A stretch of 64,000 bases of DNA from Modestobacter sp. VKM Ac-2984 (GTDB lineage Bacteria; Actinomycetota; Actinomycetes; Mycobacteriales; Geodermatophilaceae): assembly GCF_026967985.1 (NCBI RefSeq), contig NZ_JAPVBJ010000008.1, positions 1-64,000 on the forward strand, in the 5' to 3' direction. This document shows, piece by piece, positions 1 through 64,000 of this stretch (its first letter is position 1; every line of letters begins with the position of its first letter). The notes beneath the pieces were generated by a model. That model did not search any database. It worked only from the letters and a program-made list of their open reading frames with translations, and was not told the origin of the DNA. Position numbers and translations under genes: made by a program.

Positions 1-2
1 AG

Positions 3-59
3 CGCTACATCGCCCGCGAGCTCTACCGCCGCCTCGAAGCCGCCCCCTCACCCGCTTGA
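3..59 (+). CDS. C-terminal end of a gene cut by the window edge, possibly an IS110-type transposase
   Basis: Only the last 18 codons and a TGA stop are inside the window. The visible end (RYIARELYRRLEA followed by a short Pro/Ala tail) resembles, from memory, the C-terminal helix of IS110-family transposases, which often end in a CLKRYxAREIY-like segment. The stretch is too short for a firm family call. If correct, an insertion sequence ends at or just left of this edge. Confidence 0.3.
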   Translation, partial: RYIARELYRRLEAAPSPA

Positions 60-78
60 CGATCCATAGGAGCGTCGG

Positions 79-480
79 TCAGGTGAGCACGACGTCCGTG
101 CCCCGCACCGCCACCCCGACCGCGGTCAGCGGCTCGGTGGCCGGCCCCTGCAGCACCTGGCCGGTGGCGGGGTCGAAGGCCGAGCCGTGGCAGGGACAGG
201 CCAGTCCGTCGCCGGTGGCGCGCACCGTGCACCCCGCGTGCGGGCACTCGGCGTCGAAGGCGGCCACCGTGCCCGCCGACGGCTGGGTGACCAGCACGGC
301 CCGTCCGTCGAGCGACACCTCGTAGCCGCCGCCGACCGGCACGTCGGCCAGCGCCACCACCGGGTCACCCGGTCCGGCACCGGTCACCTCGGGGAACTGC
401 GGCCCGCGGGCGCAGGCGGCGACGCCGAGTGCGGCACCACCGGCGACGAGCAGCGACCGGCGGGAGAGGCAGGGGTGCAC
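79..480 (-). CDS. Tat-exported Rieske [2Fe-2S] lipoprotein
   Basis: A 133-residue protein with both Rieske cluster motifs, CPHAGC near residue 79 and CPCHGS near residue 95; these supply the two Cys and two His ligands of a [2Fe-2S] centre. The N-terminus carries a twin-arginine signal (SRRSLL) and a hydrophobic stretch ending GVAAC, a plausible lipobox, so the folded protein is probably exported by Tat and lipid-anchored outside the membrane. The GTG at 480 is chosen because GGGGAGG lies about 8 nt upstream. It is a small one-domain Rieske protein and not QcrA. Its redox partner cannot be read from the neighbours. The DUF5313 gene lies immediately upstream on the same strand. Confidence 0.85.
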   Translation of the reverse strand: MHPCLSRRSLLVAGGAALGVAACARGPQFPEVTGAGPGDPVVALADVPVGGGYEVSLDGRAVLVTQPSAGTVAAFDAECPHAGCTVRATGDGLACPCHGSAFDPATGQVLQGPATEPLTAVGVAVRGTDVVLT

Positions 481-524
481 GGCGACATCCTCCCCGGCCG
501 TGTCCCGCGGGCGGGGGGCCGCCG

Positions 525-932
525 TCAGTCGAAGCTGCCGGCACCGCCCGAGCGGTACCGGGCCTGGCGCTCGATCCGCTCCCGCTCGGCCCGCTCGGCG
601 CGTCTCGCGGCCGTCGTCCCCGGTGGCCAGCCGGCCTTCACCGCGCGGTGCTCGGTCGTCTCGGTCATGTAGGCAACCGAGAACAGCAACCCGATGACCA
701 CCCCGCCGAGGGTCGCGGTGAGCCGGATGTCGAAGGGGACGGGCGGGACCAGCAGGCACAGCAGCAGCACCGGGGCCAGCTGCACCATGGCGCGGGCCAG
801 GTGCCGCCACACCCAGGTGCGCCGGGTCGTGTCCTCGAGCACCCAGTCCGACAGCGAGGGCGGCAGGCCACCGCCGTAGGCGTACCAGAGCCACTGGGCC
901 GGGTTGGGGCGTCCCGCGTGCACGTCGCCCAC
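525..932 (-). CDS. DUF5313 family membrane protein
   Basis: A 135-residue protein opening with RPNPAQWLWYAYGG and then a WVLEDTTRRTWVWRH segment, the hallmark of the actinobacterial DUF5313 family. Two hydrophobic segments follow (about residues 50-64 and 71-88), then a basic C-terminal tail rich in Arg and Glu, suggesting a small two-helix membrane protein with a cytoplasmic tail. The function is unknown. GTG 932 is used; GTG 923 is a close alternative, and neither has a strong Shine-Dalgarno. It is divergent from rarD and 44 bp upstream of the Rieske gene, so the two may be cotranscribed. Confidence 0.7.
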   Translation of the reverse strand: MGDVHAGRPNPAQWLWYAYGGGLPPSLSDWVLEDTTRRTWVWRHLARAMVQLAPVLLLCLLVPPVPFDIRLTATLGGVVIGLLFSVAYMTETTEHRAVKAGWPPGTTAARRAERAERERIERQARYRSGGAGSFD

Positions 933-986
933 GGTATGCCCGTGGGGCGCGGAGGAGGGCGGTGGCCGCGGGCGTACGGTGCGCCG

Positions 987-1898
987 GTGGACGAACGGCG
1001 CGTGGGGGTGCTCGCCGGGCTCGGCGCCTACTCCCTGTGGGGTGTGTTCCCGCTCTACTTCCCGCTGCTCGAGCCGGCCGGCGGGCTGGAGATCGTGGCG
1101 CACCGGGTGGTCTGGTCGTTGCTGTTCGTCGGCCTCCTGCTGACCGTCCGGCGGAACTGGACCCAGGTGCGGGCCGTGGTCACCGACCGGCGTGCCCTGC
1201 TCGTGCTCTCGGTCGCCGCCGTGTTGATCGCGGCGAACTGGCTCATCTACGTCTACGCGGTCAACTCGGGGCACGTCGTCGAGGCCTCACTCGGCTACTT
1301 CATCAACCCGCTGGTCAGCGTCCTGTTCGGCGTGCTCGTCTTCCGGGAGCGGCTGCGCCGGCTGCAGTGGGTCGCCGTCGGGATCGCCGTGGTGGCGGTC
1401 CTGGTGCTGACCGTCGACTACGGCCACCCGCCGTGGATCTCGCTCGCCCTGGCCGTCAGCTTCGGCCTCTACGGCCTGATGAAGAAGCTGGTCCGGGTCG
1501 ACGCCGCGCCCGGCCTGTTCGTGGAGACGGCGGTGGTGTTCCTGCCGGCGCTGGCCGTCATCACGGTGATGGGCGCGCAGGGCGACGCCGCCTTCGGGAC
1601 GGCGGGCCTGGGGCAGGCGCTCCTGCTGGCCAGCTCGGGGCTGGCCACCGCCGTCCCGCTGCTGCTGTTCGCCGCCGCCACCAGCCGGGTCCCGCTGTCG
1701 ACGATCGGCCTGCTGCAGTACGTCACGCCGCTGATGCAGCTGTCCATCGGCGTCTTCGTCTACGACGAACCGATGCCGCCGGCCCGGCTCGTCGGGTTCG
1801 CCGTCGTCTGGCTCGCGCTGGCCGTCTTCACCGTCGACACGCTGCGCAACGCGCACAGCAACCGGCGGGCCGCCGCCCCGCTCCCGGCCGGCATCTGA
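987..1898 (+). CDS. rarD: RarD-type EamA/DMT-superfamily transporter
   Basis: A 303-residue polytopic protein beginning GVLAGLGAYSLWGVFPLYF, the typical opening of RarD proteins, with about ten hydrophobic helices. The interior matches the family: HRVVWS after the first helix, NWLIYVYAVNSGHVVEASLGY in the middle, and LLQYVTPLMQLSIGVFVYDE near the end. RarD proteins are ten-TM members of the drug/metabolite transporter superfamily; the substrate of actinobacterial members is not settled. GTG 987 gives the usual family length. No strong ribosome binding site is visible. It is transcribed alone, divergent from DUF5313. Confidence 0.85.
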   Translation: MDERRVGVLAGLGAYSLWGVFPLYFPLLEPAGGLEIVAHRVVWSLLFVGLLLTVRRNWTQVRAVVTDRRALLVLSVAAVLIAANWLIYVYAVNSGHVVEASLGYFINPLVSVLFGVLVFRERLRRLQWVAVGIAVVAVLVLTVDYGHPPWISLALAVSFGLYGLMKKLVRVDAAPGLFVETAVVFLPALAVITVMGAQGDAAFGTAGLGQALLLASSGLATAVPLLLFAAATSRVPLSTIGLLQYVTPLMQLSIGVFVYDEPMPPARLVGFAVVWLALAVFTVDTLRNAHSNRRAAAPLPAGI

Positions 1899-2025
1899 CC
1901 GGTCTGCACGGGCTGGCGACGCGCCCGGGTGTCCTGCTCCGCAGCCGCGGTGACGCGACTACCGTCGAGGGGTCCGGACCACCCCTGCCGGTGCCAGGCG
2001 CAGGCCCGGCCGACCCCCTTCCCCC

Positions 2026-2055
2026 GGAGGCAGGACCATGGAGGCAGGACCATGA
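2026..2055 (+). repeat. 14-bp tandem duplication creating a second SD plus a five-codon mini-ORF
   Basis: GGAGGCAGGACCAT occurs twice head-to-tail (2026-2039 and 2040-2053). Each copy carries a Shine-Dalgarno and most of an ATG. The first ATG (2038) opens a five-codon ORF whose TGA overlaps the real DUF3263 ATG as ATGA at 2052-2055. Translation of the mini-ORF would therefore pass over the second ribosome binding site and could couple to the main gene. Confidence 0.75.
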
Positions 2056-2453
2056 GCGAGGACCCCGTGCAGCCCGTCGAGCCGGCGGCGGACGAGTGTC
2101 CGGCAGCAGTCGGGACCGACCCCGGGACGGCGCCGGGGACCGCAGCCGACGGGGCTGCTGTGACGAGCGGGACGCACGGGGACGACACGACTGTCGGTCT
2201 GCCCGCGCGAGAGCGGGAGATCCTGGCCTTCGAGCGTCAGTGGTGGCGCTTCCCGGGTGCCAAGGAAGCAGCCATCCGGGAGCGCTTCGGGATGACGTCC
2301 ACCCGCTACTACCAGGTGCTCAACGCCCTGATAGACCGTCCGGAGGCCCTCGTCGCCGACCCGCTGCTGGTGCGTCGGCTGCGCCGGATGCGGGCCGGGC
2401 GGCAGCGTCAGCGCTCCGGCAGGGTCCTGGGCACGGACCTCCGTCGCGACTAG
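2052..2453 (+). CDS. DUF3263 protein (Rv0430-like)
   Basis: A 133-residue protein. The N-terminal half is low-complexity and acidic. The conserved part is the C-terminal half, LPAREREILAFERQWWRF...GAKEAAIRERFGMTSTRYYQVLNALIDRP, which defines DUF3263. That block looks like a small helix-turn-helix (a sigma-region-4-like segment followed by TSTRYYQ), so a DNA-binding role is plausible but not shown. The ATG at 2052 is chosen because GGAGG lies 8 nt upstream. The gene sits directly before the VirR-like gene, as Rv0430 precedes Rv0431 in M. tuberculosis. Confidence 0.8.
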   Translation: MSEDPVQPVEPAADECPAAVGTDPGTAPGTAADGAAVTSGTHGDDTTVGLPAREREILAFERQWWRFPGAKEAAIRERFGMTSTRYYQVLNALIDRPEALVADPLLVRRLRRMRAGRQRQRSGRVLGTDLRRD

Positions 2454-2467
2454 CCTGTCTCACTGTG
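2451..2467 (+). promoter_or_regulatory. Predicted leaderless promoter of the VirR-like gene
   Basis: TAGCCT (2451-2456) matches the actinobacterial -10 consensus TANNNT and ends 8 nt before GTG 2465, which has no Shine-Dalgarno. The hexamer includes the TAG stop codon of the DUF3263 gene. Transcription would start at or 1-2 nt before the start codon. Confidence 0.5.
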
Positions 2468-4027
2468 GGGAGGCATGCGGCGCCGTTCGGTGAGGGAAGT
2501 CCGTCCGAGGCGACCCCGAGTCCGGGTCGCCGGCGCACCGACCCCGCGATCCAGCCCCCCACCGGGTCCGGCCGCCAGCACGCGCAGCCGGGCCAGCCCG
2601 CGCCCCGTCCGGTGACCCCCCGCGCCCCCCAGGGTCCCGGACCCGAGAGCGACACGGCGATGACCCTGCCGCGGCAGAGCCGGGCCGAGCGCCGGCGGGA
2701 GGGCCTGCTGCCCGCGGGTGAGGACCCGCTGCTCCGCCGCCCGGCCGGCCGGCCCAGCGCACCGCCCCCGGTCGGCGGACGACGGCGGACGGACCCCGCG
2801 ACCGCGGAGGGCCGCCCCGCGGTCGCCGGTCCCCAGACGCCCGCGCCGCGGCCGGTGCCGCCGGTCTCGGGCCCGTTGACCGCCGCCACGCCGACCCCGC
2901 CCGCTCCGTTCGACTCCTCCCCGGTCGTCCCCGCCGTGGAGCCCCGCCGCGCGCTGCCGGCGCCCGCGCGTCCGGCGTCCGAGCCCGCGCGTCCGGCGTC
3001 CGAGCCCACGGGGCAGCGCGCCGAGCCCGCGGCGTGGCGCGTCGAGTCCACCGGTTCCACGGTGGCCCCGATGACGACGGGCATGCCGGCCTGGGCCGCC
3101 GAGCCCAGCGCACCACCGGCGGACGTCACCCAGCGGGTCTCCGGGGCGGTGCCGGAGGAGTCGGCGTGGGGCGCCGCACCGGCCGCCCCGGCAGCGCCTG
3201 TGGCCCCCCTGCGTGCGCCACAGCTGCCCGGGCGGGGGAGCGCCCCCGCCGGGCGCACTCCCACGCCCACCCCGGCCGTGCCCCGGCGCGCCGACGTGCG
3301 CACTCCCCGGGCCGAGCCGGCACCGGAGCAGGGGCCGCCGTCCGGTCCGGCGCGGCGGGCCGTCGACGTCCCCGTGGGTGGCCGGGCAGCCGCGCGGCTG
3401 GAGCGGCAGGCCGCCGAGGCCGCCCGGAAGAAGGAGGGACGGCGCGCTGCGCCGCCGGCCCGCCCCGAGGCCGTGCCGGCCCGCCCCGGCCCCGGGGACC
3501 TGCACACCGACGAGGTGCCCCGTGGCCCGCGCCGCGGGGTGCAGGGCCTGCTCGCCGTCGTCGTCCTCACCCTCGTGGTGCTGGGCGTCTGGACGTTCAC
3601 CGGGCCCGGCACCGAGGAGACCTCGGCGCAGACCCCGCTGCCGACCGCCAGCGAACCGGCGCCCGCGGTCTCGTCGGTGCCGGAGAGCGTGCCGGCGCCG
3701 GAGGCGGTCTCCGCGGAGCCGGTGGGGCCGGTGTTCGCGCCGGTCACGGTGCTGAACAGCACCAGCATCACCGGGCTGGCCGGCAGCATCGGCGACCAGT
3801 TCGCCGCAGCCGGCTGGGAGGTGATCGGCACCGCGGGCTCGCCGGTCAGCGACGTGGCGACCACCACGGTCTACTACAGCGAGGGCGACACGGTGCAGCA
3901 GCAGGCCGCGGCCCAGCTGGTCGAGCAGTTCCCCGACGTCACCGGCCCCGTCGCGCGCTACTTCGAGGTCCCCGGCGTCGCCGACCCCGGCCTCGTCGTG
4001 GTCGCCACCGGCAACTGGCGGCCCTGA
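2465..4027 (+). CDS. LytR_C-domain membrane protein, VirR-like
   Basis: A 520-residue protein. The first ~355 residues are Pro/Ala/Arg-rich and disordered, with a motif PRQSRAERRREGL near residue 68 and a duplicated PARPASE heptad around residue 166. One membrane helix follows (about 359-382, LLAVVVLTLVVLGVWTF). The exported end holds a LytR_C domain (about 420-515), starting VTVLNSTSITGLA. It resembles Rv0431/VirR, a cell-envelope protein linked to vesicle release and peptidoglycan remodelling in M. tuberculosis; the much longer cytoplasmic tail here is different. GTG 2465 is preferred because of its leaderless promoter; ATG 2660 is an alternative start. Confidence 0.75.
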   Translation: MGRHAAPFGEGSPSEATPSPGRRRTDPAIQPPTGSGRQHAQPGQPAPRPVTPRAPQGPGPESDTAMTLPRQSRAERRREGLLPAGEDPLLRRPAGRPSAPPPVGGRRRTDPATAEGRPAVAGPQTPAPRPVPPVSGPLTAATPTPPAPFDSSPVVPAVEPRRALPAPARPASEPARPASEPTGQRAEPAAWRVESTGSTVAPMTTGMPAWAAEPSAPPADVTQRVSGAVPEESAWGAAPAAPAAPVAPLRAPQLPGRGSAPAGRTPTPTPAVPRRADVRTPRAEPAPEQGPPSGPARRAVDVPVGGRAAARLERQAAEAARKKEGRRAAPPARPEAVPARPGPGDLHTDEVPRGPRRGVQGLLAVVVLTLVVLGVWTFTGPGTEETSAQTPLPTASEPAPAVSSVPESVPAPEAVSAEPVGPVFAPVTVLNSTSITGLAGSIGDQFAAAGWEVIGTAGSPVSDVATTTVYYSEGDTVQQQAAAQLVEQFPDVTGPVARYFEVPGVADPGLVVVATGNWRP

Positions 4028-4065
4028 CCCACCGCGACGCGGCCGGCTCGCGGAACTCGGGGACC

Positions 4066-6927
4066 GTGCCGTCCGTTGCCGCCCACGTGCGCACCGCTCC
4101 CGGGCCGGCGCGGATCGGCTCGCGCCTCGGCGCCCAGCCGGTGCTCGCCGCCCTGATCGTCCTCCTGCTGGCCCTCCCCGCCCTCGCCGTCGTCCTCGCC
4201 GGCACCGACCGGCCCGCCCGGGCCGCCGAGGACGTGACGACCGAGGAGGCTCGGGTCCCCTCCGGCGAGGGCGCTGACGCCGTCGAGCTGGACACCACGC
4301 TGTACCTGCCCGACACGCCCGGCCCCGCGCCGGCCGTCCTCCTCGCCCACGGCTTCGGCGGCAGCAAGCAGTCGGTCGCTGCCGACGCGCGCCAGCTGGC
4401 CCGCCGCGGGTTCGTGGTGCTGACCTGGTCCGCGCGGGGCTTCGGCACCAGCAGCGGGCAGATCGGCCTCAACGACCCGCGCTACGAGGTCGCCGACGTC
4501 AGCACCCTGATCGACCTCCTCGCGACGCGGGACGACGTCGTCCTCGACGCCGCCGGTGACCCGCGGGTGGGCGTCGCCGGGGCGTCCTACGGCGGTGCGG
4601 TCTCCCTGCTGGCGGCCGCCTACGACCCGCGCATCGACGCGATCGCGCCGCAGATCACCTGGAACTCGCTGACCACGGCCTTCTTCCCCGACCAGGCCGC
4701 CGTCGTCGGCGCCGGCACCCCCGCCGACGTGCCGCGCACCGACGACGCCGGGGTCTTCAAGCGGACCTGGGCCGGGCTGTTCTTCGGCAGCGGTTCGCTG
4801 CCCACCGGCGACGGGCGCCCGGGGGTCGGTGGCGACGGTGCGGCGCCCCTGGCCGACGGCCTCGACCCGGCGGCCGTGCAGGCGCTGACCTGCGGGCGCT
4901 TCCGGGCCGACATCTGCGCGGCCTACGAGACGGCCGCCTCGACCGGCGAGCTCAGCCCCGAGGTCGCTGCCGTCCTGGAGCGGAGCAGCCCGGCGGGCGT
5001 GCTCGACCGGATCACCGCACCCACGCTGCTGCTGCAGGGCACCCAGGACTCGCTGTTCGGGCTGGGCGAGGCCGACGCCAACGCCCGGGGCATCGCCGCC
5101 ACCGGCACGGACGTCCGCATGGTCTGGTTCGCCGGCGGCCACGACGTCTCGCCCTCCCGCCGGGTCACCGCGGAGTTGCGGGACGAGGTCGCCGACTGGT
5201 TCGAGATCCACCTCGCCGGCGCCGACGGCGACACCGGCGGCTTCCGCTACCCGGCCCCCACCGGCCTGGGCAGCGGGGTCGGCCGGGTCCAGGGCGGCTC
5301 GCAGACGGTCTCCGTCGACGAGTACCCGGGCCTGGCCGACGGCGAGCCCGTCGAGAGCCGGGTGCTCGAGCTGGCCGGCCCCACCCAGCCGGTGGTCACG
5401 CCGGCCGGCGGCAGCCCGGCCGCGCTCACCACCATCCCCGGCCTCGGCTCCGTCGGCGCCGCACTCGCCGGGACCACGCTGGAGATCCCGGGGCAGTTCG
5501 CCGCCTTCGAGAGCCCGGAGCTCACCGAGGCCATCGAGGTGGTCGGGGCGCCGACCACCACCCTCGCCGTGTCGGCGCCGGACGGGACGGCGACGATGTT
5601 CGCCAAGCTCTACGACGTCGCGCCCGACGGCACGACGACCCTGCCCAGCGGACTGGTCGCGCCGCTGGAGCTGACCGGGCTGTCCACCGACCCGGCGGCC
5701 CCGTCCGAGGTGCCGGTGACCCTCCCGCCGATCGTCCACCGGTTCGAGGCCGGCCACACCCTGCGGGTGGTCGTCTCCTCCACCGACCAGGCGTTCGCCC
5801 TGCCCGCGTCCTCGGAGGTCTCCACCGTCGGCCTGGCCGAGGGTGCGGAGCTGGCCGCCCCGGTGGTGCCGGGTGAGGTGCAGGCCACCGCCGGCTCGGC
5901 CCGCTGGTGGGTGCTGCTCGCCGTCCTGGCCGCGCTCGGGGCGCTGGGCTGGCTGGCCGCCGTCCTGGTCGGCCGGCGCCGGCGGCGGCGCGTGTCGGTG
6001 TCCGCGCCGGACGGGGAGGACGTGCCGCTGCGCTTCGAGGGGGTCACCAAGGCCTACGGGGACGGGTTCGTCGCCGTCCGGGACCTCTCCTTCGAGGTGC
6101 GCCGCGGCCAGGTCCTCGGCCTGCTCGGCCCGAACGGGGCGGGGAAGACGACGTCGCTGCGGATGCTCATGGGGCTGATCCGCCCGACCGAGGGCCGGAT
6201 CGAGGTGTTCGGCCACGCCGCCGGGCCCGGTGCGCCCGTGCTGTCCCGGCTGGGGTCGTTCGTGGAGGGCACCGGCCTGCAGCCGCACCTCAGCGGGCGG
6301 GACAACCTCACCCTCTACTGGGCCGCCACCGGCCGGCCGCTGGCCGACGCCCACCTGGAGGAGGCCATCGAGATCGCCGGGCTGGGCGTCGCCCTGGACA
6401 AGCGGGTGCGCAGCTACAGCCAGGGGATGCGGCAGCGGGTCGCCATCGCCCAGGCGATGCTCGGCCTGCCCGACCTGCTGGTGCTCGACGAGCCGACCAA
6501 CGGGCTGGACCCGCCGCAGATCCACGCGATGCGCGAGGTGCTGCGGTCCTACGCCGAGACCGGCCGCACGGTGATCATCTCCAGCCACCTGCTGTCGGAG
6601 ATCGAGCAGACCTGCAGCCACGTCGTGGTCATGGCCAAGGGGCAGAAGATCGTCCAGGGCACGGTCGAGGAGATCGTCGGCACCGGGGGAGCGGTGCTGG
6701 TCGGGCTGGCCGATCCGGCCGACACCGACCGGGCGGTCGCCGTCCTGTCCGGGCTGCCCGGGGTCGGTGAGGTGGAGCGGAGCACGGAGGGCCTGGTCGT
6801 GGACCTCGGTCCGACCACCCGCGCGGTCGCGCTGACCGCGCTGGTCGAGGCCGGCATCGGGGTCGACCAGCTCACGCCGCGCCGCCGCCTGGAGGACGCG
6901 TTCCTGTCACTGGTGGGGGAGTCATGA
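4066..6927 (+). CDS. Fusion of an exported S15/CocE-type alpha/beta hydrolase with an ABC transporter ATPase
   Basis: A 953-residue two-part protein. An N-terminal hydrophobic segment (about 24-47) precedes a hydrolase domain with HGFGGSK, a nucleophile elbow GASYGG (Ser174), Asp in LLQGTQDSLFG and His in FAGGHDVS. A beta-sandwich region follows, like the C-terminal domain of X-Pro dipeptidyl peptidase/CocE enzymes. A second membrane helix (about 614-638) ends in an Arg run. An ABC ATPase comes next: Walker A GPNGAGKT (about 688), signature YSQGMRQR, Walker B LLVLDEPTNGLDP, H-loop SSHLLSE. The hydrolase is predicted outside and the ATPase inside. The ATGA overlap with the next gene shows it works with that permease. 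The substrate is unknown. Confidence 0.85.
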   Translation: MPSVAAHVRTAPGPARIGSRLGAQPVLAALIVLLLALPALAVVLAGTDRPARAAEDVTTEEARVPSGEGADAVELDTTLYLPDTPGPAPAVLLAHGFGGSKQSVAADARQLARRGFVVLTWSARGFGTSSGQIGLNDPRYEVADVSTLIDLLATRDDVVLDAAGDPRVGVAGASYGGAVSLLAAAYDPRIDAIAPQITWNSLTTAFFPDQAAVVGAGTPADVPRTDDAGVFKRTWAGLFFGSGSLPTGDGRPGVGGDGAAPLADGLDPAAVQALTCGRFRADICAAYETAASTGELSPEVAAVLERSSPAGVLDRITAPTLLLQGTQDSLFGLGEADANARGIAATGTDVRMVWFAGGHDVSPSRRVTAELRDEVADWFEIHLAGADGDTGGFRYPAPTGLGSGVGRVQGGSQTVSVDEYPGLADGEPVESRVLELAGPTQPVVTPAGGSPAALTTIPGLGSVGAALAGTTLEIPGQFAAFESPELTEAIEVVGAPTTTLAVSAPDGTATMFAKLYDVAPDGTTTLPSGLVAPLELTGLSTDPAAPSEVPVTLPPIVHRFEAGHTLRVVVSSTDQAFALPASSEVSTVGLAEGAELAAPVVPGEVQATAGSARWWVLLAVLAALGALGWLAAVLVGRRRRRRVSVSAPDGEDVPLRFEGVTKAYGDGFVAVRDLSFEVRRGQVLGLLGPNGAGKTTSLRMLMGLIRPTEGRIEVFGHAAGPGAPVLSRLGSFVEGTGLQPHLSGRDNLTLYWAATGRPLADAHLEEAIEIAGLGVALDKRVRSYSQGMRQRVAIAQAMLGLPDLLVLDEPTNGLDPPQIHAMREVLRSYAETGRTVIISSHLLSEIEQTCSHVVVMAKGQKIVQGTVEEIVGTGGAVLVGLADPADTDRAVAVLSGLPGVGEVERSTEGLVVDLGPTTRAVALTALVEAGIGVDQLTPRRRLEDAFLSLVGES

Positions 6928-7811
6928 GCCGAGCTGGGTCCGAGGTCGCGGCGGCGCCGCAGGCGACGGGAGCGGCGGCGGGGTACCGGCCGGAGCGGAC
7001 GCTGCGGCTGGGCGTCGAGCTGCGCCGTCAGTTCAAGCGCCGCCGCACCCTCGGTGTGTTCGCGCTGATGGCGGCGCTGCCGCTGATCCTGATCGGCGCC
7101 CTGCAGCTGGGCGGCACCGAGGAGGCGGAGGAGAACAGCCGGATCAACCTGGTGGACGTCGCCTCGTCGAGCGGGCTGAACCTCACCCTGTTCACCCTCT
7201 TCGCCACCACCGGCTTCTTCCTGGTCGTCGTCTTCGCGCTGTTCTTCGGCGACACGGTGGCCAGCGAGGCGTCCTGGGGGTCGCTGCGCTACGCGCTGGC
7301 CACGCCGGTGCCGCGGGCCCGGCTGCTGCGGCAGAAGTGGCTGGCCGCGCTGGTCCTGTCGGTCGGCGCGATGGTGCTGCTGGTCGTCGTCGCCGTGGTC
7401 GCCGGCGGGATCGCCTTCGGCTTCGGCGACGTGCAGACCCCGATCGGGGTCGCGCTGGACCAGGGGACGGCGCTGCTCCGGCTGGCCGGGATGGTCGGCT
7501 ACCTCGCCGTCCACCTGCTCGTGGTGGGCACCCTGGCGTTCTGGCTGTCCACGGTCACCGACGCGCCGCTGGCCGCGGTCGGCGGGGCGGTGTTCAGCAC
7601 GGTCGTGTTCGCGGTGCTGGAGCAGGTCGAGCAGCTGGGCGGGATCCGCGACTGGTTCCCGACCGCGTTCAACTACGCCTGGACCGACCTGCTGCAGACC
7701 CCGGTCGACTCCGGGGACCTGTTCCGCGGCGTGATCCAGGGGCTCGTCTACTCGGCGGTCTTCACCGCGCTGGCCTTCTGGCAGTTCTCCCGCAAGGACG
7801 TCACCAGCTGA
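6924..7811 (+). CDS. ABC-2 type transporter permease
   Basis: A 295-residue membrane protein with about six hydrophobic helices. A cytoplasmic N-terminal stretch contains RQFKRRRTLGVFALMAALPL, a large extracytoplasmic loop follows helix 1, and the middle has FFGDTVASEASWGSLRYALATPV with an RLLRQKWLAAL segment, typical of ABC-2 permeases. Its ATG overlaps the stop of the hydrolase-ATPase fusion by ATGA, so the two are translationally coupled and presumably form one transporter. No separate ATPase gene is needed. The substrate cannot be told from sequence. Confidence 0.85.
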   Translation: MSRAGSEVAAAPQATGAAAGYRPERTLRLGVELRRQFKRRRTLGVFALMAALPLILIGALQLGGTEEAEENSRINLVDVASSSGLNLTLFTLFATTGFFLVVVFALFFGDTVASEASWGSLRYALATPVPRARLLRQKWLAALVLSVGAMVLLVVVAVVAGGIAFGFGDVQTPIGVALDQGTALLRLAGMVGYLAVHLLVVGTLAFWLSTVTDAPLAAVGGAVFSTVVFAVLEQVEQLGGIRDWFPTAFNYAWTDLLQTPVDSGDLFRGVIQGLVYSAVFTALAFWQFSRKDVTS

Positions 7812-7828
7812 TCCCCTGCTGAGCGGGC

Positions 7829-8650
7829 CTACAGGCTGGCCAGCACCGCCTGGGCCCAGCCCTCGCCCATCGGGGCGTCGGTGACCCGGGCGTTGGGGAC
7901 GGCGTCGAGCCGGGCCGCCATGCCATCGACCGCAGCCCCGTTCGCGGTCACCCACAGCCGGCCGACCGCCGGGGCCATCTCCAGGTCGCTCACGCTGTCG
8001 CCGACGGCCACGGCGTCGGAGGCGGTCAGCCCGCGGCGGGCGAGGTCCCAGCTGATCGCGGCGCCCTTGGAGATCCCCCGCGGCATCAGGTGGTAGACGT
8101 GCGGCGGCAGGGCCTCGGCGTCCAGCGTCATCCGCGCGGTGGCCGGGACCGCGCCGTTGTCGTTGAGCGTCAGCCAGCCCCACCCCCGCTCGGCCAGCCA
8201 GGTGTCGACCGCTGCGGCGTCGACCCGGCCACGCAGCAGGGCGTCGGCGGAGTGGGTCGCGTGCCAGGGGTCGTGCCACTCCAGCCGGCCGCGGTGCGCG
8301 GCGACCAGCGCGTCGACGATGCCGAGCTCGGTCAGCACGTCCATCGGCGTCCGGCCGGCGAACTGCGCGGGCAGGTCGCCGGTGAGCAGGTGGGTCTCCC
8401 GGCCGCCGTGCCAGCTGACCAGCGAGCCCAGCTCGGCGATCGCGCCGTCGACGGCGAAGATCCTGCCGGCTTCCAGCAGCTGCGCGTGGGTGCGGCCGCT
8501 GACCAGCACCAGCGCCACACCAGCCCGGTGCAGCTCGAGCAGCGCGGCGGCGGGGGAGGCGGTCAGCTCCCGGTCGGCGGTGTGCCAGAAGGAGCCGCGC
8601 GGGCCCACCATCGTGCCGTCCAGATCGGTGTAGACGATGCGCGTGGCCAC
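7829..8650 (-). CDS. HAD-superfamily (Cof/IIB type) phosphatase
   Basis: A 273-residue protein with the HAD motifs: motif I YTDLDGTM near residue 6 (nucleophile Asp and acid/base Asp), motif II VSGRTHAQ, a Lys in RGISKGAAI (motif III) and motif IV GDSVSDLEM. The cap between motifs II and III is of the IIB class, found in Cof-type sugar-phosphate phosphatases and mannosyl-3-phosphoglycerate or sucrose-phosphate phosphatases; the exact substrate is not determinable. GTG 8650 places motif I at the N-terminus and has AGGATGGAG upstream, which can also be read as a -10-like CAGGAT six nt before the GTG. It is convergent with the ABC permease and divergent from the SAM riboswitch. Confidence 0.8.
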   Translation of the reverse strand: MATRIVYTDLDGTMVGPRGSFWHTADRELTASPAAALLELHRAGVALVLVSGRTHAQLLEAGRIFAVDGAIAELGSLVSWHGGRETHLLTGDLPAQFAGRTPMDVLTELGIVDALVAAHRGRLEWHDPWHATHSADALLRGRVDAAAVDTWLAERGWGWLTLNDNGAVPATARMTLDAEALPPHVYHLMPRGISKGAAISWDLARRGLTASDAVAVGDSVSDLEMAPAVGRLWVTANGAAVDGMAARLDAVPNARVTDAPMGEGWAQAVLASL

Positions 8651-8692
8651 CGCTCCATCCTGGCGGTGCCGCACCGGCGGACGGACCCCGGG

Positions 8693-8698
8693 TAGAGT
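8693..8698 (+). promoter_or_regulatory. Predicted -10 element for the SAM-riboswitch/threonine synthase transcript
   Basis: TAGAGT fits TANNNT and would start transcription near 8705, just before the first riboswitch strand at 8712. No convincing -35 hexamer is seen. Confidence 0.45.
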
Positions 8699-8710
8699 GA
8701 CCTCCGTTCC

Positions 8711-8840
8711 ACTCATCCAGAGGGGCAGAGGGACACGGCCCGCTGAAGCCCCGGCAACCGCGACCTGCGCGCATGCGCAGCGTGAGGTGCCAATTCCGTC
8801 CCGCGCGGCTCGACGGCCCGGCGCGGGGAAGATGAGGAGG
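8711..8840 (+). promoter_or_regulatory. SAM riboswitch (S-box, SAM-I class) overlapping the RBS of the downstream gene
   Basis: The conserved S-box blocks occur in order: an AGAGGGGCAGAGGGA stretch, a GAAGCCCCGGCAACC block, AGGTGCCAATTCC, and the closing GAAGATGAG. P1 is formed by CTCATC (8712-8717) with GATGAG (8831-8836), six Watson-Crick pairs. The 3' P1 strand shares bases with the Shine-Dalgarno GAGGAGG (8834-8840) ten nt before ATG 8851. SAM binding, which stabilises P1, should therefore hide part of the ribosome binding site and lower translation. I see no terminator with a U-tract, so control looks translational. Confidence 0.85.
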
Positions 8841-8850
8841 TAGTCGTCGA

Positions 8851-10152
8851 ATGACCCTGACCGCTCCCGGTTCCGCCCAGGCAGACTCCAGCGCCGGTGG
8901 ACAGATCGCCCCCAACCCGGCCCGTGGCCTGGTCTGTCGCAACTGCGGCGCCACCTTCGGGCTCATCGCCGAGCACGCCTGTGCGGAGTGCTTCGGCCCG
9001 CTGGAGGTCGACTACGACCCCGAGCTCATGCGCGCGGTGACCCGTGAGCAGATCGAGGCCGGGCCGCAGAACATCTGGCGCTACGTGGCCCTGCTCCCGG
9101 TGGGGCACGACCCGGCCGCCCGGGTCAGCCTCGACCCGGGCATGACCCCGCTCGTGCGCGCCGACCGGCTGGCCGCCGAGCTCGGCCTCACCGGTGGGCT
9201 CTGGGTGAAGGACGACTCGGCCAACCCGACCCACTCGTTCAAGGACCGGGTGGTGAGCCTGGCCGCGACCGCGGCGAAGAGCTTCGGCTACACCAAGATC
9301 GCCTGCGCCTCGACCGGCAACCTGGCCAACTCCGTCGCCGCGCACGCCGCACGGATGGGGCTGCCCTCCTTCGTCTTCGTGCCCAGCGACCTCGAGCCGG
9401 GCAAGATCACCCAGTCGGCGGTCTACGGCCAGGCCCTGGTGGCCGTCGAGGGGTCCTACGACGACGTCAACCGGCTGACCAGCGAGCTCGCCGAGACCGA
9501 CGAGTTCGAGGACACCGCCTTCGTCAACCAGAACGTCCGGCCGTACTACGCCGAGGGTTCCAAGACGATGGGCTACGAGATCGCCGAGCAGCTGGGCTGG
9601 CGGATCCCGGCGCAGGTGGTCATCCCGATGGCGTCGGGCTCGCTGCTCACCAAGGTCGACAAGGCCTGGCGGGAGCTGGTCGCGGCCGGCATCGTCGCCG
9701 ACACCGAGTGGAAGGTCTTCGGCGCCCAGTCGGCCGGCTGCGACCCGATCGCCACCGCCTTCGACAACGGCTGGGACGTCGTCAAGCCGGTCAAGCCCAC
9801 CGGGATCGCCAAGTCGCTGAACATCGGAAACCCGGCCGACGGCCCGTACGCGCTGGACGCCATCCGGCGCACCGGCGGCTCGGTCGGCCGGGTCGGGGAC
9901 GACGAGATCGTGCAGGGCATCCGGGACCTGGCCCGCACCACCGGCGTCTTCGCCGAGACCGCCGGCGGGGTGACCACCGCGGTGCTGCGGCAGCTGGTCG
10001 ACAAGGGGCTGATCGACCCGACGCAGGAGGTCGTCGTCCTCAACACCGGGGAGGGGCTGAAGACCCTCGACCCGCTGCTGTCGGTGGTCGGCCCCTCGCA
10101 CCACGTGCAGCCGTCGCTGAAGTCGCTGCGCGAGGCCGGCCTCATCGCCTAG
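8851..10152 (+). CDS. thrC: Threonine synthase (zinc-ribbon form)
   Basis: A 433-residue PLP enzyme. The N-terminus carries a CxxC...CxxC zinc ribbon (CRNCG near residue 30, CAECFG near 48), as in plant-type and many actinobacterial threonine synthases. The PLP lysine is in NPTHSFKDRVV (about residue 131), with the phosphate-binding ASTGNLANSVAAHAA loop downstream and VVVLNTGEGLK near the C-terminus. The family converts O-phosphohomoserine to threonine and phosphate. The gene stands alone behind a SAM riboswitch, which is unexpected because threonine and methionine compete for the same precursor in many bacteria. A related function in methionine metabolism cannot be excluded from sequence. 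Confidence 0.85.
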   Translation: MTLTAPGSAQADSSAGGQIAPNPARGLVCRNCGATFGLIAEHACAECFGPLEVDYDPELMRAVTREQIEAGPQNIWRYVALLPVGHDPAARVSLDPGMTPLVRADRLAAELGLTGGLWVKDDSANPTHSFKDRVVSLAATAAKSFGYTKIACASTGNLANSVAAHAARMGLPSFVFVPSDLEPGKITQSAVYGQALVAVEGSYDDVNRLTSELAETDEFEDTAFVNQNVRPYYAEGSKTMGYEIAEQLGWRIPAQVVIPMASGSLLTKVDKAWRELVAAGIVADTEWKVFGAQSAGCDPIATAFDNGWDVVKPVKPTGIAKSLNIGNPADGPYALDAIRRTGGSVGRVGDDEIVQGIRDLARTTGVFAETAGGVTTAVLRQLVDKGLIDPTQEVVVLNTGEGLKTLDPLLSVVGPSHHVQPSLKSLREAGLIA

Positions 10153-10226
10153 CAGGTGCGCTCGCTCCTATCACACGGGCGGGGGATGTGCAGGGCTGTG
10201 TCCGTGAGCTGGGACACCCGTTCCTG

Positions 10227-10232
10227 TACCGT
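10227..10232 (+). promoter_or_regulatory. Predicted -10 element of the cold-shock gene
   Basis: TACCGT lies about 100 nt before GTG 10334, leaving a leader of roughly 95 nt. Long structured 5' leaders are typical of cold-shock mRNAs. The remaining gap after thrC shows nothing else I can assign. Confidence 0.35.
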
Positions 10233-10333
10233 TCCGCGCGGTTCGAGTTCCACGTTCGTGTTCGGCGGGCGGAAGAGCGAGACCCGGCTCCTCGAGTCTC
10301 CAGGGGTCGTCCGCACGGAACGTGGGAGCACAC

Positions 10334-10534
10334 GTGGCACAGGGCACCGTGAAGTGGTTCAACGCCGAGAAGGGCTTCGGCTTCATCGCCGTCGACGGCG
10401 GCCAGGACGTCTTCGTCCACTACTCGGCCATCCAGATGGACGGCTACAAGAGCCTCGAAGAGGGCCAGCGGGTCAGCTTCGAGGTCGTCCAGGGCGAGAA
10501 GGGCCCGCAGGCGGACGCGGTGCAGAGCGCCTGA
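10334..10534 (+). CDS. cspA: CspA-family cold-shock protein
   Basis: A 66-residue single cold-shock domain starting [17 protein letters not shown], with RNP1 (KGFGFI) and RNP2 (VFVHYSAI). These bind single-stranded RNA or DNA and act as RNA chaperones at low temperature or in normal growth. GTG 10334 is chosen because the family begins M-A-x-G-T-V-K-W-F and GGGAG lies six nt upstream; a GTG at 10322 would add four residues not seen in the family. It is monocistronic, with a strong hairpin 15 bp after the stop. Confidence 0.93.
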
Positions 10535-10548
10535 TCCGGTCAGCACCA

Positions 10549-10582
10549 CGAGGCCCGGTCCCCGGTCGGGGGCCGGGCCTCG
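10549..10582 (+). terminator. Intrinsic-type terminator hairpin after cspA
   Basis: CGAGGCCCGG (10549-10558) pairs with CCGGGCCTCG (10573-10582), continued inward by TCCCC/GGGGG. No T-tract follows, as is common in high-GC actinobacteria. Confidence 0.7.
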
Positions 10583-10620
10583 CTGCGTCCCTGACCGGTG
10601 GGCGTCGACCCCCCCTTCTT

Positions 10621-10641
10621 GCACTCGCCTGGGTCGAGTGC
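10621..10641. promoter_or_regulatory. CIRCE operator 1 upstream of groEL
   Basis: GCACTC-N9-GAGTGC, the core of the HrcA-binding CIRCE element (consensus TTAGCACTC-N9-GAGTGCTAA). HrcA bound here should repress groEL until heat stress. Confidence 0.85.
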
Positions 10642-10655
10642 CAGACTTTGGGCTG

Positions 10656-10676
10656 GCACTCGGGCTACCTGAGTGC
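10656..10676. promoter_or_regulatory. CIRCE operator 2 upstream of groEL
   Basis: GCACTC-N9-GAGTGC, with outer bases TGGCACTC/GAGTGCCA extending the palindrome. It is spaced 35 bp centre-to-centre from CIRCE 1. Two CIRCE copies suggest tight HrcA control. Confidence 0.88.
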
Positions 10677-10696
10677 CAACCAGGTCGGAACGGTGA

Positions 10697-12430
<1,734 letters not shown>

Positions 12431-12481
12431 GTCCACACCGCTCAGCGTCCAGCTGAGCACTGCACCACCAGCACTGCCCGG

Positions 12482-12515
12482 CAGGGGCGGTCCCGCACTC
12501 GCGGGGCCGCCCCTG
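12482..12515 (+). terminator. Terminator hairpin after groEL
   Basis: CAGGGGCGGTCCCGC and GCGGGGCCGCCCCTG form a 15-bp stem with one G-T pair and an ACTC loop, about 50 bp after the groEL stop. Confidence 0.7.
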
Positions 12516-12540
12516 TCGGCGTTCCCGGCCCGCTCGCCGG

Positions 12541-12604
12541 GTGATCACCACGGCTGGTGGCGGTCACCGGGTCGGGGAGGCCGCGCTCAGCCCGTGGTGA
12601 TCAC
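12541..12604. repeat. Perfect 13-bp inverted repeat between groEL and the DUF72 gene
   Basis: GTGATCACCACGG (12541-12553) and its exact reverse complement (12592-12604) flank a 38-bp spacer. Each arm itself contains the palindrome TGATCA. It may be a second terminator, or an operator for the DUF72 gene that starts 46 bp later. Confidence 0.55.
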
Positions 12605-12649
12605 CGATCCGTGCGAGTCGCCCGCGGCGGAGCAGGGTAGGCGGCTGCG

Positions 12650-13495
12650 GTGACGGTGGTGATCGGGACGTCGGGCTGGCAGTACCGCGACTGGCGCGGC
12701 CGCTTCTACCCGCCAGTGCTGCCGCAACGGCTCTGGCTGGAACACCACGCCGAGCACTTCGCCACCGTGGAGAGCAACAACGCCTTCTACCGGCTGCCCG
12801 AGCGGGCCACCTTCGAGCGGTGGCGGGAACGCACCCCGCCGGACCACCGGTGGTCGGTGAAGGCATCCCGGTTCCTCACCCACCTGAAGCGGCTGCGGGA
12901 GCCGGCCGAGCCCGTCGCCCGGCTGATGGACCGCGTGGCCGGCCTGGGCGACCGGCTGGACGTCGTCCTGCTGCAGCTGCCCCCCACGCTGCAGGCCGAC
13001 GTCGAGCTGCTCAGCGAGTGCCTCGGCCAGTTCCCGGCGGGCACCCGGGTCGCGGTGGAGCCGCGGCACGAGAGCTGGTGGACCGACGAGGTGCGCGGCC
13101 TGCTCGAGCGGTACCAGGCGGCGCTGTGCTGGGCCGACCGCGCCGAGCAGCCGATCGCCCCGCTGTGGCGGACCGCCGAGTGGGGCTACCTGCGGCTGCA
13201 CACCGGCGCCGACGGCTGGGACTACCGCCCGGAGACGTTGCAGCTGTGGGCCGAGCGGGTCCAGGACACCTATGCCGACGACGACGTCCTGACGTACTTC
13301 AACAACGACCCCGGCGGCGCCGCCACCCGTGACGCGGTCACCTTCGCCGACGCCGTCCGGGCCGCCGGCGGCACGCACACGCGGGTGCCCACGGCGGCCC
13401 AGGCCAGCGGCGCGGCCTGGCCGCCGAAGCCGCCACCCAGGACGCCGGCCCATCAGAGGGCGGCAGGGTCCTCGACGAACGTCACGCCCAGCTGA
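12650..13495 (+). CDS. DUF72 family protein (YecE-like)
   Basis: A 281-residue TIM-barrel-type protein opening VIGTSGWQYRDWRGRFYP and containing ESNNAFYRLP, the usual DUF72/YecE signature; later parts WSVKASRFLTH, LLQLPPTL and YFNNDPGGAA also fit. The biochemical function of DUF72 is not established. GTG 12650 has no Shine-Dalgarno, but TAGGCG lies six nt upstream, suggesting a leaderless mRNA. The last ~14 codons overlap the convergent oxidoreductase gene by 43 bp, and the C-terminal Pro-rich tail is probably not part of the fold. Confidence 0.85.
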   Translation: MTVVIGTSGWQYRDWRGRFYPPVLPQRLWLEHHAEHFATVESNNAFYRLPERATFERWRERTPPDHRWSVKASRFLTHLKRLREPAEPVARLMDRVAGLGDRLDVVLLQLPPTLQADVELLSECLGQFPAGTRVAVEPRHESWWTDEVRGLLERYQAALCWADRAEQPIAPLWRTAEWGYLRLHTGADGWDYRPETLQLWAERVQDTYADDDVLTYFNNDPGGAATRDAVTFADAVRAAGGTHTRVPTAAQASGAAWPPKPPPRTPAHQRAAGSSTNVTPS

Positions 13496-14448
13496 CCAGC
13501 GGCCTGCTCGAGCACCGACTGCACGGCGAGGGTGTCGGCCAGCGGCATCACCGCGCTCTCGGTCCGCCCGGCCCGCAGGCACTCCGTGACCTCGATCAGC
13601 TCGTGGGAGTAGCCGCCGCCGAGCTGGGGGAGGGTGATCTCCTCGGCCTCCGCACCGGCCCGGTGCAGCACGATCGTCTGCGGGTGGTGGAAGCGGGGGA
13701 GGACGTCGATCCAGCCCGCCGTCCCGAAGACCCGCGCCTGCCCGGGGAGGGCGTTGCGCAGCGAGGTCATCAGCGTCGCCGACCGGCCGTCGGCGTACCC
13801 GAGCAGCAGCGAGGCCTCGGCGTCCACGCCGGTCTCGAACAGCGAGCCGGTGGCGGTCACGGTGTCCGGGTCGCCGAGCAGCATCTGGGCGAAGGAGACG
13901 ACGTAGACGCCGAGGTCCAGCAGCGCGCCGCCCCCGAGCTCCTTGGCGAACAGCCGGTCGGTGGGGTCGAAGGCACGGGACACGCCCAGGTCGGCCTGCA
14001 CGGAGCGGACCTCGCCGATCGCCCCGTCCGCGATCAGCTCGCACGCCCGGACGACGGCCGGCTGGAACCGCGTCCACATCGCCTCCATCGCGAAGACGCC
14101 GGACCCGCGTGCCGCGTCCACCACCTCGGTGGCCCCGGCGACGGTGGCGGTGAACGACTTCTCCACCAGCAGGGCCTTGCCGGCCTTGATGGCGCCGAGG
14201 GAGACGGCGTGGTGCTGCGGGTGCGGGGTGGCGATGTAGAGGACGTCGACGTCCGGGTCGGCCAGGACCTCGGCGTAGGACCCGTGCGCCCGGTCGATGC
14301 CGTGCCGGCCGGCGAAGGCCTGCGCGCGCTCCAGCGAGCGGGAGGCGACGGCGACCGCCCGCGCGCCCTCGACGTGGGCGAAGTCCTTCACCACCTGCTC
14401 GGCGATGCGGCCCGGCCCGACGACTCCCCAGCGGATCTCCTCAGTCAC
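13453..14448 (-). CDS. Gfo/Idh/MocA-family NAD(P)-dependent oxidoreductase
   Basis: A 331-residue protein with an N-terminal Rossmann fold (GVVGPGRIAEQVVKDF, a GxGxxA-type nucleotide site), the family motif VEKSFTATVAGA (EKP-type loop, here EKS) and EAMWTRFQPAV. The C-terminal alpha/beta domain contains GGGALLDLGVY. Such enzymes oxidise or reduce sugars, cyclitols or trans-dihydrodiols; the substrate is unknown. The start is set at GTG 14448: TACGGT lies exactly six nt upstream and there is no Shine-Dalgarno, so the mRNA is probably leaderless. Upstream in-frame starts would add an unconserved tail. It is divergent from DUF4031, with 31 bp between starts. Confidence 0.85.
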   Translation of the reverse strand: MTEEIRWGVVGPGRIAEQVVKDFAHVEGARAVAVASRSLERAQAFAGRHGIDRAHGSYAEVLADPDVDVLYIATPHPQHHAVSLGAIKAGKALLVEKSFTATVAGATEVVDAARGSGVFAMEAMWTRFQPAVVRACELIADGAIGEVRSVQADLGVSRAFDPTDRLFAKELGGGALLDLGVYVVSFAQMLLGDPDTVTATGSLFETGVDAEASLLLGYADGRSATLMTSLRNALPGQARVFGTAGWIDVLPRFHHPQTIVLHRAGAEAEEITLPQLGGGYSHELIEVTECLRAGRTESAVMPLADTLAVQSVLEQAAGQLGVTFVEDPAAL

Positions 14449-14479
14449 GCCCTGACCGTAGCCGGGGCACACTGTCGGA

Positions 14480-14755
14480 GTGGCACTGCTGATCGACACC
14501 CCCGTCTGGCCGTGGCGGGGCCGGCGGTGGTCGCACCTGGTCAGCGACACCGGCTACGACGAGCTGCACGCCTTCGTGGCCGAGCACCTGGGCATCCCGC
14601 GCCGGGCGTTCCAGGGCGACCACTACGACGTCCCCGAGGAGCTGTACGCCGAGGCCGTCGCCGCGGGCGCCGAACCGGTCGGCTCCCGTGAGCTGCTGCA
14701 GCGGCTGCTCGCCGCCGGCCTGCGGATCAGGAAGAACGCGCGCGCAGCAGGGTGA
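14480..14755 (+). CDS. DUF4031 small protein
   Basis: A 91-residue protein starting ALLIDTPVWPWRGRRWSHLVSD, the DUF4031 signature, and ending in a basic segment RIRKNARAA. It has no membrane helix or signal. Its function is unknown; the family is widespread in actinobacteria, often next to HD-domain proteins, as here. GTG 14480 fits the family's N-terminus; GGAG lies only 2-5 nt upstream and is an unlikely ribosome binding site. The last 29 bp overlap the convergent HD gene. Confidence 0.8.
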   Translation: MALLIDTPVWPWRGRRWSHLVSDTGYDELHAFVAEHLGIPRRAFQGDHYDVPEELYAEAVAAGAEPVGSRELLQRLLAAGLRIRKNARAAG

Positions 14756-15353
14756 GCTCGGCGGTGAGGTTCGCCCGGGCCGGGGCGGTCCACCGTTCGG
14801 CCGCCACCGGCACCCGGAACAGCTCCGGCAGCGCGAGCAGCTGCTCCAGCACGGCGATCCGTCCGGCGGTGAAGTCGGCGTCGGAGAGGTGGCCGTACTC
14901 GGCGCGCACCGCGGACGCGTAGCTGGCGTAGGCCGCCGGCGGGCTGGCCAGCACCGCGAGGTCGGCGTCGCAGAGCACCGCGCCGTTGGCGTCGTCCGGC
15001 TCGGGGTCGTGCCCGGCGGTCAGCAGCACCAGCCGCTCGACCTCGGTGACCCTGGCCTCGTCCACCAGCCCCAGCAGTCCGATCCGCGCCCGCGCGGCGC
15101 TGACCTCCTCGTTGTCGCTGCGCTGCGGCTCGTAGGCGACGTCGTGGTACCAGGCGGCCAGCCGGACGGCGACCGGGTCGACGGCGTGCCCCGCCAGCTC
15201 GTCGACGATGCCGAGCACCGCCGCCAGGTGCGCGAGGTCGTGGTAACTGCGGTGCGGCTCGGACCAGGCGCCGACGACGGCGGCCCACTCGGTGCGCGAG
15301 GTGGGGGAGTCGTCGACCAGCGCCGTCCACGCGTCGAAGTCCACGCCGCTCAT
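14727..15353 (-). CDS. HD-domain metal-dependent hydrolase-like protein
   Basis: A 208-residue protein of the COG4339 type. YHDLAHLAAVL near residue 37 and AAWYHDVAYEPQ near residue 67 supply the His and HD metal ligands; LTAGHDPEP and LCDADLAVLA follow with further acidic residues. It is probably a cytosolic phosphohydrolase, substrate unknown. ATG 15353 follows a short purine-poor leader. Its 3' end overlaps DUF4031 tail to tail, an arrangement that can cause mutual antisense effects. Confidence 0.8.
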   Translation of the reverse strand: MSGVDFDAWTALVDDSPTSRTEWAAVVGAWSEPHRSYHDLAHLAAVLGIVDELAGHAVDPVAVRLAAWYHDVAYEPQRSDNEEVSAARARIGLLGLVDEARVTEVERLVLLTAGHDPEPDDANGAVLCDADLAVLASPPAAYASYASAVRAEYGHLSDADFTAGRIAVLEQLLALPELFRVPVAAERWTAPARANLTAELTLLRARSS

Positions 15354-15441
15354 GCGCCGGAGTCTGGCACGCCGTCGGGGTGCCCCGGCCAGTCGCTCGG
15401 ACTGAGGTCCTCGCCACGTGTGTCTGGCCGGACGGCACGGG

Positions 15442-15633
15442 TACGGTGGAGGACGTCCGGGCCGGGCGACCTGTGTCCCCGGGCTCCACTAGATAACTGC
15501 CGCCGTGGAATACCGCTCCGACCTCGGTCGGGGGCTGGAGCCGCGGATGTGCAAACCGCCGCGAGGCGACCAGCGTCCGGTCCGGACCTCAACGCAGAAC
15601 GGCCCCTCTCCGTAGGAGAGGGGCCGTTCTGCG
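15442..15633 (+). ncRNA. Possible structured small RNA in a 394-bp gap
   Basis: The gap between the HD gene and zwf has no coding sequence. A plus-strand TACGGT (15442-15447) could start a transcript near 15453 that ends in the strong hairpin at 15593-15633. The segment between has several stems, including CGCC-GCGA-GGCG (a GNRA tetraloop, about 15557-15568) and a CCGAC/GTCGG hairpin near 15519. I cannot match it to a known RNA family, and the hairpin may simply terminate zwf on the other strand. Confidence 0.2.
15593..15633. terminator. Perfect 19-bp hairpin with 3-nt loop (bidirectional terminator)
   Basis: The arm CGCAGAACGGCCCCTCTCC and its exact complement are separated by GTA. It lies downstream of zwf on the minus strand, beyond the repeat at 15654-15741. 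Confidence 0.75.
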
Positions 15634-15653
15634 CTCAGGCCCCCGTGCAGGGG

Positions 15654-15741
15654 CCCGCCGCGAGCCTGCGAGCGGTGGGGGTCAGGCCCCGTCCCGAGGC
15701 TCGCCCCGAGCGTGCGAGGGGCGAGGAGGACGGGGTCCTTC
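15654..15741 (-). repeat. Dispersed intergenic hairpin repeat, copy A (after zwf)
   Basis: An 88-bp element ending 7 bp from the zwf stop. It contains GGCCCCGTCC near 15684 and GGACGGGGTCC near 15728 as arms, with an inner GCTCGCCCC/GGGGCGAG stem, so it can fold as a terminator. It is nearly identical to the element at 52680-52765, which also lies 9 bp from a minus-strand stop. Its left part shares the core CGCCGCGAGCCTGCGAG with the hairpin at 34462-34519. Confidence 0.75.
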
Positions 15742-15747
15742 GACCTT

Positions 15748-17169
15748 CTACTCGGTCTTGCCCAGCAGCCAGCCGTGCTCGCCGGCCAGCGCATTGGCCG
15801 CCACCGGCCCCCAGGAACCCGGGGCGTAAGAGTGCACCTCGGGGCGGTGGTCCAGCACCGGCTGCAGCGCCCGCCAGGTCTGGGCCAGGCCCTCGCTGGT
15901 GGTGAACAGCGACCGGTCGCCGACCAGGACGTCGTGGATCAGGGAGACGTAGGGCGCCAGCGGCCGGCCCCCGGGCACCTTCGACAGGTCCAGCGACACC
16001 CGCGCCGGGGCCATCGCCAGGTCCGGGCCGGGGCGCTTGGCCATGATGTCCACGTCGAGGGAACCGGCACCGGCCAGGGACAGCGAGATGACGTTGCCGT
16101 TCGGCGGCACGTCGTGCACTGGGCCCTTCGGGCGGTGCAGCACCAGGCTCACCCGCTGCTGCTTGTCGGACAGTCGCTTGCCTGTGCGCAGCAGGAACGG
16201 CACGCCGCGCCACCGGCCGGAGTCGATGAACAGCCGGGCCGCCACGAACGTGTCGGTCTGGCTGTCGTCGGGCACGCCGTCCAGCTCCCGGTAGCCCTCG
16301 AACTGCCCGAGGACCACGTCCTCCGGCGCGAGCGGGCGGAAGTGCTTCAGCACCGACTCGCGCGCGGAGAGGATGTCGTCGGCGGAGAAGCTGACCGGCG
16401 GCTCCATCGCGACCTCGGCGGCGACCTGGAAGAGGTGGGTGACCAGCATGTCCAGGGTCGCGCCGGTGGCGTCGTAGAAGTCGGCGCGGTCGGCCACGTC
16501 GAGGTCCTCGGGGACGTCGATCTGCACCTGGGCCACGTGCTCGCGGCTCCAGATGTGCTCGAACAGCGTGTTGGCGAACCGCGCCACGTGCAGGTCCTGG
16601 GTGCCCTCCTTGCCCAGGAAGTGGTCGATCCGGAAGACCTGCTCCTCGTCGAGCACCGAGTGGACGACGGCGTCCAGCTCACGGAAGGCCTCGGGGGAGT
16701 CACCGAAGGGCTTCTCGTAGACGACGCGGGCGCCCTCGGCCAGCCCGTGCGCGCCCAGGGCGTGGGTGTAGTCGGTGAACGCCTTGGGCGGCAGGGAGAG
16801 GTAGTGCACCAGCTGGGCGTCCTCGCCGAGCTCCTTGCGGGCGTCGGCCACCGCGTCGACCAGCTCCCCGGGGTCGTCGGCGGTGAAGCCGCCGCCGGCG
16901 AACCGCAGCCGGCCGCAGAACTCCTCCCACGGGCCCTGGTCCGGGTCCGGCCCGAACTCCTCCAGGCTGCCGCGGACGTGCTCGACGAACTCCTCGTCGG
17001 AGCGCTCGCCGCGGCCGCTGCCGATCAGCCGCCAGTCGTCGGGCAGCAGCCCGTGCTGGGCGAGCTCGAAGAAGGCCGGCAGCACCATCCGGCGGGCCAG
17101 GTCGCCGGTCGCGCCGTAGAGCACGAACACAGTCGGGGTCAGGTCGTTCGTCGTCCCGTCGTCAGGCAC
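15748..17169 (-). CDS. zwf: Glucose-6-phosphate 1-dehydrogenase
   Basis: A 473-residue enzyme with the nucleotide motif VLYGATGDLARR at the N-terminus and the G6PDH active-site signature RIDHFLGKE in mid-protein, plus VYEKPFG. It oxidises glucose 6-phosphate to 6-phosphogluconolactone with NADP+, opening the oxidative pentose phosphate pathway. GTG 17169 has AGGAG six nt upstream and is preferred over far-upstream in-frame codons. No opcA, pgl or tkt neighbour is present, so this copy lies outside the usual tkt-tal-zwf-opcA cluster; a second zwf elsewhere is likely. Transcription is divergent from the lipoprotein gene. Confidence 0.93.
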   Translation of the reverse strand: MPDDGTTNDLTPTVFVLYGATGDLARRMVLPAFFELAQHGLLPDDWRLIGSGRGERSDEEFVEHVRGSLEEFGPDPDQGPWEEFCGRLRFAGGGFTADDPGELVDAVADARKELGEDAQLVHYLSLPPKAFTDYTHALGAHGLAEGARVVYEKPFGDSPEAFRELDAVVHSVLDEEQVFRIDHFLGKEGTQDLHVARFANTLFEHIWSREHVAQVQIDVPEDLDVADRADFYDATGATLDMLVTHLFQVAAEVAMEPPVSFSADDILSARESVLKHFRPLAPEDVVLGQFEGYRELDGVPDDSQTDTFVAARLFIDSGRWRGVPFLLRTGKRLSDKQQRVSLVLHRPKGPVHDVPPNGNVISLSLAGAGSLDVDIMAKRPGPDLAMAPARVSLDLSKVPGGRPLAPYVSLIHDVLVGDRSLFTTSEGLAQTWRALQPVLDHRPEVHSYAPGSWGPVAANALAGEHGWLLGKTE

Positions 17170-17254
17170 GGGGGCTCCTCTCGGGCACGGGCCGGACCAC
17201 GCGGTGGTCCGGTCCTCGTCGGCCCGTGCGCCGGTGCACGGTGTCCTGGTGATG

Positions 17255-17286
17255 TGCCCACGGTCCGTGTACGCGCACCGTGGGCA
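17255..17286. promoter_or_regulatory. Inverted repeat in the zwf/lipoprotein divergent region
   Basis: TGCCCACGGT and ACCGTGGGCA, perfect 10-bp arms around 12 nt, sit about 85 bp upstream of the zwf start. The position between divergent promoters suits an operator, but no regulator is adjacent. Apart from this, I see no other feature in the 265-bp region. Confidence 0.4.
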
Positions 17287-17434
17287 TGTGTTCTGCATGA
17301 GACCACGCGCAGCGCTGCTTTGTTCCCCTCGTGCTGAACGGCTGCGGCCAGGAGGGAACCGAGCCGAGCACGGCGTGCCGTGAACTGCCGTACGCCGCGT
17401 GTCGTCCCTCGCGGAGCGGGGCACGACGCCGGGC

Positions 17435-17941
17435 ATGACCATGTCCCGCCGAGCCCTGTGGGCCGTCCCCGCCGTCCTCGTCCTGTCCGCCTGTTCGGGC
17501 GGCGAGGGTGCGCCGGCCGGCGACGCGCCGCCGTCGTCGCCGGCCACCTCGGGGGCGACGACGATGGCGCCGGGCGGGGAGTCGGGCAGCGGCACCATGG
17601 CCGGCCTGGAGTTCCAGGACCAGGCCGGCGCCGGGGACGACGTGGTCGTCTCGACGGTGAACGCGCCCGGTGGCGGGTTCGTCGTCATCAGTGCCGAGGG
17701 TGAGGTGCTGGGCGCCACGCGGCTGCAGGTGGGCACCACCCCGGACGTCGCGGTGGAGCTGGACCCGGCGCTGACCGAGGACACCGAGCTGACCGCCACC
17801 CTCTACGCGGACACCGACGCCGACGGGGAGTTCGACCCGGCCGTCGACGAGCCGGTGCCCGCACCGGTGGACGCCACCGACGACGAGGTCGAGGAGCCGG
17901 GCGACGTCGTCGAGGCGGAAGCCACGTACACCGTGGGCTGA
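17435..17941 (+). CDS. Secreted lipoprotein with a DUF7282-like domain
   Basis: A 168-residue protein with a lipoprotein signal: SRR, a hydrophobic stretch, then VLSACSGG with Cys as the lipidation site. After a Ser/Thr/Pro-rich linker comes a beta-rich domain: VVVSTVNAPGGGFVVI, then VELDPALTEDTELTATLYAD and an acidic DTDADGEFDPAVDEPV stretch that could bind calcium. The pattern resembles DUF7282, known mostly from archaeal and actinobacterial surface proteins of unknown function. ATG 17435 or 17441 both keep the signal peptide. It is divergent from zwf. Confidence 0.7.
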   Translation: MTMSRRALWAVPAVLVLSACSGGEGAPAGDAPPSSPATSGATTMAPGGESGSGTMAGLEFQDQAGAGDDVVVSTVNAPGGGFVVISAEGEVLGATRLQVGTTPDVAVELDPALTEDTELTATLYADTDADGEFDPAVDEPVPAPVDATDDEVEEPGDVVEAEATYTVG

Positions 17942-18087
17942 CCGCTGGCCCGGGGACACCGGCTGAGGCCCCTCAGACGCCGGCCGGTCACGGGCCGGCC
18001 CAGGACTGCGTGGTCGCCCGATGTGCCGGGCACCCCCTCAGGACGACCGTTCTCCTCGTTCGACCAGGACGACACGAGGAGACGGTC

Positions 18088-18219
18088 ATGGCGATGCACT
18101 ATCCGAACCCGGCGCTGGAAGCAGAGATCGCCTACCGGCAGGAGCTGGTCCGGGCGGCGTCCCGGCGGGACGGGAGCCGCCGCGGCTCCTGGTTCGGCAG
18201 CCGGCGGCGGCCCCGCTGA
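18088..18219 (+). CDS. Small basic protein, unknown function
   Basis: A 43-residue ORF with a clear Shine-Dalgarno, GAGGAG, six nt before the ATG. The sequence begins AMHYPNPALEAEIAYRQELV and ends in an Arg/Ser-rich tail, an amphipathic helix plus basic end. The good ribosome binding site and non-repetitive composition suggest it is real. It lies 44 bp before the LAL regulator gene on the same strand. I do not recognise the family. Confidence 0.55.
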   Translation: MAMHYPNPALEAEIAYRQELVRAASRRDGSRRGSWFGSRRRPR

Positions 18220-18263
18220 CCGGCCCGGCGCCGCTGTCGGTGGGCTCTGCCACCATCGGCGCC

Positions 18264-21245
18264 GTGCCGCGCTGGGAGGACCCCCCGCTCATCGGCCGGG
18301 CCACCGAACTGGCCCGGCTGATGACGCACGTCGACCAGGCGGTCGAGGGGCGTCCGTCCGCCGTCCTGGTGGCCGGTGATGCCGGGGTCGGCAAGACCCG
18401 GCTGCTGGACGAGCTGAGCCGCCAGGCCACCGTGCGCGGCGCACGCGTGCTCACCGGGCACTGCGTCGACCTCGGCGACGTCGGCCTGCCGTACCTGCCC
18501 TTCGTCGACCTGCTGCGGCCGGTCGTCGCCGACCCGGAGCTGGCGCCGGTGCTGGCCCGGCACCCGGTGCTGGCCGGCCCGCTCACCGGTGGGCCGGGTG
18601 CCCTGGTGCCCGACAGCGCCGCTGCGGAGCTGGGCCGCTCTCTGCCGCGGTCGGTGCTCCGCCCGCCGGAGGACGACGGCCGCCTCCAGCTGTTCGAATC
18701 GGTGGCCGCCCTGCTCGGCGAGCTGGCCACCCAGCAGCCCCTTCTCGTCGTGCTGGAGGACCTGCACTGGGCCGACCGGTCCAGCCGGGACCTGTTGCGC
18801 TACCTGCTGGCCCGGCTGGTCGACCGTCAGGTCGGCGAACCGGTCACCGTCGTCGCCTCCTACCGCGCCGACGACCTGCACCGCCGGCACCCGCTGCGTC
18901 CGCTGCTCGCCGAGCTGGTCCGGCTCCCCGGGGTCGAGCGGCTGCAGCTCGACCCGCTGCCGGACGCCGACGTGGAGCAGCTGGTCCGCCGGCTGGCCGC
19001 CGACTCCGGGCGGACCTCCGCGGCGACCGTCGAGGACGTCGTCGCCCGAGCCGAGGGCAACGCCTTCTACGCCGAGGAGCTGGTCGCCGCGGGGCGGGCC
19101 GGGGAGGTCCTCCCGGGTGGGCTGTCCGACGTCCTGCTGGCCCGCGTCGAGCAGGTGAGCCCGGCCGCTCAGCAGGTGCTGCGGGTGGCCGCCGTCGCCG
19201 GTCGCCAGGTGCGGCACGAGCTGGTCGCCGCCGTCTCCTGGAAGAGCCCGGAGGAGACGGAGCAGGCGCTGACCGAGGCGGTGCACCACCACCTGCTGGT
19301 GGTCTCCGACGACGGCCGCTACCGGTTCCGGCACGCCCTGCTGCGGGAGGCGGTGCTGGCCGATCTGTTGCCCGGGGAGCGGGTGCGGCTGCACGCCGCC
19401 GTCGCCACGCACCTGGCCACCCAGCCGGATGCGGGCACGGCCGCCGAACGGGCCCACCACCTGCGGGAGAGCAACGACCTGCCCGGTGCGCTGGCCGCGT
19501 CCCTGGAGGCGGCGGACGCCGCCCGCCGGGTGGGCGCCCCGGCCGAGCAGCTGCAGCACCTGGAGGCGGTGCTCGCCCTGTGGACGGCGGTGCCCGAGGC
19601 GGCCGAGCGGGCCGGTCGTCCGCAGTGGGCGGTGCTGCTGGACACCGCGGCGGCGGCCCGCGCGGTCGGGGACCTGCACCGTGCCGTGGCGCTGCTGCGC
19701 TCGGCCCAGGAGCTGCTGGGCGCCGACGGCGACCCCGAGGCGCGGGCCCGGGTGCACTACACCCTCGCCCAGGTGCTCGGCCGGATCGAGGAGGCGGCCG
19801 AGGCCCACCGGGAGAGCAGCGTGGCGATGCAGCTGGTGCCGGCCCAGCCGCCCTCGGTGGTGCGCACCTGGGCGGCGGCGACCCATGCCCGCACCAGCTA
19901 CAGCCTGGGGCTGGTGGCCGAGGCGGACACGGCCGCGGAGGAGGCGCTGGCCGCGGCCGACGCCCTCGGCCTGGACAGCGCGTGGGCCGACACCGCCGTG
20001 TCGCTGGCCCGGGGGTCGGGCACCGGGGACCGGGCCGCGGTGCGGGCCCGGTTCGCGGAGGCCCGGGCACGCGCGCAGCGGTCCGGCGACGCCGACGTCG
20101 AGATGCGGGTGTGGTTCAGCCAGGCGATCACCGCGCACGACGCCGGGGAGGTGAGGGAGGCGCTGCAGCTCGCCACCGCCGGGCTGGCCCGAGCCCGTGC
20201 GCTGGGCGTCGAGTGGTCGTTCTACGGCGCCGAGCTGCGGCACCTGCAGGTGCTGGCCCGCTACGTCCTCGGTGACTGGGACGGCAGCCTGGCCGCGGCC
20301 GACGCGCTGGCCCGGGTGCCCGACATGGCCGCCCACGTGCGCGCCGACGGGCTGCTGGTGCTGGTCGGGCGGGGTGACCCGCGGGCCGGGGAGCGGCTGG
20401 GCTGGGCGCAGGGGCCGGCCGCCCGCTGGGACAACCACGTGCTGCTGATGCTGGCCACGGTGGCGGCGGAGATCGAGCTGGCCGGCCAGGCCGGGGACGC
20501 GGCGACGGCGGGGGAGCGCGCCCGCTGGGCCGATCGCCGGCTGCGGGAGCTGTGGGGGGAGGAGCGGCTCGCCTCGGTGCGGCTGGTGGCCACTGCGCTG
20601 GCGGCGGTCGCCGACGCGGCCACCTCGGCCCGCCGGACCGGGGACGAGGCGGCCGTGGCCCGCTGGGTGGCGGAGGCCGCGGAGCTGGCCGAGACCGGCC
20701 GGTCGGCGGCCGCGGTGCAGTACCCGACCGGGATCGAGGCGCGCGCCTGGGGCACGCGGCTGGCGGCCGAACTGGCCCGGGTGCGCGGCGAGGCCGCGGT
20801 GGAGCTCTGGCGGCAGGCGGTCGAGGAGTTCGGCTACGGGCACGTGTACGAGCAGGCCCGCTGCCGGTTCCGGCTGGCCGAGGCGCTGCTCGCCGGCGAC
20901 GAGCGACCTGCCGCGGCGGCCGAGCTGGTGGCCGCGCACGAGGTGGCCGTGCAGCTGGCGGCGGGGCCGTTGCGGACGGCGATCGAGGCCTTGGCCCGCC
21001 GGGGGCGGCTGGAGCTCCCCGGGGTGCCGACGGCGGCGACCACCGTCTTCACCCCGCGCGAGACGGAGGTGCTGGCGCTCGTCGCCCAGGGCCGCACCAA
21101 CCGGCAGATCGGCGCGGAGCTGTTCATCAGCGAGAAGACCGCCAGCGTGCACGTCAGCAACATCCTGGCGAAGCTCGGCGCCTCCGGCCGCACCGAGGCG
21201 GTCGCCCTCGCCGCCGCCCGCGGCCTGCTCCCCTCCCACAGTTGA
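18264..21245 (+). CDS. Large ATP-binding LuxR-family transcriptional regulator (LAL/MalT type)
   Basis: A 993-residue regulator. The N-terminal AAA/STAND ATPase has PPLIGRATELARL, Walker A GDAGVGKT (about residue 38) and Walker B VVLEDLHWADRS. The middle ~500 residues are Ala/Leu-rich helical repeats, likely TPR-like. The C-terminus is a LuxR HTH: FTPRETEVLALVAQGRTNRQIGAEL then SEKTASVHVSNILAKLGA. Such proteins sense a ligand and ATP and activate transcription; the target and ligand are unknown. GTG 18264 is chosen because CACCAT sits seven nt upstream without a Shine-Dalgarno; GTG 18240 is an alternative. Confidence 0.85.
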   Translation: MPRWEDPPLIGRATELARLMTHVDQAVEGRPSAVLVAGDAGVGKTRLLDELSRQATVRGARVLTGHCVDLGDVGLPYLPFVDLLRPVVADPELAPVLARHPVLAGPLTGGPGALVPDSAAAELGRSLPRSVLRPPEDDGRLQLFESVAALLGELATQQPLLVVLEDLHWADRSSRDLLRYLLARLVDRQVGEPVTVVASYRADDLHRRHPLRPLLAELVRLPGVERLQLDPLPDADVEQLVRRLAADSGRTSAATVEDVVARAEGNAFYAEELVAAGRAGEVLPGGLSDVLLARVEQVSPAAQQVLRVAAVAGRQVRHELVAAVSWKSPEETEQALTEAVHHHLLVVSDDGRYRFRHALLREAVLADLLPGERVRLHAAVATHLATQPDAGTAAERAHHLRESNDLPGALAASLEAADAARRVGAPAEQLQHLEAVLALWTAVPEAAERAGRPQWAVLLDTAAAARAVGDLHRAVALLRSAQELLGADGDPEARARVHYTLAQVLGRIEEAAEAHRESSVAMQLVPAQPPSVVRTWAAATHARTSYSLGLVAEADTAAEEALAAADALGLDSAWADTAVSLARGSGTGDRAAVRARFAEARARAQRSGDADVEMRVWFSQAITAHDAGEVREALQLATAGLARARALGVEWSFYGAELRHLQVLARYVLGDWDGSLAAADALARVPDMAAHVRADGLLVLVGRGDPRAGERLGWAQGPAARWDNHVLLMLATVAAEIELAGQAGDAATAGERARWADRRLRELWGEERLASVRLVATALAAVADAATSARRTGDEAAVARWVAEAAELAETGRSAAAVQYPTGIEARAWGTRLAAELARVRGEAAVELWRQAVEEFGYGHVYEQARCRFRLAEALLAGDERPAAAAELVAAHEVAVQLAAGPLRTAIEALARRGRLELPGVPTAATTVFTPRETEVLALVAQGRTNRQIGAELFISEKTASVHVSNILAKLGASGRTEAVALAAARGLLPSHS

Positions 21246-21303
21246 TCATCGGCGAACGGCTGCGCCCGGCGGCGTGTCACCCAGCCGTTCGCCGATGATC
21301 AAC
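21241..21303. terminator. Bidirectional terminator with 22-bp perfect arms containing both stop codons
   Basis: Arms 21241-21262 and 21282-21303 are exact reverse complements around a 19-nt loop. The TGA stops of the plus-strand LAL gene (21243-21245) and the minus-strand PspC gene (21299-21301) are mirror images within the arms. Confidence 0.85.
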
Positions 21304-21631
21304 GCGCGATGTCCGCGTTCGGCCGGGTGAACCGGGCGCGGAGCCGCTCGACCCACTCGTCGAGCAGGTTGGTGCGGTCGGCGGGACCGGCGGGTGCGGC
21401 CGGCATCAGCAGCCAGAGCACGAGGTAGACCGCCACCCCCGAGCCACCGGCCAGCGTGAGCGCGACGAAGCCCACCCGCCACAGCAGTACGTCGATCCCG
21501 GTGTGCCGGGCCAGCCCGCTGGAGACGCCCCCGAGCCAGAGGTCGGTGCGGCTCCGCCGCAGCGGCGGGCGGACGGTCTCGGTGCCCGGGGTCTCGGTCT
21601 GGATGGCCTCGGTGCGCGCGGTCTCGGTCAT
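21299..21631 (-). CDS. PspC-domain membrane protein
   Basis: A 110-residue protein. After a 35-residue Thr/Glu-rich N-terminus comes the PspC domain: TDLWLGGVSSGLARHTGIDVLLWRVGFVAL, one or two membrane helices, and VYLVLWLLMPA. PspC domains take part in envelope-stress sensing and phage-shock responses. ATG 21631 is chosen; the in-frame upstream ATG adds residues not typical of the family. No other psp gene is nearby. It ends in the shared 22-bp inverted repeat. Confidence 0.85.
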   Translation of the reverse strand: MTETARTEAIQTETPGTETVRPPLRRSRTDLWLGGVSSGLARHTGIDVLLWRVGFVALTLAGGSGVAVYLVLWLLMPAAPAGPADRTNLLDEWVERLRARFTRPNADIAR

Positions 21632-21729
21632 GACCTGAGCCTGCGCGCTGCGGCGTCCCCGCGGCATCGGGGAAGACCCGGATCCGTCCCTGGTCTTGCG
21701 CTGAGCGTCGGTCGGGGTGCCGGCCGGTT

Positions 21730-21795
21730 GAGTGCGCAGTCGTGGTCGTCGACACGGGGCGACACGCCGGGCCGAGCGACCACAACTGCTCAGTC
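21730..21795 (-). terminator. Imperfect inverted repeat after the SF2 helicase
   Basis: GAGTGCGCAGTCGTGGTCG (21730-21748) pairs with 21777-21795 at 16 of 19 positions (one mismatch is G-T). It is about 20 bp downstream of the helicase stop at 21813. Confidence 0.5.
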
Positions 21796-21812
21796 GAGCG
21801 GGGGAGCGCCCG

Positions 21813-23600
21813 TCAGAGCATGGTGCGGAGGCGCTCGCGGCGGGCGCGGAGGACGTCGACCGACGCCGAGGCCGAGGGCGGCCCGGGCACCGACTGGCGC
21901 AGCTGGGTGTGCACCACGGCCTGCGGCTGGGACGTCTTCGCGGCGACGCGGTTGACCAGCCGGTTGATCTCCCGGCGGAGCTCCGTGGCGTCGCGCCAGG
22001 AGCGGCCGGCCTCCTCCTCCTCGGGGTGGTCCTCGACGACCATGAAGTCGTCGTCCCCCCGTGCGTGCGAGGCGGCGATCCGGATCCGCAGCTCGTCGTC
22101 CCGCTTGGCCAGCAGCTCGGCGGTCTGCGCCGGGGTGAGCAGCCCGGGGATGCCCAGGAAGTCCTCCGCGTCGGCCTCCAGCGGCACCACCGCAGGGGAG
22201 CCCTCGCCGGTGTGCGCCGTCCCGCTGGACAGCAGGTGCGCGAACCGGGCGTCGGCCTCCAGCGCCTCCCACTGCTTCATCTCGCCCTCGCGCGGCTCCC
22301 GCGGCGGCAGGTCGAGCGCCTCCAGCTCCTCGTCGGGCTGGCTCTTCGGCGGCGGCATGACGTGGTTGCGCTGCTCCTCCATCGACGCGGCCAGCGACAG
22401 CAGCGGGCGCACGGCAGGGAGGAAGACGGTCGCCGACTCGTGCGGCGCCCGGGCACGCACGACGCGGCCGACGGCCTGGGCGAAGAACAGCGGCGTCCGG
22501 TAGGAGGTCATCCAGGCCAGGACGGCGGCGCGCGGCACGTCGACGCCCTCGGAGACCATCCGCACGCAGACCGCGATCCGGGCGCCGCCCTTGTTGAACT
22601 TCTCGATCTTCTTCGACGCCTTGGGGTCGTCGGAGAGGATCAGCTCCGGCGCCTTGCCGGTCACCCGGCGGACGATCTTGGCGTACTCACGGGCGTCGTC
22701 CTGGTCGCTGGCCAGCACCAGCCCGGCGGCGTCGGGCATGCCGCCCTCCTCGCGGAGGTGGGTGATCCGGTCGTCCATCGCGGCGATCACGTGCGGCACC
22801 CACTGGCCCTTGGGGTCCAGCGCGGTGCGCCACGCCTGCATCTCCACCGAGCGGGTGCCGGCCTCGCTCAGCGACGCGGCGACGACCTCGCCGGCGGAGT
22901 TCCGCCAGCGGGACGTGCCCGTGTAGGCCGCGAAGACGACGGGACGGACGACGCTGTCGGCCAGCGCCTCCTTGTAGCCGTAGGTGAAGTCGGCCGTCGA
23001 CATCAGGCCGCCCTGGCCCTCGAACCCGTCCTCCACGTACTTCACGAAGGGGATGCGCTCGTCGGCCTTGGTGCGGAACGGCGTCCCGGTCAGGCACAGC
23101 CGGCGGGCCGCCCGGCCGTAGGCCTCCTCGACCGCCTCACCCCAGGACAGGCCGTCGCCGGCGTGGTGCACCTCGTCCAGGATGACCAGCGTCTTGACCG
23201 TGGTCGCACGCGCTGCGTGCAGCATCGGCTTGCCGGCGACCTGGGCGTAGGTGGTCACGTAGCCCTGCGTGCCGGCGCGCACCGGGCCGACGGCGTTGGT
23301 CAGGTTCGGGTCGAGCACGATGCCCATCGCGTCGGCGGCGTCGGCCCACTGCATGCGCAGGTGGTCGGTCGGGCAGACCACGATCACCCGGGCGACCTCG
23401 CGCTTGGCGAGCAGCCGGGCGGCCAGGGTCAGGGCGAACGTGGTCTTCCCGGCACCCGGCGTCGCGGTGACCAGGAAGTCCTTCGGGGACTCCTCCTCGT
23501 ACTTGCCGAGGGCCGCCTGCTGCCAGGCCCGGAGCGGTCGGCTGTTCGTCTGCGGGGCCCGGGCCGCCGCCTGTGTCGCAGTCGCCATGTCGGGGCCCAT
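21813..23600 (-). CDS. SF2 DEAD/DEAH-box helicase
   Basis: A 595-residue helicase. RPLRAWQQAALGKYE is a Q-type motif, Walker A is TATPGAGKTTFAL (about residue 46), motif II is ILDEVHHAGDG (DEVH) and motif III is LTGTPFRT. The second RecA domain has MVSEGVDVPRA and QAVGRVVRARA (motifs V and VI). The C-terminal ~150 residues are acidic and Glu/Arg-rich. This fits the COG1061-type helicases of actinobacteria, probably DNA repair or restart proteins. Start ATG 23600; ATG 23588 (ATATQAAA) is equally possible. Confidence 0.85.
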   Translation of the reverse strand: MGPDMATATQAAARAPQTNSRPLRAWQQAALGKYEEESPKDFLVTATPGAGKTTFALTLAARLLAKREVARVIVVCPTDHLRMQWADAADAMGIVLDPNLTNAVGPVRAGTQGYVTTYAQVAGKPMLHAARATTVKTLVILDEVHHAGDGLSWGEAVEEAYGRAARRLCLTGTPFRTKADERIPFVKYVEDGFEGQGGLMSTADFTYGYKEALADSVVRPVVFAAYTGTSRWRNSAGEVVAASLSEAGTRSVEMQAWRTALDPKGQWVPHVIAAMDDRITHLREEGGMPDAAGLVLASDQDDAREYAKIVRRVTGKAPELILSDDPKASKKIEKFNKGGARIAVCVRMVSEGVDVPRAAVLAWMTSYRTPLFFAQAVGRVVRARAPHESATVFLPAVRPLLSLAASMEEQRNHVMPPPKSQPDEELEALDLPPREPREGEMKQWEALEADARFAHLLSSGTAHTGEGSPAVVPLEADAEDFLGIPGLLTPAQTAELLAKRDDELRIRIAASHARGDDDFMVVEDHPEEEEAGRSWRDATELRREINRLVNRVAAKTSQPQAVVHTQLRQSVPGPPSASASVDVLRARRERLRTML

Positions 23601-23816
23601 TCTGGTCGGCGGGGGAGCAACACGCCCAACCGGGTACCTCCGGCGCGCCCCGTGCGGCAGGGCGTATGGGGAACCGCTGCCAGGCCGCTGAGCTGGACGT
23701 TCGTCGGATCGCCCGGCTGACTGTGGCGCTCGTCATGCTCGGGCGGGACCGGCCCGTCACGCCCCACCGGTCCCGCCGCTCCCCACCGTCCCGGCGGTCG
23801 CTGGGAGACTCCGCCG

Positions 23817-24383
23817 GTGCGTGATCGGACCGACCTGTCCCTGTCCTGGCTGCCCTGCCCTGAGGCGGTGTCGGAGCAGCTGCGTGCCGAGCTGACGGCG
23901 TGCTGGCGGGACGTCGCCAACGCCGGGGGAGCGGTCGGGTTCGCCCAACAGCTGCCGGTCACCGACGACGTCGTCCGCGCGGCCGTGGACGACACCGTGG
24001 CCGGCCTCGGCGCCGGCCGGCTGCTGGTCGCCCGCCGGGACGGCGAACTGGCCGGCTGGCTGCTGCTCACCACCAACGCCGACCCGGTGCGCGCCCACTG
24101 GGGCCGGGTGACCCGGGTGATGACCGCGCTGTCCGCTCGGGGCAGCGGTGCGGGGCGGGCGCTGATGACCGAGCTCGGCCGCGCCGCCCGGGAGGACCTC
24201 GGCCTGGACCGGCTGCGGCTGCGGCTGGAGGTGCGGGGCGGGACCGGGTACGAGGCCTTCTACGCCCGGTTCGGCTGGCAGGTGATCGGTCGCTGGCCCG
24301 GCGCCCTGGCGGTCACCCCGGAGGACCGGCGTGACGAGTTGCTCATGTCCCTGACGCTGACGGAGGCGCCCGGCGCGTCGTAA
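23817..24383 (+). CDS. GNAT-family N-acetyltransferase
   Basis: A 188-residue protein with a GNAT fold: LLVARRDGELAGWLLL is beta-4, the acetyl-CoA loop is RGSGAGRALMTELGRAARE (R/Q-x-x-G-x-A), and RLRLEVRGGTGYEAFYARFGWQVIG completes the fold. The acceptor substrate is unknown. GTG 23817 lacks a Shine-Dalgarno but follows GAGACT by six nt, a possible leaderless start. It is divergent from the helicase; the 216-bp gap between starts shows no other element. Confidence 0.8.
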   Translation: MRDRTDLSLSWLPCPEAVSEQLRAELTACWRDVANAGGAVGFAQQLPVTDDVVRAAVDDTVAGLGAGRLLVARRDGELAGWLLLTTNADPVRAHWGRVTRVMTALSARGSGAGRALMTELGRAAREDLGLDRLRLRLEVRGGTGYEAFYARFGWQVIGRWPGALAVTPEDRRDELLMSLTLTEAPGAS

Positions 24384-24492
24384 GGTGGGGGTGGCCCCTT
24401 GACCAGGAGGCCCCTCGGCGCGGATCCGGGCGGGACACCCCCCGCCCCCCAGCGCCACTTCCCCTCACTGCGCCGTGCCTCCTGGAGCCCTC

Positions 24493-25698
24493 GTGTCTGC
24501 TGCCGTCCTCGCCCCGCCCGTCCCTGCGCTCGCCCAGCGGCTCGCCGGGGTCGCCAGTTCCCCGGTCCGTGAGCTGCTGGCCCTGCTCGACCGGCCGCAG
24601 GTCATCTCCTTCGCCGGTGGGCTGCCCGCCCCCGAGCTGTTCGACCTGGACGGCGTCCGCGCCGCCTACGACGCCGTGCTGTGGAGCCCGCACGCCCGCC
24701 GCGCGCTGCAGTACGCCCCGACCGAGGGCGACCGCCAGCTGCGGGCCCGGGTGGCCGGCCGGCTGAGCGCGCGCGGGATGTTCAGCTCCGTCGACGACCT
24801 GCTGGTCACCTCGGGCTCGCAGCAGGCCCTCACCCTGCTGGCGACCGCGCTGGTCGACCCGGGGGCGGTCGTGCTGGTCGAGGACCCGACGTACCTGGCC
24901 GCGCTGCAGTGTTTCCAGCTGGCCGGCGCCCGCGTCGTCCCGGTGGCCACCGACGGGGACGGCATGGACCCCGACGCGCTGGAGGAGGCGATCCGGCGGG
25001 AACGGCCGGCGCTGGTCTACCTGGTCCCGACGTTCGCCAACCCGACCGGCCGGACCATGCCCGCCGACCGGCGCGCCGAGGTCGTGGCGCTCACCGAGCG
25101 GCACGGGGTCTGGCTGGTCGAGGACGACCCCTACGGAGAGCTGCGCTACCGGGGTGCCGACGTCGCGCCGCTGGCCGCCCAGCCGGGCGCCGACGGCCAC
25201 GTCGTCCACGTCGGCAGCTTCTCCAAGATCGCCGCTCCCGGGCTGCGGCTGGGCTGGCTGCGCGCGCCGTCCCGGCTGCTGCCGGCGCTGACCGTCGCCA
25301 AGCAGGCGGCCGACCTGCACACCTCGACGATCGACCAGGCGGCCGCGGCGGTGTGGTTCGGCACGGCCGACGTCGAGACCCACCTCGCCCGGCTGCGGAC
25401 GGCCTACCGGCGGCGGCGGGACGCGATGGTCGACGCGCTGCCGGCGGCCCTGCCGGCCGGCAGCACCTGGACCGAGCCGGACGGCGGCATGTTCGTCTGG
25501 GTCCGGCTGCCCCGCGGCGTGGACACCGCCGAGCTGCTGCCGCGGGCGCTCGCCGCCGACGTCGCGTTCGTGCCGGGGGCCTCCTTCTACGCCGGCATCC
25601 CGGACCGGGCGACGCTGCGGCTGTCGTTCACCACGCACAAGCCGGAGCGGATCGCCGAGGGCATGGCCCGGCTGGGCACCGTCCTGCGCGGCTGCTGA
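24493..25698 (+). CDS. PLP-dependent aminotransferase, class I/II
   Basis: A 401-residue fold-type I aminotransferase. Landmarks are ISFAGGLPAPELFD (N-terminal substrate segment), YAPTEGDRQLR, SGSQQALTLLA, YLVPTFANPTGRTM, the Asp in VEDDPYGELRY and the PLP lysine in GSFSKIAAPGLRLGW. The pattern matches 2-aminoadipate/valine-pyruvate type (LysN/YdcR-like) enzymes without a GntR domain. The in vivo substrate cannot be fixed. GTG 24493 has GGAG six nt upstream and is preferred over GTG 24475. Confidence 0.85.
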   Translation: MSAAVLAPPVPALAQRLAGVASSPVRELLALLDRPQVISFAGGLPAPELFDLDGVRAAYDAVLWSPHARRALQYAPTEGDRQLRARVAGRLSARGMFSSVDDLLVTSGSQQALTLLATALVDPGAVVLVEDPTYLAALQCFQLAGARVVPVATDGDGMDPDALEEAIRRERPALVYLVPTFANPTGRTMPADRRAEVVALTERHGVWLVEDDPYGELRYRGADVAPLAAQPGADGHVVHVGSFSKIAAPGLRLGWLRAPSRLLPALTVAKQAADLHTSTIDQAAAAVWFGTADVETHLARLRTAYRRRRDAMVDALPAALPAGSTWTEPDGGMFVWVRLPRGVDTAELLPRALAADVAFVPGASFYAGIPDRATLRLSFTTHKPERIAEGMARLGTVLRGC

Positions 25699-25713
25699 GG
25701 CCTCGCGGCGAAC

Positions 25714-25769
25714 GAGGAACGCCCCGTCGCTGGGTCCCCGGACGGGGTCCCGGCAACGGGGCGTTCCTC
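25714..25769. terminator. Bidirectional terminator between the aminotransferase and the XPB helicase
   Basis: GAGGAACGCCCCGT (25714-25727) pairs perfectly with ACGGGGCGTTCCTC (25756-25769), enclosing a second GGGTCCCC/GGGGTCC stem. The two flanking genes converge on it. The remaining bases up to the xpb stop include another short CTCGCT/AGCGAG hairpin. Confidence 0.75.
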
Positions 25770-25807
25770 GATGCGGCCCCCTCGCTGGGGAGCGAGCGGG
25801 TCCTTGC

Positions 25808-27493
25808 TCAGTCGGCGGGCTCGTCGACCCAGTCGGGGCCGTTGACCTCGCCCGGGCCGGCCAGGTCGGCGGCGTCCACGATCGTGTACGCGTAGCCCTG
25901 CTCGGCCAGGAAGCGCTGCCGGTGGGCGGCGTACTCGCTGTCCAGGGTGTCCCGGCTGACCACGGTGTAGAAGTGCGCCTGGCGGCCGTCGGCCTTCGGG
26001 CGCAGCACCCGGCCGAGCCGCTGGGCCTCCTCCTGCCGGGAGCCGAACGTGCCCGACACCTGCACCGCGACCGCGGCCTCGGGGAGGTCGATGGAGAAGT
26101 TCGCGACCTTGGAGACGACGAGGGTGCGGATCTCGCCGGTGCGGAAGGCCTGGAACAGCCGTTCCCGCTCCTTGTTCGTCGTCGACCCCTGGATCACCGG
26201 GGCGTCCAGGGCAGCGCCCAGCTCCTCGAGCTGGTCCAGGTAGGCGCCGATCACCAGGGACGGCTCGTCGGGATGGCGCTCCAGCACCCGGCGGATCACC
26301 GGCAGCTTCGACTGCGCGGTCGCCGCGATTCGGTAGCGCTCCTCGGGCTCGGCGACGGCGTAGGTCATCCGCTCCTCGTCGTCCAGGCTGACCCGCACCT
26401 CGACGCACTCGGCCGGCGCGATGTGCCCCTGCGCCTCGATGTCCCGCCACGGGGCGTCGTAGCGCTTGGGCCCGATCAGGGAGAAGACGTCGTCCTCGCG
26501 CCCGTCCTCCCGCACCAGCGTCGCGGTCAGGCCCAGCCGGCGGCGGGACTGCAGGTCGGCGGTGAGCCGGAAGATCGGCGCGGGGAGCAGGTGCACCTCG
26601 TCGTAGACGATGAGACCCCAGTCCTGGGCGTCGAAGAGGTCCAGGTGCCGGTACTCGCCCTTCCGGCGGGTGGTGATCACCTGGTAGGTCGCGATGGTGA
26701 CCGGCCGGATCTCCTTGCGCTCCCCGGAGTACTCGCCGATCTCCTCCTCGGTCAGCGTGGTGCGCGCGATCAGCTCGCGCTTCCACTGCCGCCCGGAGAC
26801 GGTGTTGGTGACCAGGATCAGCGTGGTCGCCTTGGCCTCGGCCATCGCCGCGGCGCCGACCAGCGTCTTCCCGGCACCACAGGGCAGCACGACGACGCCC
26901 GAGCCACCGGCCCAGAAGCCGTCCACGGCCTGCTGCTGGTAGTCGCGCAGGTGCCAGTCGGACTGGTCGAGCTCGATCGGGTGGGCCTGCCCGTCGACGT
27001 AGCCGGCGAGGTCCTCGGCCGGCCAGCCGATCTTCAGCAGCGCCTGCTTGAGCCGGCCGCGCTCGGAGGGGTGCACGACGACGGAGTCGGCGTCGATGCG
27101 GGCCCCGAGCATCGGGGCCACCCGCTTGCTGCGGACGACCTCCTCCAGCACGGCCCGGTCGGTGCTGGTGAGGGTGAGCCCGTGCACCGGGTGGTTGGCC
27201 AGGGTGAGCCGGCCGTAGCGGTCCATCGTGTCGGCGATGTCGACCAGCAGGGCGTGCGGCACCGGGTAGCGCGAGTACCGGACGAGCGCGTCGACGACCT
27301 GCTCGGCGTCGTGGCCGGCGGCGCGGGCGTTCCACAGCGCCAGCGGGGTGACCCGGTAGGTGTGCACGTGCTCGGGGGAGCGCTCCAGCTCGGCGAAAGG
27401 GGCGATCGCCGCCCGGCACTCCTTGGACGACGGGTGGTCGACCTCGAGCAGCAGGGTCTTGTCCGACTGGACGATCAGGGGGCCGTCACTCAC
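25808..27493 (-). CDS. XPB/Ssl2-type DNA helicase
   Basis: A 561-residue helicase. The N-terminal ~190 residues form the XPB damage-recognition-like region (LIVQSDKTLLLEVDHP at the start). The helicase core has LRDYQQQAV, Walker A LPCGAGKTLV, DEVH box IVYDEVHLLPA, motif III GLTATLVREDGREDD, and motifs V/VI SKVANFSIDLPEA and QEEAQRLGRVLRPK. RED, the XPB-specific motif, is present. It resembles Rv0861c (Ercc3), a 3'-5' helicase tied to DNA repair. GTG 27493 begins SDGPLIVQ, as in relatives, with AGAGG upstream. Confidence 0.92.
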   Translation of the reverse strand: MSDGPLIVQSDKTLLLEVDHPSSKECRAAIAPFAELERSPEHVHTYRVTPLALWNARAAGHDAEQVVDALVRYSRYPVPHALLVDIADTMDRYGRLTLANHPVHGLTLTSTDRAVLEEVVRSKRVAPMLGARIDADSVVVHPSERGRLKQALLKIGWPAEDLAGYVDGQAHPIELDQSDWHLRDYQQQAVDGFWAGGSGVVVLPCGAGKTLVGAAAMAEAKATTLILVTNTVSGRQWKRELIARTTLTEEEIGEYSGERKEIRPVTIATYQVITTRRKGEYRHLDLFDAQDWGLIVYDEVHLLPAPIFRLTADLQSRRRLGLTATLVREDGREDDVFSLIGPKRYDAPWRDIEAQGHIAPAECVEVRVSLDDEERMTYAVAEPEERYRIAATAQSKLPVIRRVLERHPDEPSLVIGAYLDQLEELGAALDAPVIQGSTTNKERERLFQAFRTGEIRTLVVSKVANFSIDLPEAAVAVQVSGTFGSRQEEAQRLGRVLRPKADGRQAHFYTVVSRDTLDSEYAAHRQRFLAEQGYAYTIVDAADLAGPGEVNGPDWVDEPAD

Positions 27494-27601
27494 GCGTGCG
27501 CATCCTCTGTTCGGGGGCTCCGGCGCAGACGACCGCGCCGGACTGTCCACGGTAACGCCGAGGGCCGGCACGACCTTCCGGGCCGGGGAGTGCGCCGCAC
27601 T

Positions 27602-27661
27602 GCACGCTCTCCGGACGCTCCGCACGTGCTGCAACGCGTGCAGAGCGTTCGGAGAGCGTGC
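27602..27661. terminator. Two-tier hairpin repeat (family 2, copy 1) after the cyclopropane synthase
   Basis: 19-bp arms (27602-27620, 27643-27661) match except for one G-T pair; an inner GCACG/CGTGC stem sits in the loop. The centre shares GCACGTGCTGC and the flanking CGCT/AGCG with the hairpin at 36057-36126. It lies 12 bp beyond the minus-strand cyclopropane synthase stop. Confidence 0.7.
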
Positions 27662-27673
27662 GATCCGCGCGGG

Positions 27674-28957
27674 TCAGGTCCAGGCGGTGCGGCGCAGGGG
27701 CGGCTGCTCCCCGCCGGTCTTCTGCAGCAGCACCTGGTTGACGCCCATGTCGCCGGCCTCGAAGGCGAGCGCGCAGGCGGCCATGTAGAGCCGCCACACC
27801 CGCGCTCGGCCCTCGCTGGAGGCGGCGACGGCGGCGTGCCAGTTCTGCTCCAGCAGCTGCACCCAGGCGCGCAGGGTGAGTGCGTAGTGCTGGCGCAGCG
27901 CCTCGACGTCGAGCACCTCGAGGTCGGCGGACTCCAGCAGCCCGACCGTCTCGCCCAGTCCCAGCAGCTCGCCGTCGGGGAAGACGTACCGGGAGATGAA
28001 GCTGTCCGGGTCCGTGGTGGCGGTGCCGTCGTTCCAGTTGATCGCGTGGTTGAGCAGCCGGCCGCCGGGGCGCAGCAGGGCGCGCAGCTGGGCGGCGTAC
28101 TCGGGCATCTGCGCCCGGCCCACGTGCTCGGCCATGCCGATCGAGCTGATCGCGTCGAACGGCTCGTCGTCCACGGCCCGGTAGTCCTGCACCCGGATGT
28201 CGATCCGGTCGGTCAGGCCGGCCTCGGCGACCCGCTTGCGGGCCATCCGGGCCTGCTCCTCCGACAGGGTGATCCCCACGACGTCGGCGCCGTACCGCTG
28301 CGCGGCGTGGATGGCCATCGAACCCCAACCGCATCCGACGTCCAGCAGTCGCGACCCCGGGGTCAGCCCGAGCTTGCGGCAGACCAGGTCGAGCTTGGCC
28401 TCCTGGGCGGCGTCCAGGCCGGTCTCCGGGGTCTCCCAGACGGCGCAGGAGTAGACCATCGAGGGGCCCAGGACGAGGGAGTAGAAGTCGTTGCCCACGT
28501 CGTAGTGGTGGGAGACCGCCGCGGCGTCGCGGGACCGGGAGTGCCGCCGGCCGGCCCGACCCAGGTCGATCTCCTCGGCCGGCGGGGCCGGCTCGGGTCC
28601 GATGGCCCCCAGCTGCAGCGCGGTGCCGAGCAGCCCGAGCCGCTCGCGCCAGGTGGGCGGGGCCATCGGACCGGTCTCGGCCAGCCGGCCGGCCGAGCGC
28701 AGGGCGGCGAAGGTGGCGAAGACGTCGCCCTCGATGTCGATGTCCCCGGCGACGTAGCTACGGGCCAGGCCCAGCTGGCCGGGCGACCAGACCAGCCGGC
28801 GCAGCGCCCGCCGGGAGCGGATCGCCAGCACCGGCGCACCGGGCGGCCCGGCCAGGGAGCCGTCCCACCCGCGCAGGCGCAGGGGCGGCTCCGCCGTCCC
28901 CAGCACCGCTCCCAGTGCCGCCGCCAGCCGATCGGCCACCGTTCGCTGCCTCGTCAT
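27674..28957 (-). CDS. Cyclopropane-fatty-acyl-phospholipid synthase family methyltransferase
   Basis: A 427-residue enzyme. The N-terminal ~130 residues are the usual CFA-synthase prelude (LARSYVAGDIDIEGD). The methyltransferase part has AVSHHYDVGNDFYSLVLG and CAVWETPE, and the SAM motif LLDVGCGWGSMAIHAA with GITLSEEQ. It transfers a methylene or methyl from SAM to unsaturated acyl chains of membrane lipids; the product (cyclopropane or methyl branch) is not settled by sequence. ATG 28957 follows GAGGAG by seven nt. It lies between two genes that are neighbours in mycobacteria (Rv0861c and Rv0862c), so it looks inserted into that pair. Confidence 0.88.
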   Translation of the reverse strand: MTRQRTVADRLAAALGAVLGTAEPPLRLRGWDGSLAGPPGAPVLAIRSRRALRRLVWSPGQLGLARSYVAGDIDIEGDVFATFAALRSAGRLAETGPMAPPTWRERLGLLGTALQLGAIGPEPAPPAEEIDLGRAGRRHSRSRDAAAVSHHYDVGNDFYSLVLGPSMVYSCAVWETPETGLDAAQEAKLDLVCRKLGLTPGSRLLDVGCGWGSMAIHAAQRYGADVVGITLSEEQARMARKRVAEAGLTDRIDIRVQDYRAVDDEPFDAISSIGMAEHVGRAQMPEYAAQLRALLRPGGRLLNHAINWNDGTATTDPDSFISRYVFPDGELLGLGETVGLLESADLEVLDVEALRQHYALTLRAWVQLLEQNWHAAVAASSEGRARVWRLYMAACALAFEAGDMGVNQVLLQKTGGEQPPLRRTAWT

Positions 28958-29059
28958 CTCCACGCTCCTCAACCCTGGCGGCAACCAGCGGAGGTCCGGG
29001 ATCTGCTGCCCGGCAGCTGGTTGCACACGCCAACCGATCCGCGCAACGCCGGGCGGATG

Positions 29060-29088
29060 CTTGATCATCCCGGACTCACCCGATCAAG
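29060..29088. terminator. Short inverted repeat between the helicase-associated gene and CFA synthase
   Basis: CTTGATC and GATCAAG are perfect 7-bp arms around 15 nt, 10 bp from the stop of the minus-strand gene at 29099. A second pair (GCAACCAGC near 28981, GCTGGTTGC near 29013) is nearby. Weak terminator candidates. Confidence 0.35.
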
Positions 29089-29098
29089 GGAACAGAGA

Positions 29099-31357
29099 TC
29101 AGGACGGCGCGGCGGCGTCCTCGGCGTCGGCCAGGGCGACCGAGGTGATCCGGTGCACGGCGAAGGTGCGGCTCTCCCCGCGCCCCTCGTCGAACCCCTG
29201 CAGGAATCCACCGGCCAGTGAGACCGGCTGGACCATCCGCTGGCTGCCGCTGCCCTGGGCGTCGACGTAGCCGAGCCAGACCGGCACGCCGTCGCGCACC
29301 GCCCGGCTCAGCAGCTCCAGCGTGCTGGCGGTCGTCACCCCGGGCACCTGGCGCACCGGCTCCGTGCGGCGGGCGGCGAGGGCGCTGTCCCCGGCCCGGA
29401 TCTCCCGCACGGTCGCCGCGACGTCGTCGGGTGCGAGCGGGCGGGGGGCGATCGCCGCGGCCGCGCCGGGACGGCGACCGGCCGCCCGCGGTGGCGCCTT
29501 CGGCCGGGTCAGCACCGCGCCACCGGACGACTCCCCGGCCGGCGCGTACCCCGCCGTCCGCAGCACGGTGAGCACCTCGTCGGCGCCGAGCCCGCTGACC
29601 AGCACGCCCGGGGCCAGCCGGCGCAGCTCCGCACCCGCGGTCCGCCGGTCGCTGAGCACCTGGGAGACCAGGCCGTGGTCGTCGGAACGGACGTAGCACT
29701 CGATCGCACCCACCCGCAGCCGGCCGTGCTGGCGGGCCACGTCGTCGATCAGGAACTCCAGCGCCTGCGGCACCGGCGTGCGAGAGGCCCGGGTGAAGAA
29801 GTCCTGCAGCTCGCCGGCCGACCAGCCGACGTCCAGCGCCCGCCGGATGCTGCCGTCGGAGACGCGGTACACCGTGGCCCCGCCCGAGGACTCGACGTCG
29901 GCGACGACGGCGAGGGTGCCGGCCAGGTCGGCCACCAGCGGCCCGGGGGCGATCAGCGACAGGTCGGGCTGGGCGAGCACGTGGTCGACCGGGGCGGGCA
30001 GCAGCCCGCGCATCGCGTCCGCGGCGGCGTCCTCCCCGCCGGTCAGCAGGCCGCGCCCGCCGCTGCTCAGCACCCCGCCGACCAGCACCCCCAGGCGCTC
30101 GGCCTCGGCGAGCAGGTCGGGCACCGGGGCCAGCCGGTCGGCCCGCCGCGGGGTGCGCCAGCGCAGCAGCGCGACCAGTTCCGGCGCGGTCAGGCCCTGC
30201 CCGGGCGGGAACTCGGCCAGCACGCCCAGCGCCGAGCGCCGCAGCGTGGGCGCGGTCTGCCGGACGACGTCGGGGGAGAGCACGTTGACCGCCTTGCCGC
30301 CCACGTCGCGCTGGCCCACCAGCGAGATCAGCCGGACGCTGGTCAGCCAGCCGGCGGCCAGCAGCGCCCACCGGTCGGCGAGGTCCTGCTCCCGCCACGC
30401 GTCGTACCCGCGGGTCGGCAGCCACTCGTCGCGCTGCGCGCCACCGACGTCCAGCAGGCCGGCGGCGTGCGCGACCTCGACCAGGAAGCCGAGGTCGGCC
30501 TCGCCGATGCGCAGCTCCTTGGCCAGCCGCTTCTGGTCCCGCACGCCCAGCCCGCCGCTGCGCAGCAGCCCGGCCGGCTCCTCCTCCAGCGCGGTGAGCA
30601 CGTCGTTCACCCGGCTGAGCACCTCGAGCACGGCACCGGCGGCCTGCCGGTCGGCGATCGCCGGGTCGCGCTCGCTGACCTCCGGCTCCGGCCGCAGCCG
30701 CGGCGGGCCGAGGGGGCGGTCGCCGCGCAGCGCCAGGCCGATCTCCCGGGGCAGCTCCACGTTCACCGCGTCGATCCGGGCCAGCAGCCCGGCCTGCAGC
30801 AACCGGCGGGCCGGGCTCAGCGACCCGGCGGTGGTGTCGGGGAGGTGGCCGACCGGGCGGTCGCCGGCCAGCCGATCGAGCACCGTGCGCTCGTCGGGGG
30901 CCAGGTCGGCCAGTGTGCCGGGCAGGTCGCGGGGGAGGGGCACCCGCAGGTCGGTGGCCCGGCGGCCGAGCCCGGCGGGGTAGCGGACCGCCCGGCGCAC
31001 CGGCTCGGGGGCGTGCAGGTCGGCGTCGCCCCAGAGCAGCGCCCGGGTGGTCAGCGTCTCGACCGCGGCGTCGACCACCTCGGCCGGCACGTCGGGCAGC
31101 TGTCCGGCCAGCTCGGTGCGCGGGACGCCGTCGGTGGCGGAGAGCAGCACCGCGTCCAGCACCTGCAGGGTCGCCGCGTCCAGCTCGTCGAGCGCGCGGT
31201 CGACCGAGACGGGCACCGCGAGCCGGGTCGCCAGCCCCACCACGTCGGAGGGCGCCGGGCGCGCGACGTCGGGCCGGGCCACCAGGAGGGCGCCCAGCTG
31301 CTCGTCGGTGCGGGTGCGCAGCCAGGCGGCGAGCGTGGCGGGCTGGTCCGGGGGCAT
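29099..31357 (-). CDS. Helicase-associated protein (Rv0862c-like, XPB partner)
   Basis: A 752-residue cytosolic protein, largely helical and Leu/Ala/Arg-rich, opening LAAWLRTRTDEQLGALLVARPDVARP. It has no Walker motifs. The C-terminal third carries a helicase-C-like/WYL-like segment (ALEFLIDDVARQHGRLRVG, RSDDHGLVSQVL, VRDGVPVWLGYVDAQG). It corresponds to the long helicase-associated protein encoded next to XPB in mycobacteria, so a role with XPB in DNA repair or transcription is inferred. ATG 31357 is the natural start; an ORF further upstream is only a shadow. It is divergent from the small membrane-protein gene. Confidence 0.75.
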   Translation of the reverse strand: MPPDQPATLAAWLRTRTDEQLGALLVARPDVARPAPSDVVGLATRLAVPVSVDRALDELDAATLQVLDAVLLSATDGVPRTELAGQLPDVPAEVVDAAVETLTTRALLWGDADLHAPEPVRRAVRYPAGLGRRATDLRVPLPRDLPGTLADLAPDERTVLDRLAGDRPVGHLPDTTAGSLSPARRLLQAGLLARIDAVNVELPREIGLALRGDRPLGPPRLRPEPEVSERDPAIADRQAAGAVLEVLSRVNDVLTALEEEPAGLLRSGGLGVRDQKRLAKELRIGEADLGFLVEVAHAAGLLDVGGAQRDEWLPTRGYDAWREQDLADRWALLAAGWLTSVRLISLVGQRDVGGKAVNVLSPDVVRQTAPTLRRSALGVLAEFPPGQGLTAPELVALLRWRTPRRADRLAPVPDLLAEAERLGVLVGGVLSSGGRGLLTGGEDAAADAMRGLLPAPVDHVLAQPDLSLIAPGPLVADLAGTLAVVADVESSGGATVYRVSDGSIRRALDVGWSAGELQDFFTRASRTPVPQALEFLIDDVARQHGRLRVGAIECYVRSDDHGLVSQVLSDRRTAGAELRRLAPGVLVSGLGADEVLTVLRTAGYAPAGESSGGAVLTRPKAPPRAAGRRPGAAAAIAPRPLAPDDVAATVREIRAGDSALAARRTEPVRQVPGVTTASTLELLSRAVRDGVPVWLGYVDAQGSGSQRMVQPVSLAGGFLQGFDEGRGESRTFAVHRITSVALADAEDAAAPS

Positions 31358-31423
31358 CCGCTCCACGCTACGTCGCGGGCCGGCGTGCCTGCTCGGGCGG
31401 CCGGGCTCTGTCACCATCCCGGG

Positions 31424-31942
31424 GTGCCCGCCCTCGACGACCCGCAGACCCGGACCGACCTGGCCGCGCTCCGGGCCGGCGCACTGCGCTGGCTGGTCGG
31501 TGGCGTGGTCGCCGTCGTCCTGGGGTGGCTGCTGGGGGCCGCCGTCGTCCGGATCACCGCCGACGGCGGTGCTCGGCCGCCGTTCGCCGGGCTGATGGCC
31601 GTGCTGCTCGTCGTGGGCGGGGTCGTCGTGGCCGTCATCGGGCTGGGCGCCTGGCTGCGTGCCCGCCGGTGGACCGCCGCCCTGGCCCGCGAGCCGTGGC
31701 GGCACGGGCGGTTGCGGATCGCCGGCCCGGCGCTGCTGCAGGTCGAGCCGGCCGGGTACGACGAGCTGGTCGACGAGCCGCTGCGGCTGCAGCTGGTGTC
31801 CACGGCCGTCTGGCGCACCCGTGCCGTGCAGCGCCTGGACGGCGCCGAGGTGCGCTACGCCGAGGTCTCCCCGCGGGAGTGGCTGCTCACCGCCGACGGT
31901 GCCGGCACGGTCTACGGCGCCCGGCGGACCGACGGGCGGTGA
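31424..31942 (+). CDS. Two-helix membrane protein, unknown
   Basis: A 172-residue protein with two strong membrane helices (about 23-44 and 56-78), a basic stretch and a C-terminal ~90-residue cytosolic or exported domain, LLQVEPAGYDELVDEPLRLQL. I do not recognise a family. GTG 31424 has no Shine-Dalgarno but CACCAT lies six nt upstream, the same spacing as in the LAL gene (seven nt). It precedes the small protein and acyl-CoA ligase genes on the same strand. Confidence 0.6.
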   Translation: MPALDDPQTRTDLAALRAGALRWLVGGVVAVVLGWLLGAAVVRITADGGARPPFAGLMAVLLVVGGVVVAVIGLGAWLRARRWTAALAREPWRHGRLRIAGPALLQVEPAGYDELVDEPLRLQLVSTAVWRTRAVQRLDGAEVRYAEVSPREWLLTADGAGTVYGARRTDGR

Positions 31943-32058
31943 CCCCTCCCAGCGACACGGTGACCCCGTGGCGTGCGTGAGCCGGGTGGGACACGGGAAG
32001 ATGGCGGACGAGACACCCGGGCAGCACTCCCTGGCCCGGCAGAGCAACTGGAGGCGTC

Positions 32059-32280
32059 ATGTCCAAGCGCAAGGCGAAGCACGCTCACCTCGTCGAGCCG
32101 ACCTGGGGGCAGTTGAGCGGCGACGGTCCGCCGGTGACCGAGCTGGTCAGCGAGATGGCCGGCGGTCTCTCCCCGTTCGGTGAGGACCACGCCTTCCCGC
32201 TCCCGCCGGAGCGGCTGCGCTACGCCCACCCGGTGGACAAGCCCAACCGGGCCGGCCTGATGGCGGGCGAGGGCCGGTGA
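32059..32280 (+). CDS. Small conserved-looking protein upstream of the acyl-CoA ligase
   Basis: A 73-residue protein: a basic N-terminus ([18 protein letters not shown]), a middle [17 protein letters not shown], and [18 protein letters not shown] near the end. GGAGG precedes the ATG by six nt. It overlaps the ligase start by GTGA, so the two are translationally coupled. No family is recognised; the tight coupling suggests a role tied to the ligase. Confidence 0.7.
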
Positions 32281-33932
32281 CGGCTCCCGCGCTGCCGTCC
32301 TACAGCAGCGGCACCTCCACGGTGCCCCTGCTGGGCGACACGATCGGGGACGACCTCGACCGGACGGCAGCGCGGGTGGGCGACCACGAGGCGCTCGTGG
32401 AGTGCGCCACGGGTCGTCGCTGGACCTATCCCGAGCTGGTCGCCGACGTCGACGCCTGCGCGCTCGGGCTGGACGCCCTCGGCGTGGCCAAGGGCGACCG
32501 GGTCGGCATCTGGGCGCCGAACTGCGCCGAGTGGGTCGTCGTGCAGTACGGGACGGCGAAGCTCGGCGCCGTCCTGGTCACCATCAACCCCGCCTACCGC
32601 ACCCACGAGCTGTCCTACGTGCTGCGCCAGTCGGGCATCTCGGTGCTGGTGGCCGCGCCGGAGTTCAAGGGCAGCGACTACCGCGCGATGGTCGCGGAGG
32701 TCCGCGCGGACTGCCCCGCGCTGCGCGAGGTCGTCTTCCTCGGTGACCCGCAGTGGCAGCAGCTGCTGGACACCGGCCGGGCGGGCGACCGCGCCCGGCT
32801 CGTCGAGCGGGCCGCGCAGCTCTCACCCGACGACCCGATCAACATCCAGTACACCTCCGGGACGACGGGCTTCCCCAAGGGCGCCACGCTCACCCACCAC
32901 AACCTGCTCAACAACGCGTTCTTCGTCGGCGAGGGCTGCGGCTACACCGAGGCCGACCGGGTCTGCATCCCGGTGCCCTACTACCACTGCTTCGGCATGG
33001 GGATGGGCAACCTCGGCTGCACCTCGCACGGGGCGACGATGGTCATCCCGGCGCCCGGGTTCGACCCCGCGGCGACCCTGCGCGCGGTGCAGGAGGAGCG
33101 GTGCACCTCGCTCTACGGCGTCCCCACCATGTTCATCGCCGAGCTGGCGCTGCCGGACTTCGCCTCCTACGACCTGTCCAGCCTGCGCACCGGGATCATG
33201 GCCGGCTCGCCGTGCCCGGTCGAGGTGATGAAACGGGTGGTCGACGAGATGGGGATGGCCGAGGTGACCATCTGTTACGGCATGACCGAGACCTCGCCGG
33301 TGTCCACGCAGACCGGCGCCGAGGACGACCTCGAGCGGCGGACGTCGACCGTCGGGCGGGTGCACCCGCACCTGGAGGTCAAGGTGGTCGACCCCCGGAC
33401 CGGGCTGACCGTCCCGCGGGGGGAGACCGGCGAGTTCTGCACCCGCGGCTACTCGGTGATGCTGGGCTACTGGGGGGAGCCGGAGAAGACCGCCGAGGTG
33501 CTGGACGCCGCCCGGTGGATGCACACCGGCGATCTCGCCGTGATGGACGACGCCGGCTACCTCAACATCGTCGGCCGGATCAAGGACATGGTGATCCGCG
33601 GCGGGGAGAACGTGTACCCGCGCGAGATCGAGGAGTTCCTCTTCACCCACCCCGACGTCGTCGAGGCGCAGGTCATCGGCGTCCCGGACGCCCGGTTCGG
33701 CGAGGAGTTGATGGTCTGGCTGCGGCTGCGCGACGGTGCCGAGCAGCTCACCGCGGAGGCGCTCCGGGCCTTCTGCGCCGGCAAGCTGGCCCACTACAAG
33801 GTGCCCCGGTACGTGAAGGTCGTCGACGCGTTCCCGATGACGGTGACCGGCAAGGTGCGCAAGATCGAGATGCGCGAGGTGTCGATCGAGGAGCTGGGCC
33901 TGCAGGCGGAAGCCGCGCACCGCTTCGCCTGA
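32277..33932 (+). CDS. Fatty-acyl-CoA synthetase (AMP-forming)
   Basis: A 551-residue ANL-superfamily enzyme: [19 protein letters not shown] is the AMP-binding P-loop, [14 protein letters not shown] the adenylate motif, [11 protein letters not shown] the A7 motif and [21 protein letters not shown] the hinge/A8 segment, with [14 protein letters not shown] holding the catalytic Lys near the C-terminus. It activates fatty or other carboxylic acids to acyl-CoA via an acyl-adenylate. It resembles FadD35/AcsF-type medium-chain ligases. GTG 32277 overlaps the stop of the small upstream gene. Confidence 0.9.
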
Positions 33933-33985
33933 GGAGGGCCCCTCCCGGCGCGGAAAGCGCTGGCTGCGGGGTGGCCGGGCGCGAC

Positions 33986-33991
33986 TAACCT
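33986..33991 (+). promoter_or_regulatory. Predicted -10 element of the CspB-like gene
   Basis: TAACCT, a good TANNNT hexamer, would start transcription near 33998 and leave a leader of about 75 nt before GTG 34073. Confidence 0.5.
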
Positions 33992-34072
33992 GGGGGACGA
34001 GCGGCCCATCGCGGCTGCCGACGCCACCGGTCGCGACGGCCGGGACCCGGAACGACTGACTGAGGGATCGAC

Positions 34073-34456
34073 GTGCCCAGCGGCAAGGTGAAGTGGTTCA
34101 ACCCGGAGAAGGGCTTCGGCTTCCTCGCACACGACGGCGGGCCCGACGTGTTCGTGCACAAGGACGCGCTCCCCGCCGGCACCACCGAGCTCAAGCCCGG
34201 TCAGCGCGTGGAGTTCGGCATCGTCCAGGGCCGCCGGGGGGACCAGGCCCTGCAGGTCCAGGTGCTCGACCCGCTGCCGTCCGCGGTCGCCGGCACCCGC
34301 AAGAAGCCCGACGACCTGGTGCCGATCCTCGAGGACCTGATCAAGCTGCTGGACGACGTCTCGGAGGGCATGCGGCACGGGCGGCACCCCGACAAGCCGA
34401 CGGCTCGCAAGGTCGCCGCGGTGCTCCGCGCCGTCGCCACCGACCTCGACGTCTGA
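34073..34456 (+). CDS. cspB: Cold-shock protein with C-terminal helical extension (CspB/Rv0871-like)
   Basis: A 127-residue protein. Residues 1-66 are a cold-shock domain (SGKVKWFNPEKGFGFLAHDG, DVFVHKDAL, RNP1/RNP2 intact). Residues 67-127 form an extension, RKKPDDLVPILEDLIKLLDDVSEG then RKVAAVLRAVATDLDV, predicted helical and amphipathic. The long form is typical of actinobacterial CspB. The extension might mediate dimerisation or partner binding. GTG 34073 has GAGGG eight nt upstream. It ends at a perfect 22-bp hairpin shared with DUF2771. Confidence 0.9.
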   Translation: MPSGKVKWFNPEKGFGFLAHDGGPDVFVHKDALPAGTTELKPGQRVEFGIVQGRRGDQALQVQVLDPLPSAVAGTRKKPDDLVPILEDLIKLLDDVSEGMRHGRHPDKPTARKVAAVLRAVATDLDV

Positions 34457-34461
34457 GAAAG

Positions 34462-34519
34462 GGCCCCGCTGCAGGGCCCCGCCACTCGCAGGCTCGCGGC
34501 GGGGCCCTGCAGCGGGGCC
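34462..34519. terminator. Perfect 22-bp bidirectional terminator (repeat family 1, copy D)
   Basis: Arms 34462-34483 and 34498-34519 are exact reverse complements around a 14-nt loop. Read on the minus strand, the centre contains CGCCGCGAGCCTGCGAG, the same core as at 15657. It separates convergent cspB and the DUF2771 gene. Confidence 0.85.
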
Positions 34520-34520
34520 G

Positions 34521-35021
34521 TCAGCCGGTGGTCGTCCCGGCGACGCCGTCGGCGCGGATGAACCCCACCGGCCAGGCGCCGGACAGCCCCGAGCAGGCGT
34601 CGGGGTCGGAGTCCTCCACGACCACCAGGTAGTAGGTCGGGGGCACGACGTCGGAGGTGTTGATCTCGTCGAACACGGTGGTGCCCGCCGGCACGTCGAT
34701 CTCGCCGATCCGCTCCTCGAGCTGCTGGTCGAACACCTGGACGCTCCAGCCGGCGTCGGCCACCACGTCGGGCACCTGCAGCACGATCTCGGTGTCCGGC
34801 GCGACCTCCACGTACGTGGGGTCGGTCCGGTAGCGCTGGCCCTCACCGTCCAGGCAGTACTGGGTCGGGTCGACGGTGATCTCGTCCCCTCCGGCCTGCA
34901 CGGTGATCGAGGGGACGGTCCCGCCGGCGCCGGCAGCGGCTCCGCCGGAGTCCCCGCACCCGGCGAGCAGCAGCACCCCGCTCAGCAGTGCCGTCCCCGC
35001 TGCCCGTCCTGCGCCGTTCAC
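34521..35021 (-). CDS. DUF2771 lipoprotein
   Basis: A 166-residue secreted lipoprotein: signal GTALLSGVLLLAGCGDS with the lipobox Cys at about residue 21, a Gly/Ala linker, then a beta-rich domain with YCLDGEGQRY and WSVQVFDQQL. This matches DUF2771, an actinobacterial lipoprotein family of unknown function. GTG 35021 has CAGGAGG seven nt upstream. It is divergent from the DUF3027 gene. Confidence 0.75.
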   Translation of the reverse strand: MNGAGRAAGTALLSGVLLLAGCGDSGGAAAGAGGTVPSITVQAGGDEITVDPTQYCLDGEGQRYRTDPTYVEVAPDTEIVLQVPDVVADAGWSVQVFDQQLEERIGEIDVPAGTTVFDEINTSDVVPPTYYLVVVEDSDPDACSGLSGAWPVGFIRADGVAGTTTG

Positions 35022-35236
35022 GTCGTTGCCTCCTGATCGACGGTGCGGATGACCCGGCGGTGCGGTCTCGACCCGGTGTCCCCGGCCGCGTCGTGGCGAC
35101 CGCAGCCGCCGTCGGGCGCGCGGGGCGGGGGAGTCGGGCACGGCGTCCATGGTGCCGCAGCCGCCTGTGCGCCCGGCGGGGCGGACGGACCTCCCTGGCC
35201 GGGGCGGCCTTGCCGTCATCGGCGACAATGGGGGAC

Positions 35237-36049
35237 GTGTCCGACTCAGCTCTCACCGCCGCGTCCCCTGGCCGCTCTCCCGACGAGGTGCTGGCCGCTG
35301 CGGTCGAGCAGGCCCGGGCTGCCGCGATCGAGGTGGCCGGTGACCCGGCGGCGGTCGGTGAGCACCTGGGGGCGACCCCGGAGGCGCTGGCAGAGCAGGC
35401 CGACCCGGCGCTCGGCGTCGTCGGCACGCACTCCTTCGCCGCCACCCTGCCCGGCTACGCGGGGTGGCACTGGGCCGTGACGCTGGCCGCGGTGCCCGGC
35501 GCGGACGAGGTCACCCTCGACGAGGTCGTGCTGCTCCCGGGCGACTCGGCGCTGCTCGCACCGGCCTGGGTGCCGTGGCACGAGCGGTTGCGGCCCGGGG
35601 ACCTGTCAGTGGGCGACGTGCTGCCCTCCACCGAGGACGACGCCCGCCTGGTGCCCGCCTACCTGGCCGACGACGACTCCGCCGAGGACCCGGCCGGCCG
35701 CATCGTCGCCGAGGAGCTGGGCATCGGCCGGGAGCGGGTGCTCTCCCCCGAGGGGCGCATCGAGGCCGCGCAGCGCTGGCGCGACGGTGACTTCGGGCCG
35801 CGCTCGTCGATGGCCCGGCACGCCCCCGGTCCGTGCGCGACCTGCGGTTTCTACCTGCCGCTGGCCGGCTCGCTCCGCTTGTCGCTCGGCGCGTGCAGCA
35901 ACGCCTACGCCCCGGCCGACGGGCGCGTCGTCACCGCCGACTACGGCTGCGGTGCGCACAGCCAGGCCAGCCTGGAGCGGACCGACGGCGAGCCGGCCGA
36001 GTTCATCCCCACGGCCCGCTACGACACCGCGGACTTCGACGTCATCTGA
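35237..36049 (+). CDS. DUF3027 protein (Rv0883c-like)
   Basis: A 270-residue soluble protein: LGVVGTHSFAATLPGYAGWHWAVTL and LAPAWVPWHERLRPGDLSVGD are the DUF3027 core. A C-terminal part with CATCGFYLPLAGSLRL, CSNAYAPADGRVV and YGCGAHSQA looks like a zinc-binding cluster. From memory this matches Rv0883c next to serC in M. tuberculosis. The function is unknown. GTG 35237 follows GACAAT by seven nt with no Shine-Dalgarno, suggesting a leaderless mRNA. Confidence 0.85.
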   Translation: MSDSALTAASPGRSPDEVLAAAVEQARAAAIEVAGDPAAVGEHLGATPEALAEQADPALGVVGTHSFAATLPGYAGWHWAVTLAAVPGADEVTLDEVVLLPGDSALLAPAWVPWHERLRPGDLSVGDVLPSTEDDARLVPAYLADDDSAEDPAGRIVAEELGIGRERVLSPEGRIEAAQRWRDGDFGPRSSMARHAPGPCATCGFYLPLAGSLRLSLGACSNAYAPADGRVVTADYGCGAHSQASLERTDGEPAEFIPTARYDTADFDVI

Positions 36050-36056
36050 GCGCGGC

Positions 36057-36126
36057 GCGTTGCCCGCTCTTCGTGCGCTGTGCACGTGCTGCGGCACGTG
36101 CACAGCGTCCACTCGGCGTGCAACGC
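36057..36126. terminator. Two-tier bidirectional hairpin (repeat family 2, copy 2)
   Basis: Outer arms GCGTTGC/GCAACGC (36057-36063, 36120-36126) enclose a perfect 14-bp stem CGCTGTGCACGTGC (36076-36089, 36094-36107) with a TGCG loop. It lies between convergent DUF3027 and DUF2530 genes and shares its centre with 27602-27661. Confidence 0.75.
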
Positions 36127-36145
36127 AGAGATCAGCGCCGCGGTG

Positions 36146-36355
36146 TCAGCGCTGGCCCTGCCAGCGCATGATCAACAGGCCGAGGCCGGGCAGCACGACG
36201 CCGGCGACGCAGGTCCAGGTCCAGACCGGGTCGACCCGGTCGCCGAGGAAGAGCAGCACGACCAGGGCGATCGCCCACAGGGCGGTACCGGCCAGGACGA
36301 CCCGCACCGTGTCGACCTTCAGGGGCGGGGGAGAGGGCCGGGTCGGAGCGGGCAC
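36146..36355 (-). CDS. DUF2530 membrane protein (Rv0882-like)
   Basis: A 69-residue protein with two membrane helices, VRVVLAGTALWAIALVVLLF and WTWTCVAGVVLPGLGLLIM, and a charged end. This is the DUF2530 pattern. Its position next to DUF3027 repeats the Rv0882-Rv0883c neighbourhood. GTG 36355 has no Shine-Dalgarno; TAGGGT lies exactly six nt upstream, a strong leaderless signature. Confidence 0.85.
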   Translation of the reverse strand: MPAPTRPSPPPLKVDTVRVVLAGTALWAIALVVLLFLGDRVDPVWTWTCVAGVVLPGLGLLIMRWQGQR

Positions 36356-36520
36356 GCCCCGACCCTAGGCCGCTGCGCCGCAGGTCGGAACGGCGGTCCG
36401 TCCGACGCGCCCGGGCGGTGTGGCACGCTGTCGCCGCTCGATGCCACCCGCATCGGGCGGCCCGCCGGGGACGTCGACCCCGCCGGAGCCGCGCCGGTCG
36501 CCGTCCCCGGGGGTCCACCC

Positions 36521-38074
36521 ATGCCCGACAAGTCCCGCAGCCGCCCCCGCAAGTCAGCCGGCGGCACCGGTGCGACCGCAGTCGGCGCCGCGCCCGCCGA
36601 CGCGGGGACCCCCGCCGAGGTCGTGACCGGCCCGCGGCGCAGCCCCGGGCCGAAGGTGCGCCCCAAGAACGGGTTGGACCGCTACTTCTCGATCACCGAG
36701 CGCCGGTCCACCGTCGCCCGTGAGGTGCGCGGTGGGTTCACGACGTTCTTCGCGATGGCCTACATCGTCGTACTGAACCCGATCATCCTGTCCGGCGCGG
36801 ACGTGAACGGGAACACGCTGCCGTTCGCCTCGGTCGCCGCCGTCACCGCCTTCGTCGCCGGTGTGCTGACCATCGCGATGGGCATCGTCGGTCGCTACCC
36901 GTTCGCGCTGGCCACCGGCCTGGGCATCAACGCGATCGTCGCCGTCTACGCGGCCACCCAGCTCACCTGGCCCGAGGTGATGGGGCTGGTCGTGCTCGAG
37001 GGCCTGCTCATCACCGTGCTCGTGCTGACCGGTTTCCGGCGGGCGGTGTTCGAGGCGATCCCGGCCCAGCTGAAGATCGCCATCGCGGTCGGCATCGGCT
37101 TCTTCCTGACCCTCATCGGGCTGGCCGACGCCGGGGTCATCCGCCCCGGGGCGCCGCTGATCAGCTTCGGAGTCGGGGGCCAGCTGGCCGGGTGGCCGAT
37201 GCTCACCTTCGTCGTCGGCCTGCTGCTCACCAGCGTGCTGGTCGTCCGCAAGGTCCGGGGCGGCCTGCTCCTGGGGATCGTGATCACCACGGTGTTCGCC
37301 ATCGTGGTCGAGGCGATCGCCGACATCGGTCCGCGGGTGGGCCCCGACGGCAACGAGCTGGACCCGCGTGGCTGGGCGCTGCAGGTGCCGTCGTGGCCCG
37401 CCGACTGGTTCGGCCTTCCCGACCTGTCGCTGATCGGCAACTTCTCGCTCTTCGGCGGGTTCGAGCGGATCGGCGTCCTCGCCGCCCTCCTGATCGTCTT
37501 CTCGATCATGATCGCGGACTTCTTCGACACCGTCGGCACCGTGACCGCGGTGGGCGCCGAGGGTGACCTGCTGGACGAGGACCGCAACCTGCCCCGCTCC
37601 CAGCCGGTCCTGCTGGTCGACTCGCTCGCCGCCGCCGCCGGCGGTGCCTCCAGCATCTCCTCGAACACCACCTACATCGAGAGCGCCGCCGGCGTCGGGG
37701 ACGGCGCCCGGACCGGGCTGGCCAGCGTCGTCACCGGTGTCGTCTTCCTGGTGGCCGCGTTCTTCACCCCGCTGGTGCAGGTGGTGCCCTCCGAGGCCGC
37801 AGCGCCGGTGCTGGTGATCGTGGGCGCCATGCTGATCAGCCAGATCCGCGACCTGTCCTGGGACGACATGTCGCTGGTCATCCCCGCGTTCCTGACGATC
37901 GCGCTGATGCCGTTCACCTACTCGATCACCAACGGCATCGGCGCCGGGGTGGTCAGCTTCGTGCTGCTGCGGCTGGCGGTCGGCCGTCGCCGTGACGTGC
38001 ACCCGCTCATGTGGGTGGTGGCCGCCGTCTTCGTCGTCTACTTCGCGCTCGACCCGATCCAGCAGCTGCTGTAA
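36521..38074 (+). CDS. AzgA-type purine (hypoxanthine/guanine/adenine) permease
   Basis: A 517-residue permease with a disordered Lys/Arg/Pro-rich N-terminus (~60 residues), then LDRYFSITERRSTVAREVRGGFTTFFAMAYI, the AzgA/YicO family opening. Later landmarks are PFALATGLGINAIVA, the proton/substrate region ADFFDTVGTVTAVG and SSISSNTTYIESAAGVGDGARTGL. About 12-14 helices fit. It imports purine bases by proton symport. ATG 36521 is used; weak GGGGG precedes it. It stands alone on the plus strand. Confidence 0.9.
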   Translation: MPDKSRSRPRKSAGGTGATAVGAAPADAGTPAEVVTGPRRSPGPKVRPKNGLDRYFSITERRSTVAREVRGGFTTFFAMAYIVVLNPIILSGADVNGNTLPFASVAAVTAFVAGVLTIAMGIVGRYPFALATGLGINAIVAVYAATQLTWPEVMGLVVLEGLLITVLVLTGFRRAVFEAIPAQLKIAIAVGIGFFLTLIGLADAGVIRPGAPLISFGVGGQLAGWPMLTFVVGLLLTSVLVVRKVRGGLLLGIVITTVFAIVVEAIADIGPRVGPDGNELDPRGWALQVPSWPADWFGLPDLSLIGNFSLFGGFERIGVLAALLIVFSIMIADFFDTVGTVTAVGAEGDLLDEDRNLPRSQPVLLVDSLAAAAGGASSISSNTTYIESAAGVGDGARTGLASVVTGVVFLVAAFFTPLVQVVPSEAAAPVLVIVGAMLISQIRDLSWDDMSLVIPAFLTIALMPFTYSITNGIGAGVVSFVLLRLAVGRRRDVHPLMWVVAAVFVVYFALDPIQQLL

Positions 38075-38095
38075 CGGCTCTCCCGTCGCAGTTCG

Positions 38096-38124
38096 TTAGG
38101 CAGGCTTTCTACTCCGGTTAAGGT
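38096..38124 (+). promoter_or_regulatory. Promoter of the MarR-MFS operon
   Basis: TTAGGC (-35 like, 38096-38101), 17 nt, and TAAGGT (-10, 38119-38124), seven nt before GTG 38132. The near repeats GTTAGGCA and GTTAAGGT inside the region may be part of the MarR operator. Confidence 0.5.
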
Positions 38125-38131
38125 GGCAGAC

Positions 38132-38566
38132 GTGGCTCGGACGACGCTGGACACCGCGGCGCTCGCCCACGACCTGCGGCTGGCGGTCATGCGGTTCTCC
38201 CGGCGGCTGCGCAACCAGCGGGTGGACACCTCGGTGACGCTGACCCACCTCGCCGCCCTGTCGACCCTCAAGCGGCACGGCGCGATGAGCCCGGGTGAGC
38301 TCGCGGCGCACGAGCGGGTGCAGCCCCCGTCGATGACCCGGGTGGTCGTCGCGCTGGAGTCCCGGGGCCTGGTCACCCGCACCCCGCACCCCACCGACGG
38401 CCGGCAGGTCGTCATCGACCTGACCGCGGCGGCCGAGGAGCTCCTGAGCGAGGAGGTCCGGGCCCGCGAGGCGTGGCTGGCCGGTCGGCTCCAGGAGCTG
38501 TCGGCCGAGGACCGCGCGGTGCTGCGCGAGGCCGCGGTGATCATGGAGAAGCTCGCCAGTGGGTGA
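38132..38566 (+). CDS. MarR-family transcriptional regulator
   Basis: A 144-residue winged-helix regulator. LRLAVMRFSRRLRNQR is helix 1, LAALSTLKRHGAMSPGELAAHERVQPPSMTRVVVALESRGLVTR the HTH, and HPTDGRQVVIDLT the wing. It probably represses itself and the MFS gene, which starts within its stop codon (GTGA). GTG 38132 is preferred: TAAGGT lies seven nt upstream. It corresponds to Rv0880 in the mycobacterial neighbourhood, from memory. Confidence 0.88.
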   Translation: MARTTLDTAALAHDLRLAVMRFSRRLRNQRVDTSVTLTHLAALSTLKRHGAMSPGELAAHERVQPPSMTRVVVALESRGLVTRTPHPTDGRQVVIDLTAAAEELLSEEVRAREAWLAGRLQELSAEDRAVLREAAVIMEKLASG

Positions 38567-39942
38567 CCTCGACGGCTCCTGACCCCAAGACCCGCGCCGG
38601 GATGTTCCGGGCGTTGCGTGTCCGGAACTTCCGGCTCTACGTCTCGGCGAACCTGGTCAGCCAGACCGGCACCTGGATGCAGCGCATCGGCCAGGACTGG
38701 CTGGTGCTTCAGCTGTCCGGGGACAGCGGTGTCGCGCTGGGCATCACCACCGCCCTGCAGTTCGGGCCGACGCTCTTCTTCAGCTTCTACGGCGGGGTGC
38801 TGGCGGACCGGTACGACAAGCGCCGGGTGCTGATGCTGACCCAGGCCGTGATGGGCGTGCTCGCCCTGGGGCTGGGCCTGCTGGTCGCCACCGACTCGAT
38901 CGTGCTGTGGCACGTCTACCTGCTGGCCCTGGGGCTGGGCGTGGTCTCCTCGCTGGACGTCCCGGTGCGCCAGTCGTTCGTCTCGGAGATGGTCGGCTCG
39001 GACCTGCTGGCCAACGCGGTCAGCCTCAACTCCACGGTCTTCAACGGTGCCCGGCTCGTGGGGCCCGCGGTGGCCGGTGCGCTGATCGCGGTGTCGGGCG
39101 GGGACACCGCGCCGGCGTTCCTGGTCAACGCCGCCACGTTCGCCTGCACCATCGCCTCGCTGGCCGCGATGCGGGTCGGGGAGCTGAGCCGCAGCACCCC
39201 GGTCGCCCGCTCGCGCGGGCAGCTGCGGGAGACGCTGGTCTACACCCGGCAGCACCCGGACCTGCAGCTGGCGATGCTGCTCGCCTTCGTCGTGGGCACC
39301 TTCGGGTTCAACTCCCAGATCACCATCGCGCTGATGGCCCGCGAGGTCTTCGACCTGGGCGCCGGTGCGTTCGGGCTGCTCTCCACCACCTTCGCCGTCG
39401 GCTCCCTGTCCGGGGCGCTGCTGTCGACGCGGCGCAGCACCCGGCCGCTGCAGCGGTTCCTCATCGTCTCCGCGATCGCCTTCGGGCTGCTGTTGATCGC
39501 GAGTGGGCTGATGGGCGACTACTACGCCTTCGCCGTCGTCCTCATCCCGACGGGCGCCGCGGCGCTGGTCTTCAGCGTGGCCTGCAACAGCTTCGTGCAG
39601 CTGGGGGTGGAGCCGCGGATGCGCGGCCGGGTGCTGGCGCTGTACTTCATGTGCTTCATGGGAGGGACGCCGGTCGGTGCGCCGCTGATCGGCTGGATCT
39701 CCGAGCGCTTCGGTGCGCCCTGGGGCTTCATCGGCGGCGGCCTGGTCGTCGTGGTGGTGGCGGTCGCGGCCGGTGCGGTGCTCTCCCGGGGCCGTCAGGT
39801 GCGGCTGGAGCTGCACGTCCGCCCGCCGAGCATGCAGCTGCACGTCGCGGCCGCCACGACGCCGACCCGCGCCGCCGCGCTGGCCGCACTGGCCGATGAA
39901 CAGGTGCCCGGGGAGCCCGTCACCTGCGATCAGGCGCGCTGA
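38563..39942 (+). CDS. MFS exporter (EntS/MFS_3 type)
   Basis: A 459-residue protein with 10-12 membrane helices. The opening RALRVRNFRLYVSANLVSQTGTWMQRIGQDWLVLQL is typical of the EntS/MFS_3 group, with motif A-like GVLADRYDKRRVL between helices 2 and 3. Relatives export siderophores, drugs or toxic compounds; the substrate is unknown. GTG 38563 overlaps the marR stop by four bases, so it is under MarR control. The stop lies inside a 9-bp-arm hairpin. Confidence 0.88.
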   Translation: MTSTAPDPKTRAGMFRALRVRNFRLYVSANLVSQTGTWMQRIGQDWLVLQLSGDSGVALGITTALQFGPTLFFSFYGGVLADRYDKRRVLMLTQAVMGVLALGLGLLVATDSIVLWHVYLLALGLGVVSSLDVPVRQSFVSEMVGSDLLANAVSLNSTVFNGARLVGPAVAGALIAVSGGDTAPAFLVNAATFACTIASLAAMRVGELSRSTPVARSRGQLRETLVYTRQHPDLQLAMLLAFVVGTFGFNSQITIALMAREVFDLGAGAFGLLSTTFAVGSLSGALLSTRRSTRPLQRFLIVSAIAFGLLLIASGLMGDYYAFAVVLIPTGAAALVFSVACNSFVQLGVEPRMRGRVLALYFMCFMGGTPVGAPLIGWISERFGAPWGFIGGGLVVVVVAVAAGAVLSRGRQVRLELHVRPPSMQLHVAAATTPTRAAALAALADEQVPGEPVTCDQAR

Positions 39943-39975
39943 TCTCGTCACACTGCGGTGATGAGCGATCAGCGC
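39936..39975 (+). terminator. Terminator hairpin overlapping the MFS stop
   Basis: GCGCTGATC (39936-39944) and GATCAGCGC (39967-39975) pair perfectly, with an inner GTCAC/GTGAT stem. Confidence 0.6.
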
Positions 39976-40044
39976 TCAGTATGCGACGCGGTTGCGCTCA
40001 GCGTTCGCATTGTCACAGCGGGATGTGCGACGTACCGTCGGCTC

Positions 40045-40593
40045 GTGCCCGAGGGAGGGTCTGTCTCCGCGGAAGTAGGGGCGTCGTTGCTGCAGCTGGG
40101 TGGCACCGTCGCCCTCTTGGTCGTGGGCGTGGCCCTGCTCGTCCTACTGCTCCGCTGGGCCACGGGTCAGCTGCAGGCCGACCTCGCGGCTCGACGCCGT
40201 GCCCGGACCGTCACCGAGTCCGTCGATCGCCCGGCGGCCCCCCTCCCGCCTGCGCTCCCGCCCCGTCGTCGCCCCACCGGTTCCCACCCTGCAGGTCGCC
40301 GCGTGCCGCGTGCCGCGGTGGCGACCGGGTCGGTCGAGCGGCCGCGTCGGCCGCTGGAACGGGTCGCCGCCGACCTGCGCCGGCTCGCCCGGGAACTCGC
40401 CATGGTCCCGGGGGGCATGCCGATGGAGCGGCGCCGTGGCCTGCTGGCCGCCTACGACGACCTGCTCGTGGAGGCCGCCGTGCTGCTCGAGGTGCCCCAG
40501 CAGCTGACCGCCGTGCCCCCGGAGGTCCGTGAGCTCGAGCGGATCCGGCTCCTCGGGGCACTGGAGGCCGCCGGGCTGGTGGTGACCGGCTGA
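40045..40593 (+). CDS. Single-pass membrane protein, unknown
   Basis: A 182-residue protein: one N-terminal membrane helix (about residues 17-33, TVALLVVGVALLVLLL), a disordered Pro/Arg-rich linker and a C-terminal helical domain, RVAADLRRLARELAMVPGG then DDLLVEAAVLLEVPQQL, which I do not recognise. GTG 40045 has TACCGT exactly six nt upstream and no Shine-Dalgarno. Its stop overlaps the CTG start of the RNA ligase gene. Confidence 0.65.
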   Translation: MPEGGSVSAEVGASLLQLGGTVALLVVGVALLVLLLRWATGQLQADLAARRRARTVTESVDRPAAPLPPALPPRRRPTGSHPAGRRVPRAAVATGSVERPRRPLERVAADLRRLARELAMVPGGMPMERRRGLLAAYDDLLVEAAVLLEVPQQLTAVPPEVRELERIRLLGALEAAGLVVTG

Positions 40594-41171
40594 CCGAGTC
40601 GGCACCCCGGGCCTCCTCGGCCGGCCGGCTCTTCCTCGCCGTCGACCCGCCCGTTGCTGCCACGGCTGATCTGGACCGGGCGCTCCAGCCACTGCGGTCC
40701 GCCCCCGGCGCGCCCCGCTGGACGCCGACCTCCCGGTGGCACCTGACCCTGGTGTTCCTCGGCGAGGTGCCGGCCCCGCTGCTGGCGCCGCTGCGCGCGG
40801 CGGTCACCCCCGCGGTCGCCGGCACGCCGCCGCTGTCCCTGCAGCTGGCCGGTGCCGGCCGGTTCGGGTCGCGCCGTCGCCCTGCGGTGTGCTGGGCCGG
40901 GCTGGCCGGCGACGTGCCGGAGCTGACCGCGCTCGCCGGCCGGCTGGCCGCCGCCGTTCGCGGCGTCGGCCTGACCGTCGAGGACCGGCCGTTCCGGGCG
41001 CACCTGACGGTGGGGCGGTGGCGACCCGGGCAGCCGGCCGACGGCGACCTGCCCGAACGGCTCGCCGGGTACCGGGGGCCGGTCTGGCCGGTGACCGAGG
41101 TGGTGCTGTGGCGCAGCCACCTCGGGCCCGAGCCGCGCTACGAGCGGGTGGCCGCCTGGCCCGTCGGCTGA
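40590..41171 (+). CDS. thpR: RNA 2',3'-cyclic phosphodiesterase / 2'-5' RNA ligase (ThpR), apparent CTG start
   Basis: A 193-residue 2H-phosphoesterase: GRLFLAVDPPV opens the fold, the two HxT motifs are RWHLTLVFLGEV and FRAHLTVGRW. It hydrolyses 2',3'-cyclic phosphates and may ligate tRNA halves. In this frame a stop codon lies at 40530-40532, and no ATG, GTG or TTG occurs between it and 40752, yet the essential first motif is before 40752. The only plausible start is CTG 40590, which overlaps the upstream stop as CTGA. The nearest GGAGG is 22 nt upstream, so reinitiation after the previous gene is likely. Confidence 0.8.
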   Translation: MTESAPRASSAGRLFLAVDPPVAATADLDRALQPLRSAPGAPRWTPTSRWHLTLVFLGEVPAPLLAPLRAAVTPAVAGTPPLSLQLAGAGRFGSRRRPAVCWAGLAGDVPELTALAGRLAAAVRGVGLTVEDRPFRAHLTVGRWRPGQPADGDLPERLAGYRGPVWPVTEVVLWRSHLGPEPRYERVAAWPVG

Positions 41172-41227
41172 GCCGACGGGGGACGGACCTCCCGCTCGCC
41201 GGTGGCGGGCCTGGCACGCTGTCCGTC

Positions 41228-42052
41228 GTGCCGCAGACCGATCCCCGCTCCGCCTTCGACACCGCGACCGCCGTCGCCCGGACCGAGGGGGGCGGACTGA
41301 CCACCGAGCTGGACCCGGGCTGGGACGTCGGTGGCGGCATCCTGAACGGCGGGTACCTGCTCGCCGTCGCCGCGCGGGCCGCCGTGCTCGAGTCGCCGCA
41401 CCCCCACCCCGTCGCCCTGTCGGCCAGCTACCTGCACGCCGCCGCGGCCGGACCGGCGACGCTGACCGTCACCCCGGGACCGGCCGGGCGGACGCTGGCC
41501 CACTCGGCGGTGGTGCTGGCCGACGCCGCCGGGCCCGCGGTGACCGTCCAGGCGACGACGGCGACGCTCACGGCCGACGCCGCGACCTTCTCCTCACCGA
41601 TGCCGACCGCGACCCCCGTGCAGGACTGCGTCTCCATCGCCGAGAACGCGCACCTGGCCCCGTCGTCGGTGTCGGTGCCGGGGCTCACCCAGCGGGTCGA
41701 CGTCCGGCTGGACCCGCTGACCGCCGGCTGGGCGCTGGGGCAGCCGGCCGAGGAGCCGATGATGCGGGCCTGGCTGCGCTTCGCCGACGGCCGCGAGCCG
41801 GACGCGCTGGCGCTGGTCACCTTCGCCGACGCGCTGCCGCCGACCTCCTGGGCGATCGGGGTGTTCGGCTGGGCGCCGACGGTGCAGCTGCAGGTGCTCA
41901 TCCGCGCGCTGCCGGCGCCGGGCTGGTGCCTGGTCGAGGCGCGGGCGAACGAGATCGCCGGCGGCTGGCTGGACGAGGACTACCGGATCTGGGACTCCAC
42001 CGGCCGGCTGGTCGCGCAGAGCCGCCAGCTCGCCCGCGCGCCGCGCAGCTGA
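41228..42052 (+). CDS. Acyl-CoA thioesterase-like (TesB/4HBT_3) protein
   Basis: A 274-residue double-hotdog protein. GWDVGGGILNGGYLLAVAARAA holds the N-terminal hotdog signature, SASYLHAAAAGPATLTV the first beta sheet and the second half PMMRAWLRFADGREPDALALV a second hotdog. These hydrolyse acyl-CoA esters. GTG 41228 follows CACGCT by seven nt, without Shine-Dalgarno. Its stop is 2 bp from the convergent ABC permease stop. Confidence 0.78.
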   Translation: MPQTDPRSAFDTATAVARTEGGGLTTELDPGWDVGGGILNGGYLLAVAARAAVLESPHPHPVALSASYLHAAAAGPATLTVTPGPAGRTLAHSAVVLADAAGPAVTVQATTATLTADAATFSSPMPTATPVQDCVSIAENAHLAPSSVSVPGLTQRVDVRLDPLTAGWALGQPAEEPMMRAWLRFADGREPDALALVTFADALPPTSWAIGVFGWAPTVQLQVLIRALPAPGWCLVEARANEIAGGWLDEDYRIWDSTGRLVAQSRQLARAPRS

Positions 42053-42053
42053 C

Positions 42054-44741
42054 TCAGGCGTCCTCGCGGAGCACGCTCGCCGGGTCGGCCCGGTCGGCCG
42101 CCCGCTGGGCGTACAGCGCCGCCAGGCCGGCGACGACGACGGTGGCCACCGCCGTCCCGGCGATCGCCGACCAGGGGACGTCCAGCAGCGGCGTGGGCGG
42201 ACGCACCCGGTCGACGTCCAGCCGCCGGTACACCAGCGCCACGGCCCCGGCCGCCAGCAGCGCACCGAGCAGCAACCCGGCGACCGCCACCCCCACCAGC
42301 TCGACGACCAGCGAACGCAGGTGCGCACCCCGGGAGAGCCCCAGTCGGCGGGCCATCACGTAGCCGGAGACGCGGCTGCGCGACCGGGCCTCCAGGTACA
42401 GCAGCAGCCCGCCGACGGCGATCACCCCGACGAAGACGGCGAGCGCGGAGAGGTAGCCGAAGGTCCAGGTGATGCCCAGGAAGTTGGCGCTCTCCTGCAC
42501 CCCGCCGGGGGTCGGCACCCGGATGTTCTGCCCGCCGGCGTCGGTCAGGGCGTCGATCCCGGCACCGAGGTCGCCCTTCGTCCAGAGCTCGGCGGCCGGC
42601 GCGGCGCCGGCGTTGCGGGTGATCTCCGGCAGCCGGTCGGCCGCCACGAGCACGACCGGGTCGCCGCTGCGGCGACCGGGCAGCACCCGCGCGGTGGCGG
42701 TCACCTCGGCCGGCACCGCCGTGCTGCCCAGCCGGAGGTCGGGGTCGCCGGCCGGCAGCCCGGCGGCGACCACCGGCAGTCGCCCGTCGACCTCCGGGCC
42801 GGTCAGCGCGGCCAGCAGCTCGGCGAGCGGGCGGTCGGCGAAGGAGTCGTCCCAGAAGGCGGTGTCGGCGAAGTCGTCGGGGTCGACGGCCAGCACCTGG
42901 ACGTCCGTTCGACCGTCGTCGCCGGCCACGGCGCTGCCGTCGTAGCGGACGACGTGGGTGCCCGCCGCCTCGAGCGCCGGCGTCACCTCGAACCGGGTGA
43001 CCGTGGCGGCCGCCGCGGCCGCGCCGATCTGCACCCCGACCTTGGCGTCCAGGGTGGTCTGCGAGCTGGCGGTCAGCGTCGCCGTGTACCCCAGCACGGC
43101 GACCGGGAGGGTGACCGCGACCAGCAGGGTGGCGGTGGCCAGCCGGGCCGCGGTGAGCCGGTTGACGGCCAGGAAGACGGCGGGGGAGCGACGGCCGGCC
43201 CAGCGGCGCAGCCGGGGCAGCAGCGCGGTGACCCACCGGCCGAGCAGGACGGACGTGCCGGCGATCGCCAGCAGCGGGAAGGCGACCAGCAGCCCGTTGA
43301 CCTGGGCCACGTAGGCCACGCTGACCACCGCGTCGCGCGACTGGAGCAGCAGCCAGCACCAGCCGGCGCCGAGCAGCAGGGCCAGCTCCCACGGCACCCG
43401 GGCCGGCCAGCGCGGGGCGGCCCCGAGCGGTCGCTCCGCGGTGCCGCGGGCCCGCAGCCCGGCCACGGCCGAGGCCGCGCCCAGGCCGACCGCGAAGGCG
43501 GCGACCCCGGCCCAGGCGGCGGTGGTGGTGGCCGAGGGGTCGAGGTCGTCGGAGGGGCCGAGGCCGGCGATCAGCACCCGGGACGCCGCCCAGCCCAGGG
43601 CCGCCCCGGCCAGTGCGGGCAGCCCCAGCTCCAGCGCAGCCTTGCCGGCCAGCGGCACCGGGCCGACCCCGCGGGCGGCGAGCAGCCGCACCTCGGTGGC
43701 CCGTCGGTCGGCCCAGAAGCTGCCGGCGGAGGCGACCAGCACCAGGGCGAGCAGCGCCCCGGCCACCGCGACCGGGACGACGGGGCCGCGCAGCCCGGAC
43801 TCGATCAGCCCGGCACGCTCCAGCACGTCGGGCAGCCGGTCGTTGGGCACAGCGACCGCGCGGACACCCGGCTCGAACTGCGGCGCCAGGCCACTGGCTG
43901 CGACGATCCGTTCCTGGGTCTCCCGCTGATCGCGTACGTCGCTGACCGACAGCGAGGAGGCGTCCACCGGCACCTGCTGCAGCCGGACGGCCCCGCCGGC
44001 CGCGGCAGTGGCGAGCCGGTAGAAGGTGCTCTCGTCGGTGACCAGCAGCATCGCCGGCGGGGCCCGGTTCGCGGAGGCCTCGTTGGAGAACAGCAGCCGG
44101 TAGTCGCACCAGTAGGGGTCGTCGGGGTTGGCGACGGCCAGGTCCTGGTAGATCCCGGCGACCGGTGCCTGCTGGGTGCCGAAGGCGAGCTGGTCCCCGA
44201 CGGAGAGGTCGTCCTGCTCGGCGACGCTCACCGGCACCCAGACCCCTGGCCCGTCGCCGGCCTCGACCACCTCGACGTTGTCCAGCGCGGTCGGGCGGTG
44301 GAACAGGGTGACCGGCTGCGCCAGCGCAGCGCCGTCCGGGCCGCGGGCGAGGGCGCCGTCGGAGGCCGGGGAGGACGAGCCGATCCAGGCCGTGGCCAGC
44401 ACCGGTTCGGCCGGCAGTCCGGCGTCCGCCCAGGCCTGCAGCAGCGACTCGTCGAGCTGCGGCCGGGTGCTGCCGTCGCCGCCGTCCTGCGGCTGCCCCT
44501 GCTGGTCGACGAGAGCCGAGTTGACACCGGTCTGCGGGCGGGCCACCTCGTCGCAGCGCTGGGAGAGCTGCTGCTGCAGCGCCGCCGAGCGGGCCGAGGA
44601 GAGGAACAGTGGCGCCGAGGCGACCGCGCAGGCGAGGATCGCCGAGGTCACCAGCACGGCGATGACAGCGGCCGGCTGGCGCAGACCGAGCCACGGGGCG
44701 CGGGTCCACGGCGCCAGCCGCCACAGCGGTGGCCGGCTCAC
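42054..44741 (-). CDS. FtsX-family ABC transporter permease
   Basis: A 895-residue membrane protein with a membrane helix near residues 23-45 after a WRLAPWTRAPWLGL segment, a large periplasmic-type domain (~200 residues), then three helices of a first FtsX core and three or four of a second (RLGLSRGAHLRSLVVELVGV). Two FtsX cores in one chain mean one permease gene suffices. GTG 44741 overlaps the stop of the second ATPase by GTGA. The substrate is unknown; the family includes lipoprotein and antimicrobial-peptide exporters. Confidence 0.85.
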   Translation of the reverse strand: MSRPPLWRLAPWTRAPWLGLRQPAAVIAVLVTSAILACAVASAPLFLSSARSAALQQQLSQRCDEVARPQTGVNSALVDQQGQPQDGGDGSTRPQLDESLLQAWADAGLPAEPVLATAWIGSSSPASDGALARGPDGAALAQPVTLFHRPTALDNVEVVEAGDGPGVWVPVSVAEQDDLSVGDQLAFGTQQAPVAGIYQDLAVANPDDPYWCDYRLLFSNEASANRAPPAMLLVTDESTFYRLATAAAGGAVRLQQVPVDASSLSVSDVRDQRETQERIVAASGLAPQFEPGVRAVAVPNDRLPDVLERAGLIESGLRGPVVPVAVAGALLALVLVASAGSFWADRRATEVRLLAARGVGPVPLAGKAALELGLPALAGAALGWAASRVLIAGLGPSDDLDPSATTTAAWAGVAAFAVGLGAASAVAGLRARGTAERPLGAAPRWPARVPWELALLLGAGWCWLLLQSRDAVVSVAYVAQVNGLLVAFPLLAIAGTSVLLGRWVTALLPRLRRWAGRRSPAVFLAVNRLTAARLATATLLVAVTLPVAVLGYTATLTASSQTTLDAKVGVQIGAAAAAATVTRFEVTPALEAAGTHVVRYDGSAVAGDDGRTDVQVLAVDPDDFADTAFWDDSFADRPLAELLAALTGPEVDGRLPVVAAGLPAGDPDLRLGSTAVPAEVTATARVLPGRRSGDPVVLVAADRLPEITRNAGAAPAAELWTKGDLGAGIDALTDAGGQNIRVPTPGGVQESANFLGITWTFGYLSALAVFVGVIAVGGLLLYLEARSRSRVSGYVMARRLGLSRGAHLRSLVVELVGVAVAGLLLGALLAAGAVALVYRRLDVDRVRPPTPLLDVPWSAIAGTAVATVVVAGLAALYAQRAADRADPASVLREDA

Positions 44742-45424
44742 GAGGGGGCGCCTTCGGTGACCACGCCGTCGCGCATGGACAGCACCCGGTCGGCGCGGGC
44801 CCAGGCGATCTCGTCGTGGGTGGCGATGAGCACCGCCGACCCCTCGCGGGCGGCGTCGGTGACGGCGTCGAGCAGCCGGTCGGCGTGCCCGCGGTCCTGG
44901 TGCGCGGTGGGCTCGTCGGCCAGCAGCACCGCCGGGCGCAGCAGCAGCGCGCGGGCGACGGCGACCCGCTGCTGCTCCCCGAGGGAGGCCTGGTGCGGGT
45001 AGCGGTCGGCGAGGTGGTCGACCCCGAAGGCGGTCAGCAGCGACCGGGCGCGGGCCTCCTCGGCGGCGAGGGTGCCGCTCAGCCGGGCGGGCAGCAGGAC
45101 GTTGTCGGCCAGGCTGAGGTCGGCGACCAGCCCGAGTGCCTGGGGCACCAGCGCCAGGTCCCGCCAGCCGAAGCCCTCGGGACGGCGGCCGGCGAGCGGG
45201 CCGAGGTACGCGAGCTCGCCCTCGTCGGCGGTCTCCCAGCCGCACAGCAGGGCGAGCAGGGTGCTCTTCCCGGACCCGGACGGGCCGACCAGGGCGACGA
45301 ACTCCCCGGAGCCGACCGCCAGGTCGACCCCGGCCAGCGCCGAGACGGTCTCCGCGCCACGCCGGAAGCGCTTGACCAGCCCCGTGCCGGTGAGCCCTCC
45401 GGCCGGCTGCAGCCGCGCGTTCAC
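44738..45424 (-). CDS. ABC transporter ATPase with degenerate signature
   Basis: A 228-residue LolD/MacB-like ATPase: Walker A GPSGSGKSTLLALL, Walker B VLLADEPTAHQD, H-loop ATHDE. The signature normally LSGGQ/E reads ASLGEQQ (Leu to Ala, first Gly to Leu), so that site may be weak. GTG 45424 overlaps the stop of the first ATPase by GTGA. Together with it and the FtsX permease it makes a three-gene transporter. Confidence 0.87.
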   Translation of the reverse strand: MNARLQPAGGLTGTGLVKRFRRGAETVSALAGVDLAVGSGEFVALVGPSGSGKSTLLALLCGWETADEGELAYLGPLAGRRPEGFGWRDLALVPQALGLVADLSLADNVLLPARLSGTLAAEEARARSLLTAFGVDHLADRYPHQASLGEQQRVAVARALLLRPAVLLADEPTAHQDRGHADRLLDAVTDAAREGSAVLIATHDEIAWARADRVLSMRDGVVTEGAPS

Positions 45425-46152
45425 GAGGCGACCAGCCGGCCGTGGTCCAGCCGGACGAAGCCGTCGGCGATCGCCATCACCCGCGGGTCGTGGGAGGAGA
45501 TGACGAACCCGACCCCGGCCGCGGCGAGGTCCTCCATCGCCACGAGCACCCGCTCGGCGGCCGCGGTGTCCAGCTCGGCCGTGGGCTCGTCGGCGACGAC
45601 CAGCGCCGGCTCCCCGACGACGCCGCAGGCCACCGCCAGGCGCTGCTGCTCCCCGCCGGAGAGCTGTGCGGGGTGGTGGTCGGCGCGCTCACGCAGCCCC
45701 AGCCGGTCGAGCAGGGCGAGCGCCGCGGCTGCGGTGACCGGGGCGCCCCGCAGCGACGCGGCCAGCCGGACCTGGGCGACGGCGTCCAGGTAGGGCAGCA
45801 GGTTCTCCCCGGGGCGCTGGAAGAGGTAGGCGACCTGCCGCTGCCGCAGCGCCCGGCGGGCCCGGGCGCCCAGCCGGTCGACCCGCTGGCCGGCGACGAG
45901 CACCTCCCCGGCGTCGGGGGAGTCGATGCAGGCCAGCAGCCGCAGCAGCGAGGACTTGCCCGAACCCGAGGGACCGACGACCACGGTCACCTGCGCACGG
46001 GGGATGTCCACGGTGACGTCGTCCAGCGCGGTCACCGACTCCGTCGCCGTCCGGTAGGTCTTGCGGACCCGCCGGCAGACGGCGGCCGGCGGCGCGTCCG
46101 GCGCGGTGGACAGCCGGTCCGCGGCGGAGGAGGAGCCGTCGTCGCTGGTCAT
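45421..46152 (-). CDS. ABC transporter ATPase (LolD/MacB type)
   Basis: A 243-residue ATPase: Walker A GPSGSGKSSLLRLL, canonical signature LSGGEQQRLAVA, Walker B ALVVADEPTAELD, H-loop SSHD. First gene of the lower three-gene transporter. ATG 46152 lies nine nt after TAGGCT (46162-46167), which includes the TetR stop codon, so a promoter may sit in the 12-bp gap between the operons. Confidence 0.87.
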   Translation of the reverse strand: MTSDDGSSSAADRLSTAPDAPPAAVCRRVRKTYRTATESVTALDDVTVDIPRAQVTVVVGPSGSGKSSLLRLLACIDSPDAGEVLVAGQRVDRLGARARRALRQRQVAYLFQRPGENLLPYLDAVAQVRLAASLRGAPVTAAAALALLDRLGLRERADHHPAQLSGGEQQRLAVACGVVGEPALVVADEPTAELDTAAAERVLVAMEDLAAAGVGFVISSHDPRVMAIADGFVRLDHGRLVAS

Positions 46153-46164
46153 CGAGGCGAGAGC

Positions 46165-46812
46165 CTAGGTGGTGGGTGCAACCACCCCGGGGAGGTCGAC
46201 GTCGCCGGTCAGGTACCGCTGGATGGTGGGCCCGACGGCGGCCACCAGCTCCTCCGCCGACGCCGATGCCAGCGGCTCCACCCGCAGCACGTAGCGGGCC
46301 ATCACCACCCCGATCAGCTGGGAGGCGACCAGGGAGCCCCGCGCCTCGCCCTCGGCGCGCGGCAGTCCGAGCGTGCCGACCACCCGGCCCAGCACCTGGG
46401 AGACCAGGAACTCCCGGAGCAGCCGCGCGGTCCACTCGTTGGTCACGGCCGACCGGACCAGGGCGAGCCCCGCCGCCCGGCCGGGGCCGTCCCACACCTG
46501 CAGCAGCAGCCGGACGACGCGGGCGCCGAGGTCCGCCGGCCCGCCGGCGAGCAGCTCGGGCAGCAGCTCCTCGGGGTCGGCCGGGGCCTCGATGGCGGCG
46601 AGGAAGAGCTTGTCCTTGCTGCCGAAGTAGTGGTGCACCAGCGCCGGGTCGACCCCCGCCGCGGTGGCGATCAGCCGGATCGAGGCGCCGTCGAACCCGC
46701 GCTCGGCGAAGGCCTCCCTGGCTGCGGCGAGCACCGCCTCCCGGGTGTCGGGGTTGCCGGGACGACGTCCGGTCGGGCGGGTGCGCCGTGGCCGTGCTGC
46801 CGGGTCGCTCAG
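46165..46812 (-). CDS. TetR-family regulator, probable CTG start
   Basis: A 215-residue regulator: TREAVLAAAREAFAERGFDGASIRLIATAAGVDPALVHHYFGSKDKLFLAAI is the TetR HTH, followed by a ligand-binding domain. The reading frame is open far upstream inside the permease gene, but the first plausible start near the HTH is CTG 46812, overlapping the permease stop as CTGA, with GGAGGAGG 8-10 nt upstream. It is the third gene of the upper operon and probably regulates it through the repeats at 48306-48342. Confidence 0.82.
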   Translation of the reverse strand: MSDPAARPRRTRPTGRRPGNPDTREAVLAAAREAFAERGFDGASIRLIATAAGVDPALVHHYFGSKDKLFLAAIEAPADPEELLPELLAGGPADLGARVVRLLLQVWDGPGRAAGLALVRSAVTNEWTARLLREFLVSQVLGRVVGTLGLPRAEGEARGSLVASQLIGVVMARYVLRVEPLASASAEELVAAVGPTIQRYLTGDVDLPGVVAPTT

Positions 46813-47576
46813 CTGGTCCTCCTCCGCAGGGTGGCCGCCGCGAGCCCCAGGGCCAGCAGCGTCGCGCCGGCCACCACGCCGACGTCGACCCACATGGTGC
46901 CCGTCGCCTCCGGTGAGGCGCCCACCTCCTGGAGGGCCGCCACGGCGTAGCTCAGCGGCAGGACGTCGCTGACCGCCTGCAGCCAGCCGGCCAGCTGGTC
47001 CCGCGGCACCAGCAGCCCGCAGAGGAAGAACTGGGGGAGGACGACCACCGGCATGAGCTGTACGGCCTGGAACTCGCTGCGGGCGAACGCGCTGGCCAGC
47101 AGCCCGAGCGCCACGCCGAGCGCGGCGTCGACGACGGCGATGAGCACGACCAGGGACAGCGGCCCGGTGACGTCCAGGTCGTAGACGGTGGTCGCGATCG
47201 TCACGGTGACCACCGCCTGTGCGGCGGCGGCCAGGCCGAAGGCGAGGCCGTAGCCGAGCAGCAGGTCCAGCCTGGACAGCGGGGTGGTGAGCAGCCGCTC
47301 CAACGTGCCCGAGGTGCGCTCCCGCAGCATCGCGATGCTCGTCACCAGGAACATGACCACGAACGGGAAGACCCCGAGCATGGTCAGCCCGACCCGGTCG
47401 AAGGTGTCCGGCTGCCCGGGTGCGGTGGGCACGTCGGCCCACAGCAGGTACAGCAGCCCGAGCAGTGCGCTGGGCAGCACGAGCAGCATCGCCACCGTCC
47501 GGTGGTCGTGCCGCAGCTGGCGGAGCACCCGGCCGGCGGTGGCCGAGGTCAGCCGGGGGGAGATCATGGTGGTCAT
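46809..47576 (-). CDS. ABC-2 type transporter permease (DrrB-like)
   Basis: A 255-residue protein with six membrane helices. The central cytoplasmic segment MLRERTSGTLERLLTTPLSRLDLLLGY is the ABC-2 signature of DrrB/NodJ-type drug exporters, and PQFFLCGLLVPRDQLAGWLQ is the usual penultimate segment. ATG 47576 overlaps the stop of the ATPase gene by ATGA. Confidence 0.88.
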   Translation of the reverse strand: MTTMISPRLTSATAGRVLRQLRHDHRTVAMLLVLPSALLGLLYLLWADVPTAPGQPDTFDRVGLTMLGVFPFVVMFLVTSIAMLRERTSGTLERLLTTPLSRLDLLLGYGLAFGLAAAAQAVVTVTIATTVYDLDVTGPLSLVVLIAVVDAALGVALGLLASAFARSEFQAVQLMPVVVLPQFFLCGLLVPRDQLAGWLQAVSDVLPLSYAVAALQEVGASPEATGTMWVDVGVVAGATLLALGLAAATLRRRTS

Positions 47577-48292
47577 GCCGTCGCCTCCTCGGTGGCGCGG
47601 ACCAGGGAGAGGAAGGCCTGCTCCAGGTCGTCGGTGCCGGTCCGGGCGCGCAGCTCGGTCGGGGTGGAGTCGCTGAGCAGCCGCCCGTCCCGCAGCAGGA
47701 GCAGGCGGTCGCAGCGCCCGGCCTCGTCCATCACGTGGCTGGAGACCACCAACGTCGTGCCGGCCGCGGCGAGGGCGTGGAACCGGGTCCACAGCTCGAC
47801 CCGCAGCACCGGGTCCAGCCCGACCGTCGGTTCGTCGAGCACCAGCAGGTCCGGCTCGCCGACCAGGGCGCAGGCGAGCGACGCCCGGCCTCGCTGGCCG
47901 CCGGAGAGGTCCCCGACCAGCTGGCCGGCCGCCTCGGCCAGCCCGACGTCGGCGATCGCGGCATCGGCGGCCACCGCCCCCCGGCCGTACAGCGCAGCGA
48001 AGTGGCGGGCGTTCTCCCGCACGGTGAGGTCGGCGTAGACGCTGGGCGCCTGGGTGACGTACCCGACCCGGGAGCGCAGCGCGGGCGAGCCGGCGGGGTG
48101 GCCGAGCACGGTCACGGTGCCCGACCGGACCCGCTGGGCCCCGACCAGGGCGCGCAGCAGCGTGCTCTTGCCGCTGCCGCTGGGCCCGAGCAGGCCGGTG
48201 ACCTGCCCGGACGGGACCGAGCACCCCACCTCGTGCAGGACCGGTCGGGCACCGCGGTGCACGACGAGGTCGGTGACGGTGACGGCGTCCAC
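47573..48292 (-). CDS. ABC transporter ATPase (DrrA-like)
   Basis: A 239-residue ATPase: Walker A GPSGSGKSTLLRAL, signature LSGGQRGRASLA, Walker B LLVLDEPTVGLDP, H-loop SSHVMDE, consistent with daunorubicin-resistance type exporters. GTG 48292 has GGAGG five nt upstream. It is the first gene of the operon with the permease and TetR. The 88-bp region upstream holds a tandem operator-like repeat. Confidence 0.9.
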   Translation of the reverse strand: MDAVTVTDLVVHRGARPVLHEVGCSVPSGQVTGLLGPSGSGKSTLLRALVGAQRVRSGTVTVLGHPAGSPALRSRVGYVTQAPSVYADLTVRENARHFAALYGRGAVAADAAIADVGLAEAAGQLVGDLSGGQRGRASLACALVGEPDLLVLDEPTVGLDPVLRVELWTRFHALAAAGTTLVVSSHVMDEAGRCDRLLLLRDGRLLSDSTPTELRARTGTDDLEQAFLSLVRATEEATA

Positions 48293-48305
48293 GATCGCCT
48301 CCGAA

Positions 48306-48342
48306 AACTCAACGGCTGATGAACTCAACGCTAGATGAGTTG
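48306..48342. promoter_or_regulatory. Tandem operator-like repeats before the ABC/TetR operon
   Basis: AACTCAACGGCTGATG (48306-48321) is followed directly by AACTCAACGCTAGATG (48322-48337), 13 of 16 bases equal. The second copy with the next bases forms AACTCA-N8-TGAGTT, a palindrome. It sits 14 bp upstream of GTG 48292. A likely TetR binding site giving autoregulation. Confidence 0.6.
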
Positions 48343-48380
48343 TCCGGTCGCGGCAAGACCGGGCTGGGTGTCCCGGGGGA

Positions 48381-49793
48381 TCAGGTGTGGCCGAGCTCGG
48401 TGAGCAGGCGGCGCCTGCGGTCGTGCTGGTCGGTCGAGAGGTCGTACAGCTCGACGCCGCTCCGACGCGCCTTGGCCACGTACATGGCGACGTCGGCCTG
48501 GCGGAGCAGGGCGCCGATCTCCGTCGGGACGTCGCCGGAGACGGCCACGCCGATGCTGGCACCGACGTCCAGCGCGAGCTCGTCGACCGGGAACGGGGTG
48601 CCGAGGGCGTCGCAGAGCCGGCGCGCCGCGCTGCAGGCGTCCTGCGCCGTCGCCCGTGGCAATAGCACGGCGAACTCGTCGCCACCGAGCCGGGCGATCA
48701 GGTCGACGTCCCTCAGCAGGGGCTGCAGCCGCGGTCCGACCTGGGCGAGCAGGCGGTCGCCGTAGCTGTGCCCGAGGGTGTCGTTGACCTCCTTGAACCG
48801 GTCGAGGTCCAGCAGCAGCACCGCGAGCGGGGTCAGGGCGGCCAGCAGCTCGGCCCCTCGGGCGAGCAGCGCCGCCCGGTTCGGCAGGCCGGTCAGCCCG
48901 TCGTGCGTCGCCTGGAACGCCAGCCGGCGCTGTAGTTCCAGCCGCTCGGTCACGTCCCGAGCGGTCACCAGCAGCCCGCCGATGACGGGGTCGTCGCGCC
49001 GGTCCGAGGAGCTGACCTCCAGGTGCCGCCAGCCGCCGTCCCGGTGCCGGGCCTGGACGAGGAAGACCTGGGACGGGGCGTCGGCATTGGTGATCGGCGC
49101 ACCGTCGGCGGTGAAGAGGTCGGCGTCCTCCAGGTGCAGCAGCTCGTGCACCTGTCGGCCCAGCAGCTCCTCGCGCGACCAGCCCAGCACGTCGGAGACC
49201 GAGTCGGAGACGAAGGAGACGGATCCGCTCGGGGTGAGCAGCGCCAGGACGTCGTTGGTGGCCTGCACCACGGAGCGGAAGCGGCGCTCCCGGTCCAGGG
49301 CCGCCAGCAGGGCGTTGAAGGCCGCAGCGGTGGTGCCCAGGTCGTCCGTCGAGCCCACCGGGACGGCCAGCGCGGCGGCCGGCAGGGTCGAGGCCTGGGC
49401 AGTGCCCACCGGGTTGCCGACCGCGTCGGCGACGTCGGCGATCCGGTCGGCCAGCAACCGCAGCCGGCTGCCGATGACCCGCCGGGCCAGCAGCCAGTTG
49501 GCCGCGCCGAGCACCAGCCCGGCGGCGAGGCAGGCGGCGCGGAAGGTCGGGTCGGCGGCGTACCGGGCGGGCACGCCCAGCAGCTCGGCGAACAGCGGGA
49601 AGACGGCGCCCACGGCGATCCCCAGGAGGGCCATCCCGGCAGCGAGGCGGCCGAACGCCGACCACCGGGCAGGGGTGCCCCCCCGACCTGTCGTCCGCTG
49701 CGGCGCCATGCCACCAGGTCGGCAGCGGAGCACGGCGGCTGCACCCCGGGAAGGTGGGCCTCCCTCGGGTGGGGGAGAGCCGAGCTCAGGCAC
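48381..49793 (-). CDS. Membrane PAS-GGDEF diguanylate cyclase
   Basis: A 470-residue protein: membrane helices at about 49-73 and 86-104, a HAMP-like linker, a PAS domain (about 185-300), then a GGDEF domain with an intact LGGDEFAVL active site (about residue 370) and an RDVD I-site five residues before it. It should make cyclic di-GMP with product inhibition. GTG 49793 is supported by CACGCT eight nt upstream; ATG 49709 is an alternative. It is 88 bp from the ABC/TetR operon on the same strand. Confidence 0.88.
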   Translation of the reverse strand: MPELGSPPPEGGPPSRGAAAVLRCRPGGMAPQRTTGRGGTPARWSAFGRLAAGMALLGIAVGAVFPLFAELLGVPARYAADPTFRAACLAAGLVLGAANWLLARRVIGSRLRLLADRIADVADAVGNPVGTAQASTLPAAALAVPVGSTDDLGTTAAAFNALLAALDRERRFRSVVQATNDVLALLTPSGSVSFVSDSVSDVLGWSREELLGRQVHELLHLEDADLFTADGAPITNADAPSQVFLVQARHRDGGWRHLEVSSSDRRDDPVIGGLLVTARDVTERLELQRRLAFQATHDGLTGLPNRAALLARGAELLAALTPLAVLLLDLDRFKEVNDTLGHSYGDRLLAQVGPRLQPLLRDVDLIARLGGDEFAVLLPRATAQDACSAARRLCDALGTPFPVDELALDVGASIGVAVSGDVPTEIGALLRQADVAMYVAKARRSGVELYDLSTDQHDRRRRLLTELGHT

Positions 49794-49956
49794 CGGCGTC
49801 CAGCGTGGTGATCAGGAGCAGCGGCACGATCGACCACGATGCCAGCACCCGCAAGGCCTGCTGGCGGCGATACGGGTGTGCGGCACCTCCTCCCGCACCG
49901 ACGAGGGCGGCTGCAGGACCGCCCCCGCACGCACTCGGACAGGTCGGCGGGGCCGG

Positions 49957-50922
49957 TCAGCCCGTCGCGTCGGCCAGGGCGCTGCCCAGGGCGTCCCCGG
50001 AACGCCAGGCGCTCTCCACCCTCGACGGGGCGGACCACCCGTCGCCGCACAGAGCGACACCGTCGACCAGGGCGAACGGCGCCTCCCGCGGGGCGGTCGG
50101 CTTCGCGAACGTCCAGCGGTGGACGTGCGTCCACTCCGGCTCGCCCGACAGGCCGAGCAGGGCGCGCAGGGCGGCGAGGACCACGGGGGTGGCCCGGTCG
50201 GGCTCGGCCAGGTGCGCGGCGGCGAAGGCGGGCGTCGTGTGTGCGACGAGCACCGGAGCGCCGTCCCCGCGCCGATCGCCGTCGTCGGCGACCCAGTCCA
50301 GGACGGGGGAGTCGTGCACGAAGACGCCGTGCAGGTCGGCCGGCCAGCTCCGCTCGGGGAAGCCGACGGCGACGGCGAGCGTGGGCTGCCACTCGGCGTC
50401 CTGCAGGTTCCCGGCGATCCCCGCCCCCGGGTCCAGCAGCCGGGCCGCCTGCGGATCGGGCATCGCGAGCACGACGGCGGCGGCCGGGTCGCCGTCCACC
50501 GTCGGGCTCCCGTCGGCGCCGACCCGGGTGACCGCCCGTTCCAGCTGCACGTCCAGGCCCTCGGCGAGGTCGACGACCAGGCCGCGGAGACCGCCGGCGG
50601 TGCCGTAGCGCAGTGGGCCGGACGTCGTCCGCTCGATGCCGTCCGGCCCGGCGACCGCGAACGTGTCGGTCCACGGCCGGGCCAGGCCGCGGTCCACCCA
50701 CCCGGCGACGACCCGCGCGAACCCGTCGTCCTCGCCCACGGTGAAGTAGGAGGCGCCCAGGTCGACGGCGCGGCCGTGCAGGGTGCGGCCGCCCATCCGA
50801 CCACCGAGCCGGCGACCCCGGTCCAGGACCTGCACCGGCAGCCCCCGGTCGGCCAGGGCCCGGGCGCAGGCGATGCCGGCGATGCCGCCGCCGACGACGG
50901 TCGTGGTCTCCGTGTTGGTCAC
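49957..50922 (-). CDS. FAD-dependent amine oxidase-like oxidoreductase (renalase-like)
   Basis: A 321-residue flavoprotein: VVGGGIAGIACARALADRG is the FAD dinucleotide motif, VLDRGRRLGGRM the following GG motif, and GVALCGDGWSAPSRVESAWRSG the C-terminal FAD segment. The short length fits renalase-like/NAD(P)-binding oxidoreductases. Substrate unknown. GTG 50922 follows CAGGAT by seven nt, without Shine-Dalgarno. It is divergent from the RNA methylase gene with 65 bp between starts. Confidence 0.85.
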   Translation of the reverse strand: MTNTETTTVVGGGIAGIACARALADRGLPVQVLDRGRRLGGRMGGRTLHGRAVDLGASYFTVGEDDGFARVVAGWVDRGLARPWTDTFAVAGPDGIERTTSGPLRYGTAGGLRGLVVDLAEGLDVQLERAVTRVGADGSPTVDGDPAAAVVLAMPDPQAARLLDPGAGIAGNLQDAEWQPTLAVAVGFPERSWPADLHGVFVHDSPVLDWVADDGDRRGDGAPVLVAHTTPAFAAAHLAEPDRATPVVLAALRALLGLSGEPEWTHVHRWTFAKPTAPREAPFALVDGVALCGDGWSAPSRVESAWRSGDALGSALADATG

Positions 50923-50987
50923 CCGGTCGATCCTGGTGGCCCCCACCGGATCGTGCGCGCCGGGGACCGCCGGGGATGATCGTCGGC

Positions 50988-51797
50988 GTGCCCGTCCTCC
51001 CTGTGCTGATCACCGACCCGGCCGACGAGCGGGTGGCCGACTTCCGCGACCTCTTTGCCGGCGACCGCAAGCCCGGGACCGAACGCGGCACCGGGCCGGT
51101 GATCGTGGAGGGGGTGCCGGCGGTCCAGCGGCTGCTCGCCTCGGACTACCCGGTGCGCAGCGTCTTCGGCATCCCCGGCCGGGTGGCCGACCTGCAGCTC
51201 CCCGACGACGTGCCCGCCTACGAGGCCGACCGGTGGGTGCTCTCCGACGTCATCGGCTTCCGGCTGACCCGCGGGGTGCTCGCCTCCGCCGACCGGCTCC
51301 CCCCGGCGGACCTGGACGACCTGCTGACCGGCCCCGACCCCGCCGCACCCCGCCGGCTGGCGGTGCTGGAGGGGCTGAACGACCACGAGAACATCGGCTC
51401 GATCGCCCGGTCGGCGATGGCCCTCGGGGTCGACGGCCTGCTGCTGGACCCCACCTGCGCCGACCCGCTCTACCGGCGGTGCGTGCGGGTGTCGATGGGG
51501 CACGTGCTGTCGTTGCCGATCGCGGTCCTGGGCGACTGGCCCACCGACCTGGACCGGCTGCACGCCGCCGGCTACCTCACGGTGGCGTTGACCCCGGCAC
51601 CCGACGCCGTCGACCTGGGCGACGTCGATCTCGCCGCCCACCCGCGCACCGCCGTCCTGCTCGGCGCCGAGGGCCCGGGGCTCACCCCCGCGGTCAAGAC
51701 GGCTGCCCGGGTGCGCGCCCGGATCCCGATGCGCAGCGGAGTGGACTCCCTCGGTGTGGCCGCCGCCGCAGCGGTTGCCTTCGCCACCCTGCGCTGA
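50988..51797 (+). CDS. SpoU/TrmH-family RNA methyltransferase (Rv0881-like)
   Basis: A 269-residue SPOUT methylase: LNDHENIGSIARSAMALGVDGLLLDP is motif 1, AVLLGAEGPGLTPAVK motif 2 and RIPMRSGVDSLGVAAAAAV motif 3. It methylates a ribose of rRNA or tRNA; the target is unknown. From memory this equals Rv0881. GTG 50988 follows GATGAT by seven nt; ATG 50976 is the other choice. Confidence 0.88.
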   Translation: MPVLPVLITDPADERVADFRDLFAGDRKPGTERGTGPVIVEGVPAVQRLLASDYPVRSVFGIPGRVADLQLPDDVPAYEADRWVLSDVIGFRLTRGVLASADRLPPADLDDLLTGPDPAAPRRLAVLEGLNDHENIGSIARSAMALGVDGLLLDPTCADPLYRRCVRVSMGHVLSLPIAVLGDWPTDLDRLHAAGYLTVALTPAPDAVDLGDVDLAAHPRTAVLLGAEGPGLTPAVKTAARVRARIPMRSGVDSLGVAAAAAVAFATLR

Positions 51798-51850
51798 GCT
51801 CTCGCGGCGAGGGGCTCGCGCTGCGCCGTTCCGACCCCTACCGTTCCGCC

Positions 51851-52060
51851 ATGACGTTCTGGATCGTGACCGGGGCCCTGCTGGTGGCGCTGCTCGCCGC
51901 GATGGCCCTGATGGACCACCGGGCGAAGGCCCGCCGGGCCCGGCTGTCCGGCGACGTGGGAGCCGGTCTGCGCCGCGCCGCCGTGCACGGCAACGTCGAC
52001 GCCTACCGGGGCGCGGACGGGCAGGGGCAGCGCTCCGGTTTCGGCTCGACCGGCATGTGA
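51851..52060 (+). CDS. Small single-pass membrane protein
   Basis: A 69-residue protein with one helix (about residues 3-22, FWIVTGALLVALLAAMALM), a basic stretch RAKARRARL and a Gly-rich tail. ATG 51851 lies exactly six nt after TACCGT and lacks a Shine-Dalgarno, which supports it as a real leaderless gene. Its function is unknown. Its stop is 8 bp from the convergent stress-protein gene. Confidence 0.65.
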   Translation: MTFWIVTGALLVALLAAMALMDHRAKARRARLSGDVGAGLRRAAVHGNVDAYRGADGQGQRSGFGSTGM

Positions 52061-52068
52061 TCCGTGGA

Positions 52069-52542
52069 TCAGCCGCGCAGGGAGAGCTTGGCGAGCTCGG
52101 CGCGGGCCTGCTCGGCGTGCTGCGGCGCGCACATCACGTCGTAGCGGCTGGCCACCACCTTGCTGGTGCTGGTGAAGTCGCGCTGCCCGCGGCTGGTGGA
52201 GTAGCCGACCGCCCCGAAGACCGCGCCGAAGACCAGCCCGATCAACAGGCCGGTGAGCACCGAGCCGATCCAGCCGCCGCCGTCGGCGGCGAAGATGCCC
52301 AGCAGCAGACCGACGAAGAGCCCGAACCAGGCGCCGCTGGCCGCGCCGGCGGCGATCGCCCGGCCCCAGCTGAGCCGGCCGGTGACCCGCTCGACCATCC
52401 GCAGGTCGGTGCCGATGATCGTCACGTTCTCGACCGGGAACTTCTCGTCGGAGAGGAAGTCCACCGCCCGCTGGGCCTGCTGGTAGTCCTCGTAGGACCC
52501 CACCTGGACGCCGCCGAGCGGCATGGACACCGAAGCTGACAT
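52069..52542 (-). CDS. General stress protein 17M/YflT-like membrane protein
   Basis: A 157-residue protein. VGSYEDYQQAQRAVDFLSDEKFPVENVTIIG is the N-terminal alpha/beta domain of the general_stress 17M family; two or three Gly-rich membrane segments follow (FGLFVGLLLGIFA, VLTGLLIGLVFGAVFGAVG). Actinobacterial relatives are often stress-regulated. ATG 52542 has GGAGA seven nt upstream. Confidence 0.85.
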   Translation of the reverse strand: MSASVSMPLGGVQVGSYEDYQQAQRAVDFLSDEKFPVENVTIIGTDLRMVERVTGRLSWGRAIAAGAASGAWFGLFVGLLLGIFAADGGGWIGSVLTGLLIGLVFGAVFGAVGYSTSRGQRDFTSTSKVVASRYDVMCAPQHAEQARAELAKLSLRG

Positions 52543-52679
52543 GTCTGTCTCCGTTCCGCGCCGGCCTGCTGGCGGAGGCCGGACGTTCCGGCCACCCTTC
52601 GCATCCATCAGGACGACGACCGGCGTACTACCCGGAACGATCACCCGCGACGCCCTGTTCCTCCGGCCCCCTCCCGGGT

Positions 52680-52765
52680 CCCGCCGCGAGCTTGCTGGTG
52701 GTGGGTCAGGCCCCGTCCAGAGGCTCGCCCCGAGCGTGCGAGGGGTGAGGAGGACGGGGTCCTTC
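52680..52765 (-). repeat. Dispersed intergenic hairpin repeat, copy B (after the ABC exporter)
   Basis: An 86-bp element almost identical to 15654-15741, differing by a few substitutions and a 2-bp gap. It ends 9 bp from the exporter stop (52774) in the same orientation as copy A. It is likely a terminator and part of a dispersed family. The remaining 137 bp up to the stress-protein gene show nothing else. Confidence 0.78.
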
Positions 52766-52773
52766 CCCCTTCA

Positions 52774-54642
52774 TCAGACGAGGCTGTCGGCCCAGGCGCG
52801 GTGCAGGTCGGCGAACCGGCCGGCGCCGCCCACCAGCTCGGCGGGGGAGCCGTCCTCGACCACCCGGCCGGCCTCCATCACCAGCACCCGGTCGGCGATC
52901 TCCACCGTGGAGAGCCGGTGGGCGATGATCAGCGCCGTCCGGTCGGCCAGCAGCGTCTGCAGCGCCCGCTGGACCAGCACCTCGCTGGGCACGTCCAGGG
53001 AGCTGGTGGCCTCGTCGAGGACCAGCACCGCGGGGTCGGCGAGGAACGCCCGGGCGAAGCTGACCAGCTGGCGCTGACCGGCCGACAGCCGGCCGCCCCG
53101 CTTGGCGACCTCGGTGTCGTAGCCCTCCGGCAGCGCCCGGATGAAGGCGTCCGCCCCGATCGCCCGGGCCGCCGCCTCGATCTCGGCGCGGGTGGCGTCC
53201 GGCTTGCCGAAGGAGATGTTGTCGGCGATCGACCCGGAGAACAGGAAGCTCTCCTGGGTCACCATCACCACCGCCCGGCGCAGGTCGGCGTCGGCGAGCC
53301 GGTCCAGCGGGACGCCGTCCAGCCGCACCTGACCGGCTCCCGGGTCGTAGAACCGGGCGGCCAGCCGGGCCAGGGTCGACTTGCCCGCGCCGGTCGCCCC
53401 GACGAGCGCGACGGTCTGCCCGGCCGGGATCGTCAGGTCCAGCTGCGGGAGCACGGTCGCGCCGCCGTAGCCGAACCGGACGCCGTCGAAGACGACCTCC
53501 CCGGCGGTGGGCGAGGGCAGCGGCAGCGGATCGGCCGGCTCTGGCACGCTGGAGCGCTCCTCCAGGACGCCGGACAGCTTCTCCAGCGCCGCACTCGCCG
53601 ACTGGTAGCTGTTGTAGAACATCGCGATGTCCTGCAGCGGGTCGAAGAAGCGGCGCAGGTAGACCAGGAACGACAGCAGGAAGCCGACCTCCAGGTCGCC
53701 GTCCATCACCCGCACCGCGCCGTAGCCGAGCACCGCGACGGTGACCAGGTTGCCGATCATGGTCACCGTCGGCACGAAGACGGCGATCAGCCAGAAGGCG
53801 CGGTGGTGGGCCTGCCGGTTGGCCTCGTTCAGCTCGGCGTGCAGGCCGTCGTTGCGCGGCTCCCGGCGGAACGCCTGCACCGCCCGGATGCCGCCGAAGG
53901 TCTCGGTGAACTGCACGATCAGCGCGGCGATGCTCTGCCGGGTGCGCCGGTAGGCCACCGTGGAGCTGCGCTGGAACCAGCGGCCGACGAGGTACAGCGC
54001 CGGGAGGCCGAGCAGCGCGACCAGGCCCAGGGGCAGGTCGAGCACCAACATCAGGACGCCGATGGACACCACGCTGAACAGGGCGGTGAGCAGCCCGTCG
54101 AGCCCCTCGTCCAGCAGCTCGGCGAGCGCCTCGACGTCGCTGGTGAGCCGGCTGATCGTCTTGCCGGACGTGTACCGCTCGTGGAAGGACAGCGGGAGCC
54201 CCTGGACATGGGTGAACACCCGCCGCCGCAGGGTGAGCAGCACCGCCTGGCCGACCCGCCCGGAGCCGATGAGGAACCGGTAGCGCAGTGCGGCGTCCAG
54301 CACGGCCGCGGCGACCATGGCCGCCGTGATCCAGACCAGCGGCCAGGGGTCACCGTCCAGCAGCGCCGGGACGGCGACGTCGATGCCGATCCCGATCAGC
54401 AGCGGGCCGGCCAGCCAGGCCAGGTTCTGCACGACGATCACGGCCAGCAGCTGCCACAGCACCCGCCGGTGGGGGCGCAGCAGCTCGCCGAGCAGTCGCC
54501 GGGAGCGGCCGCGCAGGAAGGAGCTGGCGGAGGTGTCGAGGTCGTCGGCGTCCTCGCCGGCCACGCCTCGCCAGTCGGCGTGCGCGTCGGCCGGTGCACC
54601 GGTGGTGGTGGTCACGGCTGCGCCGGTGCCCGGGGTGGTCAT
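52774..54642 (-). CDS. ABC exporter half-transporter, catalytically complete subunit
   Basis: A 622-residue TMD-NBD protein. Six helices in residues ~55-330, then Walker A GATGAGKSTLARL, signature RLSAGQRQLVSFA, Walker B VLVLDEATSSLD (catalytic Glu present), H-loop IAHRLSTVE. It pairs with the upstream half-transporter as a heterodimer. ATG 54642 overlaps the stop of that gene by ATGA. Substrate unknown: relatives export lipids, peptides or drugs. Confidence 0.9.
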   Translation of the reverse strand: MTTPGTGAAVTTTTGAPADAHADWRGVAGEDADDLDTSASSFLRGRSRRLLGELLRPHRRVLWQLLAVIVVQNLAWLAGPLLIGIGIDVAVPALLDGDPWPLVWITAAMVAAAVLDAALRYRFLIGSGRVGQAVLLTLRRRVFTHVQGLPLSFHERYTSGKTISRLTSDVEALAELLDEGLDGLLTALFSVVSIGVLMLVLDLPLGLVALLGLPALYLVGRWFQRSSTVAYRRTRQSIAALIVQFTETFGGIRAVQAFRREPRNDGLHAELNEANRQAHHRAFWLIAVFVPTVTMIGNLVTVAVLGYGAVRVMDGDLEVGFLLSFLVYLRRFFDPLQDIAMFYNSYQSASAALEKLSGVLEERSSVPEPADPLPLPSPTAGEVVFDGVRFGYGGATVLPQLDLTIPAGQTVALVGATGAGKSTLARLAARFYDPGAGQVRLDGVPLDRLADADLRRAVVMVTQESFLFSGSIADNISFGKPDATRAEIEAAARAIGADAFIRALPEGYDTEVAKRGGRLSAGQRQLVSFARAFLADPAVLVLDEATSSLDVPSEVLVQRALQTLLADRTALIIAHRLSTVEIADRVLVMEAGRVVEDGSPAELVGGAGRFADLHRAWADSLV

Positions 54643-56468
54643 GGGCAGCCCACCCCGCTCAGGTCGGGATCGGCGAACCCCGGATCGGTCAGGCCGGCCA
54701 GCTCGGACTCCGAGGAGAGCAGCGCCCGGTAGGCGGGAACCTGCGCGAGCAGGTCGGTGTGCCGCCCGACGGCGGTGATCCGGCCCTCCTCCAGCAGGGC
54801 CACCCGGTCGGCGAGCAGCACGGTCGACGCCCGGTGGGCGACCACCAGGGCGGTCGTCTCGGCGAGCACCTCGCGCAGCGCGCGCTCGACCAGCGCCTCG
54901 GTGTGCACGTCGAGGGCGGACAGCGGGTCGTCGAGCACCAGCACCGACGGCCGGCCGAGCACCGCTCGGGCCAGCGCCAGCCGCTGCCGTTGTCCGCCGG
55001 ACAGCGACAGGCCCTGCTCGCCGATCCGGGTGTCCAGGCCCCAGGGGAGGTCGTGCACGAAGTCGGCCTGGGCCACCCGCAGCGCCTCGGCGACGTCCGC
55101 GTCCCCGGCGTCCGGCCGGCCCAGCGTGACGTTCTCCCGGACGCTCATCGAGAACAGCGTCGCCTCCTCGAACGCCGTGGCCACGACGGTGCGCAGCTGG
55201 GCGAGCGGGAGGTCGCGGACGTCGTGCCCGTCGAGGGTGACCCGACCGCCGGTGACGTCGTAGAGCCGGGCGACCAGGGCGGTCATGGTGGTCTTGCCCG
55301 ACCCGGTAGCACCGACCAGCGCGATCGTCTCGCCGGGCTCGACCTCGAGGTCGACGTCGGTGAGCACCGGGTCGCCGGCGCCGGGGAAGCGGAACCCGAC
55401 GTGCTCGAAGCGCAACCGGGCCGGCGTTCCCACCGCGGCGGGCCGGGCGCCGGGGGAGTCGGTGACGGTCAGCGGGGCGTCGAGCAGCTCGCCGATCCGG
55501 TCACAGGCGCTGGCCGTCTCCTGGGCCTGGGCGAGCAGGAAGCCCAGGGAGAGGATCGGCCACAGCAGCACGGTGAACAGCGCGACGAAGCCGATCAGCC
55601 CGCCGACGGTCAGGGCACCACTGCTGACCGCCAGCGACCCGCCCACCAGGATCACCGCCAGGGTGATCTGGGGCTGGAACTCGAACAGGCACCAGATCAG
55701 CGCCAGGGTGCGGACCTTGCCCAGTTCCAGGTCGCGCAGCCGCAGGGCCTTGCGGTCGTAGCGGCCGAAGACCATCCCGCTGCGGCCGAGGGACTTGACC
55801 ACCCGGATGCCCTGGACCGCCTCCTCCACGTCGGTGGCCAGCTCGCCCTGCTCGTCCTGCACCAGCCGCGACTCGGCGTTGTACCGCTTCTCCCACCGCA
55901 GCCCGAAGAAGACCAGCGGCAGGGTCGTGGCCAGCACCGCGACGCCCAGCGGCCAGTAGGTGACCACCAGCAGCACGCCGACGACGACGCAGGTGAGCAG
56001 GTTGACGATCAGGAAGACGGCGCCGAAGCCGACGAAGCGCCGGATGGTGGAGACGTCGGAGGTGGCCCGGGACAGCAGCTGACCGGAGGACCAGTGGTCG
56101 TGGAAGGCCACCGGCAGCCGCTGCAGCCGCTGGTACAGGGTGTCGCGGAGGTCACGCTCGATCTGCAGGCTGCTGATGTTCATCGCCCAGCGGCGCAGGA
56201 AGAACAGGGCTGCCTCGGCGACGCCGAAGAGCAGCGCCAGGGCGAGCAGCGGGATCAGGGCGGAACGGTCGCCGCGGGCGATCGGCCCCTCGACGATGGC
56301 CGGCGTGAGCAGCGGGACGGCCAGCTGGGCGAGGGTGGCGAGCAGTGCGCCGGTGAAGGTGAGCGCGATGAGCCCGCGGTAGGGGCGGGCGAAGGGCAGC
56401 AGCCGGGTGAGCGCGGAGAGCCGGCCCCGGGTGTCATCGGCGGCGGCAGCGGCGGCGGACTCGGTCAT
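54639..56468 (-). CDS. ABC exporter half-transporter with degenerate catalytic site
   Basis: A 609-residue TMD-NBD protein with Walker A GATGSGKTTMTAL, signature SLSGGQRQRLALA and Walker B VLVLDDPLSALDV. The catalytic Glu is replaced by Asp, as in the degenerate half of asymmetric heterodimers such as TM287/288. ATG 56468 is preceded by TAGCCT nine nt upstream. First gene of the pair. Confidence 0.9.
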   Translation of the reverse strand: MTESAAAAAADDTRGRLSALTRLLPFARPYRGLIALTFTGALLATLAQLAVPLLTPAIVEGPIARGDRSALIPLLALALLFGVAEAALFFLRRWAMNISSLQIERDLRDTLYQRLQRLPVAFHDHWSSGQLLSRATSDVSTIRRFVGFGAVFLIVNLLTCVVVGVLLVVTYWPLGVAVLATTLPLVFFGLRWEKRYNAESRLVQDEQGELATDVEEAVQGIRVVKSLGRSGMVFGRYDRKALRLRDLELGKVRTLALIWCLFEFQPQITLAVILVGGSLAVSSGALTVGGLIGFVALFTVLLWPILSLGFLLAQAQETASACDRIGELLDAPLTVTDSPGARPAAVGTPARLRFEHVGFRFPGAGDPVLTDVDLEVEPGETIALVGATGSGKTTMTALVARLYDVTGGRVTLDGHDVRDLPLAQLRTVVATAFEEATLFSMSVRENVTLGRPDAGDADVAEALRVAQADFVHDLPWGLDTRIGEQGLSLSGGQRQRLALARAVLGRPSVLVLDDPLSALDVHTEALVERALREVLAETTALVVAHRASTVLLADRVALLEEGRITAVGRHTDLLAQVPAYRALLSSESELAGLTDPGFADPDLSGVGCP

Positions 56469-56537
56469 GGCCGGGTCAGGCTATGCCGGGGCACCGACGG
56501 GGACGAACGGATTACGGGCCGAGCCGATCCGCCGGGC

Positions 56538-57539
56538 TCAACGGTTCCGGCGGACCCCGAAGACGATGTCCTCCCAGGCGGGGATGCGGGCGCGCGGGTC
56601 CTCGGTCTCGCCGTCGAGCAAGCTGCCCAGCACCGCGGTGTCCTGGCTGTCGGGGTCGACGGCGTCGTAGGCGCTGCGACGCGGCGGCCCGTCGGCCGGG
56701 TGCTCCTCGCCGGGGAGGGCGACGTCGTCCTCGGGCACCTCGTCGACGGGGAGCGGGTCGACGGGGAGCGGGTCGACGGGGAGCGGGTCCGCGGTGACCG
56801 CCTCCGGCGCCTCGTCGTCCGTCTCGGTGTCCTGCTCGGCGCCGTCGTCACCGGCCGCCTCGACCTCGACGTCCTCCTCGTCGCGGAGCACGGAGATCCC
56901 CCGGCGGGAGACCGGCGCGGCGGGCAGGCCGGCCGGGACGTCGGGGACCACCCGGACCAGCCGGGTGCCCTCGGCGAAGTCCATCGTCGTGGCGTCGACC
57001 GGGGTCACGGTGCGGGCGGGCAGGTCGTAGCTCCAGCGGGTGCTGCCGGACTTGGCGCCGGCCTCCCAGTCCGCCTGCACCTGCCAGGTGCCGTCCTCCG
57101 CGCGATGGGCGTCCCAGCGGACGGCCTCCAGGTCGGCGCCGAGCAGCCGCAGCCGCTCGGACATGAACTGCTCCAGGGGCACGCTGGGGGTGCCCTCGGA
57201 CAGTCGCACCCGGGCGCCGCGGGCCTGCTCGGCCACCCGGGCGCGCTCCTGCAGCACCGGGTGGGCGAAGCGCATGATCCGCTCGACCCGGGTGCCGGAG
57301 GCGTGCGCCACCTGCTCGGGGGTCTCGCCGGCCCGGATCCGGGCCTGGATGACCCGCGGGGGCAGGTCGTGGGCCACCTGGGCCGGGGGCTGGGCCGGGG
57401 CGCCGGCACGCAGCAGCTGCCGCAGCCGGTCGTCCACGGGCAGCTCGAAGCGCTCGTCGTCGGTGGAGTCGGGCGCATCCGCGGCGAGCACCAGGTGCGC
57501 GCCGTCCTCGGAGAGCGCCACGAGGCGCAGTGAGCGCAT
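56538..57539 (-). CDS. sepH: Septation protein SepH (DUF3071)
   Basis: A 333-residue actinobacterial division protein. The N-terminal DUF3071 (RSLRLVALSEDGAHLVLAA...) includes LPPRVIQARIRAGETPEQVAHASGTRVERI, an HTH-like motif, and RVRLSEGTPSVPLEQFMSERL. SepH binds FtsZ and promotes septum assembly. The C-terminal ~110 residues are acidic and disordered, with DPLPV repeated three times, ending RIPAWEDIVFGVRRNR, a conserved tail. ATG 57539 has GGAGG eight nt upstream. A plausible -10 TAGCGT is near 57586. Confidence 0.9.
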   Translation of the reverse strand: MRSLRLVALSEDGAHLVLAADAPDSTDDERFELPVDDRLRQLLRAGAPAQPPAQVAHDLPPRVIQARIRAGETPEQVAHASGTRVERIMRFAHPVLQERARVAEQARGARVRLSEGTPSVPLEQFMSERLRLLGADLEAVRWDAHRAEDGTWQVQADWEAGAKSGSTRWSYDLPARTVTPVDATTMDFAEGTRLVRVVPDVPAGLPAAPVSRRGISVLRDEEDVEVEAAGDDGAEQDTETDDEAPEAVTADPLPVDPLPVDPLPVDEVPEDDVALPGEEHPADGPPRRSAYDAVDPDSQDTAVLGSLLDGETEDPRARIPAWEDIVFGVRRNR

Positions 57540-57827
57540 GGGAGCGACCTCCAGGAGGGTTCGGCGCGGTTCGCAGACCGACGCAACGCTAACGGCGCAC
57601 CCGCGGGCCTGCGCCGCCGACACGCCCGGTACGGCGCGTCGGCTCGACAGCGGCGCCCGAGACCGCCACGTGCTCACCGGGAGGCCCGGTCGCCGCGCCC
57701 CGCCGCACCGACCAGAATGGACACTTCGGCAGCCGGTGGACCCGCTCGGCCACGTGCCGAGGGGGACGGCGGGACAGCGAACCGGCGCAGCGCGGCGCCG
57801 CACCACAGGAACAGGGGAGGGGCGCAC

Positions 57828-59612
57828 GTGTGCGGCATCTCGGGTGAGGTCCGGTTCGACGGCGGGGTCGCCGACATGGCGGCGGTCAGCGCCATGTGCG
57901 ACCAGTTGCAGCGGCGGGGGCCGGACGGCTCCGGCGGCTGGCAGGCCGGGCCGGTCGCGCTCGGGCACCGGCGCCTGAAGATCATCGACCTGACCGACGC
58001 CGGCGCCCAGCCGATGGTCGACGCGGAGCTCGGGCTGACGATGGTCTTCAACGGGATCATCTACAACTACAAGGAGCTGCGCGCCGAGCTGCAGGGCGCC
58101 GGCTACCGCTTCTTCTCCACCTCCGACACCGAGGTGGTGCTCAAGGCCTATCACCGGTGGGGTGCGGCCTGCGTCGAGCGGTTCCTGGGGATGTTCGCCT
58201 TCGCGGTCGTTGAGCGGGACTCCGGCCGGGTGGTCCTGGCCCGCGACCGCTTCGGGATCAAGCCGCTGTACCTCAGCCGCGGGCCGGGCCGGGTGCGGTT
58301 CGCCTCCTCGCTGCCCGCGCTGGTGCGCGCCGGGGGCGTGGACACCAGCATCGACCCGGTCGCGCTGCACCACTACATGTCCTTCCACGCCGTCGTCCCG
58401 GCGCCGCGGACGATCCTGGCCGGCGTGGGCAAGCTGCCGCCGGCCACGGTGCGCACCTACGAGGCCGACGGCCGGGAGTCCGACTGGGAGTACTGGCGCC
58501 CGGTGCACGAGCGGCGGGCCGAGTTCGCCGGCCTCGATGCGGTCGAGTGGCAGGAGCGGGTGCTGGAGCAGCTGCGCGTGGCGGTGCGCCGGCGGATGGT
58601 CGCCGACGTCCCGGTGGGCGTGCTGCTGTCCGGGGGCATCGACTCCAGTCTCGTCGTCGGCCTGCTGGCCGAGGAGGGGCAGAAGGGCCTGGCCACGTTC
58701 TCCATCGGCTTCGAGGCCGTGGGCGAGCGGTCCGGTGACGAGTTCGCGTACTCCGACGTGGTCGCCGAGACCTTCGGCACCGACCACCACCGGCTGATGG
58801 TGCCCAGCGCCGACGTGCACGCCGGCCTGGACGGTGCGGTCGCGGCGATGAGCGAGCCGCAGGTCAGCCACGACGCGGTCGCCTTCTACCTGCTCTCCCA
58901 GCAGGTCAGCCAGCACGTCAAGGTGGTGCAGAGCGGCCAGGGTGCCGACGAGGTGATGGCCGGTTACGACTGGTACCCGCCGCTGGACGGCGTCCCGGCT
59001 GAGGCGGCCGTCGACGCCTACGCGCGGGTCTTCGTCGACCGGCCGCACGCCGAGCTGGCCACCCAGCTCGGCGAGCGCTGGATGGTGACCGACGACGTCA
59101 GCCGGGCCCTGATCGCCGAGCACTTCGCCCGGCCGGGTGCGGAGACCACGCTGGACAAGGCGCTGCGGCTGGACTCGACGATCATGCTGGTCGACGACCC
59201 GGTCAAGCGGGTCGACAACATGACGATGGCCTGGGGCCTGGAGGCCCGCGTGCCGTTCCTGGACCACGAGTTCGTGGAGCTGGCCGCCGCCGTCCCGCCG
59301 GAGCTCAAGCTGGCCCACGGTGGGAAGGGCGTGCTCAAGGACGCCGCCCGCGCGGTCATCCCCGCCGACGTGATCGACCGGCCCAAGGGCTACTTCCCGG
59401 TGCCGGCGATCACCGACCTGCACGGTGACTACCTGGAGACGGTGCGCGCGGCGCTGCACGCACCGGAGGCCCGGGAACGCGGCCTGTTCCGCACCGACTA
59501 CGTGGCACGGCTGCTCGCCGACCCGAACAGCCACCGCACCACGCTGGGCGCCAACCAGCTGTGGCAGGTCGGGCTGCTGGAGCTGTGGCTGCAGCGGCAC
59601 GGCATCCGCTGA
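57828..59612 (+). CDS. AsnB-type glutamine amidotransferase (N-acetylglutaminylglutamine amidotransferase-like)
   Basis: A 594-residue class II glutamine amidotransferase. The nucleophile Cys is residue 2 (VCGISGEVRF), exposed by Met removal, so GTG 57828 is certain; GGGGAGG is about eight nt upstream. RRGPDGSG, MVFNGIIYNYKELR and RDRFGIKPLY complete the glutaminase. The synthetase half has the PP-loop LLSGGIDSSLVVG (about residue 267), QGADEVMAGYDWY, RVDNMTMAWGLEARVPFLDHE. The length and the QGADEVMAGYDWYPP block fit the N-acetylglutaminylglutamine amidotransferase subfamily. The ATP-grasp partner usual for that dipeptide (GNAT-ATP-grasp) is absent, and a different ligase is two genes downstream. 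Confidence 0.87.
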   Translation: MCGISGEVRFDGGVADMAAVSAMCDQLQRRGPDGSGGWQAGPVALGHRRLKIIDLTDAGAQPMVDAELGLTMVFNGIIYNYKELRAELQGAGYRFFSTSDTEVVLKAYHRWGAACVERFLGMFAFAVVERDSGRVVLARDRFGIKPLYLSRGPGRVRFASSLPALVRAGGVDTSIDPVALHHYMSFHAVVPAPRTILAGVGKLPPATVRTYEADGRESDWEYWRPVHERRAEFAGLDAVEWQERVLEQLRVAVRRRMVADVPVGVLLSGGIDSSLVVGLLAEEGQKGLATFSIGFEAVGERSGDEFAYSDVVAETFGTDHHRLMVPSADVHAGLDGAVAAMSEPQVSHDAVAFYLLSQQVSQHVKVVQSGQGADEVMAGYDWYPPLDGVPAEAAVDAYARVFVDRPHAELATQLGERWMVTDDVSRALIAEHFARPGAETTLDKALRLDSTIMLVDDPVKRVDNMTMAWGLEARVPFLDHEFVELAAAVPPELKLAHGGKGVLKDAARAVIPADVIDRPKGYFPVPAITDLHGDYLETVRAALHAPEARERGLFRTDYVARLLADPNSHRTTLGANQLWQVGLLELWLQRHGIR

Positions 59613-59750
59613 CCTGAGGTGGCCGCGCTCACGGCGCGGCGTGGAACAGCACCACGGGGGCATCTGCTGCACTCGGGGACGACGGACGGCGTGGTCCCGG
59701 CGACGTGACCCCGCCGCGCCGACCCACCGATCCCCGACCGAGGAGGTGCC

Positions 59751-61607
59751 ATGACCGACGTGCTGCGCGAGGCGGGGCTCCCCACGGAGGTCCGCCTCGC
59801 CGTCGCCGAGATCGCCGGCGTGTCAGGCGCCTGGTGCCCCAGCCTGGCGCCGACGGGGGATCGGGTGGCCTACGTCAGCGACCGCTCCGGCGTCCCCCGG
59901 CTGGAGGTCGCGGCACTGGACCAGCACACCCCGCCCGCCGTGCTGTCCGGTGCCGAGGAGGAGGTCGTCTCGGTCGCGTGGTCGCCGGACGGCGAGTGGC
60001 TGGCCTACCTGGTGAGCCCCGGCGGCTCCATCTGTGCGCAGCTGTGGGCCGTGCGGCCCGACGGCACCGACCGGCACCTGGTGGCCGGGCAGGACCCACG
60101 CGCCACCGTGTTCGCCGGCGGGTGGACCGCAGGCGGCCACTACGTCTGCTCGATCGCCCCCGGTGACGGCCCGGGCGCCGACGTCGTCCTGGTCGACGTG
60201 GTCAGCGGCGCCCACCGCACCCTGGCCACCGGCGGCTTCCTCGCCGTCACCGCGGTCTCCGCGGACGAGCGGACGGTGCTGGCCCGGCGGGGTCCGCGCG
60301 GGCACCGGCACATCGTGCTGGTCGACGTCGCCACCGGCGTCCAGCGGCGGGTCATCCCGCTCACCGACCCCGGCGGCGGCGCTTCCGAGGACGGCCGGTT
60401 CGCCCCGGACGGCTCGGCGGTCTTCCTCCGCGCCGCCCTCCCGGCGCGGCCCGGGCTGCCGCGCAGCGACCGCACGGGGCTGGTGCGCGTCCCGCTGGAC
60501 GCCGATCGGCAGCCGGGCCCGGCCCAGGTGCTCCTCGCCCGCCCCGACGCGGACCTGGACTCCTACGCCGTGCGCGCCGACGGCACGGTGCTGTGCGTCT
60601 GGAACGCCGACGGGAGCACCGAGCTGGAGCTGCGGGACCTCACCGACGGCGGCCGGCTGCGTGCCGTGGCGCTGCCGCACCCGGTCATGCCCGGCTGGTC
60701 GCTCTCGGCCGACGGCGGGACGCTGCTCGCCGAGCTGACCGGCCCCACCTCCCCCCGGTCGCTGTGGTCGGTCCCGCTGGACGTCGACGGGGAGCCGGTG
60801 CCGCTGCCCAGCACGCCCCGCCACCCCGACCTGCGCCTGCTGGTCACGCCGGTCCGGCTGCGCTACGCGGCCGCCGACGGCACCGAGCTGGACGGCTGGC
60901 TCTACACCCCGCCGGGGCTGACCGGCCCCAACCGCACGGTGGTGAGCTTCCACGGTGGCCCGGAGGGGCAGGAGCGCCCGGACTACCACCCGGTGGCGCA
61001 GTCGCTGGTCGCGGTGGGGCTGACCGTCTTCGCGCCGAACGTGCGCGGTTCGGGCGGGTACGGCCGGGCCTTCATGGCCGCCGACGACCTGGGTGCACGG
61101 GAGGAGTCGTTCACCGACGTCGTCGCCACCGTCGAGCACCTGGTGGCCGAGGGGATCGCGCTGCCCGGCCGGGTCGGTGCGCACGGCTGGTCCTACGGCG
61201 GTTACCTGACGCTGGTGGCGCTCACCCGCTGGCCGGACCTGTTCGCCGCCGGCGCGACGCTGGCCGGGATGAGCGACCTGCGCACCTTCTTCGCCGGCAC
61301 CGAACCGTGGATGGCGGCGGCCTCGGTCACCGAGTACGGCGACCCGGTGACCGACCGGGACATGCTGGCCGCGATCTCCCCGATGACCGCGCTGGCCCGG
61401 CTCCGGTCCCCGGTGCTGCTCACCCACGGCGACCGGGACACCAACGTGCCGGTGCTGGAGTCGATCCAGGCGCACCAGGAGCTGACCGCCCTCGGCGCCC
61501 CGGTCGAGCTCCTCCTCCTGCGGGGTGAGGGTCACACGATCGTGGGACGGGAGAACCTGCTGCACCTGTCGGAGCGGGTCGCGGAGTGGTTCGATCGCTG
61601 GCTGTGA
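59751..61607 (+). CDS. S9-family prolyl oligopeptidase
   Basis: A 618-residue cytosolic peptidase. The first ~370 residues form a beta-propeller of WSPDG-type blades (VAWSPDGEWLAYLV and others), and the C-terminus is an alpha/beta hydrolase: VVSFHGGPEGQ, nucleophile elbow GWSYGGYLTL, Asp in LTHGDRDTNVP and His in GEGHTIV. It cleaves short peptides, like acylaminoacyl or dipeptidyl peptidases. ATG 59751 has GAGGAGG seven nt upstream. It lies between the amidotransferase and the ATP-grasp, which suggests it trims or recycles the peptide they build. Confidence 0.9.
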   Translation: MTDVLREAGLPTEVRLAVAEIAGVSGAWCPSLAPTGDRVAYVSDRSGVPRLEVAALDQHTPPAVLSGAEEEVVSVAWSPDGEWLAYLVSPGGSICAQLWAVRPDGTDRHLVAGQDPRATVFAGGWTAGGHYVCSIAPGDGPGADVVLVDVVSGAHRTLATGGFLAVTAVSADERTVLARRGPRGHRHIVLVDVATGVQRRVIPLTDPGGGASEDGRFAPDGSAVFLRAALPARPGLPRSDRTGLVRVPLDADRQPGPAQVLLARPDADLDSYAVRADGTVLCVWNADGSTELELRDLTDGGRLRAVALPHPVMPGWSLSADGGTLLAELTGPTSPRSLWSVPLDVDGEPVPLPSTPRHPDLRLLVTPVRLRYAAADGTELDGWLYTPPGLTGPNRTVVSFHGGPEGQERPDYHPVAQSLVAVGLTVFAPNVRGSGGYGRAFMAADDLGAREESFTDVVATVEHLVAEGIALPGRVGAHGWSYGGYLTLVALTRWPDLFAAGATLAGMSDLRTFFAGTEPWMAAASVTEYGDPVTDRDMLAAISPMTALARLRSPVLLTHGDRDTNVPVLESIQAHQELTALGAPVELLLLRGEGHTIVGRENLLHLSERVAEWFDRWL

Positions 61608-61614
61608 GCCCGCG

Positions 61615-63087
61615 ATGACCGACGCCTCCGGCGTCTTCGCGCCCTACCCCGGCTCGGCACGCGACGAGGCGGTGGGCGCAGCAGGCTCGCTCCGGCCGGC
61701 CTACCGGCCCGTGCTGCAGGTGCTCGACGGGCTCGGCCCCGGCGGGATCGGCGCGCTCGTCGACGCGGTGGCCCGGGAGCGCCGGGACCGCGGTGTGGTG
61801 GTCGGCGGCCACGTCGACGGCCGGTTGCAGGAGCGGCCGCTCCCGCTGTGCCCGGTGCCCCGCCTGCTCTCGGCCGCCGACTGGTCCTCCGTCGCCCGCG
61901 GCGCCGAGCAGCGGCACCGGGCGCTGAACGCCTTCCTCGCCGACGTCTACCGCCCGGCCGGGCGGCGGCGCACCGACCCCGACCGGCATGCCGAGGTGGT
62001 CCGTGCCGGCGTCGTGCCGGCGTGGGTGGTCGCCGCCAGCCCGGGGCTCCGCGCCTCGGCGGCCGGCCTGGCCGTGCCCGGCCAGTCGCGGGCCACCGTC
62101 TCCGGCCTGGACCTGCGGCACGGCCCCGGGGGGTGGGTGGCGGTCGCGGACGACACGTCGACGCCCTCGGGCATCGGCCACGCGATCAGCGACCGGGTCA
62201 GCGGCCGGGCCGCGCTGCCGGAGCTGCACGCCGCGGCGGAGGTCGCGGGGCTCACCGACCCGGGCGAGGCGGTGTCGCTGCTGCACGCCGCGCTGGCCGA
62301 GGCCGCCCCGCCGGCCTGCACCGGGACCCCACAGCTGGCCCTGCTCTCCGAGGGGCCGCACAGCAGCAGCTGGTTCGAGCACCGGTTGCTGGCCGCGGCG
62401 ATGGACGTCCCGATCGCCACACCGGACACCCTCTGGCCGGCTCGCGGTGGGGGAGTGGCGGTCCAGGTGGGCGGGCAGCGGCTGCGGGTCGACGTCCTCC
62501 ACCGTCAGCTGGACGAGGCCGGGCTGGCCGCGCACCTCACCCCCAGCGGCGCGCCGCTGGACGCGCTGCTCGGCGCCGCGGTGCGGGCCGGGGAGCTGGC
62601 GCTGGCGAACGTCCCCGGCAACGGCGTGGCCGACGGCGAGGCCACCTACCGGTACCTGCCGGAGCTGATCCGGTTCTACCTCGGCGAGGAGCCGGTGCTG
62701 GACACCGTGCGCACCTGGCTGCTGGCCGACGACGCCGACCTCGCGGAGGTGCGCGACCGGCTGCACGAGCTGGTCGTGCGGCCGGTCGACGGGTACGGCG
62801 GTTTCGGGGTGGTGGTCGGGCCACGCTGCTCGGCGGCCGAGCTCGCCGAGCTGCAGGCGGAGGTGGCGGCCACCCCGCACCGCTTCATCGCCCAGGAGCC
62901 GGTCGACGGCTCCACGGTGCCCACCGTCGTCGACGGGGCGCTGGTGCCGCGGGCCGCCGGGCTGCGGGTGTTCACCGTCGCCGGTGCCACCACCCGGGCA
63001 CTGCCCGCGCCGTGGACCCGGATGGCCCTGGCCGACGGATCAGCCGTGCTGGACGGCAGCAGCAAGGACACCTGGCTGCTGCCCTGA
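61615..63087 (+). CDS. Circularly permuted ATP-grasp peptide ligase (COG2308 / CP_ATPgrasp_2)
   Basis: A 490-residue ligase. HSSSWFEHRLLAAAMDVPIA, QRLRVDVLHRQLDE, ANVPGNGVADGEATYRYLPELIRFYLGEEPVL, LHELVVRPVDGYGGFGVVVGP and FIAQEPVDGSTVPTVVDGALVPR are the ordered motifs of circularly permuted ATP-grasp amidoligases. These enzymes form amide or peptide bonds using ATP. The usual neighbours, an alpha-E (COG2307) gene and a transglutaminase, are missing; instead an AsnB and a peptidase are present. ATG 61615 is 7 bp after the peptidase stop. Confidence 0.88.
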   Translation: MTDASGVFAPYPGSARDEAVGAAGSLRPAYRPVLQVLDGLGPGGIGALVDAVARERRDRGVVVGGHVDGRLQERPLPLCPVPRLLSAADWSSVARGAEQRHRALNAFLADVYRPAGRRRTDPDRHAEVVRAGVVPAWVVAASPGLRASAAGLAVPGQSRATVSGLDLRHGPGGWVAVADDTSTPSGIGHAISDRVSGRAALPELHAAAEVAGLTDPGEAVSLLHAALAEAAPPACTGTPQLALLSEGPHSSSWFEHRLLAAAMDVPIATPDTLWPARGGGVAVQVGGQRLRVDVLHRQLDEAGLAAHLTPSGAPLDALLGAAVRAGELALANVPGNGVADGEATYRYLPELIRFYLGEEPVLDTVRTWLLADDADLAEVRDRLHELVVRPVDGYGGFGVVVGPRCSAAELAELQAEVAATPHRFIAQEPVDGSTVPTVVDGALVPRAAGLRVFTVAGATTRALPAPWTRMALADGSAVLDGSSKDTWLLP

Positions 63088-63094
63088 CGGACCT

Positions 63095-63132
63095 CGTCCT
63101 CCGCACCCTGGCGAGCCGGGGCGCGGAGGACG
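63095..63132. terminator. Bidirectional terminator between the ATP-grasp gene and serC
   Basis: CGTCCTCCGC (63095-63104) and GCGGAGGACG (63123-63132) are perfect 10-bp arms between convergent genes. The loop contains GGCGAGCC, reminiscent of repeat family 1. Confidence 0.7.
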
Positions 63133-63138
63133 GGGCCG

Positions 63139-64000
<862 letters not shown>

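Follow-up and report, generated by a model that had tools for sequence, protein, structure and literature searches.

The circularly permuted (CP) ATP-grasp protein encoded beside asnO in Modestobacter sp. VKM Ac-2984 belongs to a ligase type that probably, at a chance of roughly 70%, is a non-orthologous stand-in for the synthetase Ngg in many Actinomycetota; in this genome Ngg would have displaced the CP protein, and the AsnO of the old operon would serve Ngg in trans. The analysis started from a DNA stretch of 64,000 nucleotides (the window), and established the gene identities, their linkage, the loss of residues, the presence of Ngg, and the co-distribution described below.

The window locus would be the remnant of a variant N-acetylglutaminylglutamine (NAGGN)-type pathway, the ancestral form of which may still be working in Ngg-lacking relatives. 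The ancestral CP ATP-grasp, a glutathione-synthetase-like peptide ligase, would join two amino acids, AsnO would move the glutamine amide onto the peptide's C-terminal carboxylate, and an S9 peptidase would recycle the amidated peptide, so that CP would hold the place of Ngg in the classical pathway. In the window genome, the CP ligase would have decayed to a pseudoenzyme and Ngg, encoded on another contig, has probably taken over from it, with the window AsnO most likely amidating the Ngg product in trans. The original prediction of an ATP-grasp, AsnB, and peptidase pathway leading to an osmoprotectant is a sound inference for relatives with an intact ligase, but fails for the window, where the catalytic residues of the ATP-grasp are lost.

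The asnO locus and its conservation

The three predicted plus-strand genes were confirmed in position and spacing. The gene asnO (57828 to 59612, GTG start, 594 amino acids) is followed after 138 bp by the gene for an S9 prolyl-oligopeptidase-family peptidase (59751 to 61607, 618 amino acids; PF00326, 156.6 bits) and after a further 7 bp by the CP ATP-grasp gene (61615 to 63087, 490 amino acids; PF14403, 322.4 bits, cut-off 32). On the minus strand lie the divergent left neighbor sepH (56538 to 57539; NF040712 on 56538-57482), which is the same in relatives, and the conserved right neighbor serC for phosphoserine transaminase (63139 to 63999, running past the window end; TIGR01366, 461.3 bits). 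The order sepH, asnO, S9, CP ATP-grasp, and serC was common to three genera of Geodermatophilaceae. The prediction had counted it against itself if the three genes were not kept together in other genomes; the cluster was conserved in relatives, and because order and linkage are kept, the trio is not due to chance. The serC gene adjoined the locus in relatives wherever the examined stretch extended that far. A profile search of the window locus gave no match to alpha-E or transglutaminase, and no M42 peptidase matched at the window locus or at a second stretch (L012); the peptidase at the locus is of the S9 family.

Judged by its sequence, the predicted AsnB-type enzyme is the glutamine-hydrolysing NAGGN amidotransferase AsnO, which has the AsnB fold. 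It scored 978.6 bits against TIGR03104 (curated cut-off 570.1), was the one match in the window genome at E values up to 1e-150, and retained the claimed glutaminase Cys2 (VCGISG) and PP-loop (SGGIDSS). The proposed phylogeny against the NAGGN clade placed it apart from asparagine synthetase, the outgroup being one AsnB of its own genome on a very long branch; score and tree position excluded an asparagine synthetase. A likelier asparagine synthetase of this genome is encoded on contig C1 (L014:6643-8577; Pfam match only). Among 14 hand-picked pairs compared for dN/dS, the seven with a dead CP gave 0.09-0.17 for AsnO versus 0.20-0.58 for CP, and AsnO, the sole copy in the window genome, appears to be under strong constraint.

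Ngg and the ligases found with AsnO

Of the three findings that the original prediction had named as speaking against it, only one was made, namely, a GNAT-ATP-grasp synthetase elsewhere in the genome. This Ngg has both the GNAT and the ATP-grasp domain, scored 800 bits against TIGR03103 (cut-off 569), and lies in the gene order ngg-crcB-crcB-otsA-otsB on contig C12, with no adjacent asnO; asnO is on contig C20.

In the family Geodermatophilaceae, 72 loci representing 72 of 112 genomes were scored (G163 was left out and G175 entered by its alpha-E copy only), and a CP protein with fewer than seven of seven core active-site residues was counted as broken. CP was intact in all 19 Ngg-lacking loci with AsnO, broken in 46 of the 48 Ngg-positive loci, and broken in three of four Ngg-negative loci without AsnO; one further locus was cut by a contig end. 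In G178, the C-terminal positions are missing at a contig end, and three replaced residues precede it. Genome G231, whose asnO is on another contig (L118), was placed by hand with the AsnO-positive loci. Two of the 19 genomes, G230 and G231, are 67-70% complete, and Ngg was possibly missed in them for this reason. The two exceptions with Ngg and an intact CP were G233 (80% complete, 3% contamination) and G202 (610 contigs, 3% contamination), the latter with no AsnO at that place.

Eight genomes of the genus, that of the window among them, have Ngg together with a broken CP, and their AsnO is encoded only at the CP locus; in none of the eight did asnO lie beside Ngg. In the other 38 Ngg-positive genomes with a broken CP, AsnO adjoined Ngg, and four of them had an additional AsnO within a GCS2-CP cluster; adjacency was read by eye from coordinates for these 38 genomes and for 39 of 43 genomes of the order sample. 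Eight Ngg-positive genomes of the family carried an intact GCS2-CP-AsnO cluster in addition to AsnO-Ngg, which refutes a strict mutual exclusion of the two systems per genome. Since both are kept, GCS2-CP-AsnO does not merely duplicate Ngg and may yield a different product.

In an order sample of 150 genomes, AsnO was found in 68, with Ngg lacking in 25 of these; in 22 of the 25, a CP ATP-grasp was part of the AsnO cluster. Of the 46 AsnO genomes in the phylum sample, 33 were newly taken and 11 overlapped with the order sample; G576 and G609 were left out. The 33 AsnO regions across the phylum were accompanied by Ngg (22), CP ATP-grasp (6), or GCS2 but no CP (5), and none of the 33 combined Ngg with another ligase type. 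On balance, AsnO would be the constant element of a modular pathway to amidated-peptide osmolytes with an exchangeable ligase, which may be Ngg (GNAT plus ATP-grasp), a CP ATP-grasp with or without GCS2, or GCS2 alone; in Geodermatophilaceae, one ligase would be displacing another, which decays where it stands while its AsnO is rewired to the newcomer. Actinomycetota annotated with AsnO can lack the known synthetase (25/68 in a sample of one order), and CP is the likely missing ligase. One branch of COG2308, a CP ATP-grasp family not known to have an assigned function, gains a probable substrate class, and the genomes offer a natural series in which to follow how an enzyme is displaced by a non-orthologous one and the enzyme downstream is rewired.

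CP may instead make a product chemically distinct from the Ngg one, such as a gamma-glutamyl peptide amide, with the two solutes physiologically interchangeable and AsnO promiscuous, a reading that deserves some, though minor, credence. It is favored by GCS2 occurring in several families next to CP or fused with it, by the eight Ngg-positive genomes that keep both systems, by the closeness of the CP fold to glutathione synthetase, and by the lack of a GNAT domain in ten hand-picked neighbors (eight from CP-AsnO loci; L086 and L074 are not CP-AsnO). This last result leaves an N-acetyl product from CP without explanation, and the idea that other families have a GNAT adjoining CP was dropped. One of the ten neighbors, L051:4081-5064, is a lipid-A-type acyltransferase. 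A distinct product is opposed by the absence of GCS2 beside CP at the sepH-serC locus of Geodermatophilaceae and in six of nine loci of another family (f4), and by the CP-clade AsnO being the only AsnO in the eight Ngg-positive genomes of the genus, which suggests the same acceptor. As a stand-in for Ngg, CP would make the same peptide or an equivalent one.

The ATP-grasp active site and its loss of residues

The claim of an intact COG2308-type ligase did not survive: the frame is open and PF14403 matches, but only one of the seven core active-site residues is left in the window protein. On the plus strand, the EDN motif of intact relatives reads ADD (residues 178-180, 62146 to 62154), the last two residues of DDK are GE (residues 341-342, 62635 to 62640), the Lys of KPxxG is Arg (residue 389, 62779 to 62781), and HVD of PRHVDLR, found in most intact relatives, is AAG (residues 447-449, 62953 to 62961). 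The VNSS motif is likewise replaced, and loops are lost. The predicted fold is confident (mean pLDDT 86.9) and matched 3n6x and glutathione synthetases (Foldseek E about 1e-17 to 1e-9) at ~10-13% identity. We take the KPxxG lysine to be the ATP-binding lysine of ATP-grasp enzymes, and the lost residues are presumably metal ligands and ATP lysines; this naming follows the residue roles in glutathione synthetase and GspS together with the fold match, as sequence-based residue mapping onto glutathionylspermidine synthetase reached 3n6x as its only match. Given the replaced residues, this branch of the genus apparently carries the protein as a pseudoenzyme. For annotation, the case is a warning that even an uninterrupted frame with a high family score may encode a dead enzyme.

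The CP tree placed the window protein among AsnO-linked ATP-grasps and apart from the alpha-E ones, although on long branches. This position ruled out that the protein is a stray from the alpha-E system, and the window genome has a separate intact COG2308 copy (L013) in an operon with alpha-E and transglutaminase; the view of the locus as a plain mix, with a single part taken from either system, was not borne out.

As its dN/dS is below 1, the dead CP protein may still have some role. It could have been kept as a pseudoenzyme to regulate the S9 peptidase or to act as its scaffold, which appears unlikely. The peptidase, predicted as intact, retains the triad Ser481/Asp563/His595, as did 75/75 aligned rows (including a few S9 genes of GCS2-CP clusters, some from family f13); an S9 match was present beside CP in 37 of 38 Ngg-positive loci with a broken CP and without AsnO, and the confident fold and the dN/dS of CP point the same way. 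Against a scaffold, dN/dS reached 0.40-0.58 in four of the seven dead pairs and loops were lost, as in slow decay, and G169 and G236 carry CP with no S9 match beside it. In the displacement proposed here, the S9 enzyme is likely the turnover peptidase that would degrade the pathway product.

Independent pairs on the tree of the linked S9 (67 rows, with G229, G180 [short S9], G236, G169 [no S9 match], and G218 left out) gave three concordant, no opposite, and two tied pairs (median P of 0.25), so that the figure of 46/48 rests on few events. This nonsignificant result and the grouping of the AsnO-linked CP-dead Modestobacter rows in one clade of both the CP and the AsnO tree (supports 87 and 94) would fit shared descent, with CP decaying once or twice independently of Ngg and the CP-AsnO linkage belonging to an unrelated pathway. 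Such a history is improbable in view of the further breakage on the Blastococcus side (G223 and others), where replacement residues differ, and of AsnO in distant families never being clustered with more than one type of ligase. That the window trio is a functional pathway by itself, with CP making the peptide, AsnO amidating it, and S9 recycling it, is very improbable despite the conserved order, close spacing, open CP frame, and dN/dS below 1, given the single core residue left, the replacement of both Lys and both EDN residues, and Ngg elsewhere in the genome.

Comparison with known systems

The asnO-ngg NAGGN pathway (TIGR03104/TIGR03103) was reportedly described by Sagot et al. in 2010. 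The window genome resembles it in having an enzyme of the AsnO family together with a peptide ligase, a clustered peptidase gene, and an Ngg. It differs in that asnO is adjoined by an apparently dead CP ATP-grasp without GNAT, Ngg is distant, and S9 is present where the classical cluster has an M42 peptidase. The COG2308/alpha-E/transglutaminase (Anbu-type) peptide system, said to be that of Iyer et al. in 2009, has the same CP ATP-grasp Pfam family, whereas the window CP is on the AsnO-linked branch and lacks those neighbors. The CP ATP-grasp fold is common to eukaryotic-type glutathione synthetase and glutathionylspermidine synthetase. For the alpha-E system, the accessible parts of PMC5666114 and PMC3597751 served as comparison sources.

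No paper that links acetylglutaminylglutamine to an ATP-grasp or a carboxylate-amine ligase was found in the literature searched, and in the accessible portions of work on NAGGN in Geodermatophilaceae the CP/Ngg arrangement was not found described. In the available part of PMC5563000, a Frankia cluster is given as asnO-dipeptidase-ngg, which is the gene order of the window, with a dipeptidase between asnO and a putative Ngg of <15% identity to known Ngg. Unlike here, that part treats the protein as Ngg and names no circularly permuted ATP-grasp; the Frankia protein is probably the same kind of ligase as the window CP.

The asnO locus and its ligase gene

In the genome of strain VKM Ac-2984 (G000; 4.56 Mb, 21 contigs, 100% complete), asnO (57828-59612), an S9 peptidase gene (59751-61607, PF00326) and a circularly permuted (CP) ATP-grasp gene (61615-63087, PF14403) lie on the plus strand, separated by 138 and 7 bp, as originally predicted, flanked by divergent sepH and convergent serC. 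The first product scored 978.6 bits against the N-acetylglutaminylglutamine (NAGGN) amidotransferase model TIGR03104 (cut-off 570.1) and also exceeded the cut-off of the asparagine synthase model TIGR01536 (417.5 vs 267.1 bits). The expected Cys2 and PP-loop (SGGIDSS) of an AsnB-type enzyme were both present, the protein was placed among AsnO proteins, distant from another AsnB of G000, and by sequence it is assigned to AsnO. The peptidase was intact, as had been claimed, with a triad of Ser481, Asp563 and His595 conserved in 75/75 aligned rows.

The third gene (322.4 bits against PF14403; 95% identity to its closest named relatives, from Modestobacter strains) had been taken for an intact COG2308-type ligase, a claim overturned by the alignment. 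Intact relatives carry EDN, DDK, KPxxG, PRHVDLR, with the first two letters of HVD variable, and VNSSxGGG. The same positions read ADD, DGE, RPVDG, PRAAGLR and a shortened LDGSS in the window protein, which retained one of seven core residues, and these changes indicate that its active site is lost. The sole PDB sequence relative was 3n6x, and Foldseek linked the predicted model to glutathione synthetase and glutathionylspermidine synthetase, by analogy to which E and N of EDN presumably bind metal and the lysines ATP.

Ngg, the GNAT-ATP-grasp synthetase of the classical NAGGN pathway (TIGR03103), was found on contig C12 of G000 (800 bits, cut-off 569). Downstream of it lie two CrcB genes, then otsA, encoding a trehalose-phosphate-synthase-type glycosyltransferase, and otsB, encoding a trehalose phosphatase. 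No asnO lay beside this ngg, and G000 gave one TIGR03104 match. A second, motif-intact PF14403 gene is followed by alpha-E and transglutaminase genes on contig C19 (L013:8082-11580); the COG2308/alpha-E system is described in PMC5666114 and PMC3597751. The window also holds a GroEL-type chaperonin gene (10799-12430, PF00118) and, by eye only, two frames resembling cold-shock proteins (10334-10534 and 34073-34456).

CP ligase state and Ngg in Geodermatophilaceae

Among 112 family genomes, Ngg was found in 78, PF14403 in 94 and AsnO in 96. The CP gene between sepH and serC was scored in 72 genomes, window included, as broken with fewer than 7/7 core residues; in one of them (G218) it was cut by a contig end. 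It was intact in 19/19 loci with AsnO in genomes lacking Ngg (G230 and G231 being 70% and 67% complete) and broken in 46/48 loci of Ngg-bearing genomes (the locus held AsnO in 8 of these 46 and lacked it in 38), so the CP ligase is preserved where AsnO adjoins it and Ngg is missing. Exceptions with Ngg and an intact CP gene were G233 (80% complete) and G202 (610 contigs, 3% contamination). With neither Ngg nor AsnO at the locus, CP was broken in 3/4, the intact one (G232) coming from a contig of 3.6 kb, short enough for asnO to have been missed. In the 38 genomes AsnO adjoined Ngg, and four of them (G173, G174, G176, G180) had a second AsnO within a cluster of CP and GCS2, a YbdK-like ligase. 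In the 8 genomes, the window's included, Ngg had no neighbouring AsnO and the sole AsnO was that of the CP locus.

Since the broken residues differed from branch to branch and the eight AsnO-linked dead Modestobacter rows grouped together in the CP and AsnO trees (supports 87 and 94), at least three breakages are counted in Ngg-bearing lines, namely, in the eight Modestobacter, in G223, and on the side with Blastococcus. G229 and G236 represent breakages in lines without Ngg and AsnO; in G236, with no TIGR03104 or TIGR03103 match genome-wide, CP decayed upon AsnO loss. Independent Ngg differences in the family are few, and independent pairs on the S9 tree gave 3 concordant, 0 opposed and 2 ties (median p 0.25). 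In 14 hand-picked pairs, AsnO was constrained even where CP was dead (dN/dS 0.09-0.17, with CP at 0.20-0.58); CP dN/dS was 0.22-0.33 in live pairs.

The G236 locus (L112) lacks asnO and S9, and two of seven core residues of its CP gene are changed. In L152 (G180), S9 at the sepH-serC locus appeared as two separate matches and may be broken or reflect a sequencing error. In L086, a large hybrid sensor kinase/response regulator (10406-13090) separates the CP gene from serC, and frames of comparable size and position were seen in L087-L089.

Ligase partners of AsnO in the order and phylum

In 150 genomes of the order, AsnO was found in 68 and Ngg in 44; 43 of the AsnO genomes also had Ngg and 25 did not. 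By coordinates read by eye, the two genes were adjacent in 39/43, the other four all being of the window's genus (G000, G039, G048, G092). A CP ATP-grasp gene lay inside the AsnO cluster in 22/25 Ngg-lacking AsnO genomes; G038 and G132 had a GCS2 gene nearby, and G081 had neither. The CP ligase was fused to or adjoined GCS2 (PF04107) in several families, with the order GCS2-CP-AsnO-S9 in four Actinoplanes (AsnO as two matches in L194). In the AsnO tree, whose root lies on a very long AsnB branch and is unsure, CP-linked rows of the window's family and f4 formed one clade (support 99), GCS2-CP-linked rows mostly formed another, and Ngg-linked rows were not monophyletic. AsnO of L072 (G081) has a distant S9 neighbour and no adjoining Ngg, CP or GCS2 match. 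Four loci of family f16 (L066, L067, L068, L074) have AsnO adjoining GCS2 without CP, which in G028 and G077 is a second copy beyond an AsnO-Ngg pair.

AsnO occurred in 46/396 Actinomycetota of the phylum sample. The 33 newly fetched AsnO regions held Ngg (22), CP ATP-grasp (6) or GCS2 without CP (5), and Ngg stood alongside another of these ligases in 0/33. GCS2 and S9 together accompanied CP in 3/6 CP regions, and S9 was present in 4/5 GCS2-only regions. Five of the six CP genes were readable at all twelve inspected positions and had the core residues; that of L295 was readable in part only. Stand-alone GCS2 beside AsnO is possibly a third ligase type in families f18 (L280-L283, all four with S9) and f56 (L308), where neither CP nor Ngg adjoins. 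In L301 (8761-10424, G514), an Ngg match adjoining AsnO spans two frames, through a real split or a sequencing error.

Proposed pathway and product

These patterns point to a peptide ligase other than Ngg that serves AsnO in Actinomycetota, a point of more interest than the trio originally proposed, with the window's genus as a case in which Ngg has displaced this ligase. In the CP form, the CP ligase would make a peptide, AsnO would amidate it and S9 would degrade it. The predicted ATP-grasp, AsnB and peptidase pathway stands, as a proposal, for the CP form and fails for the window, where the ligase is dead and Ngg is encoded elsewhere in G000.

By pattern of loss, CP and Ngg fill one role. 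Because the CP-clade AsnO is the sole AsnO in genomes where Ngg is the only intact ligase of the two, it is suggested to take the product of Ngg. Alternatively, the CP product may differ from NAGGN, in line with the GCS2 part of the fused proteins, the lack of a GNAT match among a small number of neighbouring genes, and eight Ngg-bearing family genomes with an additional intact GCS2-CP-AsnO cluster (L159, L160, L161, L162, L163, L164, L165, L166), which perhaps makes a second product.

No paper linking an ATP-grasp or carboxylate-amine ligase to acetylglutaminylglutamine was found in the open literature searched. According to PMC8146288, NAGGN is produced by the actinobacterium Micromonospora MT25 (NMR), with asnO and ngg predicted. 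Frankia from Casuarina is reported in PMC5563000 to have asnO, a dipeptidase gene and, beyond it, a 'putative Ngg' that shares <15% identity with known Ngg, an order like that of the three window genes; we think that this ligase may be an unrecognised CP variant.

In several other families an M42 peptidase gene lies downstream of ngg, whereas no M42 match lay beside ngg in 20 fetched ngg loci of Geodermatophilaceae, and S9 is therefore perhaps the turnover enzyme for both the CP and Ngg versions in this family.
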